From: Halodesulfovibrio sp. MK-HDV
GTDB lineage: Bacteria; Desulfobacterota; Desulfovibrionia; Desulfovibrionales; Desulfovibrionaceae
Reading direction: 5' to 3'
DNA: 64,000 bases
Assembly: GCF_009914765.1 (NCBI RefSeq)
Contig: NZ_WYDS01000021.1
Span: 1-64,000, forward strand
Under the pieces are notes generated by a model, which saw nothing but the letters and a program-made list of their open reading frames with translations, did no database searches and had not been told where the DNA came from. The number at the start of each line of letters is the position of its first letter. Within the stretch, counting starts at the first letter, position 1. A program made the position numbers and the translations under genes. Of the stretch, positions 1-64,000 are shown in pieces.

Positions 1-815
1 TAAAGATGAGTTGGCAAAATGGCTTTCGTTTTTTCTGTGATTGCAGCTTCAATTTTATCAGGGTTAATGTTGCCCCACGTGCCAGACTCTACGAGCACAG
101 GTGTTGCGCCAACACGTAGTACCGCAAGGATTGTGGCAATAAAACCGCCAGCACTCACGATGACTTCGTCACCAGCGCCAATGTCTGAAGCTCGTAAGAT
201 GATTTCCAGTGCATCAAGTCCGTTGCCTGTTCCGATACAATATTTTGTGCCAGTCTCGGCAGCAAAAGACTTTTCGAATTTTTCAAGGCGTGGCCCCATG
301 ATGTAATGGGCTTCATCAAGCACGTCTTCTGTTACTTGCTGTAACTGGAGACGAAATTCTTCGTAACGACGGTGCATAGCAAGGTAACCTACCTCACTGA
401 TAACATTACGTTCCGCATCAAATGCGTTAAATATCTGTTTGTCGTGGATGTAGTCTTCAGGCTTGTAATCATCGGAAGCGAGCACCATAAGAACAGCATC
501 TTTTGAAAAATCACTCATTTCCCGCCAGTAGCCAGCCGGAACAAGGACACCCTTATTAGGAGAATTTAGTTCGAAGGAATATGTAGTTCCATACCCTTCA
601 AGCGAAAGCGTCACACTACCTGAGGTCGCAACAATACACTGCTGAAGTTTTTTATGTCCGTGAAATCCACGGGCGTTATTATCTTCAATACTATGAATGT
701 AGTATATACGGCGAATAGGAAAATTGAGGTGCGTGTTGGCTTGAATAACAGACAGGGAACCACTTTTTTCTGTTTTATGTGTTTCAATGTCGATAAGTTT
801 TGGGATGTTGTTCAT
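1..815 (-). CDS. FdtA-type sugar 3,4-ketoisomerase fused to DegT/DnrJ/EryC1 aminotransferase (3' end cut by window)
   Basis: The gene reads from ATG at 815 off the left edge without a stop; a Shine-Dalgarno AAGGAG lies 7 nt before the ATG. Residues 1 to about 135 resemble the cupin TDP-4-oxo-6-deoxyglucose 3,4-ketoisomerases (FdtA/QdtA/WxcM type), with RGFHGHKKLQQC and VLVPAGYWREM. The frame then runs straight into an aminotransferase N-terminus (IMGPRLEKFEKSFA, GTGNGLDALEIILRA, GDEVIVSAGGF), as in the PLP enzymes that aminate 3-keto sugars. In known pathways these two steps are consecutive and usually separate proteins, making dTDP-3-amino-3,6-dideoxyhexoses for surface glycans. The PLP lysine lies outside the window. 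It is 77 bp downstream of a glycosyltransferase, which supports a surface-polysaccharide role. The fusion is seen directly; the exact sugar product is not known. Confidence 0.85.
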   Translation of the reverse strand, partial: MNNIPKLIDIETHKTEKSGSLSVIQANTHLNFPIRRIYYIHSIEDNNARGFHGHKKLQQCIVATSGSVTLSLEGYGTTYSFELNSPNKGVLVPAGYWREMSDFSKDAVLMVLASDDYKPEDYIHDKQIFNAFDAERNVISEVGYLAMHRRYEEFRLQLQQVTEDVLDEAHYIMGPRLEKFEKSFAAETGTKYCIGTGNGLDALEIILRASDIGAGDEVIVSAGGFIATILAVLRVGATPVLVESGTWGNINPDKIEAAITEKTKAILPTHL

Positions 816-892
816 ATCAATAACTCCTTAGTTAACTGGGAGATGTGAAAACTGGGGGATGTGAAAAAATGGAATCGTTGTTCGATTGCTTA

Positions 893-1660
893 TCACTTTG
901 CATCAAAAGGTGTGCCCCAGCTTCCTTCGTTAATACGGACGTATTTCAAGAACACATAAAAAAAGCCGTGCATTGCATTGATGAATCCGGCTTTTCCATC
1001 AAGCATACCAAGCTTGAAAAAGTAAATTTTTATAAATCGCATTGTGGCATGAGCCAGAGCTACGGCGATACCGCCTTTGCGATTCTTTGCTCTTAGGTCT
1101 TCTGCACCTTCCTGAGCATAGAGATTTATCTTGCTGAGGTGATGAGAAAAGCTTTCATAAGGATAGTGCAGTATATCTGCATTGATATCCTTAACTGTTC
1201 CAGATGACTTAAAGGATTCGTGTGAGCCACTTTGTGTCACTGTAAGCTTTTCAGGACGGAAGATGCGAATCAACCTGTCAGGATACCATCCGGAGTGCTT
1301 CATGAAGCGGTTGTAGTACCAGTTGCGTCGACGTGGACGAAACGCGGTTACGGATGAATCTGCATTTTTGAGCTCGTTAATGATTTCTGTCTTCAATTCT
1401 TCCGAGCAAATTTCATCTTGATCGAGTGAAATAATCCACTTGCTCTCAATGTTCTCGAGGCCGAATTCAAGTTGTTTTTTGAAGCCGCTCCACGGGTTTT
1501 GAAGAATGGTTGCCTTGTGGTTTTTAGCAATGGATAGAGTCTCGTCTGAAGAAAAGGAGTCTACAATGACGACTTTGTCGCAAAAAGAAAGTGATGTTAG
1601 GCACTTATCTAAAAGGCGTTCGCCGTTGTATGTGAGAACCAATCCAGTGATTGAAGGCAT
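893..1660 (-). CDS. Family 2 glycosyltransferase, WaaE/KdtX-like
   Basis: A 255-residue single-domain GT-A glycosyltransferase. It begins with the nucleotide-binding strand ITGLVLTYNGERLLDKCL, has VVIVDSFSSDET and an acidic DQDE metal site (ISLDQDEICSEEL, around residue 100), then the RNWYYNRFMKHSGWYPDR segment typical of the WaaE/KdtX-like branch that adds sugars to lipopolysaccharide core. The C-terminal third has hydrophobic stretches that may dock on the membrane. The start ATG has AAGGA upstream, just after the terminator that follows tsf, so it may need its own promoter or rely on read-through. It lies upstream of the sugar isomerase-aminotransferase fusion, so the pair probably serves surface glycan synthesis. 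Donor and acceptor cannot be read from the sequence. Confidence 0.85.
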   Translation of the reverse strand: MPSITGLVLTYNGERLLDKCLTSLSFCDKVVIVDSFSSDETLSIAKNHKATILQNPWSGFKKQLEFGLENIESKWIISLDQDEICSEELKTEIINELKNADSSVTAFRPRRRNWYYNRFMKHSGWYPDRLIRIFRPEKLTVTQSGSHESFKSSGTVKDINADILHYPYESFSHHLSKINLYAQEGAEDLRAKNRKGGIAVALAHATMRFIKIYFFKLGMLDGKAGFINAMHGFFYVFLKYVRINEGSWGTPFDAK

Positions 1661-1672
1661 AATTTTTTCCTT

Positions 1673-1702
1673 AAAAAAAGGGGGAGAGAAAACTCTCCCC
1701 CC
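1673..1702 (-). terminator. Rho-independent terminator after tsf
   Basis: A perfect 9-bp stem GGGGGAGAG/CTCTCCCCC with a 4-nt loop is followed, on the minus strand, by seven T. It lies 30 bp past the tsf stop and ends the rpsB-tsf transcript, separating it from the glycosyltransferase gene that starts 13 bp further on. Confidence 0.9.
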
Positions 1703-1731
1703 TTATAAGCTGTTAGATTACCGTAGGTTCT

Positions 1732-2547
1732 CTATTCAGCGTCTTCTTCTTTAGCAGCGTCTTCACCAAGTTCGAAACGAGCGAAAGAAGCAATAGATGC
1801 GCCCTTGAGAAGGTCGCGAATAGTCATTTTGTCGTCACGGATGTAAGGCTGGTTCACAAGGGTAATTTCCTTGAAGAATTTAGCCATACGACCGTCAACG
1901 ATTTTGTCTACGATGTTCTCAGGCTTACCCTCTTCGAGGGTTTTCTGACGATGAACTTCGCGTTCGCGAGCGATGAGCTCTGCAGGTACTTCAGTTTCAT
2001 CGATAGCTACTGGGTTGGTTGCAGCAATCTGCATTGCAACGCCTTTAGCCATTTCAGCATCGTCAGAACCGAGGATCTCTACGAGAACGCCGATTTTGCC
2101 GTTGGAGTGAATGTAGGAACCGATGATACCTTCGCCGGAAAGTTCCATGCGATGTGCACGGCCAGCGGACATGTTTTCACCGAGGGTAGCGATAGCATCG
2201 TTTACTTCAGCTTCAACACGTGCGGTAAAATCTTCAGCACCATTTTCGAGAACGTCAGCAGCAAATTTAGCAGCGATGTCCTGGAACTTTTCGTTGCGAG
2301 CAACGAAGTCAGTTTCGCATTTAAATTCTGCAATAGCAGCGCGGTTAGCTTCAACTACGCAACCAACGAGACCTTCAGAGGTAGCGCGACCTGCTTTTTT
2401 AGCAGCTTTGGACAGACCCTTCTGGCGGAGCCAGTCGAGTGCTGCAGCTTCATCTGCGTCGTTTTCTACGAGTGCTTTTTTGCAGTCCATCATGCCGGCG
2501 CCAGTTTTTTCGCGCAGGCTCTTAACCATAGCAGCAGTAATAGCCAT
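1732..2547 (-). CDS. tsf: Elongation factor Ts
   Basis: A 271-residue EF-Ts, the nucleotide exchange factor that regenerates EF-Tu-GTP in translation. The N-terminal UBA-like domain has VKSLREKTGAGMMDCKKAL, followed by DEAAALDWLRQKGLSKAAKK, and the core contains the family signature ECKTDFVARN in the form KCETDFVARNEKF. The length and C-terminal dimerisation region (MAKFFKEITLVNQPYIRD) are normal; the last residues are an acidic tail. It follows rpsB by 23 bp, the near-universal bacterial order, and is followed by a strong terminator. The ATG has GGGAGAA upstream. Confidence 0.98.
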   Translation of the reverse strand: MAITAAMVKSLREKTGAGMMDCKKALVENDADEAAALDWLRQKGLSKAAKKAGRATSEGLVGCVVEANRAAIAEFKCETDFVARNEKFQDIAAKFAADVLENGAEDFTARVEAEVNDAIATLGENMSAGRAHRMELSGEGIIGSYIHSNGKIGVLVEILGSDDAEMAKGVAMQIAATNPVAIDETEVPAELIAREREVHRQKTLEEGKPENIVDKIVDGRMAKFFKEITLVNQPYIRDDKMTIRDLLKGASIASFARFELGEDAAKEEDAE

Positions 2548-2570
2548 GATCTATTCTCCCTCTGAGTGAA

Positions 2571-3341
2571 TTATTCGGATGCGGTAGCGGTTGCAGCAGC
2601 AGCTTCTTCAGCTTCAGCAGCTTTAACCATTTCAGCTTCAGCGTCTTTGCCATCTTTAGACATAGCGCCGCCTTCTGCACATGCGTCAGCAATGTGAGAA
2701 ACGAAAAGCTTAATAGCGCGGATAGCGTCGTCGTTACCTGGAATGATGTAATCAATCACGTCAGGATCGCAGTTAGAGTCAGTTACTGCTACGATTGGAA
2801 TACCGAGTTTACGGCATTCTTTAACAGCGATGTCTTCACGCTTAGGGTCAACAATGAAAGCGAGCTGTGGCAGGCGTTCCATGTTTTTAATACCACCAAG
2901 AGTAGCTTCGAGTTTGTCCATTTCGCGACGCAGACGAAGGATTTCTTTCTTCTGGTAGCGGTTGACGGTGCCGTCATCGAACATGATCTCGAGCTTTTTG
3001 AGGCGGTCAATAGACTTGCGGATTGTCTGGAAGTTGGTGAGTGTACCACCCATCCAGCGGTTGGTTACGTAGTACTGATCGGAACGAGCAGCTTCAGTTT
3101 TCACAGCTTCGTGAGCCTGACGCTTTGTACCGATGAAGATAACTTTGCCGCCATTGGCAACAGTTTCTACTACTTTGTCGTGTGCACGACGGTACAGTTT
3201 TACAGTCTGCTGGAGGTCCATGATATGGATGCCGTTGCGAGCGCCGAAAATGAACGGACGCATTTTTGGGTTCCAACGACGAGTCTGGTGACCAAAGTGA
3301 ACACCAGTTTCCAACATTTGTTTCATAGTTACGTAAGCCAT
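2571..3341 (-). CDS. rpsB: 30S ribosomal protein S2
   Basis: Ribosomal protein S2 of 256 residues, binding the 30S head-body junction and needed to hold S1. It starts MAYVTMKQMLETGVHFGHQT, with the signature RRWNPKMRPFIFGARNGIHI and later KREDIAVKECRKLGIPIVAV and D-SN-CDPD-IDYIIPGNDDA. A longer reading frame extends upstream to 3416, but the start at 3341 matches the family and has GAAGGAGATTAC in front. The C-terminus carries an Ala/Glu-rich tail (about 30 residues) common in Desulfovibrio relatives. First gene of rpsB-tsf. Confidence 0.98.
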   Translation of the reverse strand: MAYVTMKQMLETGVHFGHQTRRWNPKMRPFIFGARNGIHIMDLQQTVKLYRRAHDKVVETVANGGKVIFIGTKRQAHEAVKTEAARSDQYYVTNRWMGGTLTNFQTIRKSIDRLKKLEIMFDDGTVNRYQKKEILRLRREMDKLEATLGGIKNMERLPQLAFIVDPKREDIAVKECRKLGIPIVAVTDSNCDPDVIDYIIPGNDDAIRAIKLFVSHIADACAEGGAMSKDGKDAEAEMVKAAEAEEAAAATATASE

Positions 3342-3466
3342 TGTAATCTCCTTCAATGGGTTTTTCTTCCACCCCGTGCCAAGTCCCTCCACCTCAAGAA
3401 TCTTACGAATTCTCAAGGCACCCAGGGAAGATGCATCGGAGTGTGCTTTGTATTAAAAGGCAGGGA

Positions 3467-3495
3467 TACATACTGCGAATAAATGAGTTTGGCAA
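3467..3495 (-). promoter_or_regulatory. Possible rpsB-tsf promoter
   Basis: On the minus strand, TTGCCA (3490-3495) is followed after 17 bp by TATGTA (3467-3472), about 125 bp before the rpsB start. The -35 matches five of six consensus positions, the -10 only three. The long leader would leave room for S2 autoregulation, which the sequence alone does not show. Confidence 0.3.
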
Positions 3496-3567
3496 GCATT
3501 CTTACCGTTCATTCGCATTTTTTTGTATGACGATCTCTTCGCCACATTTTTTACTATATCGCAGAAT

Positions 3568-4350
3568 CTACTGAACTGGAACCCCTGACGAGTCCTTCCG
3601 CTGGATGAAATTTTTAACTGGATTGATCAGGGTGCCGATGCCGTCAATTTCTACCTGTACTTCATCGCCTTCTTTCAAAGGGCCGACTCCATGCGGGGTT
3701 CCCGTTAAAATCACGTCACCTGGCAACAGTGTCATAACATGAGAAATATCTGCAACAAGTTCGTGTGGACTGAATAGCATGTCTGAGGTGTTACCCTGCT
3801 GAATGATCTGATCATTTTTATAGAGCTTCACAGAAAGATCTGAAGGGTCGGGGATGTGAGTCTCAAGCCATGGACCAATCGGTAAGAATGTGTCGAAGCC
3901 TTTGCACCTGCCGAACATGCCATCACTTTTTTGCAGGTCGCGGGCTGTCACATCGTTGGCACAGGTGTAGCCGAATATGTATTCTGGAACTGCCTGCGGA
4001 GAGAGAAAACGGGCTTCTCGTCCTATAATAATGGCAAGCTCTGCTTCGTGATCCACCCGTGTCGATTGCGGTGGGATGTATATCGGCTGACCAGTATTAA
4101 TGATACAGGACGGTGGCTTGAGGAAAAACATAGGCTCTTCCGGTAGCGGCATTCCAAGCTCTGCTGCGTGATCTTTGTAATTGAGTCCGACGCACACAAC
4201 TTTTGATGGAGTTACTAATGGAAGAAGTTGTGCCTCTTCCAACGAAAAACGTTCTGAAATTCCGATGTGCGGAGTGAGGCAGCGCAAGAGTCCGTCTTCA
4301 AGAGCTGCGTAGAATGTTTTATATTGGTAATGGACTCGAACTATTTTCAT
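3568..4350 (-). CDS. Fumarylacetoacetate hydrolase (FAH) family protein
   Basis: A 260-residue FAH-fold enzyme. The core begins near residue 50 (SKVVCVGLNYKDHAAELG) and contains the metal-binding acidic residues in VDHEAELAIIIGR and the Asp in YTCANDVTARDLQ, followed by the GFDTFLPIGPW loop and ending with LLPGDVILTGTPHGVGPLKEGDEV. Members hydrolyse or decarboxylate beta-diketo acids, such as acylpyruvates and oxaloacetate; many single-domain members are housekeeping acylpyruvases or oxaloacetate decarboxylases. The substrate cannot be assigned here. The gene is alone on its transcript, between rpsB and a divergent START-like gene. Confidence 0.9.
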   Translation of the reverse strand: MKIVRVHYQYKTFYAALEDGLLRCLTPHIGISERFSLEEAQLLPLVTPSKVVCVGLNYKDHAAELGMPLPEEPMFFLKPPSCIINTGQPIYIPPQSTRVDHEAELAIIIGREARFLSPQAVPEYIFGYTCANDVTARDLQKSDGMFGRCKGFDTFLPIGPWLETHIPDPSDLSVKLYKNDQIIQQGNTSDMLFSPHELVADISHVMTLLPGDVILTGTPHGVGPLKEGDEVQVEIDGIGTLINPVKNFIQRKDSSGVPVQ

Positions 4351-4609
4351 GACACACTCCTATAATGATATTTGTATCTTATGACAGAATGTATTGGTCG
4401 AAACTATGATTACGACAGCATTGTGCCTACAATTTCTATGGTGCTGGTAACGGATGTGCAAATCTTGGTCATTATGGCAAAAAAAGTGTTACATTATCTT
4501 CTTTTTATGTACGGTTACCCAGTTTATCCAATTATTATAGAATATGTTTTTGAATGTAATTTCAGTCTGATATATACGAAATATTTTTTCTGCCCGTCAG
4601 GAGCCCGTA

Positions 4610-5152
4610 ATGTCTGAGTCTGCTTTAATTGATAGGTTTTTACCTGAGTACACATTTAACGAATGCCACGAAATTATCGTGAACAGTCCTATTGAAGAGG
4701 TGTACGAAGTAACAAAAAATGTTGATCTTTCAAAATCTACATTGATTGTGACTCTATTTAAGCTCCGCGGCTTACCTACACGTAGGATGACATTGCAGGG
4801 GATCATTGAAGATCTCGGTTTTCTACGTCTTGCAGAAAACTATCCTATTGAACACCTAATCGGCTTTTTGGCAAATAGTCGTGTTGTTCCTATTTCTGAT
4901 GCGAAAGAGTTTTTAACGCATTCGCTTTCTGCCAAAGTAAAAGTTGCCTGCAACTTCAGTTTATTTGAAATTAGTCCGGGACTGACAAAGGTTAGAACAG
5001 AAACACGAATTCTTTGCTTATCTACCGTTACACGAAGATTTTTCAAAGCATATTGGGTGGTTTTTAAGCCATTCAGTTCCATGATTCGAAAACGCATGTT
5101 GAAGATAGTGAAGCGGCAGTCTGAACTGATAGGGTGGAATTGCTACTTATAG
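4610..5152 (+). CDS. START/SRPBCC-like protein, uncharacterised
   Basis: A 180-residue soluble protein. The segment FNECHEIIVNSPIEEVYEVTKNVDLSKS matches the opening strand and helix of the polyketide cyclase/START-like helix-grip fold, and the C-terminal RTETRILCLSTVTRRFFKAYW followed by a long helix (MIRKRMLKIVKRQSELIG) closes it. Such proteins bind hydrophobic ligands. The start has CAGGAG 6 nt upstream. It is transcribed divergently from the FAH gene across about 260 bp that contain no other gene I can see. No specific function is recognisable. Confidence 0.65.
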   Translation: MSESALIDRFLPEYTFNECHEIIVNSPIEEVYEVTKNVDLSKSTLIVTLFKLRGLPTRRMTLQGIIEDLGFLRLAENYPIEHLIGFLANSRVVPISDAKEFLTHSLSAKVKVACNFSLFEISPGLTKVRTETRILCLSTVTRRFFKAYWVVFKPFSSMIRKRMLKIVKRQSELIGWNCYL

Positions 5153-5318
5153 GCATAACTAAATACCAGCGCCCATTTTTATAGTCATAGCAAAATGCCG
5201 CTCGTTATGAACGAGGGCGAAGTTAGCCTCATCAGAATTACATGATATAAATGAGATGATGCAAGCGGTGTGCTACTCCTGAGAATACCGCAACGCTTTA
5301 TGCAATACAGGAGGACGT

Positions 5319-5903
5319 ATGCCACAGATGAGTGAAACCGGAATGCTGGCAATGGTGCTGATTTGTTTAGCCGGATTTGTGTTGTATTCCATAGTCGTAA
5401 TTTTGCCTTGCTGGATTATTGCTAAACGAAAAAACATTGCACCTCGTTGGTGGAATTGGGTGATTCCTCTGTGGAATCTGTATATTGCGTTTCGCATTGG
5501 CAACGGATCATTAAAGAACTTATTTCTCTCATTGGTGTTTTTTTTAGCCGGTATTGGTGCCTTTGCACTACAGGAGCAAGCTCAGTTTTTTGCGATAGCA
5601 GGGATTGTGCTTTTTGTTTTGTCGCTCGTGGTTGGGATATATGTCGCCTATAACTGGTTACGAAACATCAGTATTCTTGCCGGAAGACATCCGATGCTTC
5701 TTCCAATGGTGATGCTTGTTATTCCGTGTGTTTTGGCATTGGCTGGTGGCGCACTTGTCAGTCAGGGTGTCATTTCGCCAATGGAAGTAAGGGGCTCAGA
5801 AAATCTTATCAGCTTTGTTACGTGGATCATCTTTATGATTATTGCATTGCGAACACCACGGAACAAACAGGCTGAGCCGGATTTCATTCTCGGTAAGGAA
5901 TAG
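5319..5903 (+). CDS. Polytopic membrane protein, paralogue of the next gene
   Basis: A 194-residue protein with about five hydrophobic helices. Helix 1 is followed by PCWIIAKRKNIAPRWWNWVI and PLWNLYIAFRIGNGSLKNLF; the next gene repeats this pattern closely, so the two are paralogues. The W-x-x-WVIP-x-WNL element recalls small membrane families such as DUF5684 and DUF805, whose functions are unknown; that similarity is by eye only. The strong CAGGAGGACGT before the ATG fixes the start. A terminator follows at 5981-6019. Confidence 0.6.
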   Translation: MPQMSETGMLAMVLICLAGFVLYSIVVILPCWIIAKRKNIAPRWWNWVIPLWNLYIAFRIGNGSLKNLFLSLVFFLAGIGAFALQEQAQFFAIAGIVLFVLSLVVGIYVAYNWLRNISILAGRHPMLLPMVMLVIPCVLALAGGALVSQGVISPMEVRGSENLISFVTWIIFMIIALRTPRNKQAEPDFILGKE

Positions 5904-5980
5904 GCGGTATGACACGTTAGACTCCTGCGGTACTATCAAAATATGATGTAGCAGAAAGCAATTTTGCAGCAGTAAAAATG

Positions 5981-6019
5981 AACCCCTTTATACTATGAAC
6001 ATGGTGGAGGGGTTTTTTT
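5981..6019 (+). terminator. Rho-independent terminator
   Basis: AACCCCT pairs with AGGGGTT across an 18-25 nt loop and is followed by a run of seven T on the plus strand, 78 bp after the first membrane-protein gene. The rest of the 5904-6477 gap (about 570 bp, AT-rich) shows no gene, RNA or repeat that I can support. Confidence 0.7.
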
Positions 6020-6477
6020 ATGTCTGTTTCTATAGCTATAGAACCTGTCTTGTTTATTTCAAATGAGTCTTCACTTATTAAGAAAGTATAAAAAACGTTC
6101 AGTCACTTGAGAGGGGGGGATGTCGTAAGTGCATTGCGACACCGGAGAACTAAGATGGGTGGGGTGGGTTTTCTTACTAATATATTGAAAGCTTGTACTT
6201 TACTGGAAAGAATCAGATTGAGTTTATGCAGGTTGAATGTGTCAGATTGTTGCTAGTGTTGGTCTATATCGGCTAGGCTTTTTTCTAATCTGTTTACTTT
6301 TTTTACCGATATGATTTGAGCGCCATTAAAAGTTGTCTTTTATGATTTGTTATTTGGTTGTGGTTGATGTTTTTCAGCAGACGGGCGCGTAGACTCGATG
6401 TAGGTGTTTCGAGACTAGAATTGTTTGCTTACCGATTGATATGAGAAGCTTTAGTTGAATTTTGAGAAGGAAATTTT

Positions 6478-7062
6478 ATGTTGGCTTTATTGTTTCTATG
6501 CTTATGCTCAATTTTGTATGTTGCTCCATGTTGGATTTTAGCCACCCGTAAAAATGTAGCACCTGCTTGGTATCATTGGGTGATCCCTTTTTGGAATCTT
6601 TTTGCCGCTTACAATGTCGGTAAGGGATCACTCAAGATGTTGTTTGGGGCATTGGCATTGTTTTTTGTTTTTGGAATAGCATCAGCCTTTGCACCCGGCA
6701 TCGCCATGGGATTGCTGATGTCTGTAGGTGATGGCTTTAATTCCGCGCCGTTAATGTCTGGTGGCTTATTTTTTTATATGGCACTGGGATTGTCGGCATA
6801 TGGCGTGTATCTTTATGCTATTTGGAAGTGGGCAAAAAATATAAGCGAGATGGCAGGGGTAGATCCGATGGTATTGGGTTTACTATTGGTTGTTATGCCT
6901 GCAATCCTTCCGATTGTGTGCAGTATTGCTTTGATGATGGGCTTGATTTCACCGGTTGTTTCGTCGGCAGTAAGTCCGTTAGCTTTTGTGCTGGCTTGGG
7001 TAGCTTTTTTAGTTATTGCACTTCGCACTCCTAAGGTGGGATACTTAGCCGATTCAGTATGA
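6478..7062 (+). CDS. Polytopic membrane protein, paralogue of the preceding gene
   Basis: Also 194 residues, with the same order of elements: an N-terminal helix, APCWILATRKNVAPAWYHWV, IPFWNLFAAYNVGKGSLKML, several further helices, and the same ending ALRTP plus a short polar tail (FLVIALRTPK here, MIIALRTPR in the other). Equal length, shared motifs and adjacency indicate a gene duplication. The two central helices have diverged. The ATG has GAAGGAAATTTT upstream. It converges on the RNase J gene, with which it shares a bidirectional terminator. Function unknown. Confidence 0.6.
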   Translation: MLALLFLCLCSILYVAPCWILATRKNVAPAWYHWVIPFWNLFAAYNVGKGSLKMLFGALALFFVFGIASAFAPGIAMGLLMSVGDGFNSAPLMSGGLFFYMALGLSAYGVYLYAIWKWAKNISEMAGVDPMVLGLLLVVMPAILPIVCSIALMMGLISPVVSSAVSPLAFVLAWVAFLVIALRTPKVGYLADSV

Positions 7063-7072
7063 TTAAAGTATA

Positions 7073-7112
7073 AAAAAAGCCCCGTCCGAAAATATTCGGC
7101 GGGGCTTTTTTT
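7073..7112. terminator. Bidirectional terminator between convergent genes
   Basis: AAAAAAAGCCCCG, one unpaired T, CCGAA, an AATA loop, TTCGG and CGGGGCTTTTTTT form a strong hairpin with T-runs on both strands. It serves the upstream membrane-protein gene and the convergent RNase J gene. Confidence 0.95.
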
Positions 7113-7122
7113 ACGTGTAATT

Positions 7123-8778
7123 TTAAACCATCGTAATAACCGGAACGACAACAGGATCGCGCTCCAGTACTTTGCGGAAGAACCGACGAAGGCCGGAACG
7201 TATTCTGTCTTGGAGTAGCTGAATATCTTCAGGGCCGATGTTTTCGAGGAGTTCGAGAATGATGCATTTAGCGTCTTCTAAAACATGATCGAAATGAGCC
7301 TCAAAGATAAAGCCTTTAGAAACGATGGTAGGTCCGTGCAATATCTCCCAGAGCTGTTCATCCAGCACCATGAAGACCACAACCATTCCTTCTCCGCCAA
7401 GAATCTGGCGTTCTTTCAATACGGTGAGTCCAACATCGCCGACACCTTTACCGTCAACAAGAATTTCTTCAAGTTCGAGCGGTTTCTCGCGGGTGAGGGT
7501 TCCGTCACATAAGGTGACGGGCTGACCGTCTTCAATAATAAATGTATTTTCTTCCTCAACACCACACAGCTGTGCAAGACGGCAATGTTTTACCAGATGA
7601 CGGTATTCACCGTGGACTGGAATGAAGTGTTTAGGAGCAACTGTATTTAGCATTTCACTCAGCTCGTCGCGGTAAGCGTGGCCTGATGCATGAATGTTAC
7701 GGAAGCTTTCATAAAAGACTTCTGCACCCATGCGGTACATGTCGTTAATCATGCGAGTAATCGCAAGAGTGTTACCCGGAATAAAACGGGATGACATAAC
7801 AACTGTATCGCCTTCCTGAATAGCAAGGTGTCTATGTTCACCACGGGCAATTCGGGAGAGAGCAGAAAGCGGCTCACCCTGTGAACCGGTGAGGAGCAGC
7901 ACTGTTTCTTCGTCCGGCAGTTCCGGCATGTCTCGTGTGTCCATGTACAGTGGAGTACGGATACGAAGGAAGCCTAAATTATCGGCGATTTCTATGTTTT
8001 TAACTAGGCTGCGGCCGGATACGGCGATCTTGCGACCGTAACGGGCAGAAATATCGAGAACCTGCTGGATTCTTTGGATGTGGCTGGAGAATAGAGTGAC
8101 AATGATGCGTCCCTTAGCGTTGGCAAAGAGATCTTCAAATGCACCTTTAATGTCACGTTCACTTAAAGAATGTCCCTCCCGCTCAATATTTGTTGAGTCG
8201 GAAAGAAGAAGTTCAACCCCGTCTTCAGAAAAAGCCTTGAAGGCTTCGAGGTCGGTGCGGTGGTTGTCAATTGGAGTCTTGTCGAGTTTGAAGTCACCGG
8301 TGTGAACAATTTTGCCAGCCGGAGTCTCAACGCCGAAGCCATATCCATCGACGATGGAATGGCAAACAGGGAAGAAGTTGAAGGCCAGATCTCCAAGTTC
8401 TAAACGTTCACGTGGAGCCACTGGGATAAGCTTTGTGCGGTGGAGCAGTTCTGCTTCACGCAATTTCCCTTCAACAAGAGCAAGGGTGAACGGAGACCCG
8501 TAAATAGGCACACTGAGCCAGCGGATAAGCCATGGAAGCGCACCAATGTGATCTTCATGTCCGTGGGTGAGTACAATGCCTTTGACTTTATCTTTCAGCT
8601 TAAGAATATGCTCAAACTGCGGGATAACAACGTCGACACCAAGATGGTAGTCGTGGGGGAACATGAGACCACAGTCTACGACAACGGTAGTTGTTTCTGT
8701 AGACCATATGGTACAGTTCATACCGATTTCGCCCATGCCGCCCAACGGCGTAAGTGTTACGCTTGGTTTTTGTGACAT
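7123..8778 (-). CDS. rnj: Ribonuclease J
   Basis: A 551-residue metallo-beta-lactamase/beta-CASP ribonuclease. The zinc motif HGHEDHIG sits at residues 72-79, followed by the second His (CHSIVDGYG), the Asp-containing HTGDFKLD, the beta-CASP motif regions (SDSTN, LFSSHIQRIQQ, LTGSQGEP) and the distal HASGHAYRDEL plus HGEYRHL. RNase J enzymes act as 5'-3' exo- and endonucleases in RNA maturation and decay; in delta-proteobacteria they coexist with or replace RNase E. The C-terminal domain is complete. Its first 22 bp are overlapped by the end of plsC, so the two are translated from one transcript. Confidence 0.95.
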   Translation of the reverse strand: MSQKPSVTLTPLGGMGEIGMNCTIWSTETTTVVVDCGLMFPHDYHLGVDVVIPQFEHILKLKDKVKGIVLTHGHEDHIGALPWLIRWLSVPIYGSPFTLALVEGKLREAELLHRTKLIPVAPRERLELGDLAFNFFPVCHSIVDGYGFGVETPAGKIVHTGDFKLDKTPIDNHRTDLEAFKAFSEDGVELLLSDSTNIEREGHSLSERDIKGAFEDLFANAKGRIIVTLFSSHIQRIQQVLDISARYGRKIAVSGRSLVKNIEIADNLGFLRIRTPLYMDTRDMPELPDEETVLLLTGSQGEPLSALSRIARGEHRHLAIQEGDTVVMSSRFIPGNTLAITRMINDMYRMGAEVFYESFRNIHASGHAYRDELSEMLNTVAPKHFIPVHGEYRHLVKHCRLAQLCGVEEENTFIIEDGQPVTLCDGTLTREKPLELEEILVDGKGVGDVGLTVLKERQILGGEGMVVVFMVLDEQLWEILHGPTIVSKGFIFEAHFDHVLEDAKCIILELLENIGPEDIQLLQDRIRSGLRRFFRKVLERDPVVVPVITMV

Positions 8779-9491
8779 GCGCGCATCTCCATGTATTTTT
8801 TGTTCATGCGCTCACGGAGCATGTCGCTAAACTCGTTACGCTGTTTAACGGAATATTCAGCGGTGCTGATAGGGTCCATTGCCGTAATATAGACGTTTTT
8901 CCGTCTGCTGAGCTTCACGCGTCCTTTTGGCAGAATGTCACCGCTACCTTCGATAAGAACTGGTACAATAGGAACACCGGCTTTAAGAGCCAGCATAATA
9001 GCACCGGTTTTGAATTCACCGAGTTCGTCAAACTGCTGTTGGCGTGTGCCTTCTGGGAATATGATGACAGAGCGACCATTACGGATTGTTGTGGCAGCAT
9101 CTTCAAGAGATTTCATTGCAGCACGTCTGTTGCTGCGATCAACGGAAATATTACCGTATAATCTGAAGCAGCGCCCGATGAGCGGTAGCTCTTGAAGATT
9201 CTTTTTTGCCATAAACGCAGGAAGTGCTTTTTGCAACGCAACGGTTGAAAGCGGAATATCGAATTGACTTTGATGGTTGACAACAAAAATTACCGGTTCA
9301 TCAGTTGGTATATTATCTGTGTCTGTAATAAGCTTTATTTGCGAACAAAAGCGAGCAGATTTGCACCAGAACAGTCCAAAGTGTCGAACTAATTTTTCGG
9401 AGTTAGCGAATGTTGCTGCAATAGGCATAAAAATACAGACGTAAAGTGTCGTAATTAAAAAGGAAAAATAAAACCAGATTGTGCGTATCAT
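8757..9491 (-). CDS. plsC: 1-acyl-sn-glycerol-3-phosphate acyltransferase
   Basis: A 244-residue PlsC-family acyltransferase that makes phosphatidic acid from lysophosphatidic acid at the inner membrane. A membrane-entry helix lies at residues 1-25, then the catalytic HX4D motif in VVNHQSQFD, the substrate motif FPEGTRQQ and the late VPIVPVLIEGSG. The frame is open further upstream to 9620, but MIRTIWFYFSF at 9491 gives a normal length and has GGACAACGT in front. It overlaps the following RNase J start by 22 bp. The upstream 9492-9690 stretch has no gene I can support. Confidence 0.92.
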   Translation of the reverse strand: MIRTIWFYFSFLITTLYVCIFMPIAATFANSEKLVRHFGLFWCKSARFCSQIKLITDTDNIPTDEPVIFVVNHQSQFDIPLSTVALQKALPAFMAKKNLQELPLIGRCFRLYGNISVDRSNRRAAMKSLEDAATTIRNGRSVIIFPEGTRQQQFDELGEFKTGAIMLALKAGVPIVPVLIEGSGDILPKGRVKLSRRKNVYITAMDPISTAEYSVKQRNEFSDMLRERMNKKYMEMRACHKNQA

Positions 9492-9693
9492 ACGTTGTCC
9501 AAATAAAAAAGTGAGCTGGTAAAAAAAAGCAAAATCAGCGCCAGACTCAAGTTTAGAAAGCCGGGGCGCATTGTAATGATGCGGTGCTTGTAGCACGGAG
9601 GGGGAAAAAGCCGTTAGCACTTTATTGTGTTAGGAAATTTTCAATTGCAAAAGCAGGTTGGAAGAGGAAGTGGGATTTTTGATTTGATGAAAG

Positions 9694-9736
9694 AAAAAAG
9701 GCCAACTTTTATCAATAACTGCAATAAAAGTTGGCC
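9694..9736 (-). terminator. Terminator embedded in the 3' end of the cyclase gene
   Basis: GGCCAACTTTTAT pairs with ATAAAAGTTGGCC (13 bp, minus strand) and is followed by six T. The first arm encodes the last residues of the globin-GGDEF protein (ANFYCSY) and the stop codon sits in the loop, so coding and termination signals overlap. Confidence 0.9.
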
Positions 9737-10878
9737 AAAGTTTTTAAATTGTCGGGTAAAAGTATTCTTTTTCGGTTTTTGTATTTTTCGTCTGAATATA
9801 CAGTTATGTAATGCCCTGACTGATTTTTTGATGAATACATGGCGTTGTCAGCTCTCTTGATTAACGAGTCGGTATCAAGCCCTGAATCAGGGATGAATTC
9901 TGCAAGACCGATACTCATGGTAACAATGCAGTCAGGATCAATTTTTGAAAAAACGTTTATGAGCCGTTTACAGACGGTTTGAGCCTCCTCGGCGGAAGCG
10001 TTTGGAAGAATCATGCAGAATTCATCTCCGCCGTACCTTGCGCCGATATCTTCGTCTCGCAAAATTTGTTTTACTGCGGATGCAACATTTGTAAGAACCT
10101 GATCACCGAACTTGTGCCCATGAGTGTCGTTAGCTTTTTTGAAATTATCCAAATCAAAATAGCAAAGCGTAAACGTGTCAGCGCGCCTCTGAGACCTAGA
10201 GAGCTCGGTACCAAGGTATTCATAAAATGTTCGTTGGTTGTACAGACCAGTCAGGCCGTCTTTACTAGCTTGTTCTGCTAATTCTTTTGTGCGGCTTGCA
10301 ATAGTGTCCTCAAGTTCCCGCGCGTATGTTTCGAGGTCTTCTTTACTACGGTTAACCTCGTTAACCAGTCCTTGAATGTATGTGTCAAAAACTAATACAA
10401 GGTCAAAGAGCATCAAGTTTTCCAGTGAACCGGATCTGCTGCTGCAAATATCGCATGAATTATCTTTATTATGTTCTCGTAGTTTTTTGCGTAATATTTT
10501 GCTGAGAATTTTATATGCAGCGATGTAAAGTTTCGGAGGAACTCCAATACGTTTATGAACAAGCCCGATACGAAGGCGGGTTTGAACATATTCCATATCG
10601 TACGGTCCTTCAAAGAGTGAACGAAGATAGCCCTGCAAGTGATTTTTAAGGCGATACAGGCTTTCGGCATCGCCAATTACTTGAGCTACACCCTCAACTT
10701 CTACAAGTGTTGTATAGAAATCAGTTACTATGTCGTCCAGCTCAGTGAGTATGATCGGCTTAACTTCGAGCAAATTTTGAACATCTTCATCTGAAAGATG
10801 AAAGATTTTTTTCCGTCTGATAATTTCATGTGCAGTAATTCGTAATTGCTCATCTAATGTTAAGTCTGTCGGCTTCAT
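9712..10878 (-). CDS. Globin-coupled sensor diguanylate cyclase
   Basis: A 388-residue protein. Residues 1-135 are a sensor globin: the proximal histidine is H108 in RIGLVHKRIGVPPKLYIAAY, the pattern of globin-coupled sensors. A middle segment (about 150-205) links to a GGDEF domain with DGLTGLYNQRTF, YFDLDNFKKANDTHGH and an intact active site GGDEF at 283-287. An inhibitory RxxD site (RDED, 274-277) lies five residues before it, so c-di-GMP feedback is expected. By family knowledge, heme-bound O2, NO or CO changes c-di-GMP output. The start at 10878 has CCGGAGG upstream; a longer frame to 10962 lacks one. An unusual CDIC pair sits at 142-145 in the linker. Confidence 0.93.
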   Translation of the reverse strand: MKPTDLTLDEQLRITAHEIIRRKKIFHLSDEDVQNLLEVKPIILTELDDIVTDFYTTLVEVEGVAQVIGDAESLYRLKNHLQGYLRSLFEGPYDMEYVQTRLRIGLVHKRIGVPPKLYIAAYKILSKILRKKLREHNKDNSCDICSSRSGSLENLMLFDLVLVFDTYIQGLVNEVNRSKEDLETYARELEDTIASRTKELAEQASKDGLTGLYNQRTFYEYLGTELSRSQRRADTFTLCYFDLDNFKKANDTHGHKFGDQVLTNVASAVKQILRDEDIGARYGGDEFCMILPNASAEEAQTVCKRLINVFSKIDPDCIVTMSIGLAEFIPDSGLDTDSLIKRADNAMYSSKNQSGHYITVYSDEKYKNRKRILLPDNLKTLANFYCSY

Positions 10879-11204
10879 GATTCCTCCGGTAGCCTGATCA
10901 TGGTCTCTTCTCGAGATACGATATCGTGTCGGCCGATTTTTTTTTCGCTCTCCGTAGAGCATATGGGCTCTAAGCGGGGCTCCATATGATAAGCTTTTTT
11001 GTGGTGGGGGCTCTCATTAAGCGGTTAAAAATCGGCTACAGATCATATATATTTGCAAATAGCGAAAGATGAGCAGGGACTTTGAATGAGAGACTTGGAG
11101 TTTGAAGCGGGATGATAAATTAGCCTGAGTGACTAGGGACGAAACATAGTTTTGATGCGTGATTTTGTTATAGCAAAGTGTTGGGTAGCATGCTTTTTCA
11201 GAAC

Positions 11205-11235
11205 AAAAAGCCCCCTCATCATAAGATGAGAGGGC
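11205..11235 (-). terminator. Rho-independent terminator of the EF-G-like gene
   Basis: On the minus strand AGCCCTCTCATC pairs with GATGAGGGGGCT around a TTAT loop, with one mismatch, and runs into TTTTT. The surrounding 10879-11291 gap holds nothing else that I can identify. Confidence 0.8.
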
Positions 11236-11291
11236 TTTCTTATTATACCCACAATAACAAGGAATTTTCTTTTAGTTGTCAGTTTGGATCA

Positions 11292-13346
11292 CTAGCTAGC
11301 TTGTTTTTCGGCAACAACTTTATCAATTACTGGAGGTGGTGCCTCTTCGTAATGGTCAAATTCCATTGTGAAAACACCCTGACCGCCGGTAATAGAACGG
11401 AGGTCTGGAGCATAGCGGAGCACTTCGCCCATAGGAACATGCGCTTTAATTTCCGTGATGCCTGTTTTTGAGTCAGAACCAAGTACTTTGCCACGGCGTG
11501 AAGATAAATCACCGATTACGTCACCCATAAATTCATCAGGGATGTGTACGGTCATTAATACAATCGGTTCAAGCAAGGTTGGTTTTACCTGATCCAGTGC
11601 ACCCCTAAGTGCAAGGGAACCGGCGATTTTAAAGGCCATCTCTGAGGAATCTACGTTGTGGTATGAACCATCATAGAGCCGTACTTTAAAGTCAACGAGA
11701 GGGTACCCTGCAAGGCAGCCACGGTGCGCAGCTTCTTGAATGCCTTTATCCACTGCAGGGATGTACTGACGAGGGATAACGCCACCAACGATGGCATTTT
11801 CAAACTCGTAGCCGAAGCCCTGCGGCATTCCTTCAATTTCAATCCAGCAATCGCCGAACTGTCCGCGTCCACCAGACTGTTTCTTATGTCTGCCTTGAAC
11901 CTGTGCTTTACCTTTTATTGTTTCACGGTACGGAATTTTAGGGGTCTTCAAAACCATGTTGCATTTGTAACGGCGCATGGCACGTTCGATGCTAGTTTCA
12001 ATGTGCAGCTGTCCCATACCGGAGAGCAGAATGTCGCTTGATTCTGCATCGCGGGAAAGGGTGAGTGTAATGTCCTCATCAAGTAATCTTTGGACAGCTG
12101 TATAAATCTTATCTTCATCGCCTTTCTCTTTTGGAGCAATAGCGTATGATATAAGATTAGGAGGAAGTTCCGGCATAAGAACTTCAAAAGTAGCTTTAGG
12201 GTCTGCCAGCGTATCGCCTGTTTTTGTAGCTTTAAGCTTAGGAACAGCGATAATAGAACCCGGGCCGATATCGCCCTTGGCTGGTTCAGATTCTTTACCA
12301 TTCATGAATAATGGGGACCCGATACGTTCAGTCTCATCCTGAGTAACATTTTTCAGAGCTGCGTCGCCGTTAAATGAACCGGACAGAACGCGCATGATGG
12401 AGAGCTGACCTGAGAAAGGATCTGAGAGTGTCTTGAAGGTAAGTAATGCCAACGGCGCATCCGGAGAAGATGGGTGTTCGTTGCCTTCTTTATCCATCCA
12501 TGCAGCGTGTTGCAGAGGTGAAGGCAATAGATCCTGCACGGCATTGAGAAGTTCAGCACCGCCACGGTTTTCTAGGGAAGACCCGAGCATAACCGGAATA
12601 AGGTCACGTGAGAGCACGCCGTCACGTAAGCCAGTTGTGATTTCTTCTTGAGAGAGTTCGCCTGTCTCAAGGTAGTTTTCCATCAGTTCTTCATTACTTT
12701 CTGCAATGTTTTCGATAGTCGTTTCGCGAAGCATTGATACTTCATCGGAAAGATTTTCAGGCACATCGCCTTCTGTTGTTGTTCCATCTTCATTAAAGAA
12801 GAATGCTTTGTTGTTAAGAACATCAACGTACCCTTTAAAATCGTCACCCTGACCAATTGGCATTTGTAGCAAAACAGGGCGGATTCCAAGGATTGAAGAC
12901 AACCCGTTAAAGGCGGTGTCAAAATCTGCGCGATCGCGATCCATCTTGTTAATGAAGACGATGGAAGGAAGGGTTGCATCTTGAACAAAGTTCCAAAGAC
13001 GGCTTGTAAGTGGGCGGACGCCATCAACTGCGTCAATAACAAAAACGGCGCCATCAACCCCGAACAATAGGTGGTTAATGTCGCCTACAAAGTTATTGTC
13101 GCCCGGGACGTCCATAAGGAAGTGGCGATTTTTGTTCCAGTCAATGGTGGCAAAGCCAGGTTGAATAGACCCCCTGCGCTTTACTTCCTCTGGTTCATAG
13201 TCGAGCGAAGTGGTGCCTTCTTCAATTTTCCCAAGGCGATTGATAACCCCGGACTGAAACATAAGCATTTCAGCCAGCGAGGTTTTTCCACTTCCTCCCG
13301 TGCCCACAAGGGCATAAGTTCTCTGAGAATCAAGTGTCTTGGCCAT
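11292..13346 (-). CDS. EF-G-like translational GTPase (EF-G paralogue)
   Basis: A 684-residue five-domain translational GTPase. The P-loop is GTGGSGKTS (around residue 16), G3 is DVPGDNNF, G4 is NKMDRDRA; then come the domain II, III, IV (GRGQFGDCWIEIEG region) and V segments (GSLALRGALDQ, PHIPDEFMGDVIGDLSSRRGK split by short variants). The P-loop and the TTSLDYEPEEVKRRGSI switch I differ from canonical EF-G, and match the non-essential EF-G2-like family found beside EF-G in many bacteria. Its role (alternative translocation, ribosome recycling or stress) is uncertain. GAGAAGG precedes the ATG. It is a single-gene transcript with its own terminator. Confidence 0.9.
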   Translation of the reverse strand: MAKTLDSQRTYALVGTGGSGKTSLAEMLMFQSGVINRLGKIEEGTTSLDYEPEEVKRRGSIQPGFATIDWNKNRHFLMDVPGDNNFVGDINHLLFGVDGAVFVIDAVDGVRPLTSRLWNFVQDATLPSIVFINKMDRDRADFDTAFNGLSSILGIRPVLLQMPIGQGDDFKGYVDVLNNKAFFFNEDGTTTEGDVPENLSDEVSMLRETTIENIAESNEELMENYLETGELSQEEITTGLRDGVLSRDLIPVMLGSSLENRGGAELLNAVQDLLPSPLQHAAWMDKEGNEHPSSPDAPLALLTFKTLSDPFSGQLSIMRVLSGSFNGDAALKNVTQDETERIGSPLFMNGKESEPAKGDIGPGSIIAVPKLKATKTGDTLADPKATFEVLMPELPPNLISYAIAPKEKGDEDKIYTAVQRLLDEDITLTLSRDAESSDILLSGMGQLHIETSIERAMRRYKCNMVLKTPKIPYRETIKGKAQVQGRHKKQSGGRGQFGDCWIEIEGMPQGFGYEFENAIVGGVIPRQYIPAVDKGIQEAAHRGCLAGYPLVDFKVRLYDGSYHNVDSSEMAFKIAGSLALRGALDQVKPTLLEPIVLMTVHIPDEFMGDVIGDLSSRRGKVLGSDSKTGITEIKAHVPMGEVLRYAPDLRSITGGQGVFTMEFDHYEEAPPPVIDKVVAEKQAS

Positions 13347-13624
13347 ATACCTTCTCCCTTATGTGGTTTTAGGGGATTATGCTTGCTAAGAATGCAAACT
13401 ACGGTGTTCCATAACTTGTCTAGAGGGGGTACCAATGTGCTGTTTTAGGGGGCACCCCTATGGTGTCACCTTGTATAACGTAGCGGTACTTGTCAACCTT
13501 TCAGACGAAATTTTCAAATTCTCAGACGGATACGTACCTTTATGTTGAATTTTATCGTAAGTTGTAGAAATATAATCCGTCATTAATTTTTGGTTACGCC
13601 AATACTGCTGATCTGGGAGTACAG

Positions 13625-14122
13625 ATGTACATCAACATACTTGTTGGAATAGTCTTCATTGCACTTGTTGTGTGGATAGTGAGAAACTTTTTGCATAGTT
13701 TAAAGTCACCTGCGCGAATTATGGAAGATGAATTGAACCAGCGGCGGAAAAAGCAGGAGCAGATTTCTGCCAATTTAGAAAGAATTCGGGACACAGGGGT
13801 AAAAAAGCTTATTCCTGTGAATCAGGCGCTGGAAGAAATGAACGCTGCATTGCCAGAAGAAAAGCGATTTACCATAGAAAATAATCGTGACAGTGTGGCG
13901 ATTATTTTCGAAAAAACATATGTAGAGATCACACATCGGTTAACACAATTCTCTCTTAGCGGTAGTGAACAGGATTTTTCGGATGATGTATCCATGCATC
14001 AAAGCTTTCTTGTTGAACGAAAGGATGAGCATGGAGATGTTATCACAAGCCGTGAGGCTGAAACGGAAGAGGAAACCATCCGCATTATTGCTAGAGAAAT
14101 TGCCAATGTTGTTGAACCATGA
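13625..14122 (+). CDS. Single-pass membrane protein of unknown function
   Basis: A 165-residue protein with one N-terminal helix (residues 2-24, INILVGIVFIALVVWIV) and a charged cytoplasmic part. The region after the helix is basic and coil-prone (NQRRKKQEQISANLERI), the C-terminal half is acidic. GGGAG lies before the ATG. No family recognised. It stands upstream of the glutaredoxin gene with a 131-bp gap, so it is not clearly in the same operon. Confidence 0.55.
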   Translation: MYINILVGIVFIALVVWIVRNFLHSLKSPARIMEDELNQRRKKQEQISANLERIRDTGVKKLIPVNQALEEMNAALPEEKRFTIENNRDSVAIIFEKTYVEITHRLTQFSLSGSEQDFSDDVSMHQSFLVERKDEHGDVITSREAETEEETIRIIAREIANVVEP

Positions 14123-14253
14123 GTAAGTAGCAACTACTTGCATAATAACCGCTGAATGTTGTTTTGGTGGTATATGAGTGGTAGTCTGATTTCGTTGCGT
14201 CCAATTTTTTTCAACCAGTTTGACGTGTACTACATTTTCCAAATGGGGGCGAA

Positions 14254-14511
14254 ATGTCGAAAGAATGTACCCTGTATGCACTTTCTACCTGTATTCATTG
14301 TAAGAAAATGAAAATCTTCTTAGAAGACAATGATGTGAATTTTGATAATATTTTCGTAGATAAGCTGAGAGGCGATGAGCGAAAAGAAATTATTGATAGA
14401 ATTAGGAATTACAATCCAAAACTGTCTTTTCCGACGCTTGTAGTGTCCGAAGGACAGTGCATCATTGTTGGCTTCCACAAAAATCAGATTGAGGAGGCGC
14501 TAGACCTATGA
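14254..14511 (+). CDS. Glutaredoxin-family thiol oxidoreductase
   Basis: An 85-residue single-domain glutaredoxin/NrdH-like protein. The redox site is C13-I-H-C16 in ALSTCIHCKKMK, and the cis-Pro loop is SFPTLVV. Instead of the glutathione-binding features of classical glutaredoxins it has FVDKLRGDERKEI. The stop overlaps the start of the next gene by 4 bp (ATGA), so the two are translationally coupled. The partner is a ferredoxin:thioredoxin reductase-like Fe-S protein, so a plausible role is electron transfer from ferredoxin to protein disulfides without NADPH. That pathway is inferred from the pairing. Confidence 0.85.
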   Translation: MSKECTLYALSTCIHCKKMKIFLEDNDVNFDNIFVDKLRGDERKEIIDRIRNYNPKLSFPTLVVSEGQCIIVGFHKNQIEEALDL

Positions 14512-14852
14512 GTGATAAAATGACAGCTGAAAAGCTTTATGAAATGCTCAAAAAGATTCAAGAGCCGCGCGGATTTTTCTTTAATAAAGATATGTCCATG
14601 ACCTTACCGCTGCTTGAAAGCCTGCTTGTCAATAAAGAAGAGTATGGCTACATGGCCTGTCCTTGCCGTTTGCCTAACGGTGAGTTTGATAAAGATAGAG
14701 ATATCGTTTGCCCGTGTGAGTACCGCGACCCCGATTTAGAAGAGTTTGGCGTCTGCTATTGCGGCCTCTACGTGACAGAAGAGTACAATAAAGAAGATCA
14801 TGACGAAGTGGCTATCCCCGAACGCCGCCCGCCTGAAAAAATTTTAGGGTAG
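14508..14852 (+). CDS. Ferredoxin:thioredoxin reductase catalytic-subunit-like protein
   Basis: A 114-residue protein with the cysteine pattern of FTR beta: C51-P-C53, C68-P-C70 and C83-Y-C85, in MACPCRLPNG, DIVCPCEYRD and FGVCYCGL. In the known enzyme these hold a [4Fe-4S] cluster next to a redox-active disulfide that reduces thioredoxins with electrons from ferredoxin. No variable (alpha) subunit is encoded nearby. The ATG overlaps the glutaredoxin stop by 4 bp, making the glutaredoxin the likely redox partner. An intrinsic terminator follows at 15005. Confidence 0.88.
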   Translation: MSDKMTAEKLYEMLKKIQEPRGFFFNKDMSMTLPLLESLLVNKEEYGYMACPCRLPNGEFDKDRDIVCPCEYRDPDLEEFGVCYCGLYVTEEYNKEDHDEVAIPERRPPEKILG

Positions 14853-14883
14853 CTCTTTGCCTACGGCGTTTTTTGAGCTTTAT

Positions 14884-14960
14884 TGCCTTCGGCGAGTCTC
14901 CGACGGGCAGGCTCTGCCTTGCATCCGCAAGGGGGAATCCTCCTTGACCGTGACTGCGAG
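14884..14960 (-). repeat. Dispersed GC-rich intergenic repeat, copy 1
   Basis: Read on the minus strand it contains GGTCAAGGAGGATTCCCCCT, then TGCGGATGCAAGGCAGAGCC and a GTCGGAGA...CGCCGAAGGC end. The same order of short inverted repeats recurs at 26050, 26410, 52383, 53503 and 55768, always between genes. Neighbouring arms (AGGAGGATTCCCCCTT, GGCAGAGCC) can fold into hairpins. Confidence 0.6.
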
Positions 14961-15004
14961 AAAAATTTATTCGTGAAGAAAATTACGGCTTAAAGCAGTT
15001 GAGA

Positions 15005-15038
15005 AAAGGGTGGAGTATAGTTACTCCACCCTTTTTTT
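15005..15038 (+). terminator. Rho-independent terminator after the glutaredoxin-FTR pair
   Basis: AAAGGGTGGAGTA pairs with TACTCCACCCTTT around TAGT and runs into seven T on the plus strand. Confidence 0.9.
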
Positions 15039-15108
15039 ATTTTGCAGAAAGGTGATGGGGCATAAGCCGCGAGGTTGTGTAACCAACGGGCTGAGCTCGC
15101 AGGTAAAA

Positions 15109-15212
15109 GTTTTAGGAAGGGGGTCTGGGGGAGAACCCTTTTTTAAAAGGGTTTCAGCCCAGCCGCCGGAGGCTCGTCGAAGACAAAAAAGCGTCGAAGA
15201 CTAACCGGAGGC
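15109..15212. repeat. Dispersed intergenic repeat, variant subfamily
   Basis: Contains GGGTCTGGGGGAGAACCC, a TTTTTTAAAA spacer with AAGGGTT, then AGCCGCCGGAGGC and two GTCGAAGAC units. It shares the CCGGAGGC and GTCGAAGAC ends with the other intergenic repeats but has a different core. The 14853-15219 gap is otherwise filled by copy 1 and the terminator. Confidence 0.45.
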
Positions 15213-15219
15213 AAAAGCT

Positions 15220-16012
15220 TTATTCTAATCCAAGTAGCTCAGCACCATTGCTAAGGAACATTTCCAGCTTTGGTAGTGAGAGCTTGAGACGTTTTTTTTA
15301 GCTTCATAACTTCTCTTTCGGGACTGTAGAGCGGATAATCTGACCCGAAGAGAATTTTCTCATGTGGGTGTTTTTTCATAATCGCGCTTAGGGTCATGTC
15401 ATCGATAAAATCAAGCGAGCTTGAGGTGTCGATGTAGACATTTCTTCCTATGAGTACTTCTAATGCGTGCTGCCACTGGTGATAGCCTCCAAAGTGCGCT
15501 GCAACAAAGCGTGCTTTCGGAAAGTTGTCGAGCAGTGCCGCAAGCTTGTACGGACAGGAAGGGTTGTCTTTGGGTGCTAGCTTGTCACCTATGTGGAAAA
15601 GCATAACAAAATCGTCCTGCGCAGCTTCGATCATAGGCAGCAGGCGTTTTTCATCCAGCCTGAATCCTTGGAAATCAGGATGGAGCTTAAGCCCTTTGAT
15701 GCCGCGTGCTTTTAAGCGTGCGAGTTGATTTTCCCAATCATCGAAGTCGGGATGAATGGTACCGAAGGGAATTGCATCGGGGTGTGCAGCCTTTAGAGAC
15801 AATGCAAAGTTGTTCGCGGGAATAACTTGCTCGGCTGATGTTGCTGCACAGAGTACCACCATCTTATCCAGACCGGCTTTTTTAACTCGGCGGATAAGGT
15901 CATCCATTATGCCGGTGCATTGGCATGTTAGCCCGTAATGGGAGTTCAAATGCTCAACAGCTTTGGCGGCAATTTTAGGATGAAATGCGTGAGTGTGGAA
16001 ATCGAGATACAT
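15220..16012 (-). CDS. TatD/amidohydrolase-2-like metal-dependent hydrolase, frameshifted near the 3' end
   Basis: A TIM-barrel amidohydrolase beginning MYLDFHTHAFHPKIA with the metal HxH pair, then KGLKLHPDFQGF (catalytic Lys strand), FHIGDK, VAAHFGGYHQW and the C-terminal FGSDYPLYSP with the last metal Asp. The as-given frame stops at 15251 after a run of eight T (15292-15299, eight A on the coding strand). Reading seven instead continues as LKLSLPKLEMFLSNGAELLG and stops at 15220, exactly how such enzymes end. The corrected length is 263 residues. Only the tail is affected. Substrate unknown; decarboxylase-type and hydrolase members share these motifs. Confidence 0.8.
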
Positions 16013-16042
16013 AATAGTGCAGCGTTCTTTTAATATTAAAAG

Positions 16043-16465
16043 TTATTTTCCTACGAAGAGTTCTTTCAGCCAGTCCGGAACTTTTACAGGACGCCCTTTT
16101 TCGTTAGTGCAGGCATGCTCTGTGTGACCGGTGGCAATAACAGTGTCTTTTGCTTCGTTGTAAATTTCGTACTCAAATACCATGGATGCGCGACCCCATT
16201 TGCTGATGCCGACGCGTACGTACAGTAAATCATCATAACGGGCAGGGCGTTTGTAACGGCACTTCGCTTCACGAACAGGAAGCAGTATGCCCCGTTCTTC
16301 AACCGTGTTGTAGCTCATGCCTTGTTCGCGAATGTATTCGCTACGGGCTCGTTCGAATAAATGTAGATATTCGGCGTAGTACATGACGGACATAGCATCT
16401 GTTTCACCGTAGGAAACACGATGCGCGAGCCATGTTTCAGGAATCGGAAATTCTGCCATAGTCAT
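16043..16465 (-). CDS. Acyl-CoA thioesterase, YbgC/FadM-type hotdog
   Basis: A 140-residue 4HBT hotdog protein. The signature VSYGETDAMSVMYYAEYLHL carries the catalytic Asp and Tyr of the YbgC group, followed by FERARSEYIREQG. Family members hydrolyse acyl-CoA thioesters; YbgC associates with the Tol-Pal system in other bacteria, but no tol genes are seen here. An internal ATG at 16459 (MAEFPIPETW) could be the start. It lies 23 bp downstream of an acyl-ACP thioesterase, so two thioesterases are cotranscribed. Confidence 0.88.
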   Translation of the reverse strand: MTMAEFPIPETWLAHRVSYGETDAMSVMYYAEYLHLFERARSEYIREQGMSYNTVEERGILLPVREAKCRYKRPARYDDLLYVRVGISKWGRASMVFEYEIYNEAKDTVIATGHTEHACTNEKGRPVKVPDWLKELFVGK

Positions 16466-16488
16466 TCCCTCTATTTATTCAGTAGATA

Positions 16489-17265
16489 TTATATGTGGTG
16501 CTGTAAGTACGGCACGTCAATATGTTGCCGTTTTCGCCATTCTGTTCGGGCTCTGCACAGCTCTTTACCTGTTTCGTCATGAGAGACGGAATGCAGATAG
16601 TCTCCATCATCAGTGATACCTGATTTACTGGTGAGCTTTTGAAGCGCTCCGCATTCCTTTCGATAGCTAATGTCGATGAGTACAGGCTCGTATTTTAACA
16701 TGAGGTCTTCAGGCATGGATTCTTGAATCCAGCCGAGGTACCGCACGTTATTAACATGCCCGTTAATGTCAACGTCTGCTTTTCTGCTGACGAGTGGGCA
16801 TTCGTGCTCTGAATTACGCAACCGTGGTACGACACGAGTGGGAAATTCTTTGCATGGTGGGTTGTTAACCGGATAATTTTTGGTAATAAACTCCGGCACC
16901 GGAACGAGCTTACGCTTTTTAATATCTATGACAAGCCAAGCGGTTGTTCCCTCGGCAATGAGATGGTTCTCTGCATCAAAAACTTCAAAACAGCGTAAAG
17001 CAAGATTGGGGGTATGGGCAGAAGGCCATGTGTGGATGGAGATGGTTTCTCCAACATCCGGATAGCGGTCTACAGTAAAGGTAAGTCTACTAAGTACCCA
17101 TACAACGCCATGTTGCAGGAGGAATTCACCCGGGAACCCATGTAACCGTGCGTTGTTTGCGGCTGCTTCTTCAAAAAAAGCGGCAAATGCGGCAGGGCAA
17201 GCTTTACCGAACCGGTCTGTATGATAGGTTTTAATGGTGTAAGATTCTATGCCCTTCAGTATCAT
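16489..17265 (-). CDS. Acyl-ACP thioesterase (FatA/FatB-like double hotdog)
   Basis: A 258-residue double-hotdog thioesterase that releases fatty acids from acyl-carrier protein. The N-terminal hotdog has YHTDRFGKACPAAFAAFFEE and GVVWVLSRLTFTVDRYPDVG; the C-terminal hotdog has the catalytic Asn-His-Asn element in ADVDINGHVNNVRYLGWIQE. The length is typical for bacterial members. Its first 70 codons have a decayed second copy at about 19646-19860. The gene is followed by the YbgC-type thioesterase at 23 bp. Confidence 0.9.
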   Translation of the reverse strand: MILKGIESYTIKTYHTDRFGKACPAAFAAFFEEAAANNARLHGFPGEFLLQHGVVWVLSRLTFTVDRYPDVGETISIHTWPSAHTPNLALRCFEVFDAENHLIAEGTTAWLVIDIKKRKLVPVPEFITKNYPVNNPPCKEFPTRVVPRLRNSEHECPLVSRKADVDINGHVNNVRYLGWIQESMPEDLMLKYEPVLIDISYRKECGALQKLTSKSGITDDGDYLHSVSHDETGKELCRARTEWRKRQHIDVPYLQHHI

Positions 17266-17396
17266 GTGTAATTCCCCTTTTGAATAGGCATGTTAGCTAT
17301 CACTGACATGTGACGAGGGCAAGGGGTGCGGATTACTTTTTAGATACGGTGGTTACAGCGGGTATGAATACACGGCTATAACCACCAGTGAAATAC

Positions 17397-18155
17397 TTAT
17401 ATTTGGGTCAAATTTGCATACGGATTGAGTGAGAACTGTGTAGGAGCGTAGATTGCATGATCTGTATGTGTTGATAGTGCCCAGCGCTGAGTTCCGTATT
17501 CAAAATGCCACCATTCGCAGTGGAAGTTTACAAAGCCGGCTTGCGTCATAACGAAGTAGAGAAGACGTCTGTTGTAGAGTGCTTCTTCCTCACGTTTTGT
17601 TAACGTATGGCCTTGCTCCAGCTTATTTTCAAAATACTGAGTGTTGGAAATATCACCGGGAAAATCAAATGGGGCACCGAAGAAAAGCTTTTTACCTGCA
17701 CGATCTGCGATGACAACATCAACCGAGCCGCCTGTTGAATGCGGAGCAGGTGTGCTGACGTCTTTCATCGGCTTGGCAACATATTGCTGTGCCATGGTGA
17801 CAATCTTTTCTGCGGGCTTGTCCGGATACATGATTGCGAGCGCATTTTTGCATTCAGCAAAAAGGAACGACTGCACATCTGTTGATCTCCAGCCATCCAA
17901 AATAATGAGGCGTAGATGGGACGGGAGAAGGGAAGATGCGTGCTGTAAACGTTCAAGAACGCCTTCACGCGCGTAACATTCTGGCAGCGCACCGACAATC
18001 TGGCGTTCAAAATAAATTGAACGGCTGAGCATGTGCTCCGGCGCTAATGCGAGTGACACAACTTCTTCATGTGATTCTACAGAAGGGACAGCATAAACGG
18101 ATTCCCATGATGGTTCAGACAGTCCATGAATGGGTGGTACAATTTTATCAGGCAT
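17397..18155 (-). CDS. ddpX: D-alanyl-D-alanine dipeptidase, VanX/DdpX family
   Basis: A 252-residue zinc peptidase of family M15D. The metal motif SxHxxGxAxD appears as PHSTGGSVDVVI, the arginine loop as LILDGWRSTDVQ, and the terminal E-x-x-H as CEWWHFEYG. VanX enzymes cut D-Ala-D-Ala; without vanH/vanA genes nearby a murein-recycling or nutritional role is more likely than vancomycin resistance. No signal peptide, so it is cytoplasmic. Both ends of the gene occur again, decayed, at 19861-20170. Confidence 0.9.
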   Translation of the reverse strand: MPDKIVPPIHGLSEPSWESVYAVPSVESHEEVVSLALAPEHMLSRSIYFERQIVGALPECYAREGVLERLQHASSLLPSHLRLIILDGWRSTDVQSFLFAECKNALAIMYPDKPAEKIVTMAQQYVAKPMKDVSTPAPHSTGGSVDVVIADRAGKKLFFGAPFDFPGDISNTQYFENKLEQGHTLTKREEEALYNRRLLYFVMTQAGFVNFHCEWWHFEYGTQRWALSTHTDHAIYAPTQFSLNPYANLTQI

Positions 18156-18334
18156 GACAAATCCAGTAATATGTATAGGTCAACGTGCTGTAAATATCCC
18201 AACAAGCGCGGTAGCCAGAGGGATAGTTCCGGCACAAAAATAAACAGCAATTGGCAAATAAGCTTCAGTCAAACAAAAGGCCAGATATGTTTGAACATTT
18301 TTTCTAAAACAAGATTGTAGAAGCAGAAACTACC

Positions 18335-19387
18335 TTATTGTAGAAGAAGTCTCCTTGCCTCATTGTTCGCCCGTCGTGCATCCGCAATTGTTTGATCTAT
18401 CCATTCACGATCAATAATCTCGCTTAACCATTCGATGTATGAAGGTGTACTGAGTTTTTTGAACAAATCCATTTCTTTACGTGTCGGTTTGTAAATATGC
18501 ATACCTTTATTCCGAAGGTAGGTAATTCGCTTTTCGACCTGAGACTCCACAAATACACGGGTATGCCTATTCGCGGCATGTGCAGCATCGCGTAGAATAG
18601 AGCGTTCTCTAGTTGTGAGCCCGTTCATCAGCGTATTGTTAACCAGAAGGAATTGATCCGAGTACTGCACATTGGCAAGTGTAAGGTACTTTTGAACTTC
18701 GTAGAAGCTGCCGATGATGACATAGGTGAGCGGGTTCATTTGCCCATTTACTGTACCATCTTTTAATGCCTGATAGACCTTGGTCCACGGTAGAGTGCTT
18801 CCAGTGGCACCGAAGGCTTTATACATGGCTATCTGGCTTGCATCCATTGCTCGAAATTTAGACCCTTTAAAGTCTTTGGGTGAGTTAATAGGAGTTGTGC
18901 TGGTGAATGCAATAAATCCCCCTTCTTCAATTACTTCCAGTAAAAGTATGCCTGTCTGCTTGGTAAATTCTTTACGAAGTTTTGCCATCACAGGGCTTGA
19001 GTCAAAAAAGATATGTGCAGCTTTGTAGCTGTTAAAAAGGAATGGTACGTTTGTCGCAAAAATTTCTGGAAAAACAGCCTCCATACCACCAAATGATGCA
19101 ACGTTGATAATAGGATATTTCATGACCAGTTGCATCCGTTGTTGTTCGTTACCAAGTTGGCTGTTAGGCAGAAGTGTTATGGTAACTGTACCGTTAGTTT
19201 CTTTTTCAACAATCTGTTTGAAGTGGTTAGCAAAGACGTGCACGGCGTTATCCTTTTCCGTAGGTGCACCATTGTAACTCATTTTAATATTAGTGGCTGC
19301 TAAAGCGGCAATAGGAATTGTAACTAAAGCAAGACCAATCAGCATAGAGAGTTGGAATTTTTTCCAACAAAGTCCATGCAACGTCAT
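18335..19387 (-). CDS. TRAP transporter substrate-binding protein (DctP family), orphan
   Basis: A 350-residue periplasmic receptor. Starting at 19387 (GGAGGACGC upstream) it has a signal peptide ending near ALAA, then NIKMSYNGAPTEKDN, the LPNSQLGNEQQRM element, and the family core KGSKFRAMDASQIAMYKAFG with the ligand-carboxylate-binding Arg and PWTKVYQALKDGTVNGQMNP. A frame extends upstream to 19450 but gives a poorer signal. TRAP receptors feed carboxylates such as C4-dicarboxylates or sugar acids to DctQM permeases; no dctQ or dctM lies nearby, so partner and substrate are unknown. Confidence 0.88.
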   Translation of the reverse strand: MTLHGLCWKKFQLSMLIGLALVTIPIAALAATNIKMSYNGAPTEKDNAVHVFANHFKQIVEKETNGTVTITLLPNSQLGNEQQRMQLVMKYPIINVASFGGMEAVFPEIFATNVPFLFNSYKAAHIFFDSSPVMAKLRKEFTKQTGILLLEVIEEGGFIAFTSTTPINSPKDFKGSKFRAMDASQIAMYKAFGATGSTLPWTKVYQALKDGTVNGQMNPLTYVIIGSFYEVQKYLTLANVQYSDQFLLVNNTLMNGLTTRERSILRDAAHAANRHTRVFVESQVEKRITYLRNKGMHIYKPTRKEMDLFKKLSTPSYIEWLSEIIDREWIDQTIADARRANNEARRLLLQ

Positions 19388-19506
19388 TGCGTCCTCCAAT
19401 AAGGTTGTACTTGTATATATGTACTTTTTTGATAGCAGATTCCCCAACATAAATTAATGTAGCTATGTGTTCTAAAAAAGAAACTACATGTCAATATGTT
19501 ATAAAA

Positions 19507-20172
19507 TAACGCTATTTTTTCTTAGTACATCAAGGACACTGGCATTGGAGGCAACCCATGCAGGGTAGACGTCAGCGGTAATGGCAAGGATACAGGAGCC
19601 GATGCTTGTACTGGCAATAAGGATGGGGTCGGTACACATACGGATAGCGTATTCAGTAAAGGTAAGCCCACTTAGCACTCATACAGCACCATTTTGCAGC
19701 AGAAGTTTATCCGCCCTCCATGTGTGACGGTGCGCTATTTGTGGCAGCTTCTTCAGAAAAAGCGGTAGGTGCGGCAGGGCAAGCTCTACAGAATAGGTCT
19801 GTTTGATAGGTATAACTGCTTTAAGATTCTATGCCTTTCAGTGCCATGTGCAGTGCCCCTTTTGAATCAATACATGAGTCGCGGGCAAGGAGCGCAGGGT
19901 ACTTTTTGGATGCGGTGGTTACAGCGTGATATGAATACACGCTGTAACCACCGATGAAATATTTATATTTAGATTAAATTTGTCTACGGGGTGATCGAGG
20001 ACTGTGTAAGTACTTAAAAACGCTTTCACGGTGTAACATCCCAGCAGTGCACCGACTATCCGTCGTTCCAGATAAACAGAACGTCTGAGCGTGTGCTCCG
20101 TTGTTAATATGAGTGATACAATTCAACCATGTGATTCTACAGAAGGACAGCAGAACCGGATTTCCATGATGG
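19507..20172 (-). pseudogene. Decayed duplication: permease 3' end, thioesterase 5' end and VanX fragments
   Basis: Three segments match intact neighbours by direct reading. About 19507-19645 matches the end of the permease gene at 21085-21210 (shared CAAGGATACAGGAGCCGATG versus CAAGGATGCAGGAGCCGATG). From 19646 to about 19860 it matches the start of the acyl-ACP thioesterase gene (17062-17282), including GCGGCAGGGCAAGCT. About 19861-20010 matches the intergenic region and VanX C-terminus, and 20011-20165 the VanX N-terminus; some 500 bp of VanX are missing. Frames are broken throughout, so it is not coding. The permease-thioesterase joint falls on CGGATA, present in both parents. Confidence 0.85.
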
Positions 20173-20376
20173 CTACTCCTTGTACTCAAGAATATCACCA
20201 GGTTGGCACTCTAGGTATTTACAAATGGCATCCAGCGTAGATATGCGAACAGCCTTAGCTTTTCCAGTCTTCAATATTGATAGATTTTGTTCAGTAATTC
20301 CGATTGCTTTTGCTAGTTCGATCGATTTCTTTTTACGCTTTGCCAGAACCACATCTAGGTTAATAATTATGGGCAT
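20173..20376 (-). CDS. XRE-family (YozG-like) HTH regulator
   Basis: A 67-residue single-domain Cro/C1-type helix-turn-helix protein: MPIIINLDVVLAKRKKKSIE, the HTH LAKAIGITEQNLSILKTGKA, then ISTLDAICKYLECQPGDILE. This group typically sits next to a DUF2975 membrane protein, as here (11 bp downstream of it). It probably binds the twin palindromes at 20986-21030 and regulates its own operon; this is inferred. Its 3' end touches the decayed duplication. Confidence 0.9.
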   Translation of the reverse strand: MPIIINLDVVLAKRKKKSIELAKAIGITEQNLSILKTGKAKAVRISTLDAICKYLECQPGDILEYKE

Positions 20377-20387
20377 GAGAACTCCAG

Positions 20388-20930
20388 CTAAACAGTTAAT
20401 TGCTGTTCCTCAGCGATAACACGTCCTTCATCCATTACCCACGCAATAACAAAAACAATCCCTGCTACCATAAGCGTTGTAATTTCTGGTGAGCCAAGCC
20501 CTACACTAACAATTCTTTGTCCTGGAGGGTTTTCAAATGAAAATATGAGACTCTTGGCGGATTCATAAAATATTGATGAGAAAACCCAGAGAACAAGAGC
20601 TTTTGAAGTTTTTTTAAAAATACAGACATGCTCAAAGGAAAATATCACACCTTCCCTGTAGAAGGAAAATAGCTTCCTGATATTTATGAGCCCGTAAATT
20701 AGTGCAGAAAGAGGAAGTAAGCTAACAGCAAACCCTGCTAGCTGTAATTTTATTGGCAAAGGATTAGGACTCAAGTGCGTTGAACTAACATTTACGTTGA
20801 TTAATGTTTCAGGGAGGACGTTTATGAGCGCCCAGTAAGCGGCATCAAAGAGAGGGATTACAATTAGCAGTAAAGAAAATAGTAGGTGGAATTTTTTACT
20901 TAACTTTTTAATTTGTAACAAATTGTCCAT
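20388..20930 (-). CDS. DUF2975 membrane protein
   Basis: A 180-residue protein with four hydrophobic helices (about 15-35, 62-84, 110-130 and 145-165) and the family ending FVIAWVMDEGRVIAEEQQLTV, split here only by its own residues. DUF2975 proteins are commonly encoded just before a small XRE regulator and their function is not established; the pair may be a membrane-signal/repressor unit. The promoter region upstream has twin inverted repeats. Confidence 0.85.
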   Translation of the reverse strand: MDNLLQIKKLSKKFHLLFSLLLIVIPLFDAAYWALINVLPETLINVNVSSTHLSPNPLPIKLQLAGFAVSLLPLSALIYGLINIRKLFSFYREGVIFSFEHVCIFKKTSKALVLWVFSSIFYESAKSLIFSFENPPGQRIVSVGLGSPEITTLMVAGIVFVIAWVMDEGRVIAEEQQLTV

Positions 20931-20985
20931 AAGAATATCTCCCGTTTGATTGATTGGAGATTAAACGTAGCAAGGTTGTTATTAG

Positions 20986-21030
20986 AAAACAATAAAATCT
21001 TATTGTTTTACAATAAGATTTTATTGTTTT
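20986..21030. promoter_or_regulatory. Twin palindromic operators upstream of DUF2975-XRE
   Basis: A perfect 20-bp inverted repeat (arms 20986-21005 and 21011-21030). Each arm itself contains the dyad CAATAA-N4-TTATTG, at 20990-21005 and 21011-21026. The two dyads are exactly 21 bp apart, two helical turns, so two dimers could sit on the same face of the DNA. This is typical of an XRE operator. It is AT-only apart from a few bases, unlike the intrinsic terminators in the window. Confidence 0.6.
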
Positions 21031-21084
21031 GGAAACTAAAGAGATCTGTTGAAAAATTACATAGTAATCTATCATAAGCGAACG

Positions 21085-22305
21085 CTATTTGTTTCTTAGT
21101 ACATCAAGAACGTCGACATTGGAGGCGACCCATGCAGGGTAAGCGCCAGCGATAATGCCAAGGATGCAGGAGCCGATGCTTGCACCGATAATAAGGATGG
21201 GATCGTACACATACGGATAATCTGCAACGTAGTAGATAATGGTGATGATAACGAGAGAGACAAGGGCACCCAGAGTGCCGCCAATGCCGGACAGTAGACT
21301 GGATTCAAATAAAAATTGAGACATGATTGCGCTTCTACGGGCTCCGATGGCACGGCGGACGCCAATTTCGAGCTTTCGTGTTTGCACGAGCAGAATCATG
21401 ATGGATAATACGCCCATGGTACCGACGGAAAAGGAAATGGATGAGCTCATAAGTCCGAGAAGCCATACCAGCTGCAATGCCTGTGTTTTAAGTTTAGATA
21501 CATCTTTTGCGGAGAGCACAAGGAAGTCTTCATTAGATTTTCGTGTGACAAGATGTTGTTTCAACATAATTTCGTAGGCAGCTTGCTTTGCAACCTCTTC
21601 ATCCTTGTCCGAATAAAGAGTCATAAACACACCGGATACCCAGTCCTGGTTCGACATCCTACGCATGTAGGTTGTGATAGGGACAAAGACCTGTTCGTCT
21701 TGATCCGTTCCTGCGAGGTCACGCCCCCGCTTAGGCATGACGCCGATAACACGCAGGTTGGTGAGTCCATAGCGGACAATTTTACCGAGAGCTTGTGTGT
21801 GATGCTTGAAAAGCTGATTCGCAATGGTGAATCCAAGGATGCAAACCTTTGCCCGCTTTTCGACATCTTGGCTGGTAAAGAAATGCCCGAGCGTTACTGG
21901 TGCAGCACGAACTGATGGGAAATTTGCACTAGCTGCAATGAGTTGTGATTTTACAAAATTGCGCCGATAGCTGATGGTAGCGTTTTTGGTAACAAAGGCG
22001 GTTCCTTGTTTTACGTAGGGATTGTTCTCTAACAGAGCGTCGACGTCTTCCATTTTAAAGGTGGTGGTCAATCCGCCATAACGCAATGTTCCACTACGTC
22101 TGAAGGTCGGCTGTCCTGCCAGTACAACAAGCAGGTTTGGACCAAGCTTTTCAGTTTCAAGTCGAGCTTGTTCTTTGAGTGCTTCCGAGACGTGGATGAC
22201 CCCAGTGAGCGCGAGTGTACCCAGAAAAACACCAAGCATGGCAAGGGCAGAGCGTAGCTTATGCGCGGCAAGAGAGCGCAGGGCAATGCGTAGATAATTT
22301 AACAC
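21085..22305 (-). CDS. MacB/FtsX-type ABC transporter permease
   Basis: A 406-residue permease with one N-terminal helix (LRIALRSLAAHKLRSALAML, then GVFLGTLALTGVIHV), a large periplasmic MacB_PCD domain (about 45-265) and three C-terminal helices with the RKLEIGVRRAIGARRSAIMS motif of the FtsX domain. Such proteins do not pump through a channel but transmit ATP-driven motion to periplasmic partners. It overlaps the preceding permease by 1 bp; both belong with the MacB-type ATPase and HlyD adaptor now located 6 kb upstream at 29512-31487. The final 125 bp have a decayed copy at 19507. Confidence 0.9.
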   Translation of the reverse strand: MLNYLRIALRSLAAHKLRSALAMLGVFLGTLALTGVIHVSEALKEQARLETEKLGPNLLVVLAGQPTFRRSGTLRYGGLTTTFKMEDVDALLENNPYVKQGTAFVTKNATISYRRNFVKSQLIAASANFPSVRAAPVTLGHFFTSQDVEKRAKVCILGFTIANQLFKHHTQALGKIVRYGLTNLRVIGVMPKRGRDLAGTDQDEQVFVPITTYMRRMSNQDWVSGVFMTLYSDKDEEVAKQAAYEIMLKQHLVTRKSNEDFLVLSAKDVSKLKTQALQLVWLLGLMSSSISFSVGTMGVLSIMILLVQTRKLEIGVRRAIGARRSAIMSQFLFESSLLSGIGGTLGALVSLVIITIIYYVADYPYVYDPILIIGASIGSCILGIIAGAYPAWVASNVDVLDVLRNK

Positions 22306-23561
22306 TATCCATCTCCCCGAAGCGCGCTGATTGGATCAAGTTCTGCTGCTTGTCGTGCAGGGCTGAGGCCGAAAATAAGCCCGACAGCCATAGCTGCTCC
22401 CAATGCTGAAAGGAAGATTTTGAGCGAAAGCCGAATTTCAATAAGATTAAAGATAAAGAGCACCCTCGCCAACGCAATCCCCATTACAATTCCCAGTAAT
22501 CCTCCAATGATAGTCAGAAGAACAGCTTCAAATAAGAACTGACGCACAATGGCACCTTTGCTGGCGCCAATAGCACGCTTGAGCCCAATTTCCAATGTAC
22601 GTTCAGATACGGAAAGGTAGAACAAGTTTGCTAGAACAAAGCCGCCCACAATCATGGCCGTTGCAGCGGTGACCCCTAAGAAAATAGTCAACCCACCTTT
22701 GAGAGTAGAAAGAAATTGCTGAACTTCTTCCGCGGAAAGAATGGTGAAGTCGTCCGGCTCTCCTGGTTTAAGTTTATGCAAATGGCGCAGGAAGCTGGTC
22801 AGGTTGTCTACGTTAGCCTGCATGTTTTCTGCGTCGATGTATTTGATGCGTAAGCCTCTGAAGTATTGCCTGTCGGCACCAAAGCGCTGCGCAAGTGTTG
22901 TGAGGGGAACAATGATGCGGTCATCAAGACTTGTACCGCTGCCGCCAGAGTATCCTCTGTGTGAAAGCTCACCGATAACTGTGAATGGTATAGAGCCGAC
23001 AAAGATAGTTTTACTGACAGGGCTTTCGTTTTTGGAAAACAGCGCGTTTGCAACAGTTTCGCCGATTAAGCAAACCTTCAAAGCCTGCGTTACATCTGCC
23101 TGTGTAAAATCTCTTCCAGAAATGAGCGGCCAGTTCCATGCTTCGCTGTAGTTGGCAGATGTTCCGATGATGCGTGAAACATTCCAGTTTTTGTTTTTGT
23201 AACGAATTGTTTTTCCGCTTACGGAACGTAATGGAACCACAAGGTATGTTCCTGGAAGAGAGCGTTTTATTTGTTTCAGGTCATTCCATGAAAGGGTCAG
23301 TGTTCGTTGCCCTACAGGGCGGTTGAAAATATCTCCACCGAGCACCAGTACGGCATCCGGTCCGAAGGACTCTGTCAGCTCTTCTGCTTTTTGATTTGCT
23401 CCGTCGTGGGCAGCAATAATGACTGTCAGAGAAGCAATCCCTAAAGATACTGATATGATAACAAAGAGCGAACGAATTTTATACGCCCACAGCGCTTGAA
23501 GCGCGAGGAGTCCTGTTCTGCCAAGAATGACTAAGTCTGATTTGAAGTTGTCAAGTTTCAT
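22305..23561 (-). CDS. MacB/FtsX-type ABC transporter permease
   Basis: A 418-residue paralogue of the next gene with the same architecture: N-terminal helix (ALQALWAYKIRSLFVIISVS), periplasmic domain, and C-terminal FtsX helices including RTLEIGLKRAIGASKGAIVR. Two different permeases allow a heterodimer, as in other HlyD-ATPase-permease-permease export systems for antimicrobial peptides, macrolides or lipoproteins. The substrate is unknown. First of two genes overlapping by 1 bp. Confidence 0.9.
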   Translation of the reverse strand: MKLDNFKSDLVILGRTGLLALQALWAYKIRSLFVIISVSLGIASLTVIIAAHDGANQKAEELTESFGPDAVLVLGGDIFNRPVGQRTLTLSWNDLKQIKRSLPGTYLVVPLRSVSGKTIRYKNKNWNVSRIIGTSANYSEAWNWPLISGRDFTQADVTQALKVCLIGETVANALFSKNESPVSKTIFVGSIPFTVIGELSHRGYSGGSGTSLDDRIIVPLTTLAQRFGADRQYFRGLRIKYIDAENMQANVDNLTSFLRHLHKLKPGEPDDFTILSAEEVQQFLSTLKGGLTIFLGVTAATAMIVGGFVLANLFYLSVSERTLEIGLKRAIGASKGAIVRQFLFEAVLLTIIGGLLGIVMGIALARVLFIFNLIEIRLSLKIFLSALGAAMAVGLIFGLSPARQAAELDPISALRGDG

Positions 23562-23659
23562 TCATGTCATTGTACCTGAGATGAATACTTGAACAAGAGA
23601 GATTGCGTATATATTCAGCGCAGTTTGAAGAATAATGAACTGTTTGGCAGGAAATTGCT

Positions 23660-23706
23660 TAAAAAAAGTGCGTCCGGCAACACGCACACACTGCGAGGCC
23701 GGACGC
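23660..23706 (-). terminator. Rho-independent terminator of symporter cassette 1
   Basis: GCGTCCGGC pairs with GCCGGACGC across a 19-nt loop and is followed by seven to eight T on the minus strand. It lies about 300 bp past the symporter stop, leaving a long structured 3' UTR. Confidence 0.85.
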
Positions 23707-23727
23707 TGGGGGATTCAAAAGAACTGT

Positions 23728-23827
23728 GATGCTCCAGGGAGGGAGCATCAATGACTGATGCCCGTGTGAAAGCAAGTTCGGGATGTTTTCAACCTAAGTA
23801 GATACATAAGGCAGGAAATGTATCTAC
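23728..23827 (-). ncRNA. Structured 3' UTR, possible sRNA
   Basis: Two further perfect hairpins precede the terminator at 23660: GTAGATACAT/ATGTATCTAC (23798-23827) and GATGCTCC/GGAGCATC (23728-23749). There is no ORF with a ribosome site here. Together with the terminator this could be a 3' UTR-derived small RNA of the symporter transcript. No match to a known RNA family is recognised. The rest of 23562-24006 shows nothing further. Confidence 0.3.
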
Positions 23828-24006
23828 AGAGACGTTTGTATGGAGTGAGACAGGCTCAACGCGTACACCAATCGTTCTTTTGAATAAATAAATATTGAAT
23901 GAGATTCCGTGCAGGTAGCAGAAAAAACACATGCTCTGTGCAGATTCAAATTGCTTCGAACTGCTGTGTTTTTTCTACTACCATACGGGTCTCAATTTTT
24001 ACGAAA

Positions 24007-25611
24007 CTACGAGCAGTTCTGCCAGCAAAGCTGGATGTGCTCTTTAGCGAGGCTGCGGGAAACAAGACTTACCCCTACAGCCAATGCAATAGATATCGGC
24101 AGAGCAACTACGTTCGGGTCAACCCACTGGAGGAGAAACATGGTGCTGCCCGGAGCTGCATCTGCAACAAGTGTTACTTTTCCAAACAGTGTTTCACACA
24201 GGCCGATAGCCGCTGCTTCTTTTTTATGGATGAACAGCATCCACAACATTGAAACGGTAAATCCACCGACTATGGAAACCTTGGCTCCAGTCTTTGTCAT
24301 ACCTTTCCAGTAAAGACCAAAAACGTATGCAGGTAAGAATGTTGCGCCGCTTAATCCAAAGAAGAACGCTGTAGCGCGTGCAACAATGGATGGAGGAAGC
24401 AGCCATGCCCATACAAGGGTGGCAATGATAGTAGCAACAATACCGAGTTGGCTGATGGATGATGCGCTCAGTTTGTTTTTACTACGCATGATGTTTCTTG
24501 AAACATCATGCGCAAGAGAGGTACCACCAATGTGGAACTGGCTGGAGAGGGTGGACATGGCTGCCGCAAACATAGCCAGCAAAAACATGGCAGAGAACCA
24601 AGGCGGCATAACTTTTTCAATAAAAATAGGGACAATTTTATCAAGGTTGCCATCAGCCATGTGAATGCTGATTTTACCAAACTGGTTGAAGAAAATTGCA
24701 TTGGAAAGTGCGCCTACAACGTAAACGACGCCAATGGTGAGCAGGATAAAAATGGAACCGTACAGAACAGCTCGGTTTAATTCTTTATCGCTGGAAACGG
24801 TCATGAATCGAACGGCAAGCTGTGGCTGAGCAAGTACGCCGATACCTACGCCGTAAACAATGGTTGTGTAGATAACGAGCCATAATGGTGAGCCTGTTTC
24901 TGTGCCTTGCGTCCAGCCGATAATTCCACCTTTCTGCAATGACTCAGGAACAAGATTTGCCATAGAAGTCAAAGCCTCATGTGCAGGTACAACGCCACCG
25001 AGCATGTAGTAGGTGTAGCCCAGTAAGAAGACCATCATGCCAACCATAATTGTTCCCTGAAATGCGTCTGTGTACATAACGGCTTTCATGCCGCCAGTAA
25101 TAACGTAAAGGGATAAGATGGCAGTAATACCTATAAGCATCCACTCGTATGGTAATCCTAAAGAAACTTCTGTCATGCGGCAGATACCGGTTAAAACCGC
25201 AGCAGCGTATACCGGAATGAAGAAGAAAATGATGCCGCCGGAAAAGCCTTGAATAAATTTTGAATGGTAGCGTTTGCCAAGCAGTTCCGGAAAGGTATGA
25301 CAGTTAAGAACTAAGCCCATGCGACGGGTGCGTTTGCCCAAAAACACCATCGCGATAAAAATTCCCACAAAAATATTTAAGAATGCCAGCCACAGAAGCG
25401 ACATGCCGAACATTGCCGCGACGCCACCAAAGCCGATAATGGCTGAAGTGGAAATAAAGGTTGCACCGTACGACATAGCCATAACGAATGGGTTAACAGA
25501 ACGTCCGGCGAGCATGTAGTCTCCGGCGTTTTTTGTTTCCTTCCATCCTTTCCAGCCTAAGTAGAAGACGATCCCGAAGTAGAGCAGTGAAGTAATCAGT
25601 TTGACGGCCAT
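24007..25611 (-). CDS. Sodium:solute symporter (SSS family), predicted tyrosine importer
   Basis: A 534-residue SSS protein with about 13 membrane helices; SSS transporters use the Na+ gradient to import solutes. It has GRSVNPFVMAMSYGATFIST (Na+-site helix), ITGGMKAVMYTDAFQGTIM and ALSTLSSQ as MSTLSSQFHIGG. It is nearly identical, by eye about four residues in five, to the protein at 26557-28152. It follows its small accessory gene by 14 bp with GGAGAAATACGAC before the ATG. Family membership gives only a general substrate class. The tyrosine assignment is inferred from the Tyr-rich attenuator leader upstream, on the logic that importers are induced when the cognate tRNA is uncharged. Confidence 0.9.
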   Translation of the reverse strand: MAVKLITSLLYFGIVFYLGWKGWKETKNAGDYMLAGRSVNPFVMAMSYGATFISTSAIIGFGGVAAMFGMSLLWLAFLNIFVGIFIAMVFLGKRTRRMGLVLNCHTFPELLGKRYHSKFIQGFSGGIIFFFIPVYAAAVLTGICRMTEVSLGLPYEWMLIGITAILSLYVITGGMKAVMYTDAFQGTIMVGMMVFLLGYTYYMLGGVVPAHEALTSMANLVPESLQKGGIIGWTQGTETGSPLWLVIYTTIVYGVGIGVLAQPQLAVRFMTVSSDKELNRAVLYGSIFILLTIGVVYVVGALSNAIFFNQFGKISIHMADGNLDKIVPIFIEKVMPPWFSAMFLLAMFAAAMSTLSSQFHIGGTSLAHDVSRNIMRSKNKLSASSISQLGIVATIIATLVWAWLLPPSIVARATAFFFGLSGATFLPAYVFGLYWKGMTKTGAKVSIVGGFTVSMLWMLFIHKKEAAAIGLCETLFGKVTLVADAAPGSTMFLLQWVDPNVVALPISIALAVGVSLVSRSLAKEHIQLCWQNCS

Positions 25612-25625
25612 GTCGTATTTCTCCG

Positions 25626-25787
25626 TTACTTATCGGTGCTTTCCTGCACCAACGATTCAATTTTTACTGTGTCCGGCGTTCCCGCGTTGTTCCAATTCGC
25701 AATGCCGTACGCAACACAGCCGATGGTGGATATGATGCAAAGCCAGTAAGGCAAAGCAGTCTCGATACTTCCGAGTCCTAACAGCAT
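25626..25787 (-). CDS. Symporter small accessory protein
   Basis: A 53-residue protein starting MLLGLGSIETALPYWLCIIS with one membrane helix (about 12-30, through IGCVAYGI) and an NWNNAGTPDTVK tail. AAAAGGAGGACATT precedes the ATG. Small single-helix proteins of this type are encoded directly upstream of certain SSS symporters and are thought to be accessory subunits. The gene lies between the attenuator terminator and the symporter, so its expression is under the same control. A near-identical copy serves the second symporter. Confidence 0.88.
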   Translation of the reverse strand: MLLGLGSIETALPYWLCIISTIGCVAYGIANWNNAGTPDTVKIESLVQESTDK

Positions 25788-25804
25788 AATGTCCTCCTTT
25801 TGCA

Positions 25805-25835
25805 TAAAAAAAACCGCAGGCTCTCACCTGCGGTT
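25805..25835 (-). terminator. Attenuator terminator of symporter cassette 1
   Basis: On the minus strand AACCGCAGG pairs with CCTGCGGTT (9 bp, loop TGAGAG), followed by seven to eight T, 18 nt before the accessory gene. The competing antiterminator pairs CCTGCGG inside the leader-peptide gene (plus coordinates 25885-25891) with the first arm CCGCAGG (25827-25833), extended by TCGGT/ACCGA. Between them lies the hairpin TGCGT/ACGCA. Confidence 0.88.
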
Positions 25836-25865
25836 CGTCGGTATAATTTCCATAATCTGTGCGTC

Positions 25866-25958
25866 TTACACGCACTCAACCGATCCGCAGGTCTTGATGA
25901 CGCGGTAACCATAATATGCATAAAAATAGCTATTCATATGGCGGTTGATTGTTTCCAT
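25866..25958 (-). CDS. Tyrosine-rich attenuator leader peptide (30 residues)
   Basis: An ORF of 30 codons whose centre is NSYFYAYYGYR, with five tyrosines and one phenylalanine in nine residues, ending CGSVECV then TAA. The codons for CGS contain the antiterminator strand. A ribosome held on the Tyr codons would leave that strand free to pair with the terminator arm, whereas one that reaches the stop would cover it. Thus low Tyr-tRNA gives read-through into the accessory and symporter genes. A second in-frame ATG at 25937 would also include all Tyr codons. The paralogous leader at 28417 has the same plan with Phe instead. Confidence 0.85.
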   Translation of the reverse strand: METINRHMNSYFYAYYGYRVIKTCGSVECV

Positions 25959-25965
25959 AGGTCAA

Positions 25966-25995
25966 TTACTACACGTTATAAGACAAAAATGTCAA
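25966..25995 (-). promoter_or_regulatory. Probable leader promoter, cassette 1
   Basis: TTGACA (25990-25995) and, 18 bp later, TAGTAA (25966-25971). The -35 lies in a palindrome-like block (GACAAAAATGTC, plus strand 25982-25993) followed by AAGTTCG that is conserved at the other cassette. If used, transcription would begin about at the ATG of the leader ORF, implying a leaderless or nearly leaderless message. The -10 is weak. Confidence 0.4.
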
Positions 25996-26049
25996 GTTCG
26001 ATAAAGCGGAAAAGTATGATTTTTTCGATATAGTCGAAAAGTGTAATGT

Positions 26050-26205
26050 GGGTGATGCCTCCGGCGGCTCTTCGAGGATTCTCCGAAGGACAAGGGCGCA
26101 CCCCAAGGGCACTTGTTCCCGTACGGCTCGAAGATCGCCTACGGTTGACTGGCGCTGCACCTGCACCCGCAAGAGGCTCGCCCCTTAACCCCCTTTTATT
26201 CGCGT
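26050..26205 (-). repeat. Dispersed GC-rich intergenic repeat, copy 2 (left, inverted)
   Basis: Contains GCCTCCGGCGGCTCTTCGAG, an AAGGGCGCACCCC block, CTGCACCCGCAAG and ending CCCTTTTATTCGCG. It is arranged in opposite orientation to the copy at 26410-26510, whose reverse complement gives GGCTCTTTGAGAATTCTTCG and CTGCACCCGCAAGGGGG. The two arms flank the element at 26227-26386. Confidence 0.6.
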
Positions 26206-26226
26206 TCCAATTTTCTAAATCTCATG

Positions 26227-26386
26227 TTGGAAGCCGCGAATAAGCTAACTTTCCGTTATCAATAAAGAACGGACTACTCTGTTTATGGGAGCAGTCCGTT
26301 CAGTACGTAGCAATATATTTTCAATCAGTAAGTGCTTTATGACAAATGTTTCCACAAAGGAAAGTTAGCTAGTTCGCGGCTTCCAA
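26227..26386. mobile_element. 160-bp element with 28-bp terminal inverted repeats (MITE-like)
   Basis: The left end (26227-26254, beginning TTGGAAGCCGCGAA) and right end (26359-26386, ending TTCGCGGCTTCCAA) are inverted repeats matching at 26 of 28 positions. Inside is a hairpin GAACGGACT/AGTCCGTTC (26267-26301). There is no ORF. It occupies the 598-bp gap between the two symporter cassettes and could be a non-autonomous transposable element or a large cruciform left by recombination. Confidence 0.45.
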
Positions 26387-26409
26387 GGTGAACAATTACG
26401 GGTTGTTTC

Positions 26410-26510
26410 GCGAGTAAAAAGGGTCAAGGGGCGTCCCCCTTGCGGGTGCAGGGCAGCGCCCTTGCCCCTCGGAGAGTAGTCTTCGAAGAATTCTCAAAGA
26501 GCCGTCGGAG
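26410..26510 (+). repeat. Dispersed GC-rich intergenic repeat, copy 3 (right)
   Basis: Contains GGTCAAGGGGCGTCCCCCTT, GCGGGTGCAGGGCAGCGCCC, TTGCCCCTCGGAGAGT and CTTCGAAG, and is nearly the same as the copy at 53503. It follows the stop of the second symporter by about 45 bp. Confidence 0.65.
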
Positions 26511-26556
26511 AAAAACACAGGAGCCATCTCCTCACCCACCTACACGTCAGCCGTAT

Positions 26557-28152
26557 TTAATTATTCTGCCAGCAAAGCTGAATATGATCTTCAGCAAGAC
26601 TGCGAGATACGAGGCTTACGACTACAGCTATAGTAATGGCCACTGGCAACGCAACTACGTTCGGGTCAACCCACTGGAGCAGGAACATTGTGCTACCCGG
26701 TGCAGCGTCTGCTACGAGTGTGGCTTTACCGAAGAGCGCTTTGCAGAGGCCGATTGCTACGGCTTCTTTTTTGTGGATAAAGAGCATCCAGAGCATGGAT
26801 ACGGTGAAACCGCCGACCATGGATGTTTTTGCTCCGGCTTTGGTCATGCCTTTCCAGTAGAGTCCGAAGACGTATGCTGGAAGGAATGCTGCACCTGTGA
26901 GCCCGAAGAAGAACGCGGTTGCGCGTGCAACGATGGACGGAGGAAGTAGCCATGCCCAGATGAGTGTGGCAAGAATTGTTGCGATAATACCGAGCTGGTT
27001 CACTTGTTTGGAATCGCGTTTTGTCGGCATGACTACCTGAGATACATCATGTGCGAGTGATGTACCGCCAATGTGGAATTGGCTTGAAAGTGTAGACATG
27101 GCAGCGGCAAACATGGCGAGAAGGAACGCTGCGGAGAACCATGGCGGCATAATGCTTTCGATGAAGACTGGAATAATTTTGTCGAGGTTTCCGCCAGCCA
27201 TTTGAATGCTGATCTTGCCGAACTGATCGTGGAAGATAGCATTGGAAAGCGCGCCTACGACAAAGATTACGAACACTGTGAGCAGAAGGAAAATTGCACC
27301 GTAGAGGACAGCTCTGTTGAGCTCTTTGTCACTGGCTACAGTCATGAAACGAACTGCAAGCTGCGGCTGTGCCAATACGCCGATACCTACGCCGTAGACG
27401 AGGGTGGTGTAGATAACGAGCCAGAGCGGTGTGCCTTGTGCTGAGCCTTGTGTCCAGCCAAGGATTCCGCCTTTTTGAAGTGCTTCAGGCATGAGATGTG
27501 CCATGGCTGTGAGCTTTTCATGCGCGGGAATAACTCCGCCGAGCAGATAATATGTGTACCCGAGCAGGAAGACCATCATGGCTGCCATAATTGTTCCCTG
27601 AAACGCATCAGTGTACATAACGGCTTTCATGCCGCCGGTGATTACGTAGAGGGAAAGAATGGCGGTAATACCGATGAGCATCCATTCGTATGGTAAGCCG
27701 AGAGACACCTCAGTCATACGGCAGATCCCTGTGAGTACAGCGGCTGCGTAGACTGGGATGAAGAAAAAGATGATTCCGCCGGAGAAGGACTGCACAAATT
27801 TAGAATTGTAGCGTTTACCTAACAGTTCCGGGAACGTGTGACAGTTGAGGGTAAGCCCCATGCGGCGTGTACGTTTGCCAAGGAATACCATCGCGATGAA
27901 TACACCCACGAAGATGGTAAGGAAGGCAAGCCAGAGCAGCGGCATGCCGAACATTGCTGCCACACCACCGAAGCCGATGATGGCGGAGGTGGATACGAAT
28001 GTGGCACCATATGACATGGCCATAATGAACGGGTTAACGGAGCGGCCAGCAAGCATGTAGTCGCTTGCGCCCTTGGTCTCCTTCCAGCCTTTCCAGCCCA
28101 GATAAAAAACTGCTGCAAAGTACAGCATTGCGGTAATGAGTTTGACGGCCAC
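26557..28152 (-). CDS. Sodium:solute symporter (SSS family), predicted phenylalanine importer
   Basis: A 531-residue SSS protein with the same helices and motifs as its neighbour (GRSVNPFIMAMSYGATFVST, MSTLSSQFHIGG, ATAFFFGLTGAAFLPAYVFG split over helices 9-10). Differences concentrate in helix ends and the loop after residue 395. It is 14 bp downstream of its own accessory gene. The Phe-rich attenuator leader upstream predicts phenylalanine as the physiological substrate. Together the two cassettes look like a tandem duplication of leader, accessory and symporter, about 2.3 kb, that has since split specificity; the specificity split is inferred, not shown. Confidence 0.9.
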   Translation of the reverse strand: MAVKLITAMLYFAAVFYLGWKGWKETKGASDYMLAGRSVNPFIMAMSYGATFVSTSAIIGFGGVAAMFGMPLLWLAFLTIFVGVFIAMVFLGKRTRRMGLTLNCHTFPELLGKRYNSKFVQSFSGGIIFFFIPVYAAAVLTGICRMTEVSLGLPYEWMLIGITAILSLYVITGGMKAVMYTDAFQGTIMAAMMVFLLGYTYYLLGGVIPAHEKLTAMAHLMPEALQKGGILGWTQGSAQGTPLWLVIYTTLVYGVGIGVLAQPQLAVRFMTVASDKELNRAVLYGAIFLLLTVFVIFVVGALSNAIFHDQFGKISIQMAGGNLDKIIPVFIESIMPPWFSAAFLLAMFAAAMSTLSSQFHIGGTSLAHDVSQVVMPTKRDSKQVNQLGIIATILATLIWAWLLPPSIVARATAFFFGLTGAAFLPAYVFGLYWKGMTKAGAKTSMVGGFTVSMLWMLFIHKKEAVAIGLCKALFGKATLVADAAPGSTMFLLQWVDPNVVALPVAITIAVVVSLVSRSLAEDHIQLCWQNN

Positions 28153-28166
28153 GTCAGATTCCCCTC

Positions 28167-28334
28167 TTATTTGTTCGTGCAGTCTTGCACGATTGATTCA
28201 ACTTCAGCTGTAACGGTGTCAGGCTCGCCTGCGTTGTTCCAGTTCTTAATTCCGTAAGCAACGCAACCAATTGTAGATAGGATGCAAAGCCAGTACGGCA
28301 GTGCGGTTTCAATGCTTCCTAGTCCTAGTAACAT
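28167..28334 (-). CDS. Symporter small accessory protein
   Basis: A 55-residue single-helix protein, MLLGLGSIETALPYWLCILS then IGCVAYGIKNWNNAG, almost identical to the 53-residue protein of the other cassette, with a slightly longer tail (TAEVESIVQDCTNK). The start at 28334 follows GGGGAAG; a longer frame to 28394 runs through the attenuator terminator and is rejected. It is 14 bp upstream of its symporter. Confidence 0.88.
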   Translation of the reverse strand: MLLGLGSIETALPYWLCILSTIGCVAYGIKNWNNAGEPDTVTAEVESIVQDCTNK

Positions 28335-28359
28335 GTGTCTTCCCCTTGTAATTAAGTGC

Positions 28360-28390
28360 AAAAAAAAACCGCAAGCTTTCGCCTGCGGTT
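28360..28390 (-). terminator. Attenuator terminator of symporter cassette 2
   Basis: AACCGCAGGC pairs with GCTTGCGGTT around GAAA (10 bp, one G-T pair), followed by at least eight T, 25 nt before the accessory gene. The antiterminator pairs CCTGCGG (plus 28442-28448, in the leader ORF) with CCGCAGG (28382-28388), extended by ATCGGT/ACCGAT; the inner hairpin is TGTGTT/AACACA. Confidence 0.88.
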
Positions 28391-28416
28391 TCATCGGTGT
28401 ATAGAGCTATCTTGTG

Positions 28417-28506
28417 TTACGTTCGAACACACTCAACCGATCCGCAGGCCTGAATGCCGCGGAAACCAAAAAACGCAAAAAAGGTATTGGTGTTGAGTTT
28501 GTTCAT
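28417..28506 (-). CDS. Phenylalanine-rich attenuator leader peptide (29 residues)
   Basis: An ORF of 29 codons with a good ribosome site (AAAAGGAACCC before ATG). Its centre is TFFAFFGFR, five phenylalanines in nine residues, positioned exactly where the other leader has tyrosines, and it ends CGSVECVRT then TAA. The Phe codons precede the antiterminator strand by about 15 nt, the distance needed for a stalled ribosome to leave that strand free. By analogy with pheL/pheM-type attenuators, shortage of Phe-tRNA should allow transcription into the accessory and symporter genes. Confidence 0.88.
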   Translation of the reverse strand: MNKLNTNTFFAFFGFRGIQACGSVECVRT

Positions 28507-28514
28507 GGGTTCCT

Positions 28515-28542
28515 TTTACAAGTTGTTCGACAAAATTGTCAA
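28515..28542 (-). promoter_or_regulatory. Probable leader promoter, cassette 2
   Basis: TTGACA (28537-28542), 16 bp, TGTAAA (28515-28520). The -35 overlaps a perfect palindrome GACAAAATTGTC (28529-28540), and the same block with AAGTTCG is present at cassette 1. Only 54 bp separate the betaine-receptor stop from this leader ORF. The palindrome could be a repressor site or simply a conserved -35. Confidence 0.45.
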
Positions 28543-28559
28543 GTTCGGTTTTGGTAAAA

Positions 28560-29483
28560 TTAGAATTTTGTTTCTATTATATCCGCAGCCCGTTCGCCGT
28601 TTGCCCCTTTTAGATTACCTAACCATTGTCGAACAACGCTAAGATTACCTTTAATCCATGCTGTAGCAGTTTCTTCAACAGTCTGTTTTTTCAATGAAAC
28701 ATCGTATGTCCATTTCCCTTGTGTGAGCTTACTTACGTTGAATCGTGAGAGGATCATGAATGCGTCTGGGTATTCTGTTTTAATGTCAGTACGGATAAGG
28801 GTGTTGATGGTGCTTTTTGAAATAAGTTTGGTGGAGCCGGGCATGGCTTTCAGGTAACGCATGTCGAGAGTCAGGTTCATCCAGTGTGGTTCCCAGCAGC
28901 TGAATACAATCCATTTTTTTTCTTTGAAGGCTTTAATGACGTCGTCGAGCATTTTGTCTACACGTTCCCCTTTTTGCTTCCAGCTGCCGAGTCCTTCAAA
29001 ATCTTTTTTTATGAGATCTTCGACAAGAATATACATGCCGGAGGTTGGTTCAATTGTGTAGATGGTTGAATCAAATTTTTTAGCATTCGGTGCAAGGTCG
29101 GCAATGTTCTTAACGCCTTCAGCGCTAACGTATCCCGGAACACAGAGGCCGGTGTGAGTGTTTTGAACATTAACGCCAGCTATGCGTATTGTTTTTTTCT
29201 TTAAAAGCGGCTCAAGAAGCATGTCCTGTGTGGGAAGCCATGCGCTCATAAATACGTCAACCTTTCCGTCCCCAAGAGCTTTGTAGACTTCACTTGCATT
29301 CATGGAAATAGTGGAGGTTTCGTATCCGACTGCTTCAAGTATTTGGGAGGCAACTTCTGTTTTTACCATTGCACCGGGCCATGGCGGTACTGCAAATCTT
29401 ATAGCTGCTGATGCCGTTGAAGCGGGAACAGCAGATGCCACAAATGCCACTGCAAATAGAAATGTAATTAGTTGCTTATACAT
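28560..29483 (-). CDS. Glycine betaine/proline-type ABC substrate-binding protein (ProX/OpuAC), orphan
   Basis: A 307-residue periplasmic receptor. From MYKQLITFLFAVAFVASAVP at 29483 (GAGGATACATT upstream) it has a signal peptide cleaved after about ASA, then IRFAVPPWPGAMVKTEVASQ, DVFMSAWLPTQDMLLE and VFSCWEPHWMNLTLDMRYL, the pattern of OpuAC proteins that bind quaternary amines in an aromatic cage. A longer frame to 29630 runs into the ATPase gene and has no signal. No ProV/ProW partners are present. It begins 29 bp after the ATPase stop, so it may be cotranscribed with the export genes. Confidence 0.88.
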   Translation of the reverse strand: MYKQLITFLFAVAFVASAVPASTASAAIRFAVPPWPGAMVKTEVASQILEAVGYETSTISMNASEVYKALGDGKVDVFMSAWLPTQDMLLEPLLKKKTIRIAGVNVQNTHTGLCVPGYVSAEGVKNIADLAPNAKKFDSTIYTIEPTSGMYILVEDLIKKDFEGLGSWKQKGERVDKMLDDVIKAFKEKKWIVFSCWEPHWMNLTLDMRYLKAMPGSTKLISKSTINTLIRTDIKTEYPDAFMILSRFNVSKLTQGKWTYDVSLKKQTVEETATAWIKGNLSVVRQWLGNLKGANGERAADIIETKF

Positions 29484-29511
29484 AATGTATCCTCGCTTGT
29501 TGTTATTTATT

Positions 29512-30237
29512 TTATGAAACTGTCTGCGGGCTTTTCTTGCTGCGGACAGATTCTTGTTCTTGGTCGCTAATGACTTCGCCGTCTTTAAATACAATGCGGC
29601 GTCTGGCGCTGTTTGCTGTGAGCGGATCATGCGTAACGAGTATTATGGTTTTTCCGGTTTCGTTAATCTTTTCAAACAGGTCGAGAATTTCGTTACTGGT
29701 ATGTGTGTCCAGCTGTCCTGTGGGCTCATCTGCCAGTAGCAGAGGTGGATTATTGAACATCGCACGCGCCAGTGCCACACGTTGTTGTTGTCCACCGGAA
29801 AGGCTGGATGGCTTAAAGTTGATTCGATCTCCGAGGCCTACTGAGTCGAGAAGTTCTTCAGCGCGTTGGCGTATACGAGTTTGTTTCCCACGTCGGTAGA
29901 GACCTGGGAGCATAACATTCTCAGCAGCAGTGGCATATGGAATGAGATAGAAATTTTGGAAGACAATGCCGGTGAGTTTGTTTCGGGCGTCACTTTGTTC
30001 GTTGTCAGTCATCTTTGCTGTGTCTGTACCATCAAGAAAATATGCACCGGCAGTGGGGCGATCGAGTAGCGCAAGGAGATGGAGCAAGGTGGATTTACCC
30101 GATCCGGAAGTTCCTTGTATCGCAACAAGTTCTCCGTGATTGATGATCATATCAAGAGGCTTAACCGCACTGATAGTGAGGCCACCTTGAGAAAAGGTTC
30201 GGGTTAACCCTTTTGTTTCAATTACTGGCTTGTTCAT
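29512..30237 (-). CDS. MacB/LolD-type ABC transporter ATPase
   Basis: A 241-residue ATPase with Walker A GTSGSGKST (around residue 40), Q-loop IVFQNFYLIPY, signature LSGGQQQRVALARA, Walker B PLLLADEPTGQLD and the H-loop VTHD. It belongs to the LolD/MacB group that drives FtsX-type permeases. The HlyD adaptor is 5 bp upstream. The matching permeases are not next to it but at 21085-23561, beyond the betaine receptor and the symporter cassettes. Confidence 0.92.
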   Translation of the reverse strand: MNKPVIETKGLTRTFSQGGLTISAVKPLDMIINHGELVAIQGTSGSGKSTLLHLLALLDRPTAGAYFLDGTDTAKMTDNEQSDARNKLTGIVFQNFYLIPYATAAENVMLPGLYRRGKQTRIRQRAEELLDSVGLGDRINFKPSSLSGGQQQRVALARAMFNNPPLLLADEPTGQLDTHTSNEILDLFEKINETGKTIILVTHDPLTANSARRRIVFKDGEVISDQEQESVRSKKSPQTVS

Positions 30238-30242
30238 ATTGT

Positions 30243-31487
30243 TTACTTGTCGTCTTCAGTTTCTATGGCTGGAATGATGACGCGCGTGGCAACCTTATCG
30301 CCTTCCTCAACACCTGATATAATTTCGGTGTTGTTTTCTCCCATAATTCCGAGTGTTGGTGAAACTGGCGTTGCGTTGTCGTCAGCATCAACGATATAAA
30401 TATACTTTTTACCATCTACCCATTTGATTGCGTCATTGGGAACGACCAGTACGCTATCAATTTCCTTGGTTATGATGGAGCATTGAGTTGTCATTTTTGG
30501 TCGGAGCTGGAGAGCCGTTTTTGGCGAAAGTGGTACAAGGGCTTGATAGTAGACAATGTTGTCCTGCACGACAGCTTCGGGATAAATGTCAGCAACCATT
30601 CCTCTGAAAATCACATTTGGGTACGCATCAACCGTGAAGTTCACCGCCATGCCGCGAGTTACGGTTCCAACATCTGTTTCGTCGACATAGATCAGCATTT
30701 CAAGACGGGTAGGGTCGAGGATGGTAATGAGGTTTGCAACCTGTAAACCTGCTACTACGGTCTCGCCTTCCTGGGCTGTGACCTGACTGACAAGGCCGGT
30801 TATGGGAGCATAAATTTCTGTATAGCTGATCTGAATACTCTCGTTTTCCAACTGCGCTTGTGCGGAAGCAACAGTTTCAACTGCATTAATGATCGCTGTG
30901 ACATAGTTTTCTTCCAAAAGGTGAAGAGCATCTTCATTTGCTTTGGCCTGAGTTACTGCCAACACATAATTTTGATAGGCTTCATCAAGAGCAGATTGTT
31001 CCAGTACGCCAGTGGCCACAAGTGCTGTATTGCGCTGCCATGTGAGGTACGTGAAGCGTTGTTCAGCAAGCGAGCCATTAAGTGTTTCCTGAGCCTGTTC
31101 TATTTGAATGGGGAATGTTTTGTTAACATTAGCCAGATCTGCCTGTGCCTGTCTCAATGCTGCTTCTTGAACCAGATATTGCGCCCGTTGTTCTCTGTCG
31201 TCGATTTTTGCAATGAGCACACCTTTTTCCACATTATCACCGACTTGAACGAGCATACGTTCAATAACGCCAGTTGCGCGGGTACCAGTTTTTACAATGG
31301 CACCAACCTGCGGCTGAATGATGCCTGTGGATTTCAGCTGCACAGTTACACTGCCACGCTGCGCCTCGGCGACTCGCAATACGCGAGGGGAGCTGCTGTT
31401 TTGTTGCGCAACAAAGAACCATATTGCTCCAAACAGGAGCAATATAGCTATGAGCACAGATGGAAGAATAGCAGTCCGTTTACGCAT
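30243..31487 (-). CDS. HlyD/MacA-type periplasmic adaptor (membrane fusion protein)
   Basis: A 414-residue adaptor: N-terminal membrane anchor (about 8-27, LPSVLIAILLLFGAIWFF), lipoyl half-motifs (GVIERMLVQVGDNVEKGVLI and YAPITGLVSQVTAQEGETVV), a long alpha-helical hairpin between them (about 100-205), then beta-barrel and membrane-proximal domains (LEMLIYVDETDVGTVTRGM). Such proteins bridge an inner-membrane transporter and an outer-membrane TolC-like channel; no tolC is in the window. It starts the operon with the ATPase. AAAAGGA lies upstream of the ATG. Confidence 0.92.
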   Translation of the reverse strand: MRKRTAILPSVLIAILLLFGAIWFFVAQQNSSSPRVLRVAEAQRGSVTVQLKSTGIIQPQVGAIVKTGTRATGVIERMLVQVGDNVEKGVLIAKIDDREQRAQYLVQEAALRQAQADLANVNKTFPIQIEQAQETLNGSLAEQRFTYLTWQRNTALVATGVLEQSALDEAYQNYVLAVTQAKANEDALHLLEENYVTAIINAVETVASAQAQLENESIQISYTEIYAPITGLVSQVTAQEGETVVAGLQVANLITILDPTRLEMLIYVDETDVGTVTRGMAVNFTVDAYPNVIFRGMVADIYPEAVVQDNIVYYQALVPLSPKTALQLRPKMTTQCSIITKEIDSVLVVPNDAIKWVDGKKYIYIVDADDNATPVSPTLGIMGENNTEIISGVEEGDKVATRVIIPAIETEDDK

Positions 31488-31611
31488 TCATGTGTGTCCT
31501 TTTGCGTGTTGTGGCCAGTAAACTGTACTCTATATATGAGTATGATAGCTATTCTAAGAGATTGTGTAAGGGAATAATCATGTGCGGTGCAGGGGGGGGA
31601 GGACAGCAGGC

Positions 31612-31644
31612 AAAAAAAAAAGACCACTGAAAAACAGTGGTCTC
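31612..31644 (-). terminator. Rho-independent terminator of pyk-HD-GYP transcript
   Basis: AGACCACTG pairs with CAGTGGTCT around five nt and is followed by nine or more T on the minus strand, 24 bp past the HD-GYP stop. Confidence 0.92.
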
Positions 31645-31667
31645 TTATGGGCGTAATAGCGGTGATG

Positions 31668-32666
31668 CTAAAACTGATTGGTGGCGTATGCCGCGTTAAG
31701 CAGCGCGGTATATCTGCTGTCGTATCGTTTGTCGTCCTTTTGAAGGGACGCAGCAGCTTCAGCAGGCGGCAACGCCTTTGCGTAATTACGGTCTGTAATC
31801 ATCGCGCTGAAAGAATCTGCAACAGCAGTAATTCTGCCGAACCAACCTATATCATCACCTTTAAGTTTGTTAGGGTACCCTGACCCATCCAGCCGCTCGT
31901 GGTGCTGCATAATAGCCTGCACCATTTCGTCGAAAGCAAAACCAAGCTTGTGTACCACCTTACCGCCTTGAAGGGCGTGTTCGATGATCTTTGCCCGCTC
32001 GTCGCGTTTAAGCGGCTCTGTTTTGGACAAGATAAAGGAAGGTACTTTTGACATTCCAATATCATGTAAAAGCAGCGCCAGTGCAACCTTGTCTAAATCT
32101 CTGCGTTTGAAATCCTTACGGGTTTCAAAGAAGAGCCAGAGTCCGGCAGTCGCAGTGTTAAAAGAGTGCGAACTGAGCGTATGCTCTTTCAGTGCTAGGC
32201 GACGCATGAAGAGCTTAATGCGGAACTTGTCATGAGAAAGAAACTCGGTGAAGACCATGACATCCTTGTACAATGTTTCAAACACTGGGCGTACAGGCTG
32301 GTCAATAAATTCTTCAAGACGGATGGTTAACGCCTGAATAATAACTTCAGCGATTTCAGTCTGTTTTAAGTTTTCATCAACAAGCACAAGGTCAAGCTGT
32401 TTGACAATATGCTTAAAGTAAACCGCATGGTCTGCTCGGGCTACAAACAGGCTTCCATTGGCACAGAGCTTGTGGACTTCATCTACCTGATCGTTGGAGA
32501 GTCTATGGCCTTTACGGCAATAGGTCTCAAGCGTGGCAGACTCATCTTTAAACACAAACAGATCCAATGGTGGCCTGTATTTCGGGAAGCTTTCCAGAAT
32601 AGACTTAGCTATCTGGTAATACGCCTCTCTAAAGCTTTCGGAAGCAGCGGAGTGATCAGTTGTCAT
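31668..32666 (-). CDS. HD-GYP domain protein, probable c-di-GMP phosphodiesterase
   Basis: A 332-residue protein. The N-terminal half (1-165) is not recognisable. The HD-GYP domain runs from about 165 with LLLHDIGMSKVPSFIL, EHALQGGKVV, and HHERLDGSGYPNKLKGDDI, the diagnostic HHExxDGxGYP. Such domains hydrolyse c-di-GMP to GMP. It is 2 bp downstream of pyruvate kinase, so the two are cotranscribed and probably translationally coupled, linking signalling with central metabolism by position only. It is the counterpart of the globin-GGDEF cyclase at 9712. Confidence 0.9.
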   Translation of the reverse strand: MTTDHSAASESFREAYYQIAKSILESFPKYRPPLDLFVFKDESATLETYCRKGHRLSNDQVDEVHKLCANGSLFVARADHAVYFKHIVKQLDLVLVDENLKQTEIAEVIIQALTIRLEEFIDQPVRPVFETLYKDVMVFTEFLSHDKFRIKLFMRRLALKEHTLSSHSFNTATAGLWLFFETRKDFKRRDLDKVALALLLHDIGMSKVPSFILSKTEPLKRDERAKIIEHALQGGKVVHKLGFAFDEMVQAIMQHHERLDGSGYPNKLKGDDIGWFGRITAVADSFSAMITDRNYAKALPPAEAAASLQKDDKRYDSRYTALLNAAYATNQF

Positions 32667-32668
32667 AC

Positions 32669-34081
32669 TTACTTATGGTAGATTTTAACCAAGTTTGTAC
32701 CCCTGGCTTGTCCTCCGGATTTTGGCTGTCCTGCAGTAATAACAACGCGATCACCAGCACGGAATTCAGGGGATGTTTCAACAAATGTTTCAGCCCTTTG
32801 TAGGTGGGCTTCAATAGATTTGTCAACCGGATCGGTTACAACACCCCATGAGAAGTTCAATGCACGACGAACATTTTCGTTTGGAGTCAGTGCGTGAACG
32901 AGCTGGTTCGGGCGGCGGGCAGACATAAGTCGAGCAGATGCGCCACTGTTGGAATGACATACAAGTGCTTTAGCTTCTACTTTTTCAGCCATGAGACATG
33001 CAGAGTATGCAAGGAAGTCCGGTGTGGACTGACCTTTGCTCGGAGTCATGTCGCGTTCCTGCTCAAAGTAGTATTTTTCTGCTTCCTGAGCGATGTTAGT
33101 CATGTACTTAACTGTCTGAACCGGGAAGTTACCCATAGCGGTTTCTTCAGAGAGCATAAGACAGTCAGTACCGTCGAGGATAGCGTTCGCTACGTCAGTA
33201 GTTTCTGCACGGGTAGGAACAGGGTTGTTCACCATGGACAGAAGCATCTGGGTTGCAACGATTACAGGTTTGCCTGCGCGGTTACATGCTTCGATAATGC
33301 GTTTCTGCATAGCAGGAAGCTGCGGAAGCGGGCACTCAACACCAAGGTCACCACGGGCAACCATGATGATGTCAGTAACTTCGAGGATTGCATCGAGGTT
33401 ATTAACAGAATTCTGGCGTTCGAGTTTTGCGATAATTGGAATGTTCTTCCCAGCTTCGAGGATGATTTTTCGTGCTACTTCAATGTCTTCAGGAGTCTGA
33501 ACAAAGGAGAGTGCGCAAGCATCAACGCCTAGACGCAGGCCGTCACCCAGGTCTTTCTTGTCTTTATCGGTCATAGCCGGAAGATTGATCGGCTTACCTG
33601 GAAGAGCAAGACCTTTACGGGAGGTCAGGAATCCGTCGTTACGACATTCGATCTCGAATGCGCCGAGGTCGAGTTTTTCAGTCACGCGGAATGGAAGTAC
33701 ACCATCTGCAAGGACGATCTTGTCGCCGATTTCCAGTGTTTCCATGATCGCAGGAACATCAAACGGGATAAATGGAAGTTGACGCACGTGTTCGGAACCT
33801 GAAGGGCCGAGTACAAGACGATCATGTTTTTTCAGCGTGTAGCTATCTTCGCTGAGCTGACCAATACGCATCTTAGGGCCGGAAAGGTCCTGAAGAATTG
33901 TAATAGGTGTGTCGTACTCTGTTTCGAGTTCGCGGATAAGTGCAATAAGACCTTCAAACATGGTTGCATCGCCATGAGAGAAGTTAAGCCTGAAAATTCG
34001 TACACCAGCTTCAATAAGTTCAGACAATTTCTGTCTGGAGTTACTGGCCGGACCAATGGTGGCAATAATTTTAGTTCTCAT
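32669..34081 (-). CDS. pyk: Pyruvate kinase
   Basis: A 470-residue pyruvate kinase, converting phosphoenolpyruvate and ADP to pyruvate and ATP. It starts MRTKIIATIGPASNS, with RLNFSHGD, TILQDLSGPKMRIGQ, the metal-binding IIMVARGDLGVECPLPQLPA signature in halves, and DCLMLSEETAMGNFPV; the C-terminal domain closes with GDRVVITAGQP. A start at 34117 is possible but adds 12 non-conserved residues. It is divergent from mraZ across 156 bp. Confidence 0.97.
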   Translation of the reverse strand: MRTKIIATIGPASNSRQKLSELIEAGVRIFRLNFSHGDATMFEGLIALIRELETEYDTPITILQDLSGPKMRIGQLSEDSYTLKKHDRLVLGPSGSEHVRQLPFIPFDVPAIMETLEIGDKIVLADGVLPFRVTEKLDLGAFEIECRNDGFLTSRKGLALPGKPINLPAMTDKDKKDLGDGLRLGVDACALSFVQTPEDIEVARKIILEAGKNIPIIAKLERQNSVNNLDAILEVTDIIMVARGDLGVECPLPQLPAMQKRIIEACNRAGKPVIVATQMLLSMVNNPVPTRAETTDVANAILDGTDCLMLSEETAMGNFPVQTVKYMTNIAQEAEKYYFEQERDMTPSKGQSTPDFLAYSACLMAEKVEAKALVCHSNSGASARLMSARRPNQLVHALTPNENVRRALNFSWGVVTDPVDKSIEAHLQRAETFVETSPEFRAGDRVVITAGQPKSGGQARGTNLVKIYHK

Positions 34082-34188
34082 GGTATCGATATTTTGTGAT
34101 TTGCGACATATTGTCAAGAGCTATTGAGGGGTGAAACCGGTTTTACTTTACATACGCCCAGTTACAACTTTGCGCGCTATCCCATTCT

Positions 34189-34194
34189 TATAAT
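34189..34194 (+). promoter_or_regulatory. Predicted -10 of the dcw promoter
   Basis: A perfect TATAAT, 43 bp before the mraZ ATG. CAACTT 18 bp upstream is a poor -35. Transcription would start near 34201, just at the first MraZ box, so bound MraZ would block the promoter. Confidence 0.55.
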
Positions 34195-34201
34195 AGAGGG
34201 G

Positions 34202-34227
34202 GTGGTAAAGTGTGGTAAAAGGTGGTA
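34202..34227 (+). promoter_or_regulatory. MraZ-type operator: three GTGGTA direct repeats
   Basis: GTGGTA occurs at 34202, 34212 and 34222, exactly 10 bp apart, in front of mraZ. Ten-bp-spaced G-rich direct repeats upstream of mraZ are the known binding sites of the MraZ repressor in other bacteria. Autoregulation of the division cluster is therefore expected. Confidence 0.85.
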
Positions 34228-34237
34228 GAGGTGACGT

Positions 34238-34687
34238 ATGTATTTCAGAGGCCGATCCCACCGAAGTCTCGATAATAAAGGCAGAGTAATGCTGCCTGCT
34301 GCCTTTAGGGACATCCTTTTATCTCGCTCAGAAGGCGGGACTCTCATCCTTACTACCTATGACAGGTGTGTGATGGGATTCCCATTGCCTGATTGGGAAG
34401 AGTTCGAACAAAAATTCCACCGCCTAAAAAATCCATCTCTTAAGTTGCGTCATTTCCGAAGACTCGTTATTGGCGGAGCCGAAGAAATTATTGTGGACAA
34501 GCAGGGACGCATTCGAATTCCTGCCGACCATGTAGCTTATGGTGGACTTCAGAAAGAAATAGTGCTTGTTGGGCAGGGAAGCAAGTTCGAGATTTGGGAT
34601 AACACTCGTTTTGAAGAGTTGATGACACTCAACTTTGATGACGTTGCCGATGAATTAACAGAAAGCGGGATTGATTTCCCGATTTAG
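34238..34687 (+). CDS. mraZ: Transcriptional regulator MraZ
   Basis: A 149-residue MraZ with two AbrB-like halves: [20 protein letters not shown] at the start and the second, [19 protein letters not shown], near residue 88. MraZ forms ring oligomers that bind the repeats just upstream and repress the dcw cluster. First gene of a 17-kb plus-strand cluster; 17 bp before rsmH. Confidence 0.97.
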
Positions 34688-34704
34688 GAATAAGGTGATT
34701 AGTA

Positions 34705-35682
34705 ATGACTTCCGAACAGGATGGCGCACAAAACCAGCAAGTATGGGACGACCACGTTTCTGTATTGCTGAACGAAGTGATCGACTATCTCGACCCTAAG
34801 CCGGGTGGCTACTACTTAGATGGCACACTTGGTCTTGCTGGGCATAGCGAAGCTTTGTTGAAAAAAACTGAAGGAAAAGCGCATCTTCTCGGTATCGATA
34901 GAGATCTTGATACGCTTGAGCGCGCCCGTAAGCGCCTTGAGCCGTTTGGAGATAATGTTGTAACCGCTCATGCCAGATTCAGCGAATTTGAAATGGTTTT
35001 GCGTGATGTGAACTGGGACGAGCTGGACGGAGCACTTTTGGATATCGGTGTTTCTTCCATGCAGATCGATCAGCCGGAACGCGGTTTCAGCTTTAAGACA
35101 GAAGGCCCGCTTGATATGCGTATGGACCCGTCCGGTGGCATGCCGCCTGCGAGTTCTATTGTTAACAAGGCCACATACGAAAAAATTAAATTTATTATTG
35201 GTCGATACGGCGAAGATCCAATGTGTGGACGTATTGCAAAAGCAATTCTCGAAGCACGATCTGTCGCTCCAATTGAAACAACCACACAGTTAGCTTCAAT
35301 TGTCGAAAAAGCGTATCCGGCCAAATGGCGTGCTAAATCCAGAAATCATCCTGCAACACGTACTTTTCAGGCGTTACGTATGGTGGTTAACAGCGAATTA
35401 GAAGAGCTTGAAGCATTCTTGAAACGCATTCTGGATCGCTTGCGCCCTGGTGGACGACTTGCGGTAATCACCTTCCATTCTTTGGAAGACCGTATGGTTA
35501 AACACATGTTCAAAGAAGAATCTACCGGATGTATTTGTCCGAAACAGATTCCTGTTTGTATTTGTAACCATACTCCTAACGTAAAGCTGATAACCAGAAA
35601 GCCAGTTACTGCAACCGATGAAGAACGTAAGTTGAACTCCCGTTCTTCCAGCGCAAAATTGCGCGTGGTTGAAAAACTGTAG
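34705..35682 (+). CDS. rsmH: 16S rRNA (cytosine1402-N4)-methyltransferase
   Basis: A 325-residue RsmH (MraW). Motifs: HVSVLLNEVIDYLDPKPGG, the SAM loop YLDGTLGLAGHSEALL, DGALLDIGVSSMQIDQPERG and PLDMRMDPSGG, and the C-terminal NPATRTFQALRM as NHPATRTFQALRMVVN. It methylates C1402 in the ribosomal P site. The first 15 residues are a non-conserved extension. AAGGTGA precedes the ATG. Confidence 0.97.
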   Translation: MTSEQDGAQNQQVWDDHVSVLLNEVIDYLDPKPGGYYLDGTLGLAGHSEALLKKTEGKAHLLGIDRDLDTLERARKRLEPFGDNVVTAHARFSEFEMVLRDVNWDELDGALLDIGVSSMQIDQPERGFSFKTEGPLDMRMDPSGGMPPASSIVNKATYEKIKFIIGRYGEDPMCGRIAKAILEARSVAPIETTTQLASIVEKAYPAKWRAKSRNHPATRTFQALRMVVNSELEELEAFLKRILDRLRPGGRLAVITFHSLEDRMVKHMFKEESTGCICPKQIPVCICNHTPNVKLITRKPVTATDEERKLNSRSSSAKLRVVEKL

Positions 35683-35692
35683 CGAGAAGCCG

Positions 35693-35986
35693 ATGGCAAA
35701 AAAGTTTGATGTATGGATTCTTGCATTGATCCTGTCCGGAGTGGTCACCTTAGCTCTATGTCTTACCACTGTGTGGTTGAACATCGAACAGGTGAACATG
35801 GGCTATGCTCTGAAAGAACTTCAGGTAAGCGTCAATAAAAAGAAAGCCCATACAGCAAGACTTCAGTTAGAACGGGACAACCTACTGTCTCCGTATAGGC
35901 TGAAGAAAGATGCCGCCCGACTTGGTATGCAAGCCGCTCAAGTCGGGCAATTAAGGCGCATGGCAAACAAACCTGTTAAGGATTGA
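35693..35986 (+). CDS. ftsL: Cell division protein FtsL-like
   Basis: A 97-residue bitopic protein: short cytoplasmic start MAKKFDVWILALI, one helix (about 7-28), then a periplasmic coiled coil (LKELQVSVNKKKAHTARLQL) ending with KKDAARLGMQAAQVGQLRRM. Position between rsmH and ftsI, size and topology identify FtsL, the partner of FtsQ/FtsB in the divisome. The frame is open to 35669, overlapping rsmH, but the ATG at 35693 fits better. Confidence 0.88.
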   Translation: MAKKFDVWILALILSGVVTLALCLTTVWLNIEQVNMGYALKELQVSVNKKKAHTARLQLERDNLLSPYRLKKDAARLGMQAAQVGQLRRMANKPVKD

Positions 35987-35990
35987 CGGA

Positions 35991-38018
35991 GTGGCCGTGG
36001 CTAAGGCAACGCGAAATAGATCACTTACTAAATCAAAAAGAACCGCCTCGGCGAACCGGGATTCTGCTCCACAAAAGCGGGACTGGAGCCGTGTGCGGTT
36101 TTTGTGCGTTGCAGTAGGTCTTGCACTAGTGTGGTGTTCCTTATGGGGACGCGCATATAGTCTTCAGGTTGTGGACACCCGAAATCTGAGTGGAAGAGCT
36201 CTTCGCCAGCACCTTACTTCGGAATTGGTTACAGGACGTAGAGGGAAAATTCTCGACAGGGACAACAGAGTTCTGGCGTCCACTCTTGCAATTAAATCCG
36301 TTTTTGTTCGTCCTTATGAAGTTGAAAGCCCGTACACCGTTTCTGTTCGTCTTGCCAGAATTCTTGGAGTTGATCCAAAGTACATTCGCAAGAAAATTAA
36401 AAAAGGTCGGAACTTTGTTTGGATCAAAAGAAAGATCGACGACAGAGCTTCTGCTGCTATCAAAAAACAAGGTTTGAAGGGTGTTTATCTTCAGACTGAA
36501 TTTGGACGTGTATACCCTAACAAGATGCTGAGCGGTAACCTGCTTGGTTATGTAGGGATTGACGAAAAGGGGCTGGCCGGTATTGAATACGCGTTTAACA
36601 AAACGCTTACTGGTTCTTCTTCAAAATTTGTTGTGCAGCGCGATGCCGCAGGACGAAGACTCTTTTTACAGGGTGCAGAAGAAACGACCCCGCTCAAGGG
36701 TGATAACGTTACCCTGACTATCGATTCTGAAATTCAATTTTTTGCTGAACAGGCAGTGCAATATGCAGTGAATGCATATGATGCCAAATGGGGCGGAGCG
36801 ATGGTTGTTGATGTTGCCAGTGGCGACATCCTTGCATGGGCTCAGGCTCCTATGTTCAACCCGAACGTGTTCGGGCAGTATTCTGCCAGTCAACGCAGAG
36901 ATCGCATCTCGCAGGATGCTTTTGAAATGGGTTCGACTATCAAGCCATTTCTTATAGCAGCTGCATTGGAAGAGAACGTTGTTAAGCCGGACACGCTGTT
37001 TTTTTGTGAAAATGGCAGGTGGAAGCTTCATAATGTTCGCATCCGCGATACTAAAAAAATGCAGTGGCTCACTGTCAAAAAAGTACTGACGCATTCAAGT
37101 AATATTGGCACAGCCAAAATTGGACTCGAACTTGGTGCTACCAAGTATCGAGATTACCTTGTCCGTTTGGGATTTGGTAAAAAAGCGGCATTGCCGCTGG
37201 CGGGTCAGTCTACCGGCATTTTACGTCCATTAAATAGATGGACACAGGTAGACCTTGCCAACGCAGCCTTCGGGCAGGGCTTTGCTTCTACGATGCCTCA
37301 ATTGGCAGAAGCGTTCCTTGTTCTTGCAAACGGTGGAGTGCGAAAACCGTTGCGGCTGGTAAAAAATTTTCCATTAAATGAAAAAGTACTCAAAGAAAAT
37401 TCCCAGAGGGTTTTTTCAGAAGAAACAGCTCACACTGTACTCAAAATGATGCAGGACGTTGTTGATTCCGGTACCGGCAAAAGCGCTGCGATCTCTGGTG
37501 TTTCCATCGGCGGAAAAACAGGTACAGCGCAAAAAGCAAAGCGCAGTGGCGGGTACGGTAGCAAGTATACTTCTTCGTTCGTCGGGCTGGTTCCGGCGCA
37601 AAATCCGAGGTTCATCACATTAGTTGTAGTTGATGAACCGGCTAAAAACTATTACGGGAGCAAGGTTGCCGCGCCAGCGTTTAAAGAAATCGCAATGCGG
37701 TACATGGCTCTCAATGGCACATTACCCGACTTTGAAAAGTCCCGTATGCTCGCATCAGCAGCTCCATCGACGATTAAGCCGAAATACGGTGAAAGACGTT
37801 TTGGTGTAGGCGGCAAGCCTCAGGCTTCCAGTAATTCGGTTCCTGATTTACGGGGCAGATCTATACGCTTCGCAATGGAAGTATATGCGCGTCAGGGCAT
37901 AATTCCTTCCGTAAAGGGTAGTGGAGCTTTTGTGAAAAAACAAAAACCGGCAGCGGGTGCAAAGTGGTCTGCCGGCAGTAAACAGCAATATACACTCTGG
38001 CTATCGGAGCAATCGTAA
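35991..38018 (+). CDS. ftsI: Septal transpeptidase PBP3 (FtsI) with C-terminal PASTA domain
   Basis: A 675-residue class B penicillin-binding protein starting at GTG (GACGGA upstream). One helix (about 35-52), the dimerisation domain with RGKILDRDNRVLA, then the transpeptidase: S315-T-I-K318, HSSNIGT and K509-T-G-T. It crosslinks septal peptidoglycan. A PASTA domain occupies about 615-675 (VPDLRGRSIRFAMEVYARQG), a feature of Gram-positive Spo/PBP2x proteins and some delta-proteobacteria, rare in gamma-proteobacteria. It is 4 bp after ftsL. Confidence 0.96.
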   Translation: MAVAKATRNRSLTKSKRTASANRDSAPQKRDWSRVRFLCVAVGLALVWCSLWGRAYSLQVVDTRNLSGRALRQHLTSELVTGRRGKILDRDNRVLASTLAIKSVFVRPYEVESPYTVSVRLARILGVDPKYIRKKIKKGRNFVWIKRKIDDRASAAIKKQGLKGVYLQTEFGRVYPNKMLSGNLLGYVGIDEKGLAGIEYAFNKTLTGSSSKFVVQRDAAGRRLFLQGAEETTPLKGDNVTLTIDSEIQFFAEQAVQYAVNAYDAKWGGAMVVDVASGDILAWAQAPMFNPNVFGQYSASQRRDRISQDAFEMGSTIKPFLIAAALEENVVKPDTLFFCENGRWKLHNVRIRDTKKMQWLTVKKVLTHSSNIGTAKIGLELGATKYRDYLVRLGFGKKAALPLAGQSTGILRPLNRWTQVDLANAAFGQGFASTMPQLAEAFLVLANGGVRKPLRLVKNFPLNEKVLKENSQRVFSEETAHTVLKMMQDVVDSGTGKSAAISGVSIGGKTGTAQKAKRSGGYGSKYTSSFVGLVPAQNPRFITLVVVDEPAKNYYGSKVAAPAFKEIAMRYMALNGTLPDFEKSRMLASAAPSTIKPKYGERRFGVGGKPQASSNSVPDLRGRSIRFAMEVYARQGIIPSVKGSGAFVKKQKPAAGAKWSAGSKQQYTLWLSEQS

Positions 38019-38019
38019 T

Positions 38020-39465
38020 ATGGCGCAGTCTATACCTATGGAACAGCTGGAGCAGCAAGTAGCAACTGGTTTGCTCACACTGCATATCGATTCCCGCAAA
38101 GTGACGCAGGGAGACGTGTTTATCGCGCTTCCAGGTGCCTCTTGTGACGGCGGGAAATTTATTGGAAACGCCATCGAAAATGGTGCCGCATACATTGTGT
38201 GCCGCAAAGAAAATATTCCAACAGACCCTGCAGACGCAGTGTTTGTTATTACAGAAGATCCTAAAGAAACTCTCGGCAAATTAGCCTCTGCCCGATTTGG
38301 CACGGCTGATCTTAACCTGAAACTGGTGGGTGTTACCGGCACAAACGGTAAGACAACTGTTACCAGTATTCTGGAATATCTCTTTGCTCAGGCAGGACGC
38401 AAGACCGGTGTTATCGGTACTGTTGCGTATCGCTGGCCGGGTACTGAGATAGTTGCCAACATGACGACACCGGACTGTTTAAAATTACATTCCTTGCTTT
38501 CCCGTATGGAAGCTGCCGGTGTTGAAAATGCATTCATGGAAGTATCTTCACATGCTCTGGATCAGAACCGATCAGCCGGAATTCATTTTTCCGGTGGTGT
38601 GCTCACAAATGTGACGCAGGATCATCTGGATTACCATGGTGATATGGAAACGTATTATGAAGCAAAGAAAAAGCTATTTACCGCAGTTCCTGACGTCGCA
38701 AAACTTGGCGTTGTGAATCTGGATGACGGTTACGGTAAGCGTTTATTACCGGAATTGACTAACGGTATCGGCTTTACGTTAACCGATCAAAAAATTGAAG
38801 GTTGCCGTATTCTGCGTGGCGATATTGTAGAATCTACCGTGGACGGTCTCAAACTCCATACCACTTTCGAAGGAAAGGAATGGACTATTGTTTCACCGAT
38901 GGTAGGTACACATAACGCTTCCAACCTGCTTGCAGCAATGGCTGTAGGGATTGGAATGGGGCTTACCCCGTCACAGATGCAAAGCCTTTCTGGATACAAT
39001 GGGGTTTGCGGTCGTCTTGAGCGCATTCCAACCAACAAAGGCATTTATGCTTTTGTAGACTATGCACATACCCCTGATGCGTTGGTGAACGTTCTTTCTG
39101 CTCTTCGTGAGACAGGATTTGAACGCATTATCACCGTGTTTGGCTGTGGTGGTGACCGTGACCGGACAAAGCGTCCGATTATGGGTGAGGCAGTAGCAAA
39201 AGGATCTGATGTCGCGGTGCTCACCTCTGATAACCCGCGTACAGAAAATCCCGATGCTATTCTCGATGATGTGAAGCCGGGTCTTGCTGATTGTAAAGAA
39301 GTGCACGTTGAAGTGGATCGTAAAAAAGCTCTCGAGCTTGCCGTATCCATTGCAAATCCTGGTGATTGTATTCTCGTAGCCGGCAAAGGCCACGAAGATT
39401 ATCAGGTTATTGGCACAAAAAAAGTATCATTCAGCGATCAGGCAATTCTTAAGGAGTTGCTCTAG
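38020..39465 (+). CDS. murE: UDP-MurNAc-tripeptide synthetase (meso-diaminopimelate-adding)
   Basis: A 481-residue Mur ligase. The ATP loop is TGTNGKTT (106-113), then MEVSSHALDQNR, DYAHTPDALVNVL and the substrate motif DNPRTENP, whose Arg selects meso-diaminopimelate rather than lysine. It adds the third residue to the peptidoglycan stem. The start at 38020 is 1 bp after the ftsI stop; a longer frame overlaps ftsI. It overlaps murF by 1 bp. Confidence 0.96.
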   Translation: MAQSIPMEQLEQQVATGLLTLHIDSRKVTQGDVFIALPGASCDGGKFIGNAIENGAAYIVCRKENIPTDPADAVFVITEDPKETLGKLASARFGTADLNLKLVGVTGTNGKTTVTSILEYLFAQAGRKTGVIGTVAYRWPGTEIVANMTTPDCLKLHSLLSRMEAAGVENAFMEVSSHALDQNRSAGIHFSGGVLTNVTQDHLDYHGDMETYYEAKKKLFTAVPDVAKLGVVNLDDGYGKRLLPELTNGIGFTLTDQKIEGCRILRGDIVESTVDGLKLHTTFEGKEWTIVSPMVGTHNASNLLAAMAVGIGMGLTPSQMQSLSGYNGVCGRLERIPTNKGIYAFVDYAHTPDALVNVLSALRETGFERIITVFGCGGDRDRTKRPIMGEAVAKGSDVAVLTSDNPRTENPDAILDDVKPGLADCKEVHVEVDRKKALELAVSIANPGDCILVAGKGHEDYQVIGTKKVSFSDQAILKELL

Positions 39466-40907
39466 TGAAGTTAACGCTCGGTCAAATTCAGAGCGCAATG
39501 GGTGCTGTCGGATTTCTTGGTGACTCGGAAGATATGGCATTTATTGGCGTACAGACTGATAGCCGCGTGCTGAAGCGCGGTGAGCTGTTCTTCTGTATTT
39601 CAGGCGAGCGGTTTGATGGTCATAACTTTGCTAAAGCGGCTTTAAAACGCGGTGCATGCGGCATAGTGGCAGAACGTCCTCCTTTCTCTATGGATGAGAT
39701 GATGGAGATGGAATGTCACGAAGGCGGCGTACCACTTTTGATGGTGCAGGATTGTGTAGTGGCTCTTGGAAGACTGGCAGCGTATCATCGCTTGCTGACC
39801 AAAGCTATTGTCACCGGTATTACCGGAACTGCGGGCAAAACAACTGTAAAGGAACTGCTTGCAGAAGTCCTTTCTGTCCGTGGTAGCACAGCTAGAAACC
39901 ATCTTAATTTGAATAATCAGATCGGATTACCGGTGTCCATTCTTGGCGCAACTGGTGATGAAAAATATTGGGTTATGGAAGCAGGTATCAGCAAGCCGGA
40001 CGACATGGACGAGCTTGGTGACATTTTGCGACCTGACCTTGGTATTATTTTGAACGTGGGTGAAGGTCATACAGAAGGTCTGGGTGACAAGGGTGTAGCT
40101 CACTACAAGTCGCAGCTTTTGAAATATGTTCAGCCGGGTGGTGTAGGGCTTGTCTCTGCGGACTATCCTGATCTGACAGAAGCATGCACTAAAAAGTTTG
40201 ATGAAATGCGGTATTTCAGCACTAAAGATCCTGAGTGTGCGTATTACGCAGAGTACAGTGGGGCTGTCTCAGACATTCAGGGGAAATACTGTGTTAACTT
40301 ATGTGGCAAAGAGTTTGATGTAATTGCTCCTTTCAGGGGCGCGTTTGCAGCTGAAAATGTAATCGCAGTGGCTGCTGCCGCAGACATTATCGGACTTAAG
40401 TCTACAGAAATAATTCAGGGTTTCGCGCAGGCAACATTACCGGAAAGACGGTTTAATTGTTCCCAGCGTGGTAACTGGCTTGTTATAGACGATTGTTACA
40501 ATTCGAATCCGCTGTCTTGTGTCCGCGCGCTGGAAACAGCGTCTGAGCTGGCAGAAGATAAGCCGCTTGTTTTGGTATTGGGTGAAATGCTGGAACTGGG
40601 GGAGCAGGCTTACGAGGCACACAAAGACCTTGGCACAAAGATTACAGAATCTAATGCTGACGTTGTGTGCTGGATTGGCAAAAACAGCAATGCGGTGAAA
40701 GAAGGTCTTGATGAGACTAACTTTACCGGGGAATTCCACAGCGTGGAAACGCCGCAGCAATTTCTTAACTTGTGCAAAACGCTAGGTGTAAACGACGGAA
40801 CCATTTTATTTAAAGGTTCGCGTGGTAATAAGCTTGAGCGTTTTGTTTCTGTGTTCTGCGACAATTTCTGTCGTTGTAGAACAACGGGGATTACTGGTGC
40901 TTTATAA
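39465..40907 (+). CDS. murF: UDP-MurNAc-tripeptide-D-Ala-D-Ala ligase
   Basis: A 480-residue Mur ligase beginning at GTG inside the murE stop (TAGTG). ATP loop [15 protein letters not shown], then [31 protein letters not shown] and [18 protein letters not shown]. It adds D-Ala-D-Ala to the stem peptide. The end overlaps the start of mraY by 11 bp, as in related dcw clusters. Confidence 0.95.
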
Positions 40908-41969
40908 TCTGCTTTACCCGCTCAGCTCTGATCTGAGCTTTTTGAATGTATTTAAATACATTTCATTTAGAACTGTTGGGGCGTTACTTACAGCCTCATT
41001 CTTTCAATTGCTTTAGGTCCATATTTTATTAACTGGTTAAAAAAGGTCAAATGCGGACAGTACATTCAGTCAGAAGTAGCCTGTCATACCGGCAAAGCTG
41101 GTACGCCTACAATGGGCGGTATTTTGATCGCGTTTTCACTTATTATAAGTACCCTTTTATGGTGTGACTTAAGTAACCAGTATGTCTGGCTTACGTTGCT
41201 TGTATATATAGGGTTCGGCCTTGTTGGTTTTATGGATGACTTTACAAAGTTACGCCGTAAAGAAAATCAGGGACTGTCTGCCCGCTCCAAATTCTTAGGA
41301 CAGATAATTATTTCCGGACTCGCGTTGTTCCTGTTGGTTCAACTTCCGGCATACTCCACTGAATTGTATGTTCCGCTCTTTAAAAATGTGAGTCCAGATT
41401 TAGGACTTTTCTATATTCCGTTTGCCATGGTCGTTATTCTCGGCTCGTCAAACGGTGTGAACCTTACAGACGGTATGGATGGCCTCGCCATTGTTCCGGC
41501 TGTTGTCACCGCACTTGTGTACGGCGTGTTCGTATACATTGCCGGTCACGCTGCTTTGTCACAATACTTACAAGTAGCAGCAGTGCCGGGTGTAGGCGAA
41601 ATCACCGTATTTTGCGGAGCGCTTGTCGGCGCAGGACTTGGTTTCCTGTGGTTCAATGCGTATCCGGCACAGGTGTTTATGGGTGATGTTGGTTCTCTTT
41701 CCATTGGTGGCACTCTTGGTTTTATTTCTGTGCTGTGCAAACAGGAACTGATGATGGTTATTGTCGGTGGCTTGTTTGTTGTGGAAACACTGTCTGTAAT
41801 TCTTCAGGTAGGTTCCTATAAGCTGCGCAAGAAACGAATATTCAAGATGGCACCTATCCATCACCACTTTGAAATAAGTGGTATTCCGGAATCTAAAGTC
41901 ATTATTCGCTTCTGGATCATCTCGATCCTACTCGGCGTAATGGCTCTCAGTGTTCTCAAACTGCGTTAA
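40897..41969 (+). CDS. mraY: Phospho-MurNAc-pentapeptide translocase, frameshift after codon 35
   Basis: MraY makes lipid I at the inner membrane. From GTG at 40897 the sequence reads [20 protein letters not shown] and continues to 41003, then hits a stop at 41014. The next frame from 41004 carries [58 protein letters not shown] and MAPIHHHFE to the stop at 41969. One T is missing in the TTCTTTC stretch at 41000-41005. With it restored the protein has 357 residues, the normal length. The gene is essential and there is no other copy here, so a sequence error is more likely than a real mutation. Confidence 0.93.
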
Positions 41970-41979
41970 GGAGTTACTC

Positions 41980-43280
41980 GTGGAATATAGACCACAGGTA
42001 GTCACACCAGGGTGCAAAGCCGTAGTTGTCGGTACCGGCCGTTCAGGTCAGGCCGCTGCAAGATTGCTGCATTCTCTTGGTGCCTCTGTACGCATTGTGA
42101 ACATGAACGAGGAATCCGTTCCGGAATCCTTCCGTAAAATTATAGCCGAATGCGGGTTTGAGACCGCATTCGGCCCTCATACTTCAGAACAGTTTACAGG
42201 CGCAGATGTCGTAGTACCAAGCCGGGCGTTCCAATGCTCAAGCTTGCTTCGTTTATTCCTGAACAGGCTGTAGTGCTGGCTGAAATGGAACTCGCATGGT
42301 CATGCGTGCCTCATATTCCAGCTATTGCGGTTACAGGAACAAACGGGAAAACAACCACTGTACGTCTTTGCGATGCTATGCTTCGTGAAGCTGGAAAGCG
42401 TGTTTTTCTCGGTGGCAACATCGGGACACCGCTTAGTGAGTTTGTTTTGGAGCAGCAGGAAGCGGACGTTCTCGTACTGGAAGTTTCAAGCTTTCAGCTA
42501 CAGACATGCCGCCATTTCCGTCCGACTGTCGGAGTGTTGCTTAATGTAACCGAAGACCATCTCGACTATCACAAAGATATGCAGGAATACACCGACGCCA
42601 AGTTACAACTGTTCTCCAATATGGAACAGAGTGACAAAGCACTGCTGGGTGAAGAAGCACAGAAGCTTGCTTCTGATAGTAACAACGCTGGACTACAGCG
42701 TGCCGAGCAGCATGTCTTTTCTGACACTGGTAGATTTGTGAAGGCTTCTCTTCATGGTGTGCATAACCGCTTGAATATGGAAGCTGCCTTTGCAGCGACC
42801 GAACAATTTGGTGTGACACTTGAGGATGCGCTTGCAGCAGTCGAAGATTTTTCCGCAGCACCGCATACATTGGAAACGGTTGCCAAAGGCCGTGGGATTG
42901 TTTTTGTGAATGATTCCAAAGCGACAACCGTTGATTCTGTCCGCGCTGCACTGGAAAGTTTTGCAGAGCCTGTTTTGCTTCTTGCCGGTGGTCATTACAA
43001 GGGCGGTGATTTGAGCTCTCTTGCGAACTTGTTGAAAAAACATGTTCGTGCTGTCGCACTTTATGGTGACAGTCGTACCGCTTTTGAATCTGCATGGAAT
43101 GGTGTTGTGGATCTAGAGTGGCATGAATCTATGGAAGATGCAGCTCGATCACTAATGCACAAGGCGCATGACGGTGACGTAATGTTGCTATCACCTGCGA
43201 CTTCCAGCTTTGACCAGTATGCAAACTACAAAGCACGCGGCGACGATTTTAGACGAATCGCCGGTGTTCTCAGCGAATAA
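41980..43280 (+). CDS. murD: UDP-MurNAc-L-alanine:D-glutamate ligase, frameshift near codon 81
   Basis: Starts at GTG 41980 (TAAGGAGTTACTC upstream), 10 bp after mraY. The N-terminal domain has AVVVGTGRSGQAAARLLHSL and ends DVVVPS; there the frame breaks at 42221-42224 (AAGCCGGGCG). One extra C gives PGVPMLKLASFIPEQ, the expected sequence, and the rest follows: AVTGTNGKTTTVRL, LEVSSFQLQ, EDHLDYHKDM, DSKATTVDS and SPATSSFDQY. The corrected length is 433 residues. It adds D-Glu to the peptidoglycan precursor and is essential, so the missing base is probably an error in the given sequence. Confidence 0.93.
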
Positions 43281-43326
43281 TTATAGATAATTGCCGGAGT
43301 ATTCCGGCGAAGTGTGGAGTCATTGC

Positions 43327-44457
43327 ATGGCTGATAAACGACAGGACACAACAATTTCGATGGACTGGATGCTTTTAATCGCAGTCCTATGTGTCCTTGC
43401 GTTCGGGCTGATAATGGTTCTGAGTTCCAGCGGTATTATGGCAGAGCGTCACTTTGGAAGTAAGTATCACTTCTTTCAAAGACAACTTATGTTTGCCGGC
43501 ATTGGCCTTGTGGCCATGAGTATCTGTGCAATGCTGCCAAAACGTCTGATCTACCAACTGCATTATCCATTGCTTGGCATGTCAATATGTGCCTTGATTA
43601 TTACACTTTCTCCGTTAGGAGTTAAGGTTAATGGTGCAAGTCGTTGGATCAGTGTTGGACCGTTTTCGGTTCAACCGATGGAATTCGCGAAGATTTCTCT
43701 GGTGCTGTACCTTTCATACTTTTTCAGCACCAAGCAGGAATTAGTCAAAACGTTTTCAAAAGGTGTTATCCCACCATTTTTAATAACTGCATTTTTATGT
43801 GCCTTGTTGTTGATTCAGCCGGACTTCGGCGGAGCAGCAGTACTGGCAGCTTTGCTCTTTTTCATGTGCTGGTATGGCGGTACTCGTCCATTGTACCTCG
43901 GTGGTTCCGGATTGCTTGCTTTAGGCGCCGGTTCCCTGTTGATTCTGCAATCTCCGTATCGTTATAGACGCTTGCTGGCATTCCTTGATCCGTTCAAGGA
44001 TGCAGACAGCATCAGTTATCAGCTCGTGCAATCGCTTTATGCTTTCGGTTCAGGAGGCTTTAGCGGGCAAGGGCTTGGAGCAGGAAAGCAGAAGTTGTTC
44101 TATCTGCCGGAAGCCCACAACGACTTTATTATGGCCGTTGTAGGTGAGGAACTCGGATTTTTGGGCATGTCCCTCTTTTTCGTGTTGATGGGAATGGTGC
44201 TCTTCAGAGCCTTTACCATTTCCTACAAGCAGACCGAACTGCGGGATAAGTTTATCACTTTTGGACTGGCTCTTATTATCTCCCTTGGTGCTGTGTTGAA
44301 CCTCGCAGTTGTTATGGGTGCTGCTCCTCCAAAAGGAATCGCCATGCCCTTCATGAGCTATGGCGGCAGTAACCTTATCGCAATGTTGCTCTGCACTGGT
44401 CTCTTACTGAATTTTTCCCGTTCCCAAGAAGAGCGCGAGAGTAGAGGTAGAAAATGA
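43327..44457 (+). CDS. ftsW: Septal peptidoglycan glycosyltransferase FtsW
   Basis: A 376-residue SEDS protein with about ten helices. Motifs: FGLIMVLSSSGIMAERHFGS, GVKVNGASRWISVGPFSVQP, the catalytic-loop region PEAHNDFIMAVVGEELGFLG and PPKGIAMPFMSYGGSNLIAM. It polymerises glycan strands from lipid II together with FtsI. The start at 43327 has GGAG upstream; an alternative at 43291 adds 12 non-conserved residues. It overlaps murG by 4 bp (ATGA). Confidence 0.96.
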   Translation: MADKRQDTTISMDWMLLIAVLCVLAFGLIMVLSSSGIMAERHFGSKYHFFQRQLMFAGIGLVAMSICAMLPKRLIYQLHYPLLGMSICALIITLSPLGVKVNGASRWISVGPFSVQPMEFAKISLVLYLSYFFSTKQELVKTFSKGVIPPFLITAFLCALLLIQPDFGGAAVLAALLFFMCWYGGTRPLYLGGSGLLALGAGSLLILQSPYRYRRLLAFLDPFKDADSISYQLVQSLYAFGSGGFSGQGLGAGKQKLFYLPEAHNDFIMAVVGEELGFLGMSLFFVLMGMVLFRAFTISYKQTELRDKFITFGLALIISLGAVLNLAVVMGAAPPKGIAMPFMSYGGSNLIAMLLCTGLLLNFSRSQEERESRGRK

Positions 44458-45593
44458 AACGAGTAGTATTAACCACAGGTGGCACAGGCGGGCATGTTTT
44501 TCCTGCTTTGGCTGTTGCCGAAGAGATTAGAAGACGTTTTCCAGAAGCCGAGTTTCTCTTTATCGGGGGACAGTACGGTCCGGAACGTCAGATGGTAGAA
44601 AAAGCAGGTATCCCTTTTGTGGCTCTTCCTGTTCGCGGTGTACTCGGTCGCGGTGTAAAAGCCATCGGCGCTTTTGTTGGACTTGGCATTTCAGCCCTTA
44701 AGTCCATGCGCATTATTCGAAAATTCAATCCGGATGTTGTAATCGGTTTTGGTGGCTATGCTGCTGTTGCCGGTTGCGTTGGCGGCAAATTATGCGGCGT
44801 TCCGGTAGCAATTCACGAACAGAACTCTGTTCCCGGCTTAACAAACAGATTGCTGAGTAAAGTTGCCAAGCGCATTTTTATCTCACTGCCGGATGAACAG
44901 GAATTTTTTGAACCGGATTACACAGTTTTGACAGGCAACCCTGTCCGTGCAGCCATTGCGGATATCCGTAGTGCTTCTAAAACATTGGACGCTGCTGCAC
45001 CGTCTGTTTTTGTTTGCGGTGGTAGCCTTGGTGCTAAAGCTGTAAACAGTGCAGTTGTCGATATGTTACCGACATTGAAAAAGCTTGGCTGCACAGTCCA
45101 TCATCAAACAGGCAAGACTGATTTTGAACGAATTCAGGCTGCGTATGCTGAAGGACGGATGGATCAATACATTGTTGAGCCGTTTGTAGATGACATGGCG
45201 GCGGCGTATACCGCAGCTGATTTGGTTATTTGCCGCGCAGGTGCAACGACAATTGCAGAATTGACAGTTGCCGGTAAGCCAGCACTCTATATTCCGTATC
45301 CTCATGCAACGCATAATCACCAAGTGCATAATGCCCGCTATTTGGAAACAAAGGGTGCAGCTGTAGTGGTGGAAGAACGTGAGCTTGACCAAAAAGATAT
45401 GAATTCCATCGTGACTGAATTACTGACAAGCGACGAAAAGCTTCAGTCTATGAGTGTGGCAGCCAAAAAACTTGGTAGACCGGAGGCCGCAGCAAGTGTT
45501 GTGAGCTGTATACTGGATCTGCTGCCCAAATCTTCTCTTGAATCTCTGGTTCATCCTTATAATGAACCGGAAAAAAATGAATCAACGGATTAG
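44454..45593 (+). CDS. murG: UDP-GlcNAc:lipid I N-acetylglucosaminyltransferase
   Basis: A 379-residue GT-B enzyme: TTGGTGGHVFPALAVAEEIR, VIGFGGYAAVAGCVGGKLCG, HEQNSVPGLTNRLLSK, FVCGGSLGAKAVNS and the acceptor site CRAGATTIAELTVAGKPALY followed by HNHQVHNARYLE. It converts lipid I to lipid II on the inner leaflet. A 30-residue non-conserved tail ends the protein. Four-bp overlap with ftsW, 3 bp before murC. Confidence 0.97.
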   Translation: MKRVVLTTGGTGGHVFPALAVAEEIRRRFPEAEFLFIGGQYGPERQMVEKAGIPFVALPVRGVLGRGVKAIGAFVGLGISALKSMRIIRKFNPDVVIGFGGYAAVAGCVGGKLCGVPVAIHEQNSVPGLTNRLLSKVAKRIFISLPDEQEFFEPDYTVLTGNPVRAAIADIRSASKTLDAAAPSVFVCGGSLGAKAVNSAVVDMLPTLKKLGCTVHHQTGKTDFERIQAAYAEGRMDQYIVEPFVDDMAAAYTAADLVICRAGATTIAELTVAGKPALYIPYPHATHNHQVHNARYLETKGAAVVVEERELDQKDMNSIVTELLTSDEKLQSMSVAAKKLGRPEAAASVVSCILDLLPKSSLESLVHPYNEPEKNESTD

Positions 45594-45596
45594 AAT

Positions 45597-46964
45597 ATGA
45601 TTTCTAAAATTAAAAATATCCACATGGTCGGCATTGGTGGCTCAGGAATGAGCGGCATTGCTGAAGTATTACTGAACCTAGACTTTAACGTAACTGGTTC
45701 TGATTTATCAAATGGTGCCCCTGTTCAGCGACTACGCGGACTTGGTGCAACCGTAAACATCGGTCACTCAGAAGCAAATATTACAGACGCACAGGTTGTT
45801 GTTCGTTCTACGGCTATCTCTGCCGATAATCCGGAAATTCTAGCAGCAGCACGAATGGGCATTCCTATTATCCCACGTGCAGAAATGCTTGCAGAGCTTA
45901 TGCGCCTTCGTCTTGGTATTGCGATTGCCGGTACTCATGGTAAGACTACCACCACATCGTTGACAGCAGCTATTTTTGACGAAGCAAATACGGACCCGAC
46001 AGTTATTATCGGTGGTCGCCTCAACGCGTATGGCGCAAATGCACGCCTTGGTGCCGGTGAGTTCTTGATTGCAGAAGCAGATGAGTCTGATGGTTCATTC
46101 CTGTGCCTGTTCCCGATCATTACTGTTGTTACCAACGTAGATTGTGACCATCTTGATTTCTACTCCGGACAGGAAGAAATCGATGCAGCTTTTGTTCAGT
46201 TTATGAATAGTGTTCCATTTTATGGTGCAAATATTGTGTGCGGTGATGACAAAGGCGTACAGCGTCTTCTTCCGCAGATTAAGCGCCGCGTGATCACATA
46301 CGGTTTTGAGGAAGGGAACGATATTCGCGCAATTGAAAAGTCATGCGGCGAAAAATCTGAGTTTACCGTTGTTTTTGATGGAAAAGAACTTGGCGATGTT
46401 CTGCTTTCACAACCGGGACGTCATAATATTTTGAATGCCCTTGGCGCAATCGGCGTTGCTATTGAATCCGGCATTTCTCCGGAAAAATGTCTCTCCGGCC
46501 TTACCGGTTTCAACGGCGTTGGTCGTCGTTTTGAGCGCAAAGGTGAGCGCAACGGCGTTCTCGTTATTGATGATTACGGTCATCACCCTGTAGAAGTAGC
46601 AGCTACAATTCTTACAGCGCGTCAATGCTTCCCTGATCGTAGGCTTGTTGTGGCATTCCAGCCGCATCGCTTCAGCCGCACTCAGGCATTGTTCGGCCAG
46701 TTCTGCACCGCTTTCGAAGGTGTGGACAAGCTGTTGCTTACAGAAATTTATCCAGCATCCGAGTCTCCGATTCCTGGTATTAACGGTGAATCGTTGGCAC
46801 ACGGCATTCGTCAGGCATCTTCAACTAAAGTGGAATACTGCGAAGATTTTGAAGCAGTTTCTGCAAAGTTACCTGAAGAATTACAGAACGGCGATATCTT
46901 CATTACACTAGGCGCGGGTAATATCTGGACTGTTGGTCAGGGTTATTTGGACGGAGCGAACTAA
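45597..46964 (+). CDS. murC: UDP-N-acetylmuramate:L-alanine ligase
   Basis: A 455-residue Mur ligase: [20 protein letters not shown] at the start, ATP loop [53 protein letters not shown] and [16 protein letters not shown]. It adds the first residue, L-Ala. It overlaps murB by 1 bp. Confidence 0.97.
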
Positions 46965-47851
46965 TGGCGATTACTGTTCATCAGGCTTTTTCCTTCAGTA
47001 AGCGTACAACGCTTCGCATGGGCGGCAGCGCCATTGCGGAAGTGGTGTTAACGCACGCTGATGACTGTGAACAGTTGCCGGATATTCTACATTCATTGGG
47101 CGGAGAGCCCCTCGTAATTGGACGCGGAAGCAATTTGCTTGCGAAAGATGGCGAGCTGCCAGTAGTGATTGTTAATCCTGCTGTTACCACTGATCCGGTT
47201 TGCATTGATGAAACCGATGATACTGTCACTGTACATGTCGGGGCGGGCTACCGCCTGCCCCGTTTTTTAAATTGGTGTGCAAATCATGGGTATGCAGGAC
47301 TGGAAGGATTGGCCGGAGTACCCGGAACTGTGGGCGGAGCAGTGGCAATGAACGCCGGATCTTACGGTTGTGAGGTTGTAGACTGTTTAGAGTTTGTAGA
47401 AGTTTTCATAAAAAAAATTGGTACTGCAGTGTTCAAAAAAACAGATGTAGTATTACAGTATAGACATTTTTCTATTCCGACTGTAAATGAGCAGCCCGTT
47501 ATTTTGAGTAGTGCCTTCAAGCTATATAAAAGCGATTCTCAAAAAATAAGAAAAGTTATCGATGATAATCTAATAAGAAAAAAGGCTACTCAGCCCGTTT
47601 CTGCACACAGCGCAGGGTGTGTTTTTAAGAATCCTGCGGAAGGCATTAGTGCTGGTATGCTTCTGGATAGGTCTGGATTTAAAGGGAAAATTTATGGTGG
47701 TGTTGCTTTTTCACCATTGCATGCAAATTTTCTTATCAACGTTAATAACGGCACAAGCAAAGAAGCATTTGAGTTGTTGCATATGGCGCAACAAACTGTT
47801 TTGGCCGATTCTGGGTATTCATTAGAGCTCGAAGTAAAAGTAATTGGGTAA
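46964..47851 (+). CDS. murB: UDP-N-acetylenolpyruvoylglucosamine reductase
   Basis: A 295-residue FAD enzyme. FAD-binding features are NTLRMGG-like TTLRMGGSAIAEV, VIGRGSNLLAKDG and GLEGLAGVPGTVGGAVAMNA; the catalytic region reads SAGCVFKNP, with Cys where many MurBs have Ser, as in some other lineages. The central segment 47400-47600 is richer in AT than the flanks. Six bp before ftsQ; no ddl lies between, unlike E. coli. Confidence 0.95.
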   Translation: MAITVHQAFSFSKRTTLRMGGSAIAEVVLTHADDCEQLPDILHSLGGEPLVIGRGSNLLAKDGELPVVIVNPAVTTDPVCIDETDDTVTVHVGAGYRLPRFLNWCANHGYAGLEGLAGVPGTVGGAVAMNAGSYGCEVVDCLEFVEVFIKKIGTAVFKKTDVVLQYRHFSIPTVNEQPVILSSAFKLYKSDSQKIRKVIDDNLIRKKATQPVSAHSAGCVFKNPAEGISAGMLLDRSGFKGKIYGGVAFSPLHANFLINVNNGTSKEAFELLHMAQQTVLADSGYSLELEVKVIG

Positions 47852-47857
47852 CGCACT

Positions 47858-48694
47858 ATGGCTGCAAGAAGGCAAAAAAAAGCTCCTTATTCTTTAGTGA
47901 AGAAAAGCTATAGACGTCTGCTTTCCGATTTTATCCATGCAAAAGGTACTTCTTTGTTGCTTTCTTGGGCGATAACCCTCTTTACTGGATCGACATTTAT
48001 TGTCATAATAAGTATCGGACTGTTATTCAGTTATCGTTCCATTACAAACAGTACTTTTTTTGCGGTGCAGAAAATTCAGATTTCTGGAAACGTTCGTTTG
48101 GAACAAGAAGACGTTTTGAATCTAGCTCATCTTAAAAATGGTGAGAACAGTCTCGCAGTAAATATTTCCGATATAGAGTACAAACTGCTTCGCAGCCCTT
48201 GGGTTGAAAACGTATCAGTTAAGCGTCAGTTACCGGGTAATCTTGCAATCACTATTGATGAGCGCAAACCAAGGTACTGGATGCGGCAAGATAATCGTAT
48301 TGTGTATGCAGATGAAAAAGGAAACCCCATTGACTACGTAGGCACGTATAAATTTGCCTCCCTTCCTTTTTTATCTGTAGAAGCCGGCACAGAGTATCTA
48401 TTGCAGCGTTTACCACAATTGGTGGCAGAACTGGATTCTTCTAGACTTCCAGTTTCATCACAAAAAGCTGCATGGATTAAACTGAGTTTGAGCGGTGGCA
48501 TTACGATGTTTCTGGAGTCAGAAAATATTATGCTGAGTATTGGCGTAGAAAACTGGTCTTCTAATGTGCGTCATTTGGTCGCCACCATTGACGACCTGAA
48601 ACGACGTAGCGAATTTGCAAATGTTCGCAGCATCAAGGCGGAAGATAAAAACGTCTGGGTGAATACTGGGATTACGTCCAAACCGGCAAGCTAG
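47858..48694 (+). CDS. ftsQ: Cell division protein FtsQ
   Basis: A 278-residue bitopic protein: basic cytoplasmic start, one helix (about 35-58), then a POTRA domain (FFAVQKIQISGNVRLEQEDV; LLRSPWVENVSVKRQLPGNL; ITIDERKPRYWM) and the FtsQ/DivIB beta domain with VYADEKGNPIDYV. It links FtsL/FtsB to the division ring. It lies 17 bp before ftsA. Confidence 0.93.
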   Translation: MAARRQKKAPYSLVKKSYRRLLSDFIHAKGTSLLLSWAITLFTGSTFIVIISIGLLFSYRSITNSTFFAVQKIQISGNVRLEQEDVLNLAHLKNGENSLAVNISDIEYKLLRSPWVENVSVKRQLPGNLAITIDERKPRYWMRQDNRIVYADEKGNPIDYVGTYKFASLPFLSVEAGTEYLLQRLPQLVAELDSSRLPVSSQKAAWIKLSLSGGITMFLESENIMLSIGVENWSSNVRHLVATIDDLKRRSEFANVRSIKAEDKNVWVNTGITSKPAS

Positions 48695-48711
48695 ATAAAG
48701 AGGAGTGTTGC

Positions 48712-49950
48712 ATGTCTAAGTCCGACCTCATTGTGGGCCTTGATATTGGAACGACAAAAATTTGTGCCGTAGTCGGAGAACCTTCTCCGGGCGGGGTCGA
48801 TATTGTGGGCATTGGAACCGCTCCATCCACTGGTTTGCGTAAAGGCGTGGTGGTAAATATCGAGCAGACCGTACAGTCAATTAAGAAGGCTTTGGAAGAA
48901 GCTGAATTAATGGCAGGGTGCGAAATTGCTTCAGTATATACCGGCATTGCCGGCAGCCATATAAAAGGCTTCAACAGCCATGGTGTGATTGCTGTAAAAG
49001 GCGGCGAAGTTTGTAGCCGTGACGTTGAGCGAGTGATGGATGCAGCAAAAGCTGTAGCTATTCCACTTGACCGCGAAGTAATTCACACATTGCCACAAGA
49101 ATTTATTGTTGATGATCAGCACGGAATTGCTGATCCGCTCGGCATGGCGGGCGTTCGCTTGGAAGTTCGGGTACATATCGTAACAGGGGCAGTGACAAGC
49201 GCTCAAAATATTGTTCGTTCTTGTCACAGAAGCGGCCTTGATGTTTCCGATATTGTTCTCGAAGCTTGGGCGTCCTCAAAAGCCGTACTTACCGCAGAAG
49301 AAAATGAAATTGGTGTTGCACTAGTAGATATTGGTGGCGGAACTACCGATATTGCCGTATTTGCAGATGATTCTGTTAAACATACAGCGGTCATACCGAT
49401 GGGTGGACAGAATCTTACCAACGATATTGCCTTTGGTTTGCGTACTCCAATGGTGAGTGCGGAAAAAATTAAGATGAAGTACGGCTGTGCACTGGCTGAA
49501 ATAGTGCAAGGTGATGAAGTTATCGAAGTGCCGAGCGTTGGCGGTAGAGAACCAAGAAAACTCTCTCGTCAGGTTTTGGCAGAAATTTGTGAACCACGCA
49601 TGGAAGAGATTCTTACTCTCGTTGATCAAGAGCTAATACGGTCCGGTTTTAAGAATCTTATTGGTGCGGGCATTGTTCTTACTGGTGGCACTTCACTTAT
49701 CGAAGGCTGTCAGGAACTCGGTGAGCAAATCTTTGGATTGCCAACCCGTATTGGGTATCCGCGCGGTGTGGGTGGTCTGAAGGATGTAGTTAACAGTCCT
49801 AAATTCGCAACAGCGGTTGGACTACTTAACTACGGTTCTGAGAAAGAAGATTTCGATATTCACTTTAGTAGCAGCAGTCCAAAGCGTGAAAGCTCTACAT
49901 TCAATAAAATGCTAACGACAATGAAAAAATGGTTTACAGATGTCTCTTAG
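48712..49950 (+). CDS. ftsA: Cell division protein FtsA
   Basis: A 412-residue actin-family ATPase that tethers FtsZ to the membrane. Phosphate loops are GLDIGTTKICAVVGE and VDIGGGTTDIAVF; adenosine motif GIVLTGGTSLIEGC. The C-terminus KMLTTMKKWFTDVS forms the amphipathic membrane helix. GAGGAGTGTTGC precedes the ATG. Confidence 0.97.
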   Translation: MSKSDLIVGLDIGTTKICAVVGEPSPGGVDIVGIGTAPSTGLRKGVVVNIEQTVQSIKKALEEAELMAGCEIASVYTGIAGSHIKGFNSHGVIAVKGGEVCSRDVERVMDAAKAVAIPLDREVIHTLPQEFIVDDQHGIADPLGMAGVRLEVRVHIVTGAVTSAQNIVRSCHRSGLDVSDIVLEAWASSKAVLTAEENEIGVALVDIGGGTTDIAVFADDSVKHTAVIPMGGQNLTNDIAFGLRTPMVSAEKIKMKYGCALAEIVQGDEVIEVPSVGGREPRKLSRQVLAEICEPRMEEILTLVDQELIRSGFKNLIGAGIVLTGGTSLIEGCQELGEQIFGLPTRIGYPRGVGGLKDVVNSPKFATAVGLLNYGSEKEDFDIHFSSSSPKRESSTFNKMLTTMKKWFTDVS

Positions 49951-50019
49951 ACGCTCCTGTAACTAATAATACGTTAATGGGTCTACAAGTAACCTAGGTA
50001 TTGGCAAAAGGAGAGGCGT

Positions 50020-51646
50020 ATGGAATTTCATGAAATTGAAAACGACAGCCAAGCGAAGATTAAGGTTGTCGGGGTTGGTGGCGGCGGAGGCAATGCCGTC
50101 AACAACATGATAAGCTCCGTACTAAAGGGTGTTACGTTTATTACTGCAAACACTGATGTACAGGCGCTTAACAATTCTCAGGCAGAAGTTAAAATTCAAC
50201 TTGGTGATAAGCTCACAAAAGGTTTAGGTGCAGGCGCGAATCCTGCAGTTGGCCGTGAAGCTGCACAGGAATCTATTGATCAAATTCGTAACGCCATTGG
50301 CGAAGCGGATATGGTTTTTGTTACCGCAGGCATGGGTGGTGGCACCGGTACTGGTGCAGCACCAGTTATTGCTCAGGTAGCAAAAGAGATGGGCGCTTTG
50401 ACTGTTGGTGTAGTAACCAAGCCTTTCTTCTTTGAAGGCAAAAAGCGTCAGGAAGCTGCGGATGCCGGTATAGAGGCATTCCGTGAGCACGTAGATTCTC
50501 TCATCACCATCCCTAACGATCGTCTGCTTTCTTTGGCTTCCAAAAAAGCAACCTTCGTAGAAATGCTTAAAAAAAGCTGATGAAGTTTTATACTTCGCAG
50601 TTAAAGGTATTTCCGACCTCATTATGGTTCCGGGTCTTATCAACCTTGACTTTGCTGACGTAAAAGCAGTCATGGGCGAATCCGGTCTTGCTATGATGGG
50701 TTCCGGCAGTTCTATTGGTGAAGGCCGTGCTCGCGAAGCCGCGATGAAGGCAATCACCAGTCCACTGCTTGAAGATGTATCTATTGACGGAGCTCGTGGT
50801 GTTCTGATGAACATTACTTGTGGTCCAGATCTTACTATTGATGAAGTTAGTGAAGCAGCTGGCGCAATTCAGGAAGCAGCACACGACGATGCACGTATCT
50901 TCTTTGGTACTGTATTCGACGATACTGTTGGCGATGAAATGCGTATTACAGTTATTGCTACCGGCATTGATACTATGGACACTGGAACACAGGGAAACGG
51001 ATCAGGCGTTGCGATTAACAGCAATGGTGCGCGCAGCGTAACGTCTCTATCATCCGCCCGTGCAAGTGCACCACGTGCTGAAGCTGCCCCTGCTCCGCAG
51101 ACACAGGCATACCAAGCTCCTCAGTCACAGTCATATCAGGCTCCACAGGCTCAGCCTGTTCAGGCAGCTCCAGTGCAGGCTCCTCAGACACAGCAGGTAT
51201 ATACTGCTCCGTCTGCTCAGCCTACTCCGCAGCCACAGCCAGTTCAGCCTGTACAGCATGTTCAGCAAGCTCAGCCAGTACCACCAGTACAGACTCAGCC
51301 AGTACAGACCGCTCCAGTACAGCCGGTTCATCCAGCTCATGTAGCGCCCGTACAGCCAGTTCAGCATGCTCAGCCAACTCAGGCTGCACCGCAGCCTGTT
51401 AGAGAGCCACAGCCAGTAGTTACTCCTCGTGTAGAGCCAAAGATGGATATTACCCATCCAGAGCCAGCACGTGAGGGTTACGACTTTAAAGCTGATGACA
51501 CTAACGTGCCAACGTACATTCGCCGCAGTGCTCAAGCAGCACAGCGCGCCCATAAAGTACGTCACGCTCACGAACCAGGAAAAGACACTTTCGTTTTTGA
51601 AGAAGATTTCGAAATTCCGTCTTTTATTCGTAAGCAGGCCGACTAG
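50020..51646 (+). CDS. ftsZ: Cell division GTPase FtsZ, frameshift at A7; long Pro/Gln linker
   Basis: Tubulin-like GTPase that forms the division ring. Signature GGGTGTG is at residues 107-113 and T-loop [13 protein letters not shown] near 18. The frame stops at 50580 because seven A at 50569-50575 follow CTT; with six, it reads [19 protein letters not shown] and continues to 51646, giving 541 residues. The GTPase core ends near 317 (VIATGID). A linker of about 170 residues of Pro, Gln, Val and Ala repeats (QPVQ, APQ) follows. Two tail-like motifs end the protein: NVPTYIRR (495-502) and [11 protein letters not shown] at the end. The gene is essential; the extra A is probably a sequence error. 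Confidence 0.95.
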
Positions 51647-51806
51647 AAAAAAATTAGGCGCACTTTTGTGTGCCGTGAAATCTTATAGACAGATTCGTTC
51701 TGTTAAAAACGTACCGTTCGGGGGAAGGGGCGTTCTATAAGTTTTCGCTTGAGATAGTAGACCCTGTCTCTGAGCAGTACTCACGCCTCTCTGCTTAGAA
51801 ACAGTT

Positions 51807-51841
51807 AAAAACGCTGTTCAGTTAATCTGAACAGCGTTTTT
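51807..51841. terminator. Bidirectional terminator closing the dcw cluster
   Basis: AAAAACGCTGTTCAG pairs perfectly with CTGAACAGCGTTTTT around TTAAT, with T-runs on both strands. It ends ftsZ and the convergent thioesterase gene. Confidence 0.95.
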
Positions 51842-51884
51842 GTGTGTGCATATATATCGCAGCTAATTGTGTGTAAGTAGTTCG

Positions 51885-52310
51885 CTATTTCTTGCGTTTT
51901 ATATGAAAAACAGCGCGCCCTTCTGCCTGAACAGTGTCTGGAGTTGAAGCACTGTAGAGTCGCACATGGACATTCGCAATAGAGTTTCCAAGCATCCGCA
52001 CTTCGCCTTCTCCTATCAAATCTTCCAGCATTGCAGGGCGTTGATAGTCCACACGCAGGTCAATAGTTGCGGTCTTATCTTCTGGGCCGAGGTGTGTCCA
52101 CAAAGTAGATGCTGCAACAATATCAACAAACATAGAAGATATACCTCCATGTAAGATTCCGCGCTCCATGTTCCCGCCAAACTGTTCCTTGTACGGAAGG
52201 CGTAGCTTTATGAAACCGGGCTTAGCATCAATTACTTGGATGTTAAGGAATCGGTGAAAGGGGCTGCCGGATTCAATAAAGTCGATAAGTTCGTGATGAA
52301 TGTCTTTCAT
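51885..52310 (-). CDS. PaaI-type hotdog thioesterase
   Basis: A 141-residue hotdog protein with the PaaI motif ERGILHGGISSMFVDIVAAS (catalytic HGG) and DLRVDYQRPA. Members hydrolyse acyl- or aryl-CoA. Substrate unknown. It converges on ftsZ and stands alone. Confidence 0.88.
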   Translation of the reverse strand: MKDIHHELIDFIESGSPFHRFLNIQVIDAKPGFIKLRLPYKEQFGGNMERGILHGGISSMFVDIVAASTLWTHLGPEDKTATIDLRVDYQRPAMLEDLIGEGEVRMLGNSIANVHVRLYSASTPDTVQAEGRAVFHIKRKK

Positions 52311-52382
52311 GCAAGTAGTGTATGTAGAAACGGCATTGTCTGCAATTGTCTAGATTATTATAGATGGCTTGAAGTGAAGCAG

Positions 52383-52458
52383 GCGCGAAGCGCTTTGTTG
52401 CCTTCGGCGAGGGGGCTTTGCCCTCCACCCACGAGGGGGACGCCCCCTCGACCGCGAG
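52383..52458 (-). repeat. Dispersed GC-rich intergenic repeat, copy 4
   Basis: On the minus strand: GGTCGAGGGGGCGTCCCCCT, CGTGGGTGGAGGGCAAAGCC and CCCTCGCCGAAGGC. Same layout as copies at 26410 and 53503. It lies in the 52311-52693 gap, which also holds the terminator at 52561. Confidence 0.6.
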
Positions 52459-52560
52459 TTTGTATCGTTTAGTTATACGTAAGCAGCTTTCGCAATAAAC
52501 AATGTTCATATAGGTCGATGTGTTAGGTTGATGAATCCTAACTATTAAGTTTCCATACAA

Positions 52561-52602
52561 CAAGAGCTCAGAACTATTGGTAAGTTCTGAGCTCTTGTTT
52601 TT
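52561..52602 (+). terminator. Orphan rho-independent terminator
   Basis: CAAGAGCTCAGAACT pairs perfectly with AGTTCTGAGCTCTTG across 7 nt, followed by TTTTT on the plus strand, but no plus-strand gene precedes it. On the minus strand the T-run is weaker (TTGTTGT), where it could end the YrbL-like gene. Confidence 0.7.
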
Positions 52603-52693
52603 GTATATGGACGGAACGTTAATCGCGTTGGGTGGTTTATTGTTGTGTTTTTGTTATCAGCAAACTTTCATCCGTTAGAGAACGGCGAGTGAG

Positions 52694-53335
52694 CTATTCA
52701 ATACAGTTGAGTTTAGAAACGGTTGTCCAATCTTGAACTTGTGCTTCTCTGTAGAGGCGCTGAAAGTTACGGGTCACTTTTAAGCGTGTGAAGTACGGAA
52801 TATAAAGATTAATCTGACTACGGTAGATACGACGGTTTTTCTGAAAATCGATAAGCACCGGAGTATGGTCATCTTTCACGAGCACATTTCTGCGTGCAAC
52901 GCCGAAGTGATCAAGGGAATGTTTAAAAAACACATCACGTCTAAGTTGCTCCAATTTGCAGAAGAAAGCATCAGGAAGTGGAGTGCTCTTGTAGTGATCA
53001 AGACTTGGCGCAGTGGAACCGTCGGCAGTTATGACGCGCTCCATGACTAAACCGCGAACACCGATGGAGGTCATTTGCATACCTTCCATGCGCACAAAGT
53101 GTTTTTTGAGTGCGTCAGGCACGCAATTAATAATCTTCTGATAGTTAGCGTACTCAAATTCAAGCATGTTATCGATGCCGTATTTCTTTTTCGCTACCAG
53201 ATTAGGATCAGGTTTTTCACCTTGATATTTGCGGTGTGGTGCAAGCACTTTAACGCACATGTTAGGTGCATCTTTTACAACATAAATGTTGCTCCAACCG
53301 CCTACAGAAGAAATCAATTCGCCAAGTTCAATCAT
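52694..53335 (-). CDS. YrbL-like kinase-fold protein
   Basis: A 213-residue protein resembling the YrbL family (PhoP regulatory network, PF10707): GGWSNIYVVKDAPNMCVKVL at the start and a kinase-like catalytic segment HFGVARRNVLVKDDHTPVLI followed by DFQKNRR, where the HxxxxN and D-F-x pattern of protein kinases is kept in degenerate form. Kinase activity is unproven for the family. Upstream 53336-53637 contains only a repeat copy and a terminator. Confidence 0.75.
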   Translation of the reverse strand: MIELGELISSVGGWSNIYVVKDAPNMCVKVLAPHRKYQGEKPDPNLVAKKKYGIDNMLEFEYANYQKIINCVPDALKKHFVRMEGMQMTSIGVRGLVMERVITADGSTAPSLDHYKSTPLPDAFFCKLEQLRRDVFFKHSLDHFGVARRNVLVKDDHTPVLIDFQKNRRIYRSQINLYIPYFTRLKVTRNFQRLYREAQVQDWTTVSKLNCIE

Positions 53336-53502
53336 AAATGCTCTCTATCGTCTCTTTTATTAGTCGTAAATCAAAGTGGGGTTGTAGCCCCTTGCGAAAC
53401 TCTTAGCAAGCATCTCCTGATTCTCGTTCCTCACATCGTATAGTTAAGCAAGAGCGGGTTAATATCTAACTAATATTTCTAAATAAGTCGTTTCGCAAAA
53501 AA

Positions 53503-53571
53503 CGCAGTCGAGAGGGCGTCCCTCTCGCGGGTGCAGGGCAGAGCCCTTGCCCCTCGGAGAGTCGTCGAAGA
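53503..53571 (+). repeat. Dispersed GC-rich intergenic repeat, copy 5
   Basis: GTCGAGAGGGCGTCCCTCTC, GCGGGTGCAGGGCAGAGCCC, TTGCCCCTCGGAGAGTCGTC then GAAGAC. It matches copy 3 at 26410 almost base for base in the central part. Confidence 0.65.
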
Positions 53572-53606
53572 CAAACATGTTGGCCATTATCACAACTTAG
53601 CAGCAT

Positions 53607-53633
53607 AAAAAAAAGCCCCGCAATGCGGGGCTT
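53607..53633 (-). terminator. Rho-independent terminator of htpX
   Basis: GCCCCGC/GCGGGGC with a 3-nt loop and eight T on the minus strand, directly after the htpX stop. Confidence 0.95.
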
Positions 53634-53637
53634 GTGA

Positions 53638-54489
53638 TTACCTGTGTGCCATTTGGCGAAGTCTGCTTACGCGTTCTTCAATTGGCGGGTGTGTGCTAAA
53701 GAGTTTAGCCATGTTTGCGCCTGCAAAAGGATTAACAATAAACATGTGAGCGGTTGCCTGATTGCCATGTTGCATCGGTACGCGCTGCGAATAGGCATTA
53801 AGTTTTTCCAGTGCGGATGCAAGATAGAGCGGGTTACCAGCAAGACGTGCTCCTGTGTCATCTGCGAGATATTCGCGAGAGCGGGAGATTGCAAACTGGA
53901 TGAGGCTAGCTGCGACTGGTGCCACAAACGCAAGCAGCAGCGCTGCAAACGGATTTGAACCTTCTTCATCGTCACCACTTGCAAATCCGAAGATTGCGGC
54001 AAACTGCATGAAGTTAGCGATGCTGACGATGGCGGTTGCCATTACACCAGCAATGGACTGGATCAGGATATCGCGGTTGGTAATGTGTCCAATCTCGTGT
54101 GCCAGAACACCTTTGAGCTCTTCAGTAGAAAGAAGCTGCATGATGCCTTGAGTAACGGCTACAACACCGTGTTCAGGGTCACGACCTGTGGCAAATGCGT
54201 TTGGTGCCTGTTCGGGGATTACACAGATACGCGGCTTAGGGATACCAGCTTTATGTGCGAGTTCGTCTACGATCTGATGAAGCATAGGCGCGTCGTGCGG
54301 GCCTACTTCTTGTGCGCCGTACATACGAAGAACAATTTTATCTGAATACCAGTAGCTACCAACGTTCATGAAAAGTGCCAGAGCAAAAGCGATTATGATT
54401 CCGCCTTTACCGCCAAGTGCACCGCCCAAAACGATAATAATACCGGAGAGTAGGGCAAGTAACATCATTGTTTTTAAGTTGCTTGTCAT
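53638..54489 (-). CDS. htpX: Membrane zinc protease HtpX
   Basis: A 283-residue M48 metalloprotease. Helices at about 7-25 and 30-48, then the zinc site H131-E-I-G-H135 in LAHEIGHITNRD, two further helices, and ISRSREYLADDTGARLAGNP with the third zinc ligand Glu. It degrades misfolded membrane proteins with FtsH. The C-terminus MFIVNPFAGANMAKLFSTHP is typical. It is a single-gene transcript. Confidence 0.95.
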   Translation of the reverse strand: MTSNLKTMMLLALLSGIIIVLGGALGGKGGIIIAFALALFMNVGSYWYSDKIVLRMYGAQEVGPHDAPMLHQIVDELAHKAGIPKPRICVIPEQAPNAFATGRDPEHGVVAVTQGIMQLLSTEELKGVLAHEIGHITNRDILIQSIAGVMATAIVSIANFMQFAAIFGFASGDDEEGSNPFAALLLAFVAPVAASLIQFAISRSREYLADDTGARLAGNPLYLASALEKLNAYSQRVPMQHGNQATAHMFIVNPFAGANMAKLFSTHPPIEERVSRLRQMAHR

Positions 54490-54576
54490 TGTTCTCGAGT
54501 CTCCTTACGAAAATGATCAATGGCCTGAATGAATATGAATAAATTTCTTTATCTGGAATGTATAAGACGTGCCAGA

Positions 54577-54612
54577 AGAAAGGCAACCTTTCGAATGGAA
54601 AAGGTTGCCTAA
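54577..54612 (-). terminator. Hairpin terminator after the Fe-S protein gene
   Basis: On the minus strand AGGCAACCTT pairs with AAGGTTGCCT and is followed by TTCTTC. The weak T-run lowers confidence; it sits about 45 bp past the Fe-S gene stop. Confidence 0.65.
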
Positions 54613-54655
54613 CATACTTAAATTGTTTCTTCTCTTAATATAATAAGAGGGGGTG

Positions 54656-55639
54656 TTATTTGTTGAATATCATCATATGGAATTTGCGGATAAGCTCCGG
54701 CGTGGCATCTGAGTACCAGTGACCTGTGAGTACGGCGATTCCATAGAATATTAACAGAATGGCAAGACATCCGCCGGCAATAGTTGCGAAGGGAACCTTT
54801 TTGTTGAATGTGCGAACCGTGAGACAATCGTTGACTGGACATACGCCTACGCACTCTGCACAGCCAACACATTCTGGAGAATGCACTGCCTTGCGTTCAT
54901 CAACATGGATAGCGGCCGGACATATTTTTCTACATTTACCGCAGGATATACAGGTGCCTGCTTCTCGTGTGATTGCTGTCGGGCTGAATGTTGAACAAAT
55001 CCCAAGCAAAGCGCCGTATGGGCATAGAAATCGGCACCAGAAGTTGCGGATAAAAAGAGAGATGATGGCGAGAACTGCAATGACAATCAAAGTTGTTGCA
55101 GACGGGGCTAGGAAAAATGCCAGCATTTTGGAGTCAGCAACATAGTTGTACGGAAGGGTCAGAAAGCTGCTGATCTGGCGGGTACTCATGTTGATGACAA
55201 TGAAATAAACAAATCCGCCGAGTATAATGTATTTGGGGATAGATAGAATGCGAGCTGCTTTAACGGGCAATTCTTTTTGAAATTTTAGTTTGCGACCGAG
55301 CTGTTCTGTAAGGTTGGAAATGAGACCTACAGGACAAATGTATCCGCAGAAACTTTTCCGAAAAAGAAGCGCCATCCAGATGAAGGCAAAGAAAAGCGTT
55401 AATCCGGCAGGGTGAACCATGTCCCACTTATTGGTGAGAATAAACTGTTTTGCTGCCATGAGTGCGCTGATAGGAAGGAATGCTTCAACAGAAGGCGGCT
55501 TTGGGACGAATGCAGATGATTGTCCTGTTGCCCATATGAAATGCTGAAAGAGGCGGTAGCCAATAAAGAGACAGAAAAAGAGAAAAAGATACTGAATAAC
55601 GCGCCGTAGGATATGGGGCGTTACAATTTTTTGAGACAT
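54656..55639 (-). CDS. NapH/CcoG-like membrane protein with two 4Fe-4S clusters
   Basis: A 327-residue protein with about five helices. Two membrane-side cysteine motifs, CGYICPVG and CRFLCPYGALLG, mark the NapH/NosR/YccM family. A two-cluster ferredoxin domain follows near 230-270: CISCGKCRKICP and CVGCAECVGVCP. Such proteins pass electrons across or along the membrane to partner reductases. No partner gene is adjacent, so its pathway is unknown. A final helix (about 283-303) anchors the C-terminus. Confidence 0.88.
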   Translation of the reverse strand: MSQKIVTPHILRRVIQYLFLFFCLFIGYRLFQHFIWATGQSSAFVPKPPSVEAFLPISALMAAKQFILTNKWDMVHPAGLTLFFAFIWMALLFRKSFCGYICPVGLISNLTEQLGRKLKFQKELPVKAARILSIPKYIILGGFVYFIVINMSTRQISSFLTLPYNYVADSKMLAFFLAPSATTLIVIAVLAIISLFIRNFWCRFLCPYGALLGICSTFSPTAITREAGTCISCGKCRKICPAAIHVDERKAVHSPECVGCAECVGVCPVNDCLTVRTFNKKVPFATIAGGCLAILLIFYGIAVLTGHWYSDATPELIRKFHMMIFNK

Positions 55640-55713
55640 CGTCTACAACCTCGTCTACTTTTGGTGAAAAAAACAGTAATTCTGGGGAAAGAGTACATCT
55701 GTAATGCTTTAGT

Positions 55714-55743
55714 CATCTGTCGGTTAGCTGACAGATGTTTTTT
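55714..55743 (+). terminator. Orphan rho-independent terminator
   Basis: CATCTGTC/GACAGATG with an 8-nt loop and six T on the plus strand, about 75 bp upstream of the divergent Fe-S gene. No plus-strand gene precedes it, so it may end a short RNA. Confidence 0.6.
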
Positions 55744-55767
55744 ATATGGAGGGCTTTGGAGCCTGTG

Positions 55768-55833
55768 GTGATGCCTCCGGCGGGCAGGCTTTGCCTTGCA
55801 TCCACAAGGGACACTGTCCCCTTGACCCCGATT
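55768..55833 (-). repeat. Dispersed GC-rich intergenic repeat, copy 6
   Basis: On the minus strand: GGGGTCAAGGGGACAGTGTC, CCTTGTGGATGCAAGGCAAA and GCCTGCCCGCCGGAGGCATC. Same layout as the other copies. The rest of the 55640-56179 gap shows no gene; a small minus-strand frame at 55862-56119 has no ribosome site and is not credible. Confidence 0.6.
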
Positions 55834-56179
55834 AGGTTTGATCTTTTTACGTCGGGATAAATTAGTTGGTTGGGCTATTGAGACCCGTACTCGCCGTAAT
55901 AAAAGATTTTCCCAGTAAATTTTGAAGGCGTGTAGTAGCGACTACAACACTTAGTATTAATGCTATGTGATTGGAAAAGTTATTTTTTAACCTGTTATGT
56001 GAAATGCTATTAGCAGAGTTAGGTGGATCACTAGCAAAATATTTTCTCACACTATGCGAACTTCTGCGTGCTTGCTGTGATGCAGGCCACAAAAAAGGAC
56101 ATAAACTGCATGAGTTCATGTCCTAAAATAGACCGGTATTCCGGTCAACCAGTACCCATACGGTACGTGGTTGCGGTTA

Positions 56180-56254
56180 CTAGCTAGTTTTTTTGATGAA
56201 GTATAATGCACCAAATACTGCTACCATTCCGAGAAAAAAGAAAATAAAGTCCAT
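56180..56254 (-). CDS. 24-residue membrane miniprotein
   Basis: An ORF of 25 codons with a strong ribosome site (ACAAGGAGTGACAGA before ATG). It encodes MDFIFFFLGMVAVFGALYFI followed by KKTS: almost entirely one membrane helix with a basic cytoplasmic end. The layout resembles small subunits or modulators of respiratory oxidases and transporters, but no family is recognised. It is followed by a hairpin with GTACC/GGTAC. It lies upstream of the region between the Fe-S protein and TrpF-like genes and appears to be transcribed alone. Confidence 0.65.
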   Translation of the reverse strand: MDFIFFFLGMVAVFGALYFIKKTS

Positions 56255-56389
56255 TCTGTCACTCCTTGTCTGTTGAGCCTGCCAGCTCTTGAAATTTCTT
56301 AGCCCACGCAGGATACATACTGTAAATCAATGAGATTCACAAGAAGATAGAACCGGCAGAAGCGCTGTAATTCCTTGGGGGAGAAGCGG

Positions 56390-57094
56390 TTAGACCGTGA
56401 TTTCTGCGAACGCTTTAGCTGATTCTTCAGCGAATTTGCATACGAGAGCTTGGCTTTTCCTACCTGTAGAGTCTTCTACGCCCGTATGAGCATCAACACC
56501 TGCCGGTTTTACAAAGCGGATGGCGTCCGCAACATTTTCAGCAGTTAAGCCGCCTGCCAGAATAACAGGGTGCGGTGACTGCTGAACGAGCAGGGCAGAA
56601 ATATTCCAGTCGTGCGTTAAGCCAGTTGCACCGTCTGCTCCGGTTTTTGGATTGTGCGTGTCAGTAATATACGCATCAACATACGGGGCAGTCTCGGCAA
56701 CAGCTTGTAACAGGGCTTCTTTGTTGCTTCCATCTGCCTTTACCACCAGTGATTTGATGACGTAAAGATTTGGCGCGATGGTTGCTAACTTTTGCAACTC
56801 CTTCAGATCAATGTGACCGTGGAGCTGCACATGGGTAACGTCTAGTTCTTTGCAGAATTGGGCAATGTCTTTTGCTTGAGCCAGATATGTAATGCATACG
56901 GGAAGAATGTCTGCACGAGTTGTTTGGATGATAGCGCGAGCTTCATCCTCCGTAATGTCTTCTTTATTAACCGGTAAGCGTAAAGGCAGCCCCACACAGT
57001 GCACGCCACAATCAGCAAGCATGTGTGTTTCCTGCACGTCGTGGACTCCTGCAATCTGTATGAGGCTGTGGAATCTGGAATGTTTATTCAGCAT
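56390..57094 (-). CDS. TrpF-like TIM-barrel protein, catalytic cysteine missing
   Basis: A 234-residue protein with the phosphoribosylanthranilate isomerase fold pattern: VTHVQLHGHIDLKEL, AYITDTHNPKTGADGATGLT then HDW, and the phosphate loop ILAGGLTAENVADAIRFVKP followed by GVDAHTGVED. The usual first strand K-I-C-G has its catalytic Cys replaced: SLIQIAGVHDVQE. The Asp of the D..D-W region is kept. It is not in a trp operon but 9 bp downstream of a PHP phosphoesterase. It may have another substrate; the tryptophan role is doubtful. Confidence 0.7.
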   Translation of the reverse strand: MLNKHSRFHSLIQIAGVHDVQETHMLADCGVHCVGLPLRLPVNKEDITEDEARAIIQTTRADILPVCITYLAQAKDIAQFCKELDVTHVQLHGHIDLKELQKLATIAPNLYVIKSLVVKADGSNKEALLQAVAETAPYVDAYITDTHNPKTGADGATGLTHDWNISALLVQQSPHPVILAGGLTAENVADAIRFVKPAGVDAHTGVEDSTGRKSQALVCKFAEESAKAFAEITV

Positions 57095-57103
57095 ACGTGT
57101 CAG

Positions 57104-57925
57104 CTAAAACGGACGTGAATGCATTTTTCGATTTTTAAAATAGACACTCTCGGTGTACCCGAATTTGCGTGCGTGCTCTTCGAGTTTGTCGAAGTTGAAT
57201 GCAACAGACATGGTTGAGTGTGCGTCGGAACCAAATGTAATCGGCAATTCAAGACTGCTTGCGATACTCATGATGTTTTCGCATGGGTAAATTTCCTGAC
57301 ACAGTTTACGAATACCGGCAGAAGAAATTTCCATGGACATTCCTGCATCACGAACCGCAGTAAGTGCTTTGCGTACTAATGCCTGTGCTTTTTCTGTAGC
57401 GATCCATGTAGAGAACTGATCGCAGGAAAAAATTTTAATGATGTCCGGATGAGCAATGGTGTCAAAAATACCTGTTTCAGCCATGGTGGTCATGGTGTCG
57501 TAGTATTTCTCATAAATTGCGACCAGCTCATTTTGGTGCAGTGATTCCCAGTCAGCTTTCGCGTAATCAAATCCCCAGTTTTCCAGAAAGTGGATGCCGC
57601 AGAGAACATAGTCGAAGTTATGCTTCGCAAGTTCAGATTTAATGAACTCTTCGTTCCCTTCCATCCAATCCATCTCAATACCCAGCAGAACAGTAACTCC
57701 GTCATTATTGTCTTTCAGAGCTGTCACTTTTTCAATGTAGGTGTCCCAATGTGCTGCTAAATGCTCTCTGTATTCTCGTGGGTAGCTCATAGCGAGCGGT
57801 CGTGCAGAATGTTCAGAGAAGCCGAATACACGAATCCCTTTTTTTACGGCAGCCTCGTACATTTCTTCAGGTGTGGCTTTGCCGTGGGAGTACAACGTGT
57901 GTATGTGGGTATCAACGGAGATCAT
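57104..57925 (-). CDS. PHP-domain phosphoesterase, histidinol-phosphatase-like
   Basis: A 273-residue PHP-family metal hydrolase: DTHIHTLYSHG (metal HxH), GFSEHSARP, LLGIEMDWMEG, CGIHFLENWGFD, FDTIAHPDI and the final GSDAHSTMSVA. This is the HisK/histidinol-phosphatase branch, but related PHP proteins hydrolyse other sugar phosphates. It is upstream of the TrpF-like gene and 12 bp downstream of the ComFB gene, so the three form one transcript. Confidence 0.85.
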   Translation of the reverse strand: MISVDTHIHTLYSHGKATPEEMYEAAVKKGIRVFGFSEHSARPLAMSYPREYREHLAAHWDTYIEKVTALKDNNDGVTVLLGIEMDWMEGNEEFIKSELAKHNFDYVLCGIHFLENWGFDYAKADWESLHQNELVAIYEKYYDTMTTMAETGIFDTIAHPDIIKIFSCDQFSTWIATEKAQALVRKALTAVRDAGMSMEISSAGIRKLCQEIYPCENIMSIASSLELPITFGSDAHSTMSVAFNFDKLEEHARKFGYTESVYFKNRKMHSRPF

Positions 57926-57937
57926 AATAGTCCTAGA

Positions 57938-58222
57938 TTATTGTTTAGGGTTTTCCACAACAATGGCGAATGCTTTACGTACAGAGTCTTCAATTTCTTT
58001 GTCTCGGACTGGGTCGCGCAAAACAATTGTCCCCTGTTGTGCATAGCGTGCAGGGAGAGAATTGAGCGATAATGCATAGATGTCGAACAGGTCTTTTTCA
58101 GATGGTTTGTAGTATGGAGGGGTCTCCATAACTTGTTTCATAATCTTGATTACGCGCGTTTCATTTCTGTTGCGGATTTCAAGAAAATCTACATCGTTCA
58201 GAAGATATTTTTCGTTGGCCAT
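57938..58222 (-). CDS. ComFB-family protein
   Basis: A 94-residue protein from MANEKYLLNDVDFLEIRNRN with the late-competence ComFB pattern ETRVIKIMKQVME, then KDLFDIYALSLNSLPARYAQ. Cysteines that form a metal site in some members are absent. ComFB proteins in cyanobacteria have been described as c-di-GMP receptors; whether this one binds it is unknown. GGGGCGCAT before the ATG at 58222 favours that start over 58237. Confidence 0.75.
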   Translation of the reverse strand: MANEKYLLNDVDFLEIRNRNETRVIKIMKQVMETPPYYKPSEKDLFDIYALSLNSLPARYAQQGTIVLRDPVRDKEIEDSVRKAFAIVVENPKQ

Positions 58223-58336
58223 ATGCGCCCCTTGCATGTTTTTTCATAAAATACACAGAATGCGGGTAGCTAGCAACGAATAACACCCATTAAGCAAGTA
58301 CTAACAGTTTAGTCTTGTTGAAATAGTTGGATAAGC

Positions 58337-58372
58337 AATGAGCCCGTAGAGTTGTGACTCTGCGGGCTCATT
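58337..58372 (-). terminator. Terminator hairpin after pstA
   Basis: AATGAGCCCG, one unpaired base, AGAGT, loop TGTG, ACTCT, one unpaired base and CGGGCTCATT. A T-rich tract follows on the plus strand and a shorter one on the minus. It separates pstA from the ComFB operon. Confidence 0.75.
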
Positions 58373-58406
58373 TTATATTAAGGCTCTAGCTTGGGGACTA
58401 ATTTAG

Positions 58407-59324
58407 CTATGAAAGTTTTTTCTGCATCCGTGCGCGAAGCATAATTGCAAGAAAGTTCATGCTCAATACCAGTGCAATAAGCACAAGGGATGTGCCGTAC
58501 TGCAAAGGTCTTGTCATCTCAATATCTGTACCGGCAGTAGCGAGAACATAAATGTGGTATGGCAATGCCATGACACTGTCGAAAATAGACTGTGGCAGCA
58601 GTGGGGAGAAGAACATTGCGGCGGTGAACATAATTGCGGCAGTTTCACCGGCTGCGCGTCCGACAGAGAGGATTGCGCCAGTTAAAATACCCGGTGCGGC
58701 GACTGGGAGTACAATGCGGTAGATTGTCTGCCACTTTGTTGCACCAAGTCCTAAAGAGGCTTCACGGAATGTTGGGGATACACTTCGTAATGCTTCTTCT
58801 GAGGCTCCGATGATAAGAGGAAGAACAAGTGCTGCAAGTGTAAGCATTCCCGCGAGGAGTGAAACTCCCATCCCAAGAACTGTAACAAAGAGAGACAGGC
58901 CGAATAACCCGAACACAACAGAGGGAACACCTGCGAGATTGTTAATTGCCAGCCTGATAAGGTGAACTGTTTTGCCCGGTTTTGCATATTCATGAAGATA
59001 AATGGCAGTGGCCACACCCCACGGCAAAGCGATAAGCATTGCACCGTATGACAAAGCTATTGTCCCAAGAATACAAGGGAAAATGCCACCTTCTGTCATG
59101 GCGTTACGCGGGCTCTCGAGCAAGAACTCTAATGAGATGGCTGGCGCACCGTAATATAGTACAAAACCACAGATGATTGCTAACGCAAGTGCGTTAATGG
59201 CTACACTCATCTTGAATAAAGTGAACATACATTTTTGAATGAATTGGCGCATCGAGCGTGTTCCGGAAAAATTCGGAGTAAGCTGTGTCATGGATGTTCC
59301 TGTAGCGTCTGCTAATTGAGACAT
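58407..59324 (-). CDS. pstA: Phosphate ABC transporter permease PstA
   Basis: A 305-residue permease with six helices and the EAA coupling loop EEALRSVSPTFREASLGLGA followed by TKWQTIYRIVLP. With PstC it forms the phosphate channel. CGAGGAGAAGAGT precedes the ATG. It ends the pstS-pstC-pstA transcript; pstB (ATPase) and phoU, usually next, are absent. Confidence 0.93.
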   Translation of the reverse strand: MSQLADATGTSMTQLTPNFSGTRSMRQFIQKCMFTLFKMSVAINALALAIICGFVLYYGAPAISLEFLLESPRNAMTEGGIFPCILGTIALSYGAMLIALPWGVATAIYLHEYAKPGKTVHLIRLAINNLAGVPSVVFGLFGLSLFVTVLGMGVSLLAGMLTLAALVLPLIIGASEEALRSVSPTFREASLGLGATKWQTIYRIVLPVAAPGILTGAILSVGRAAGETAAIMFTAAMFFSPLLPQSIFDSVMALPYHIYVLATAGTDIEMTRPLQYGTSLVLIALVLSMNFLAIMLRARMQKKLS

Positions 59325-59340
59325 ACTCTTCTCCTCGTTG

Positions 59341-60234
59341 CTACAGCGTAGCCGTACCTACTTGTTTTTTCTTTTCTGCAATATAAGCTGCAAGAATATT
59401 AAACATCAGTGTGAACAAAAACAGAACCATGCCAGTTGCAAAGAGTGCATAGTAATGCTCGCTCTGGAATGGAGCTTCTGCCATTTCTGCTGCAATAGAT
59501 GCTGGCATTGGGCGTACTGGATCAAAAATGGATGAAGGCGCCATTGCAGCACCACCCGCGACCATCAGAACAACCATGGTTTCGCCGATGGAACGTGCCA
59601 TTCCGAGAATAACAGCAGTACTGATTCCCGGGAGGGATGCAGGAATGACTACACCCGAAATAGTTTGCCATTTTGTGGCGCCAAGCGCGAGGGAAGCAGC
59701 TCTTAGTTCTTCAGGAACACTAAATATGGCATCTTCTGCAATGGATGTGATTGTTGGTACTGCCATGAATGCCAGCATGACAGATGCGTTGAACAGGTTG
59801 AGCCCTGTTGCAATGCCGAACCATTCCTGAAGCAGGGGAGCAACCACAACCATACCGAAAAATCCGATAACAACAGACGGAAGCGCTTGCAGCATTTCCA
59901 CAAGGGGTTTGATGATACTGCGCATGCGCGGGGTGGCTATTTCTGCAAGATAGATCGCCGTCATCAGTCCTAAAGGAATGGCAATGCATGAAGAAAATGC
60001 TGTTACAGCGAGTGACCCCGCGATCATTGGCAAAATGCCGAAGTCCGCAGGATCGTCTGTGGGGTACCAGAATTGACCGAATAAAAAATCCGGAACAGAT
60101 ATCTGGTTAAAAATGGGCAGCCCCTCCTTAATGAGAAACACCATTATGAGGGTGAGAACGAGAATACTCGTAGAGGCAATGGCAAAGAAGCTGCCGTGGA
60201 TTGCCATTTCCTTATGTTGTCTTGAAATCCGCAT
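59341..60234 (-). CDS. pstC: Phosphate ABC transporter permease PstC
   Basis: A 297-residue permease: helix 1 at about 11-33, EAA loop EDAIFSVPEELRAASLALGA followed by TKWQTI, and SIGETMVVLMVAGGA. The start at 60234 has GGGGACATACT upstream; a frame to 60261 overlaps the stem-loop region. 16 bp before pstA. Confidence 0.93.
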   Translation of the reverse strand: MRISRQHKEMAIHGSFFAIASTSILVLTLIMVFLIKEGLPIFNQISVPDFLFGQFWYPTDDPADFGILPMIAGSLAVTAFSSCIAIPLGLMTAIYLAEIATPRMRSIIKPLVEMLQALPSVVIGFFGMVVVAPLLQEWFGIATGLNLFNASVMLAFMAVPTITSIAEDAIFSVPEELRAASLALGATKWQTISGVVIPASLPGISTAVILGMARSIGETMVVLMVAGGAAMAPSSIFDPVRPMPASIAAEMAEAPFQSEHYYALFATGMVLFLFTLMFNILAAYIAEKKKQVGTATL

Positions 60235-60264
60235 AGTATGTCCCCAATAGTGCAGATGCATGAA

Positions 60265-60297
60265 GCCTGCCTTTCCCGATGGGATGGAAAGGCAGGC
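60265..60297 (-). promoter_or_regulatory. Intergenic stem-loop between pstS and pstC
   Basis: GCCTGCCTTTCC pairs perfectly with GGAAAGGCAGGC (12 bp, 9-nt loop) with no T-run. Such hairpins protect the upstream mRNA and let a periplasmic receptor be made in excess over its permeases, which fits here. Confidence 0.65.
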
Positions 60298-60317
60298 AGA
60301 TAGGCTTGGTGGCTTTC

Positions 60318-61124
60318 CTAACGGCGGATGAAGCCAGCCTGCTCGACGATATCTTGACCTTTCGGAGAAAGGATAAATTCAACGAGCTGGTTTGCTGCAG
60401 GTGCAGGTGCAGCAGAAGTGTAAATTTGTAAGGTACGAGCCACTGGGTACGATTTGTCTTTAGCAGTGGTTGCGCTGCCTGTAACACCATCTACAGAAAG
60501 TGGTTTTACTGTACTGTTGATGTAGCCGATGCCGTCGTATGCGATGGCGTTTTTGTTTTTAGAAACAGCCTGCATTACTGCACCGGAAGAAGCCTGAAGC
60601 AATGCACCCGGGAATACGCGTGCTTTCTTCATGATGATCTTGTGCCAGGTTTCGTATGTGCCGGAAGATGTATCACGGGAGATAACGATGATCTTGCCGT
60701 CTGCGCCGCCAACTTCTTTCCAGTTAGTAACCTTGCCTTCGTAGATAGCTTTAAGCTGGGCAGAGGTAAGGTTGCTGATTGAGTTGGAAGGGTGAACAAT
60801 CGGGATAACCGCATCAAGAGCGATAATGTGTTCAACTGGTTTGAGGTCTTTAGAGTTGGCAAGCTTGATTTCTTTGCCTTTCATTTTACGGGATGCCATG
60901 GCGATATCGGTGGTGCCATCGAGAAGCGCCTTAATGCCGTTTGAAGAACCGCCACCGGAAACAGCGACAGGAGTGCCGGTTTCAGCGATAAAAGCTTCAA
61001 CAGCTCGTTGCATGATAGGTAAAACAGTTGTGGAACCTTTTACTGTAACGGCGTTAGAAGCCATAGCAGGTGCAGCAAAACTGATTACTAAAAAAGCAGA
61101 AAGAATATAGTACCAAGAACGCAT
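60318..61124 (-). CDS. pstS: Periplasmic phosphate-binding protein PstS
   Basis: A 268-residue receptor: signal peptide (SWYYILSAFLVISFAAPAMA, cleaved near ASN), VTVKGSTTVLPIMQRAVEAF, the phosphate-binding SGGGSSNGIKALLDG, DIAMASRKMK and ISRDTSSGTYETW. TTTTGGAGGAATCAC precedes the ATG. First gene of the pst transcript; a Pho box is not obvious in 61125-61297. Confidence 0.94.
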   Translation of the reverse strand: MRSWYYILSAFLVISFAAPAMASNAVTVKGSTTVLPIMQRAVEAFIAETGTPVAVSGGGSSNGIKALLDGTTDIAMASRKMKGKEIKLANSKDLKPVEHIIALDAVIPIVHPSNSISNLTSAQLKAIYEGKVTNWKEVGGADGKIIVISRDTSSGTYETWHKIIMKKARVFPGALLQASSGAVMQAVSKNKNAIAYDGIGYINSTVKPLSVDGVTGSATTAKDKSYPVARTLQIYTSAAPAPAANQLVEFILSPKGQDIVEQAGFIRR

Positions 61125-61296
61125 AGTGATTCCTCCAAAATTAAAAGCAGTAGATTAAAAGCGCAAAATTAAACGCGTAGATGTTTTCGTTGCGTTGGAA
61201 GGAAACTAATTAACCTGTGTTACGGAAGCGTGTCGCATGTTGTACAAGTCTGTGACGCAATGTTATAACTATGTGCCATCGATCTTTTATCTGTAA

Positions 61297-61336
61297 AAAC
61301 AAAAGGATGGAGACAATTGTCTCCATCCTTTTGTTT
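61297..61336. terminator. Bidirectional terminator
   Basis: A perfect 40-bp palindrome, AAACAAAAGGATGGAGACAA and its reverse complement, with T-rich ends on both strands. It ends the GH57-like gene on the minus strand; no plus-strand gene precedes it. Confidence 0.85.
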
Positions 61337-61354
61337 CTAATATGGTTGTAACGG

Positions 61355-63613
61355 CTATGAAAGCGATAGGTTTACAAGGCTTGCAATATCGCGGATATGC
61401 GGGTCATGCTGTTTCTCTAGCCACAGGAAGTAGAGTAGGCGATCTGTAGGGGCATTGGGGAAAAGCTCTTTTGCCCGTTCAAGGATGCCTGTAGCTTTAA
61501 AATATGTTGGATCATCTTGGGATAGCATTTCAATAAGCTTCGTTTCAACTTTATCCATGGTGATCGTCGGATCGAATTGTTTGCGGGTAATCCATTCATG
61601 AATGTATTTACGCAAGCATCCCATTTGTTCCGTTTTAAGTTGTACTTCACAATGTTCTGAGAAGATGTACCCTTCGATGAGTGCCGGGCATACAATATTC
61701 CACAGGTGACCGGCTGGCTGATCATACTGGCTTTCTGTCCATGGCTCAAAAAGTACTGTGGCATCGAGCCCCAGCGGGGTGTATGTTTCTACAAGCTGGT
61801 CAAGAACATGTTGAACAAAGTGGGCGGCGATTGCTTGCCGCTTATTTCGAGGAAGGGCAGTGTAAATACAGCTTTGTCCGCCCTTACCCTCGATGGTGGC
61901 AGTTACGGTGGAGCTGTTCATAAATCCTGAGGGAAGTTTAGCGTATTGCCATGTCAGGTGAGTACCTATCGTTGAGTCTTTCCAGTAGATGACGGCGTTG
62001 CCGGAATAATGGTTACCTTCAATTTTATCAGGTGTAACTTTGATATTAATATTGTTCCACGTGACTATGTAGGTTTTCTCTGTTTGCGGAAACTCGTTAT
62101 CATTATTAAGCAGAAGCAGAGCTTGAAGCAGTATGGACGCTTCAGATTCCCTGCGCGGAAGAATACGACCGAACAGTAATTCTTTGCCGGTCTCGTGTCC
62201 TTCTTTGTTGGAGATGGCATCTGCCAGAATTTCTGCAAAATCATCAAGTCGAGTGTGCCCTTCAAATTCTGCTAGAATATCCAATGCATGTAAGGCAAAT
62301 GACAATGCATTTTTTCCTTCGATGCGGGTTATTTCATCAAAGAACCATGCGCAACTTGCAAAGCCGGAAAGTGCTTGTTCCTGCATAAACAGCAGAAGCG
62401 TCGCCTCATGCTGTTGCTGTTCAGTAAGCCCCTTAATGACATATTCGGATATGAAATCATCACGATGCTTTTGACCGGAGATAACAGTTCCGTAGGCGCA
62501 TAGTGCCTCTTCCGGTGCCATGTAATATTCATGCGCTTTTAAATCGAAGTAGTTATCAACGCAGTCTTTCATAAAGTTCATGGCGTCGCGTAATGGTTTG
62601 CGCCACTCTTGATTCCAGTCAGGGTGTCCGCCGTCTGTGCAACCGCAGTTACTCCGCCAGCGTTCTACACCATGAGCACAGCTCCATGCAGATGGTTCAA
62701 ACAGACGCACCTGTTGCTGCGGTGGATTGCTGGCAAGAAACGCCGCAAGGTTGGTGAGCTCAATGTCATCCCGGGCATTACGGGCGTTATCCAGAACATG
62801 TGCAAGTGCCATCTCACCAAATTTAAAGTGGTGACCGTATGTTTCTCCATCTGTACTGACGGTGAGAATTCCGTTGTTGGAGAATGATTTAATTTTGTTC
62901 CAGAACTTATCGCCATCGGCTAAGAGACGTTCAAAGGCCACTGCCTGCGAGATCTCTGCATCATAAAAGAACACAGAGATAGAACGTCCGCTAGGAAGAT
63001 CTATACGGTACGGCACTGACGTATCAAACGCCCCATTTTCAATGGTGTACCAATCGCCGTTGTTTTCTATTGCTTTTGCCTGATGCGGTGAAAGGATGGT
63101 AAATCGTATGTCCTGTGCTGCAAGAGTTTCCAATGTGTCTGTATCCACAGCACATTCGGCAAGCCACATTCCTTCAGGTCTTCGTTCAAAGCGTTTTTCA
63201 AAGTCTTGAATCGCCCATTGAACTTCAAGATCCTTATCCCGTTGTTTTGCCAGCGGGAGAATGGTGTGGTGGTACACCTGTGCAATTGCGTTGCCGTGTC
63301 CGAATCTATGAACACTGGCTTTGTCTGCTTCGATGATTCGACTATAGATAGCCGGGAACGCTTTCTCCATCCACCGCATAAGTGTCGGGCCTACGTTAAA
63401 GCTTATCCATTCATAGCAGTTTACCAGTTCAATAATATTACCTTCGCCATTAAGACGTTTTGCAAAGGCAAGTGGGGTGTAACTTTCACGTGTGATACGT
63501 TCATTCCAGTTGAGCATTGGTGCGGCACTGCCCTCGGGCATAATTTCACCCAACCACGGGTCTTCCCGGGGTGGTTGGTAAAAGTGGCCGTGAATACACA
63601 GGTAACGGGACAT
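61355..63613 (-). CDS. DUF3536 / glycoside hydrolase family 57-like protein
   Basis: A 752-residue protein. The N-terminal GH57-type barrel starts MSRYLCIHGHFYQPPREDPW, with HRFGHGNAIAQVYHH, GMWLAECAVDTDTLE (catalytic-region Glu/Asp), SDGETYGHHFKFGE-like VSTDGETYGHHFKFGEMALA. The rest is the long DUF3536 region. GH57 members act on alpha-glucans; the precise substrate is unknown. The start at 63613 has CACGGAGGAGTT upstream; the frame to 63652 is an extension. Single gene. Confidence 0.85.
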   Translation of the reverse strand: MSRYLCIHGHFYQPPREDPWLGEIMPEGSAAPMLNWNERITRESYTPLAFAKRLNGEGNIIELVNCYEWISFNVGPTLMRWMEKAFPAIYSRIIEADKASVHRFGHGNAIAQVYHHTILPLAKQRDKDLEVQWAIQDFEKRFERRPEGMWLAECAVDTDTLETLAAQDIRFTILSPHQAKAIENNGDWYTIENGAFDTSVPYRIDLPSGRSISVFFYDAEISQAVAFERLLADGDKFWNKIKSFSNNGILTVSTDGETYGHHFKFGEMALAHVLDNARNARDDIELTNLAAFLASNPPQQQVRLFEPSAWSCAHGVERWRSNCGCTDGGHPDWNQEWRKPLRDAMNFMKDCVDNYFDLKAHEYYMAPEEALCAYGTVISGQKHRDDFISEYVIKGLTEQQQHEATLLLFMQEQALSGFASCAWFFDEITRIEGKNALSFALHALDILAEFEGHTRLDDFAEILADAISNKEGHETGKELLFGRILPRRESEASILLQALLLLNNDNEFPQTEKTYIVTWNNINIKVTPDKIEGNHYSGNAVIYWKDSTIGTHLTWQYAKLPSGFMNSSTVTATIEGKGGQSCIYTALPRNKRQAIAAHFVQHVLDQLVETYTPLGLDATVLFEPWTESQYDQPAGHLWNIVCPALIEGYIFSEHCEVQLKTEQMGCLRKYIHEWITRKQFDPTITMDKVETKLIEMLSQDDPTYFKATGILERAKELFPNAPTDRLLYFLWLEKQHDPHIRDIASLVNLSLS

Positions 63614-63770
63614 AACTCCTCCGTGATGCTTCAATTCGGAAAATTGTACCATAAAAGGATGACAGATGGCCGTTAGCGTGATTATGTAGCGTTATAACAA
63701 CACTGTATGAGTTATTTATTCTGTATTAACAGGTTGTAATGAGTTTTTTTGATTATCTAGAGGTATGCGT

Positions 63771-64000
63771 ATGAATGGCAGCCATCAGAAACAACCTATT
63801 CGTGGGGCTTTTTCTGTTGAAAAATTGGTACGGGTTGGCTTTGGTGCTACTAAGCGGACAAACAAAATTGTAGTAATGTTATATGCAGAACAGGAAGGTA
63901 ATGGAGATATTATCTTATGGAAGCTAAACAAGAATCATATTCCGTTTGAGAAGTACGATAAAGTTTCGTTTGAGAATCTTATGGAAGAGTACTCCCCCGA
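63771..64000 (+). CDS. Start of an uncharacterised protein, cut by window edge
   Basis: Reads MNGSHQKQPIRGAFSVEKLV, then RVGFGATKRTNKIVVMLYAE and runs off the end. The RxGFGATKRT and NHIPFEKYDKVSFENLMEEY segments resemble the N-termini of Desulfovibrio TPR-repeat proteins whose repeats follow; that identification is a recollection by eye and the repeats are outside. GAGG lies 7 nt before the ATG. Confidence 0.5.
   Translation, partial: MNGSHQKQPIRGAFSVEKLVRVGFGATKRTNKIVVMLYAEQEGNGDIILWKLNKNHIPFEKYDKVSFENLMEEYSP

Follow-up and report, generated by a model that had tools for sequence, protein, structure and literature searches.

An operon for a Na+:solute symporter in the 64,000-nucleotide stretch of Halodesulfovibrio DNA analysed here (the window) is preceded by a short open reading frame (ORF) rich in phenylalanine codons and by an intrinsic terminator, and we conclude that this operon is very probably controlled by phenylalanine through ribosome-mediated attenuation. 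That the element is a leader-peptide attenuator, a variant of an established mechanism rather than a new kind, is well supported. Judging from the leader, the symporter is reasonably likely to import phenylalanine, perhaps with other aromatics. A preliminary description of this DNA had placed a Phe leader and attenuator ahead of the symporter operon, and comparison with related loci bore this out: a leader is present in 65 of 84 distinct upstream regions, a terminator follows 64 of the 65 leaders, and leader and terminator are complementary in 64 of 64.

The cassette lies on the minus strand at 28542-26557, in the order leader ORF, terminator, accessory gene and symporter gene. Minus-strand positions 28506-28417 translate to MNKLNTNTFFAFFGFRGIQACGSVECVRT, 29 codons followed by a stop, with five Phe at codons 9, 10, 12, 13 and 15, exactly as had been claimed. 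A TTGACA -35 box (28537-28542), assigned from its sequence and from the spacing in the family, lies 36 nt upstream of the leader ATG. Region 1 (28483-28506) extends from the start codon through the last codon ahead of the Phe run and is complementary to the end of the ORF. It is followed by the putative sensing codons TTT TTT GCG TTT TTT GGT TTC, five of them Phe (28462-28482), and by region 2, GCCTGCGG (28442-28449), which lies within the ORF and would form the 5' arm of the antiterminator; its core is 22 nt from the leader stop (3-28 nt in the family, 16 being commonest). Another 24 nt separate the stop from a strong hairpin, the intrinsic terminator formed by regions 3 and 4 (28360-28392), which has 12 pairs, a GAAA loop, a stem at 28392-28365 and a T run. 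Region 3, CCGCAGGC (28381-28388), is part of the terminator 5' arm, common to antiterminator and terminator, and fully complementary to region 2. The duplex of regions 1 and 2 has a calculated energy of -16.4 kcal/mol, matched by 4 of 200 shuffles, and the Phe codons sit in the loop of this hairpin, so that a ribosome stalled there would open it. Beyond the terminator lie the genes for a small symporter accessory protein of 55 residues (28167-28334; NF045580, 49.8 bits, cut-off 35) and for the symporter, 531 residues with a GTG start (26557-28152), both also on the minus strand. On the other side of the cassette, at 28560-31487 of the minus strand, a gene for a choline/betaine-type periplasmic binding protein (OpuAC) adjoins genes for a MacB/LolD-like ATPase and a MacA-like adaptor, without a betaine permease.

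Under the mechanism we propose, transcription would start at the leader ATG or directly beside it, with a ribosome trailing RNA polymerase through the 29-codon leader. When charged tRNA-Phe is scarce, the ribosome would stall on the Phe codons and cover region 1; region 2 would then be unmasked and pair with region 3, the terminator would be blocked, and the accessory and symporter genes would be transcribed. When Phe is plentiful, the ribosome would reach the stop, region 2 would be covered or re-masked by region 1, and the 3:4 terminator would end transcription; without translation, 1:2 plus 3:4 would form, again with termination. Four-segment attenuation of this type and an aromatic amino acid as the cargo, taken jointly, make a reading of the sequence that we regard as quite probable.

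Relatives of the symporter at E <= 1e-120 were found in 71 of 348 genomes of the order, and relatives from named genomes were added, the best of which, from H. spirochaetisodalis and another Halodesulfovibrio, match the Phe symporter at 96%. Deduplication of the upstream regions by their last 250 nt, with a maximum of two copies kept per locus, reduced 99 to 84 distinct ones (L033-L035 duplicate genomes already in the set, and the upstream of L053 is identical to that of L036). A leader was defined as an ORF holding at least five aromatic residues in 10 codons and positioned upstream of the symporter operon. The leaders so found in the 65 upstreams are Phe-rich, or Tyr-rich in tandem copies, and the terminators, whose 5' arm carries CCGCAGGC or a variant, lie 20-33 nt past the leader stop. 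The 19 upstreams lacking a leader include two cut by contig ends (L083 and L086) and one that belongs to the second gene of a tandem (L012); in the other 16, inspected by eye, there is no leader before the operon. L037-L039, which the tree labels as other groups, lack a leader; in L037, a 15-codon TTG-start ORF with five aromatics lies between the accessory gene and the symporter. By eye, several leaderless upstreams are also without an accessory gene (L013, L021, L027, L082, L085 and L087). Two genomes, G297 and G289, each have one leaderless and one Phe-leader symporter copy.

The symporter is a member of the SSS family (PF00474, SSF, 185.2 bits, cut-off 22.8). It falls just below the cut-off of NCBIfam TIGR00813 (183.3 against 184), and the Tyr copy described below scores 184.5. 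Its predicted fold (pLDDT 81.4) is that of SSS carriers, the best matches being CHT1, NIS, SMCT1, SGLT and SiaT at Z of about 29-37. These carry choline, iodide, monocarboxylates, sugar and sialate, and the fold names no substrate. Among substrate-specific family models, none scores above its cut-off for the symporter, and the solved relatives assign it no substrate either. The proline symporter PutP (185.8 against 515.5 bits) and the pantothenate symporter PanF (166 against 328.05 bits) were considered and rejected on their NCBIfam scores. No genes of aromatic metabolism were recognised near the Phe symporter in the window, and at 30 loci the recurrent neighbours are mostly confined to a single genus and by eye include none of aromatic metabolism.

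An alternative to phenylalanine as the cargo accepts Phe-sensing attenuation as real and supposes a substrate otherwise linked to Phe (e.g. phenylpyruvate, phenylacetate or another aromatic acid), or a broad range of amino acids. Such a carrier would suit a family whose members span many kinds of solute, as the best fold matches illustrate, and for which the substrate-specific models gave no call; a broad range would also fit the statement, in the accessible part of Wels et al. (PMC2494555), that single-permease carriers often have a wider range than their regulator implies. Against it, a leader with Phe only, and mostly Tyr in the copy, is best explained by a carrier dedicated to the amino acid in question, and related leaders follow the end products of the genes downstream of them, which leads us to consider this alternative rather unlikely, although it is the one that survives best.

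The strongest indirect argument for a Phe-only function comes from those related leaders. A covariance model trained on 36 symporter leaders alone matches at least 259 of the 348 genomes at E <= 1e-6, the E-values being rough; the 'class' and 'order' searches each covered 348 genomes, and every class match listed lies within the same order. In the window's own genome the two cassettes take the top two ranks (66.5 and 59.3 bits), followed in third place by a site before an aromatic-biosynthesis cluster (43.2 bits), and nine lower-scoring matches, on inspection, have no leader ORF of this type. A match to the terminator pattern at C18 of this genome was likewise inspected and rejected, there being no such leader. 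The aromatic cluster encodes ADTH synthase, dehydroquinate synthase II, prephenate dehydratase, AroA, TrpG and TrpD, as well as a TrpE-like protein that scores under the curated cut-off; a further ORF was read as TyrA without a model match. The cluster's leader (G000:C2:28628-28735, minus strand, locus L101/L102) is MNAIFANPAHIETNFYFWFFFSYGKARGRFSGAFV, which has Phe, Tyr and Trp together and is followed by a terminator.

Twenty sites were fetched from among the best model matches listed, mostly chosen away from known symporter genes; 19 precede a gene for the first enzyme, ADTH synthase, and the last (L174) is a leader of the symporter type situated at the end of a contig. Under one definition of the aromatic run, Trp is in the run of 29 of 32 full-cluster leaders, 0 of 13 leaders of stand-alone ADTH synthase genes and 0 of 65 symporter leaders, and Tyr in that of 32 of 32, 4 of 13 and 19 of 65, respectively. 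The cluster set had 34 rows, two of which are second tandem copies without a leader, and two further rows were left unassigned; among stand-alone ADTH synthase genes, 2 of 15 have no leader. The cluster and stand-alone leaders were in part chosen by the model, which cannot alone create the contrast in Trp between the classes. Stand-alone ADTH synthase leaders without Trp, mostly with Phe runs, occur in several genera (stand-alone leaders: L114, L115, L157-L162, L164, L167, L169, L175 and L176), as if the enzyme were an isozyme of the first aromatic step that responds to Phe. The leader seems, then, to respond to the end products made by the genes that follow it, and by the same token a Phe-only leader would mark a Phe-only function. 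Cluster and symporter leaders are alike in the ACGxG after the run and in the shape of the terminator, which suggests, without proving, a common origin. We somewhat favour the wider view that a single Desulfovibrionales attenuator module, often on transcripts starting at the ATG, spread over the aromatic regulon with exchangeable codons: Phe, Tyr and Trp at the cluster, Phe at the stand-alone first enzyme and at the symporter, and Tyr at the duplicate symporter, where, once the gene had been duplicated, changes at four aligned Phe codons would have altered the amino acid that is sensed.

That duplicate belongs to a second cassette of like build, about 2.5 kb beyond the first, at 25995-24007 of the minus strand, in which Tyr codons replace most of the Phe codons. 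Its leader reads MNSYFYAYYGYRVIKTCGSVECV up to the stop if begun at the shorter start, 25937, and METINRHMNSYFYAYYGYRVIKTCGSVECV, 30 codons, if begun at the ATG at 25958, 21 nt farther upstream (25866-25958 with the stop). The latter start is the likelier, since a TTGACA -35 box (25990-25995, assigned from sequence and the family pattern) lies 37 nt ahead of it, near the 36 nt of the Phe leader. A terminator, found as for the Phe cassette (25811-25836), an accessory protein of 53 residues (25626-25787; NF045580, 47.8 bits, cut-off 35) and a symporter 85% identical to that of the Phe cassette (24007-25611) follow, all on the minus strand. The gap between the cassettes, at 26050-26530, resembles to the eye a lengthy, imperfect inverted repeat whose ends are GC-rich, possibly a small mobile element.

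In the aligned codons, ACC TTT TTT GCG TTT TTT GGT TTC CGC of the Phe copy faces TAT TTT TAT GCA TAT TAT GGT TAC CGC of the Tyr copy, so that four of the five Phe positions now code for Tyr, and one extra Tyr has been gained. The C-terminal end, CGSVECV, is identical in the two leaders, and region 2 (ACCTGCGG) and region 3 (CCGCAGGT) of the Tyr copy have both been altered together relative to the Phe copy, a G in region 2 and C in region 3 of the Phe copy corresponding to A and T in the Tyr copy as a compensated pair. The preliminary description had pointed to this shared end, to the alternative stems and to the two cassettes as duplicates with a codon change; the ends do match, the stems are complementary in the Phe copy with both partners changed in the Tyr copy, and the duplication agrees with the aligned codons and with the grouping in the tree described next. 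Most simply, the symporter of the Tyr cassette would import tyrosine.

A tree of the symporters was built by a quick method from 81 rows, in which the Tyr copies of G005 and G009 are absent. The leader-bearing symporters fall in one part of it (67 rows, 63 with a leader; the branch has a modest support of 82 in this quick tree), and most leaderless ones in other parts. The four Tyr symporters included form a group beside Phe symporters from their own Halodesulfovibrio subclade. Because this Tyr group is nested in a part of the tree where nearly all other leaders are Phe-rich, the Phe leader is probably the older state and the Tyr copy a duplicate derived within Halodesulfovibrio. Between the Phe and Tyr symporter groups, 31 alignment columns, one of which is a gap, are fixed differently; the residue commoner in relatives is found in the Phe copy at 13, in the Tyr copy at 10, and is ambiguous at 8. 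These columns show no one-sided shift and do not bear out the preliminary suggestion that substrate and regulation diverged together, nor can they be read as a switch of substrate. The two most striking columns, 294 and 297, were not placed in a known binding site by an SGLT-type structure alignment, judged by eye.

The densest 10-codon windows of the 65 leaders, 650 codons in all, contain 414 Phe codons (28.5% of them TTC), 49 Tyr codons and 12 Leu codons of the type CTN, with no Trp codon and no TTA or TTG. Phe is within this window in 65 of 65 leaders, and the aromatic run includes at least one Tyr in 19 of 65 and Trp in 0 of 65, a tabulation over related loci that agrees with the initial view of the leader; Trp does occur elsewhere in the ORF, outside the run, in 16 of 65. 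Among the 65, leaders with more Tyr than Phe are restricted to the downstream tandem copy of six Halodesulfovibrio genomes. One mixed leader outside those genomes, L026 of the distant genome G068 (SFYFYGYYFFGRY), has alternating Phe and Tyr codons and is a possible dual sensor; its run can also pair with a stretch ahead of the terminator to form a very long A/U-rich hairpin.

These counts bear on whether the U-rich run might be an RNA element, for instance a tract for pausing, slippage or binding, or the peptide a small functional protein, with the Phe codons a by-product. Runs rich in TTT and short hydrophobic peptides are what such an element or protein could look like, and the C-terminal ACG/CGSVECV motif has the appearance of conservation at the peptide level, but the pairing of region 2 with the terminator accounts for that motif, the paralogue has TAT and TAC at the same positions, interrupting the U run, and more than a quarter of the Phe codons are TTC. 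A U-rich RNA, moreover, would not avoid TTA and TTG, so that the composition points to selection on Phe codons and not on a U-rich tract, and we judge the by-product explanation very unlikely.

The alternative stems of the RNA were examined across the family. The tests of regions 1 and 2 omit L079, in which no terminator was found, and that of region 1 also omits the leader without a -35 box. Region 2, GCCTGCGG or a variant, is complementary to the 5' arm of the terminator in all 64 leaders (score 16-23 of 24); none of 60 shuffles matched this in 40 of the 64, and at least one shuffle equalled it in 24. Pairs were counted in an alignment of 36 of the 65 leaders, in which 93.2% of the terminator pairs are formed, with changes on both sides at 6 of 11 pairs. 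By the measure 'further pair types' the terminator does not exceed shuffles, 464 of 500 of which score as high, and in 21 of the 36 sequences one inner pair does not form. The antiterminator core is 96.2% formed, against 95.1% in shuffles, with changes on both sides at 2 of 8 pairs (4 cells), covariation that is thin because this stretch hardly varies.

Set against 200 shuffles, the duplex of regions 1 and 2 ranks within the best 5% for 41 of 63 leaders and outside it for 22. The window's Phe leader is among the 41; the window's Tyr leader (L002) is not, its duplex being no better than shuffles (102 of 200 as good), and of the six Tyr leaders solely L032 is in the best 5%. Hence a masking segment is recognised in the Phe leader (4 of 200) and at 41 of 63 loci, not in the window's Tyr leader, while the other sequence features of a ribosome-mediated attenuator, namely clustered cognate codons directly upstream, a terminator before the first gene and a competing antiterminator, are all found. 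No Rfam family, leader families included, reached its gathering score in the window or at six other loci; seven matches at E up to 10 were all below gathering score and none was a leader family, so a known Rfam element was rejected.

A TTGAC -35 box lies 35-38 nt ahead of an in-frame start codon in 64 of the 65 leaders. At seven other 6-nt offset windows it does so in 0-8 of 65, and the number expected from shuffled upstreams is 7.2. The base immediately before the start codon is a pyrimidine in 52 of these 64, and a Shine-Dalgarno-like motif is found ahead of 10 of the 64 starts; the Phe leader in the window has AAAGGA. The -10 element is weak and shows little conservation, and the promoter of the Phe leader is missed by a generic promoter scan. 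The spacing of the -35 box predicts a transcript start at the ATG, and transcription probably begins there or within a base or two, giving an mRNA without a 5' leader ahead of the leader ORF. Examined in the same way, 31 of 43 ADTH synthase leaders have the same spacing, the one in the window's own genome not being among them.

The Phe leader at this one locus would not have been decisive, since an ORF with at least five aromatics in 10 codons turns up in 8 of 400 dinucleotide shuffles of its 260-nt upstream stretch and in 99 of 2000 pieces of 260 nt taken at random from the window. It is conservation that, to our reading of the sequences, settles the matter: that a T-rich intergenic stretch yielded a Phe-codon ORF by chance ahead of an ordinary terminator, as these single-locus frequencies might allow, has a negligible probability given leaders in 65 of 84 upstreams, the fixed promoter distance in 64 of 65 and the terminator in 64 of 65.

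Among the open-access papers listed we found no leader-peptide attenuator described for this order and no account of the present element, although a prior mention in subscription journals is possible. The main text of a survey of premature terminators, as far as it was available, mentions neither phenylalanine nor Desulfo- (PMC2965389), and a mutant fitness study of D. vulgaris, in its accessible part, has Phe as a weakly used nitrogen source with no gene specifically important for its use (PMC10102598), which counts against the present reading. The present leaders offer a substrate prediction that can be read from sequence for a clade of SSS symporters left nameless by substrate-specific family models, and they make up an attenuator family without an Rfam entry that precedes genes for transport as well as for biosynthesis, within an order of sulfate reducers. 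A single window moreover displays a paralogous pair whose leaders differ in the regulatory amino acid, Tyr having replaced Phe at four aligned codons, together with a compensated change in the RNA stems.

Attenuation on Phe codons is a textbook case for E. coli pheA, with its pheL leader. The present element is like pheL/pheA in its Phe-rich leader ORF, its mutually exclusive antiterminator and terminator and the sensing of Phe; unlike pheA, a Na+:solute symporter and an accessory protein lie downstream in place of prephenate dehydratase, and unlike pheL, the core of region 2 is inside the ORF, ahead of the stop. The trpL leader of Sinorhizobium meliloti has Trp codons and, unlike these leaders, serves the trp operon. 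T-box RNAs read tRNA directly, whereas here a translated leader ORF would do the sensing. The uORFC-13-1 motif, known before aroF from Acholeplasma and environmental sequences (24 representatives; PMC8632094), is similar in having a short uORF with one or more Phe codons, then a terminator and a gene of the aromatic pathway, but is confined to aroF, and the accessible part of its description includes neither a transporter nor copies that differ in amino acid. As in S. meliloti trpL, where the RNA is stated, in the part of the paper available, to begin with the ATG of the leader ORF (PMC7298713), the transcript here would start at the ATG, a feature known there and predicted from promoter spacing here. 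Finally, T-box control in Firmicutes has been used, according to the accessible text of Wels et al. (2008, PMC2494555), to predict the substrates of amino-acid transporters, and in the same manner we use an amino-acid-specific regulator to predict the cargo of the symporter.
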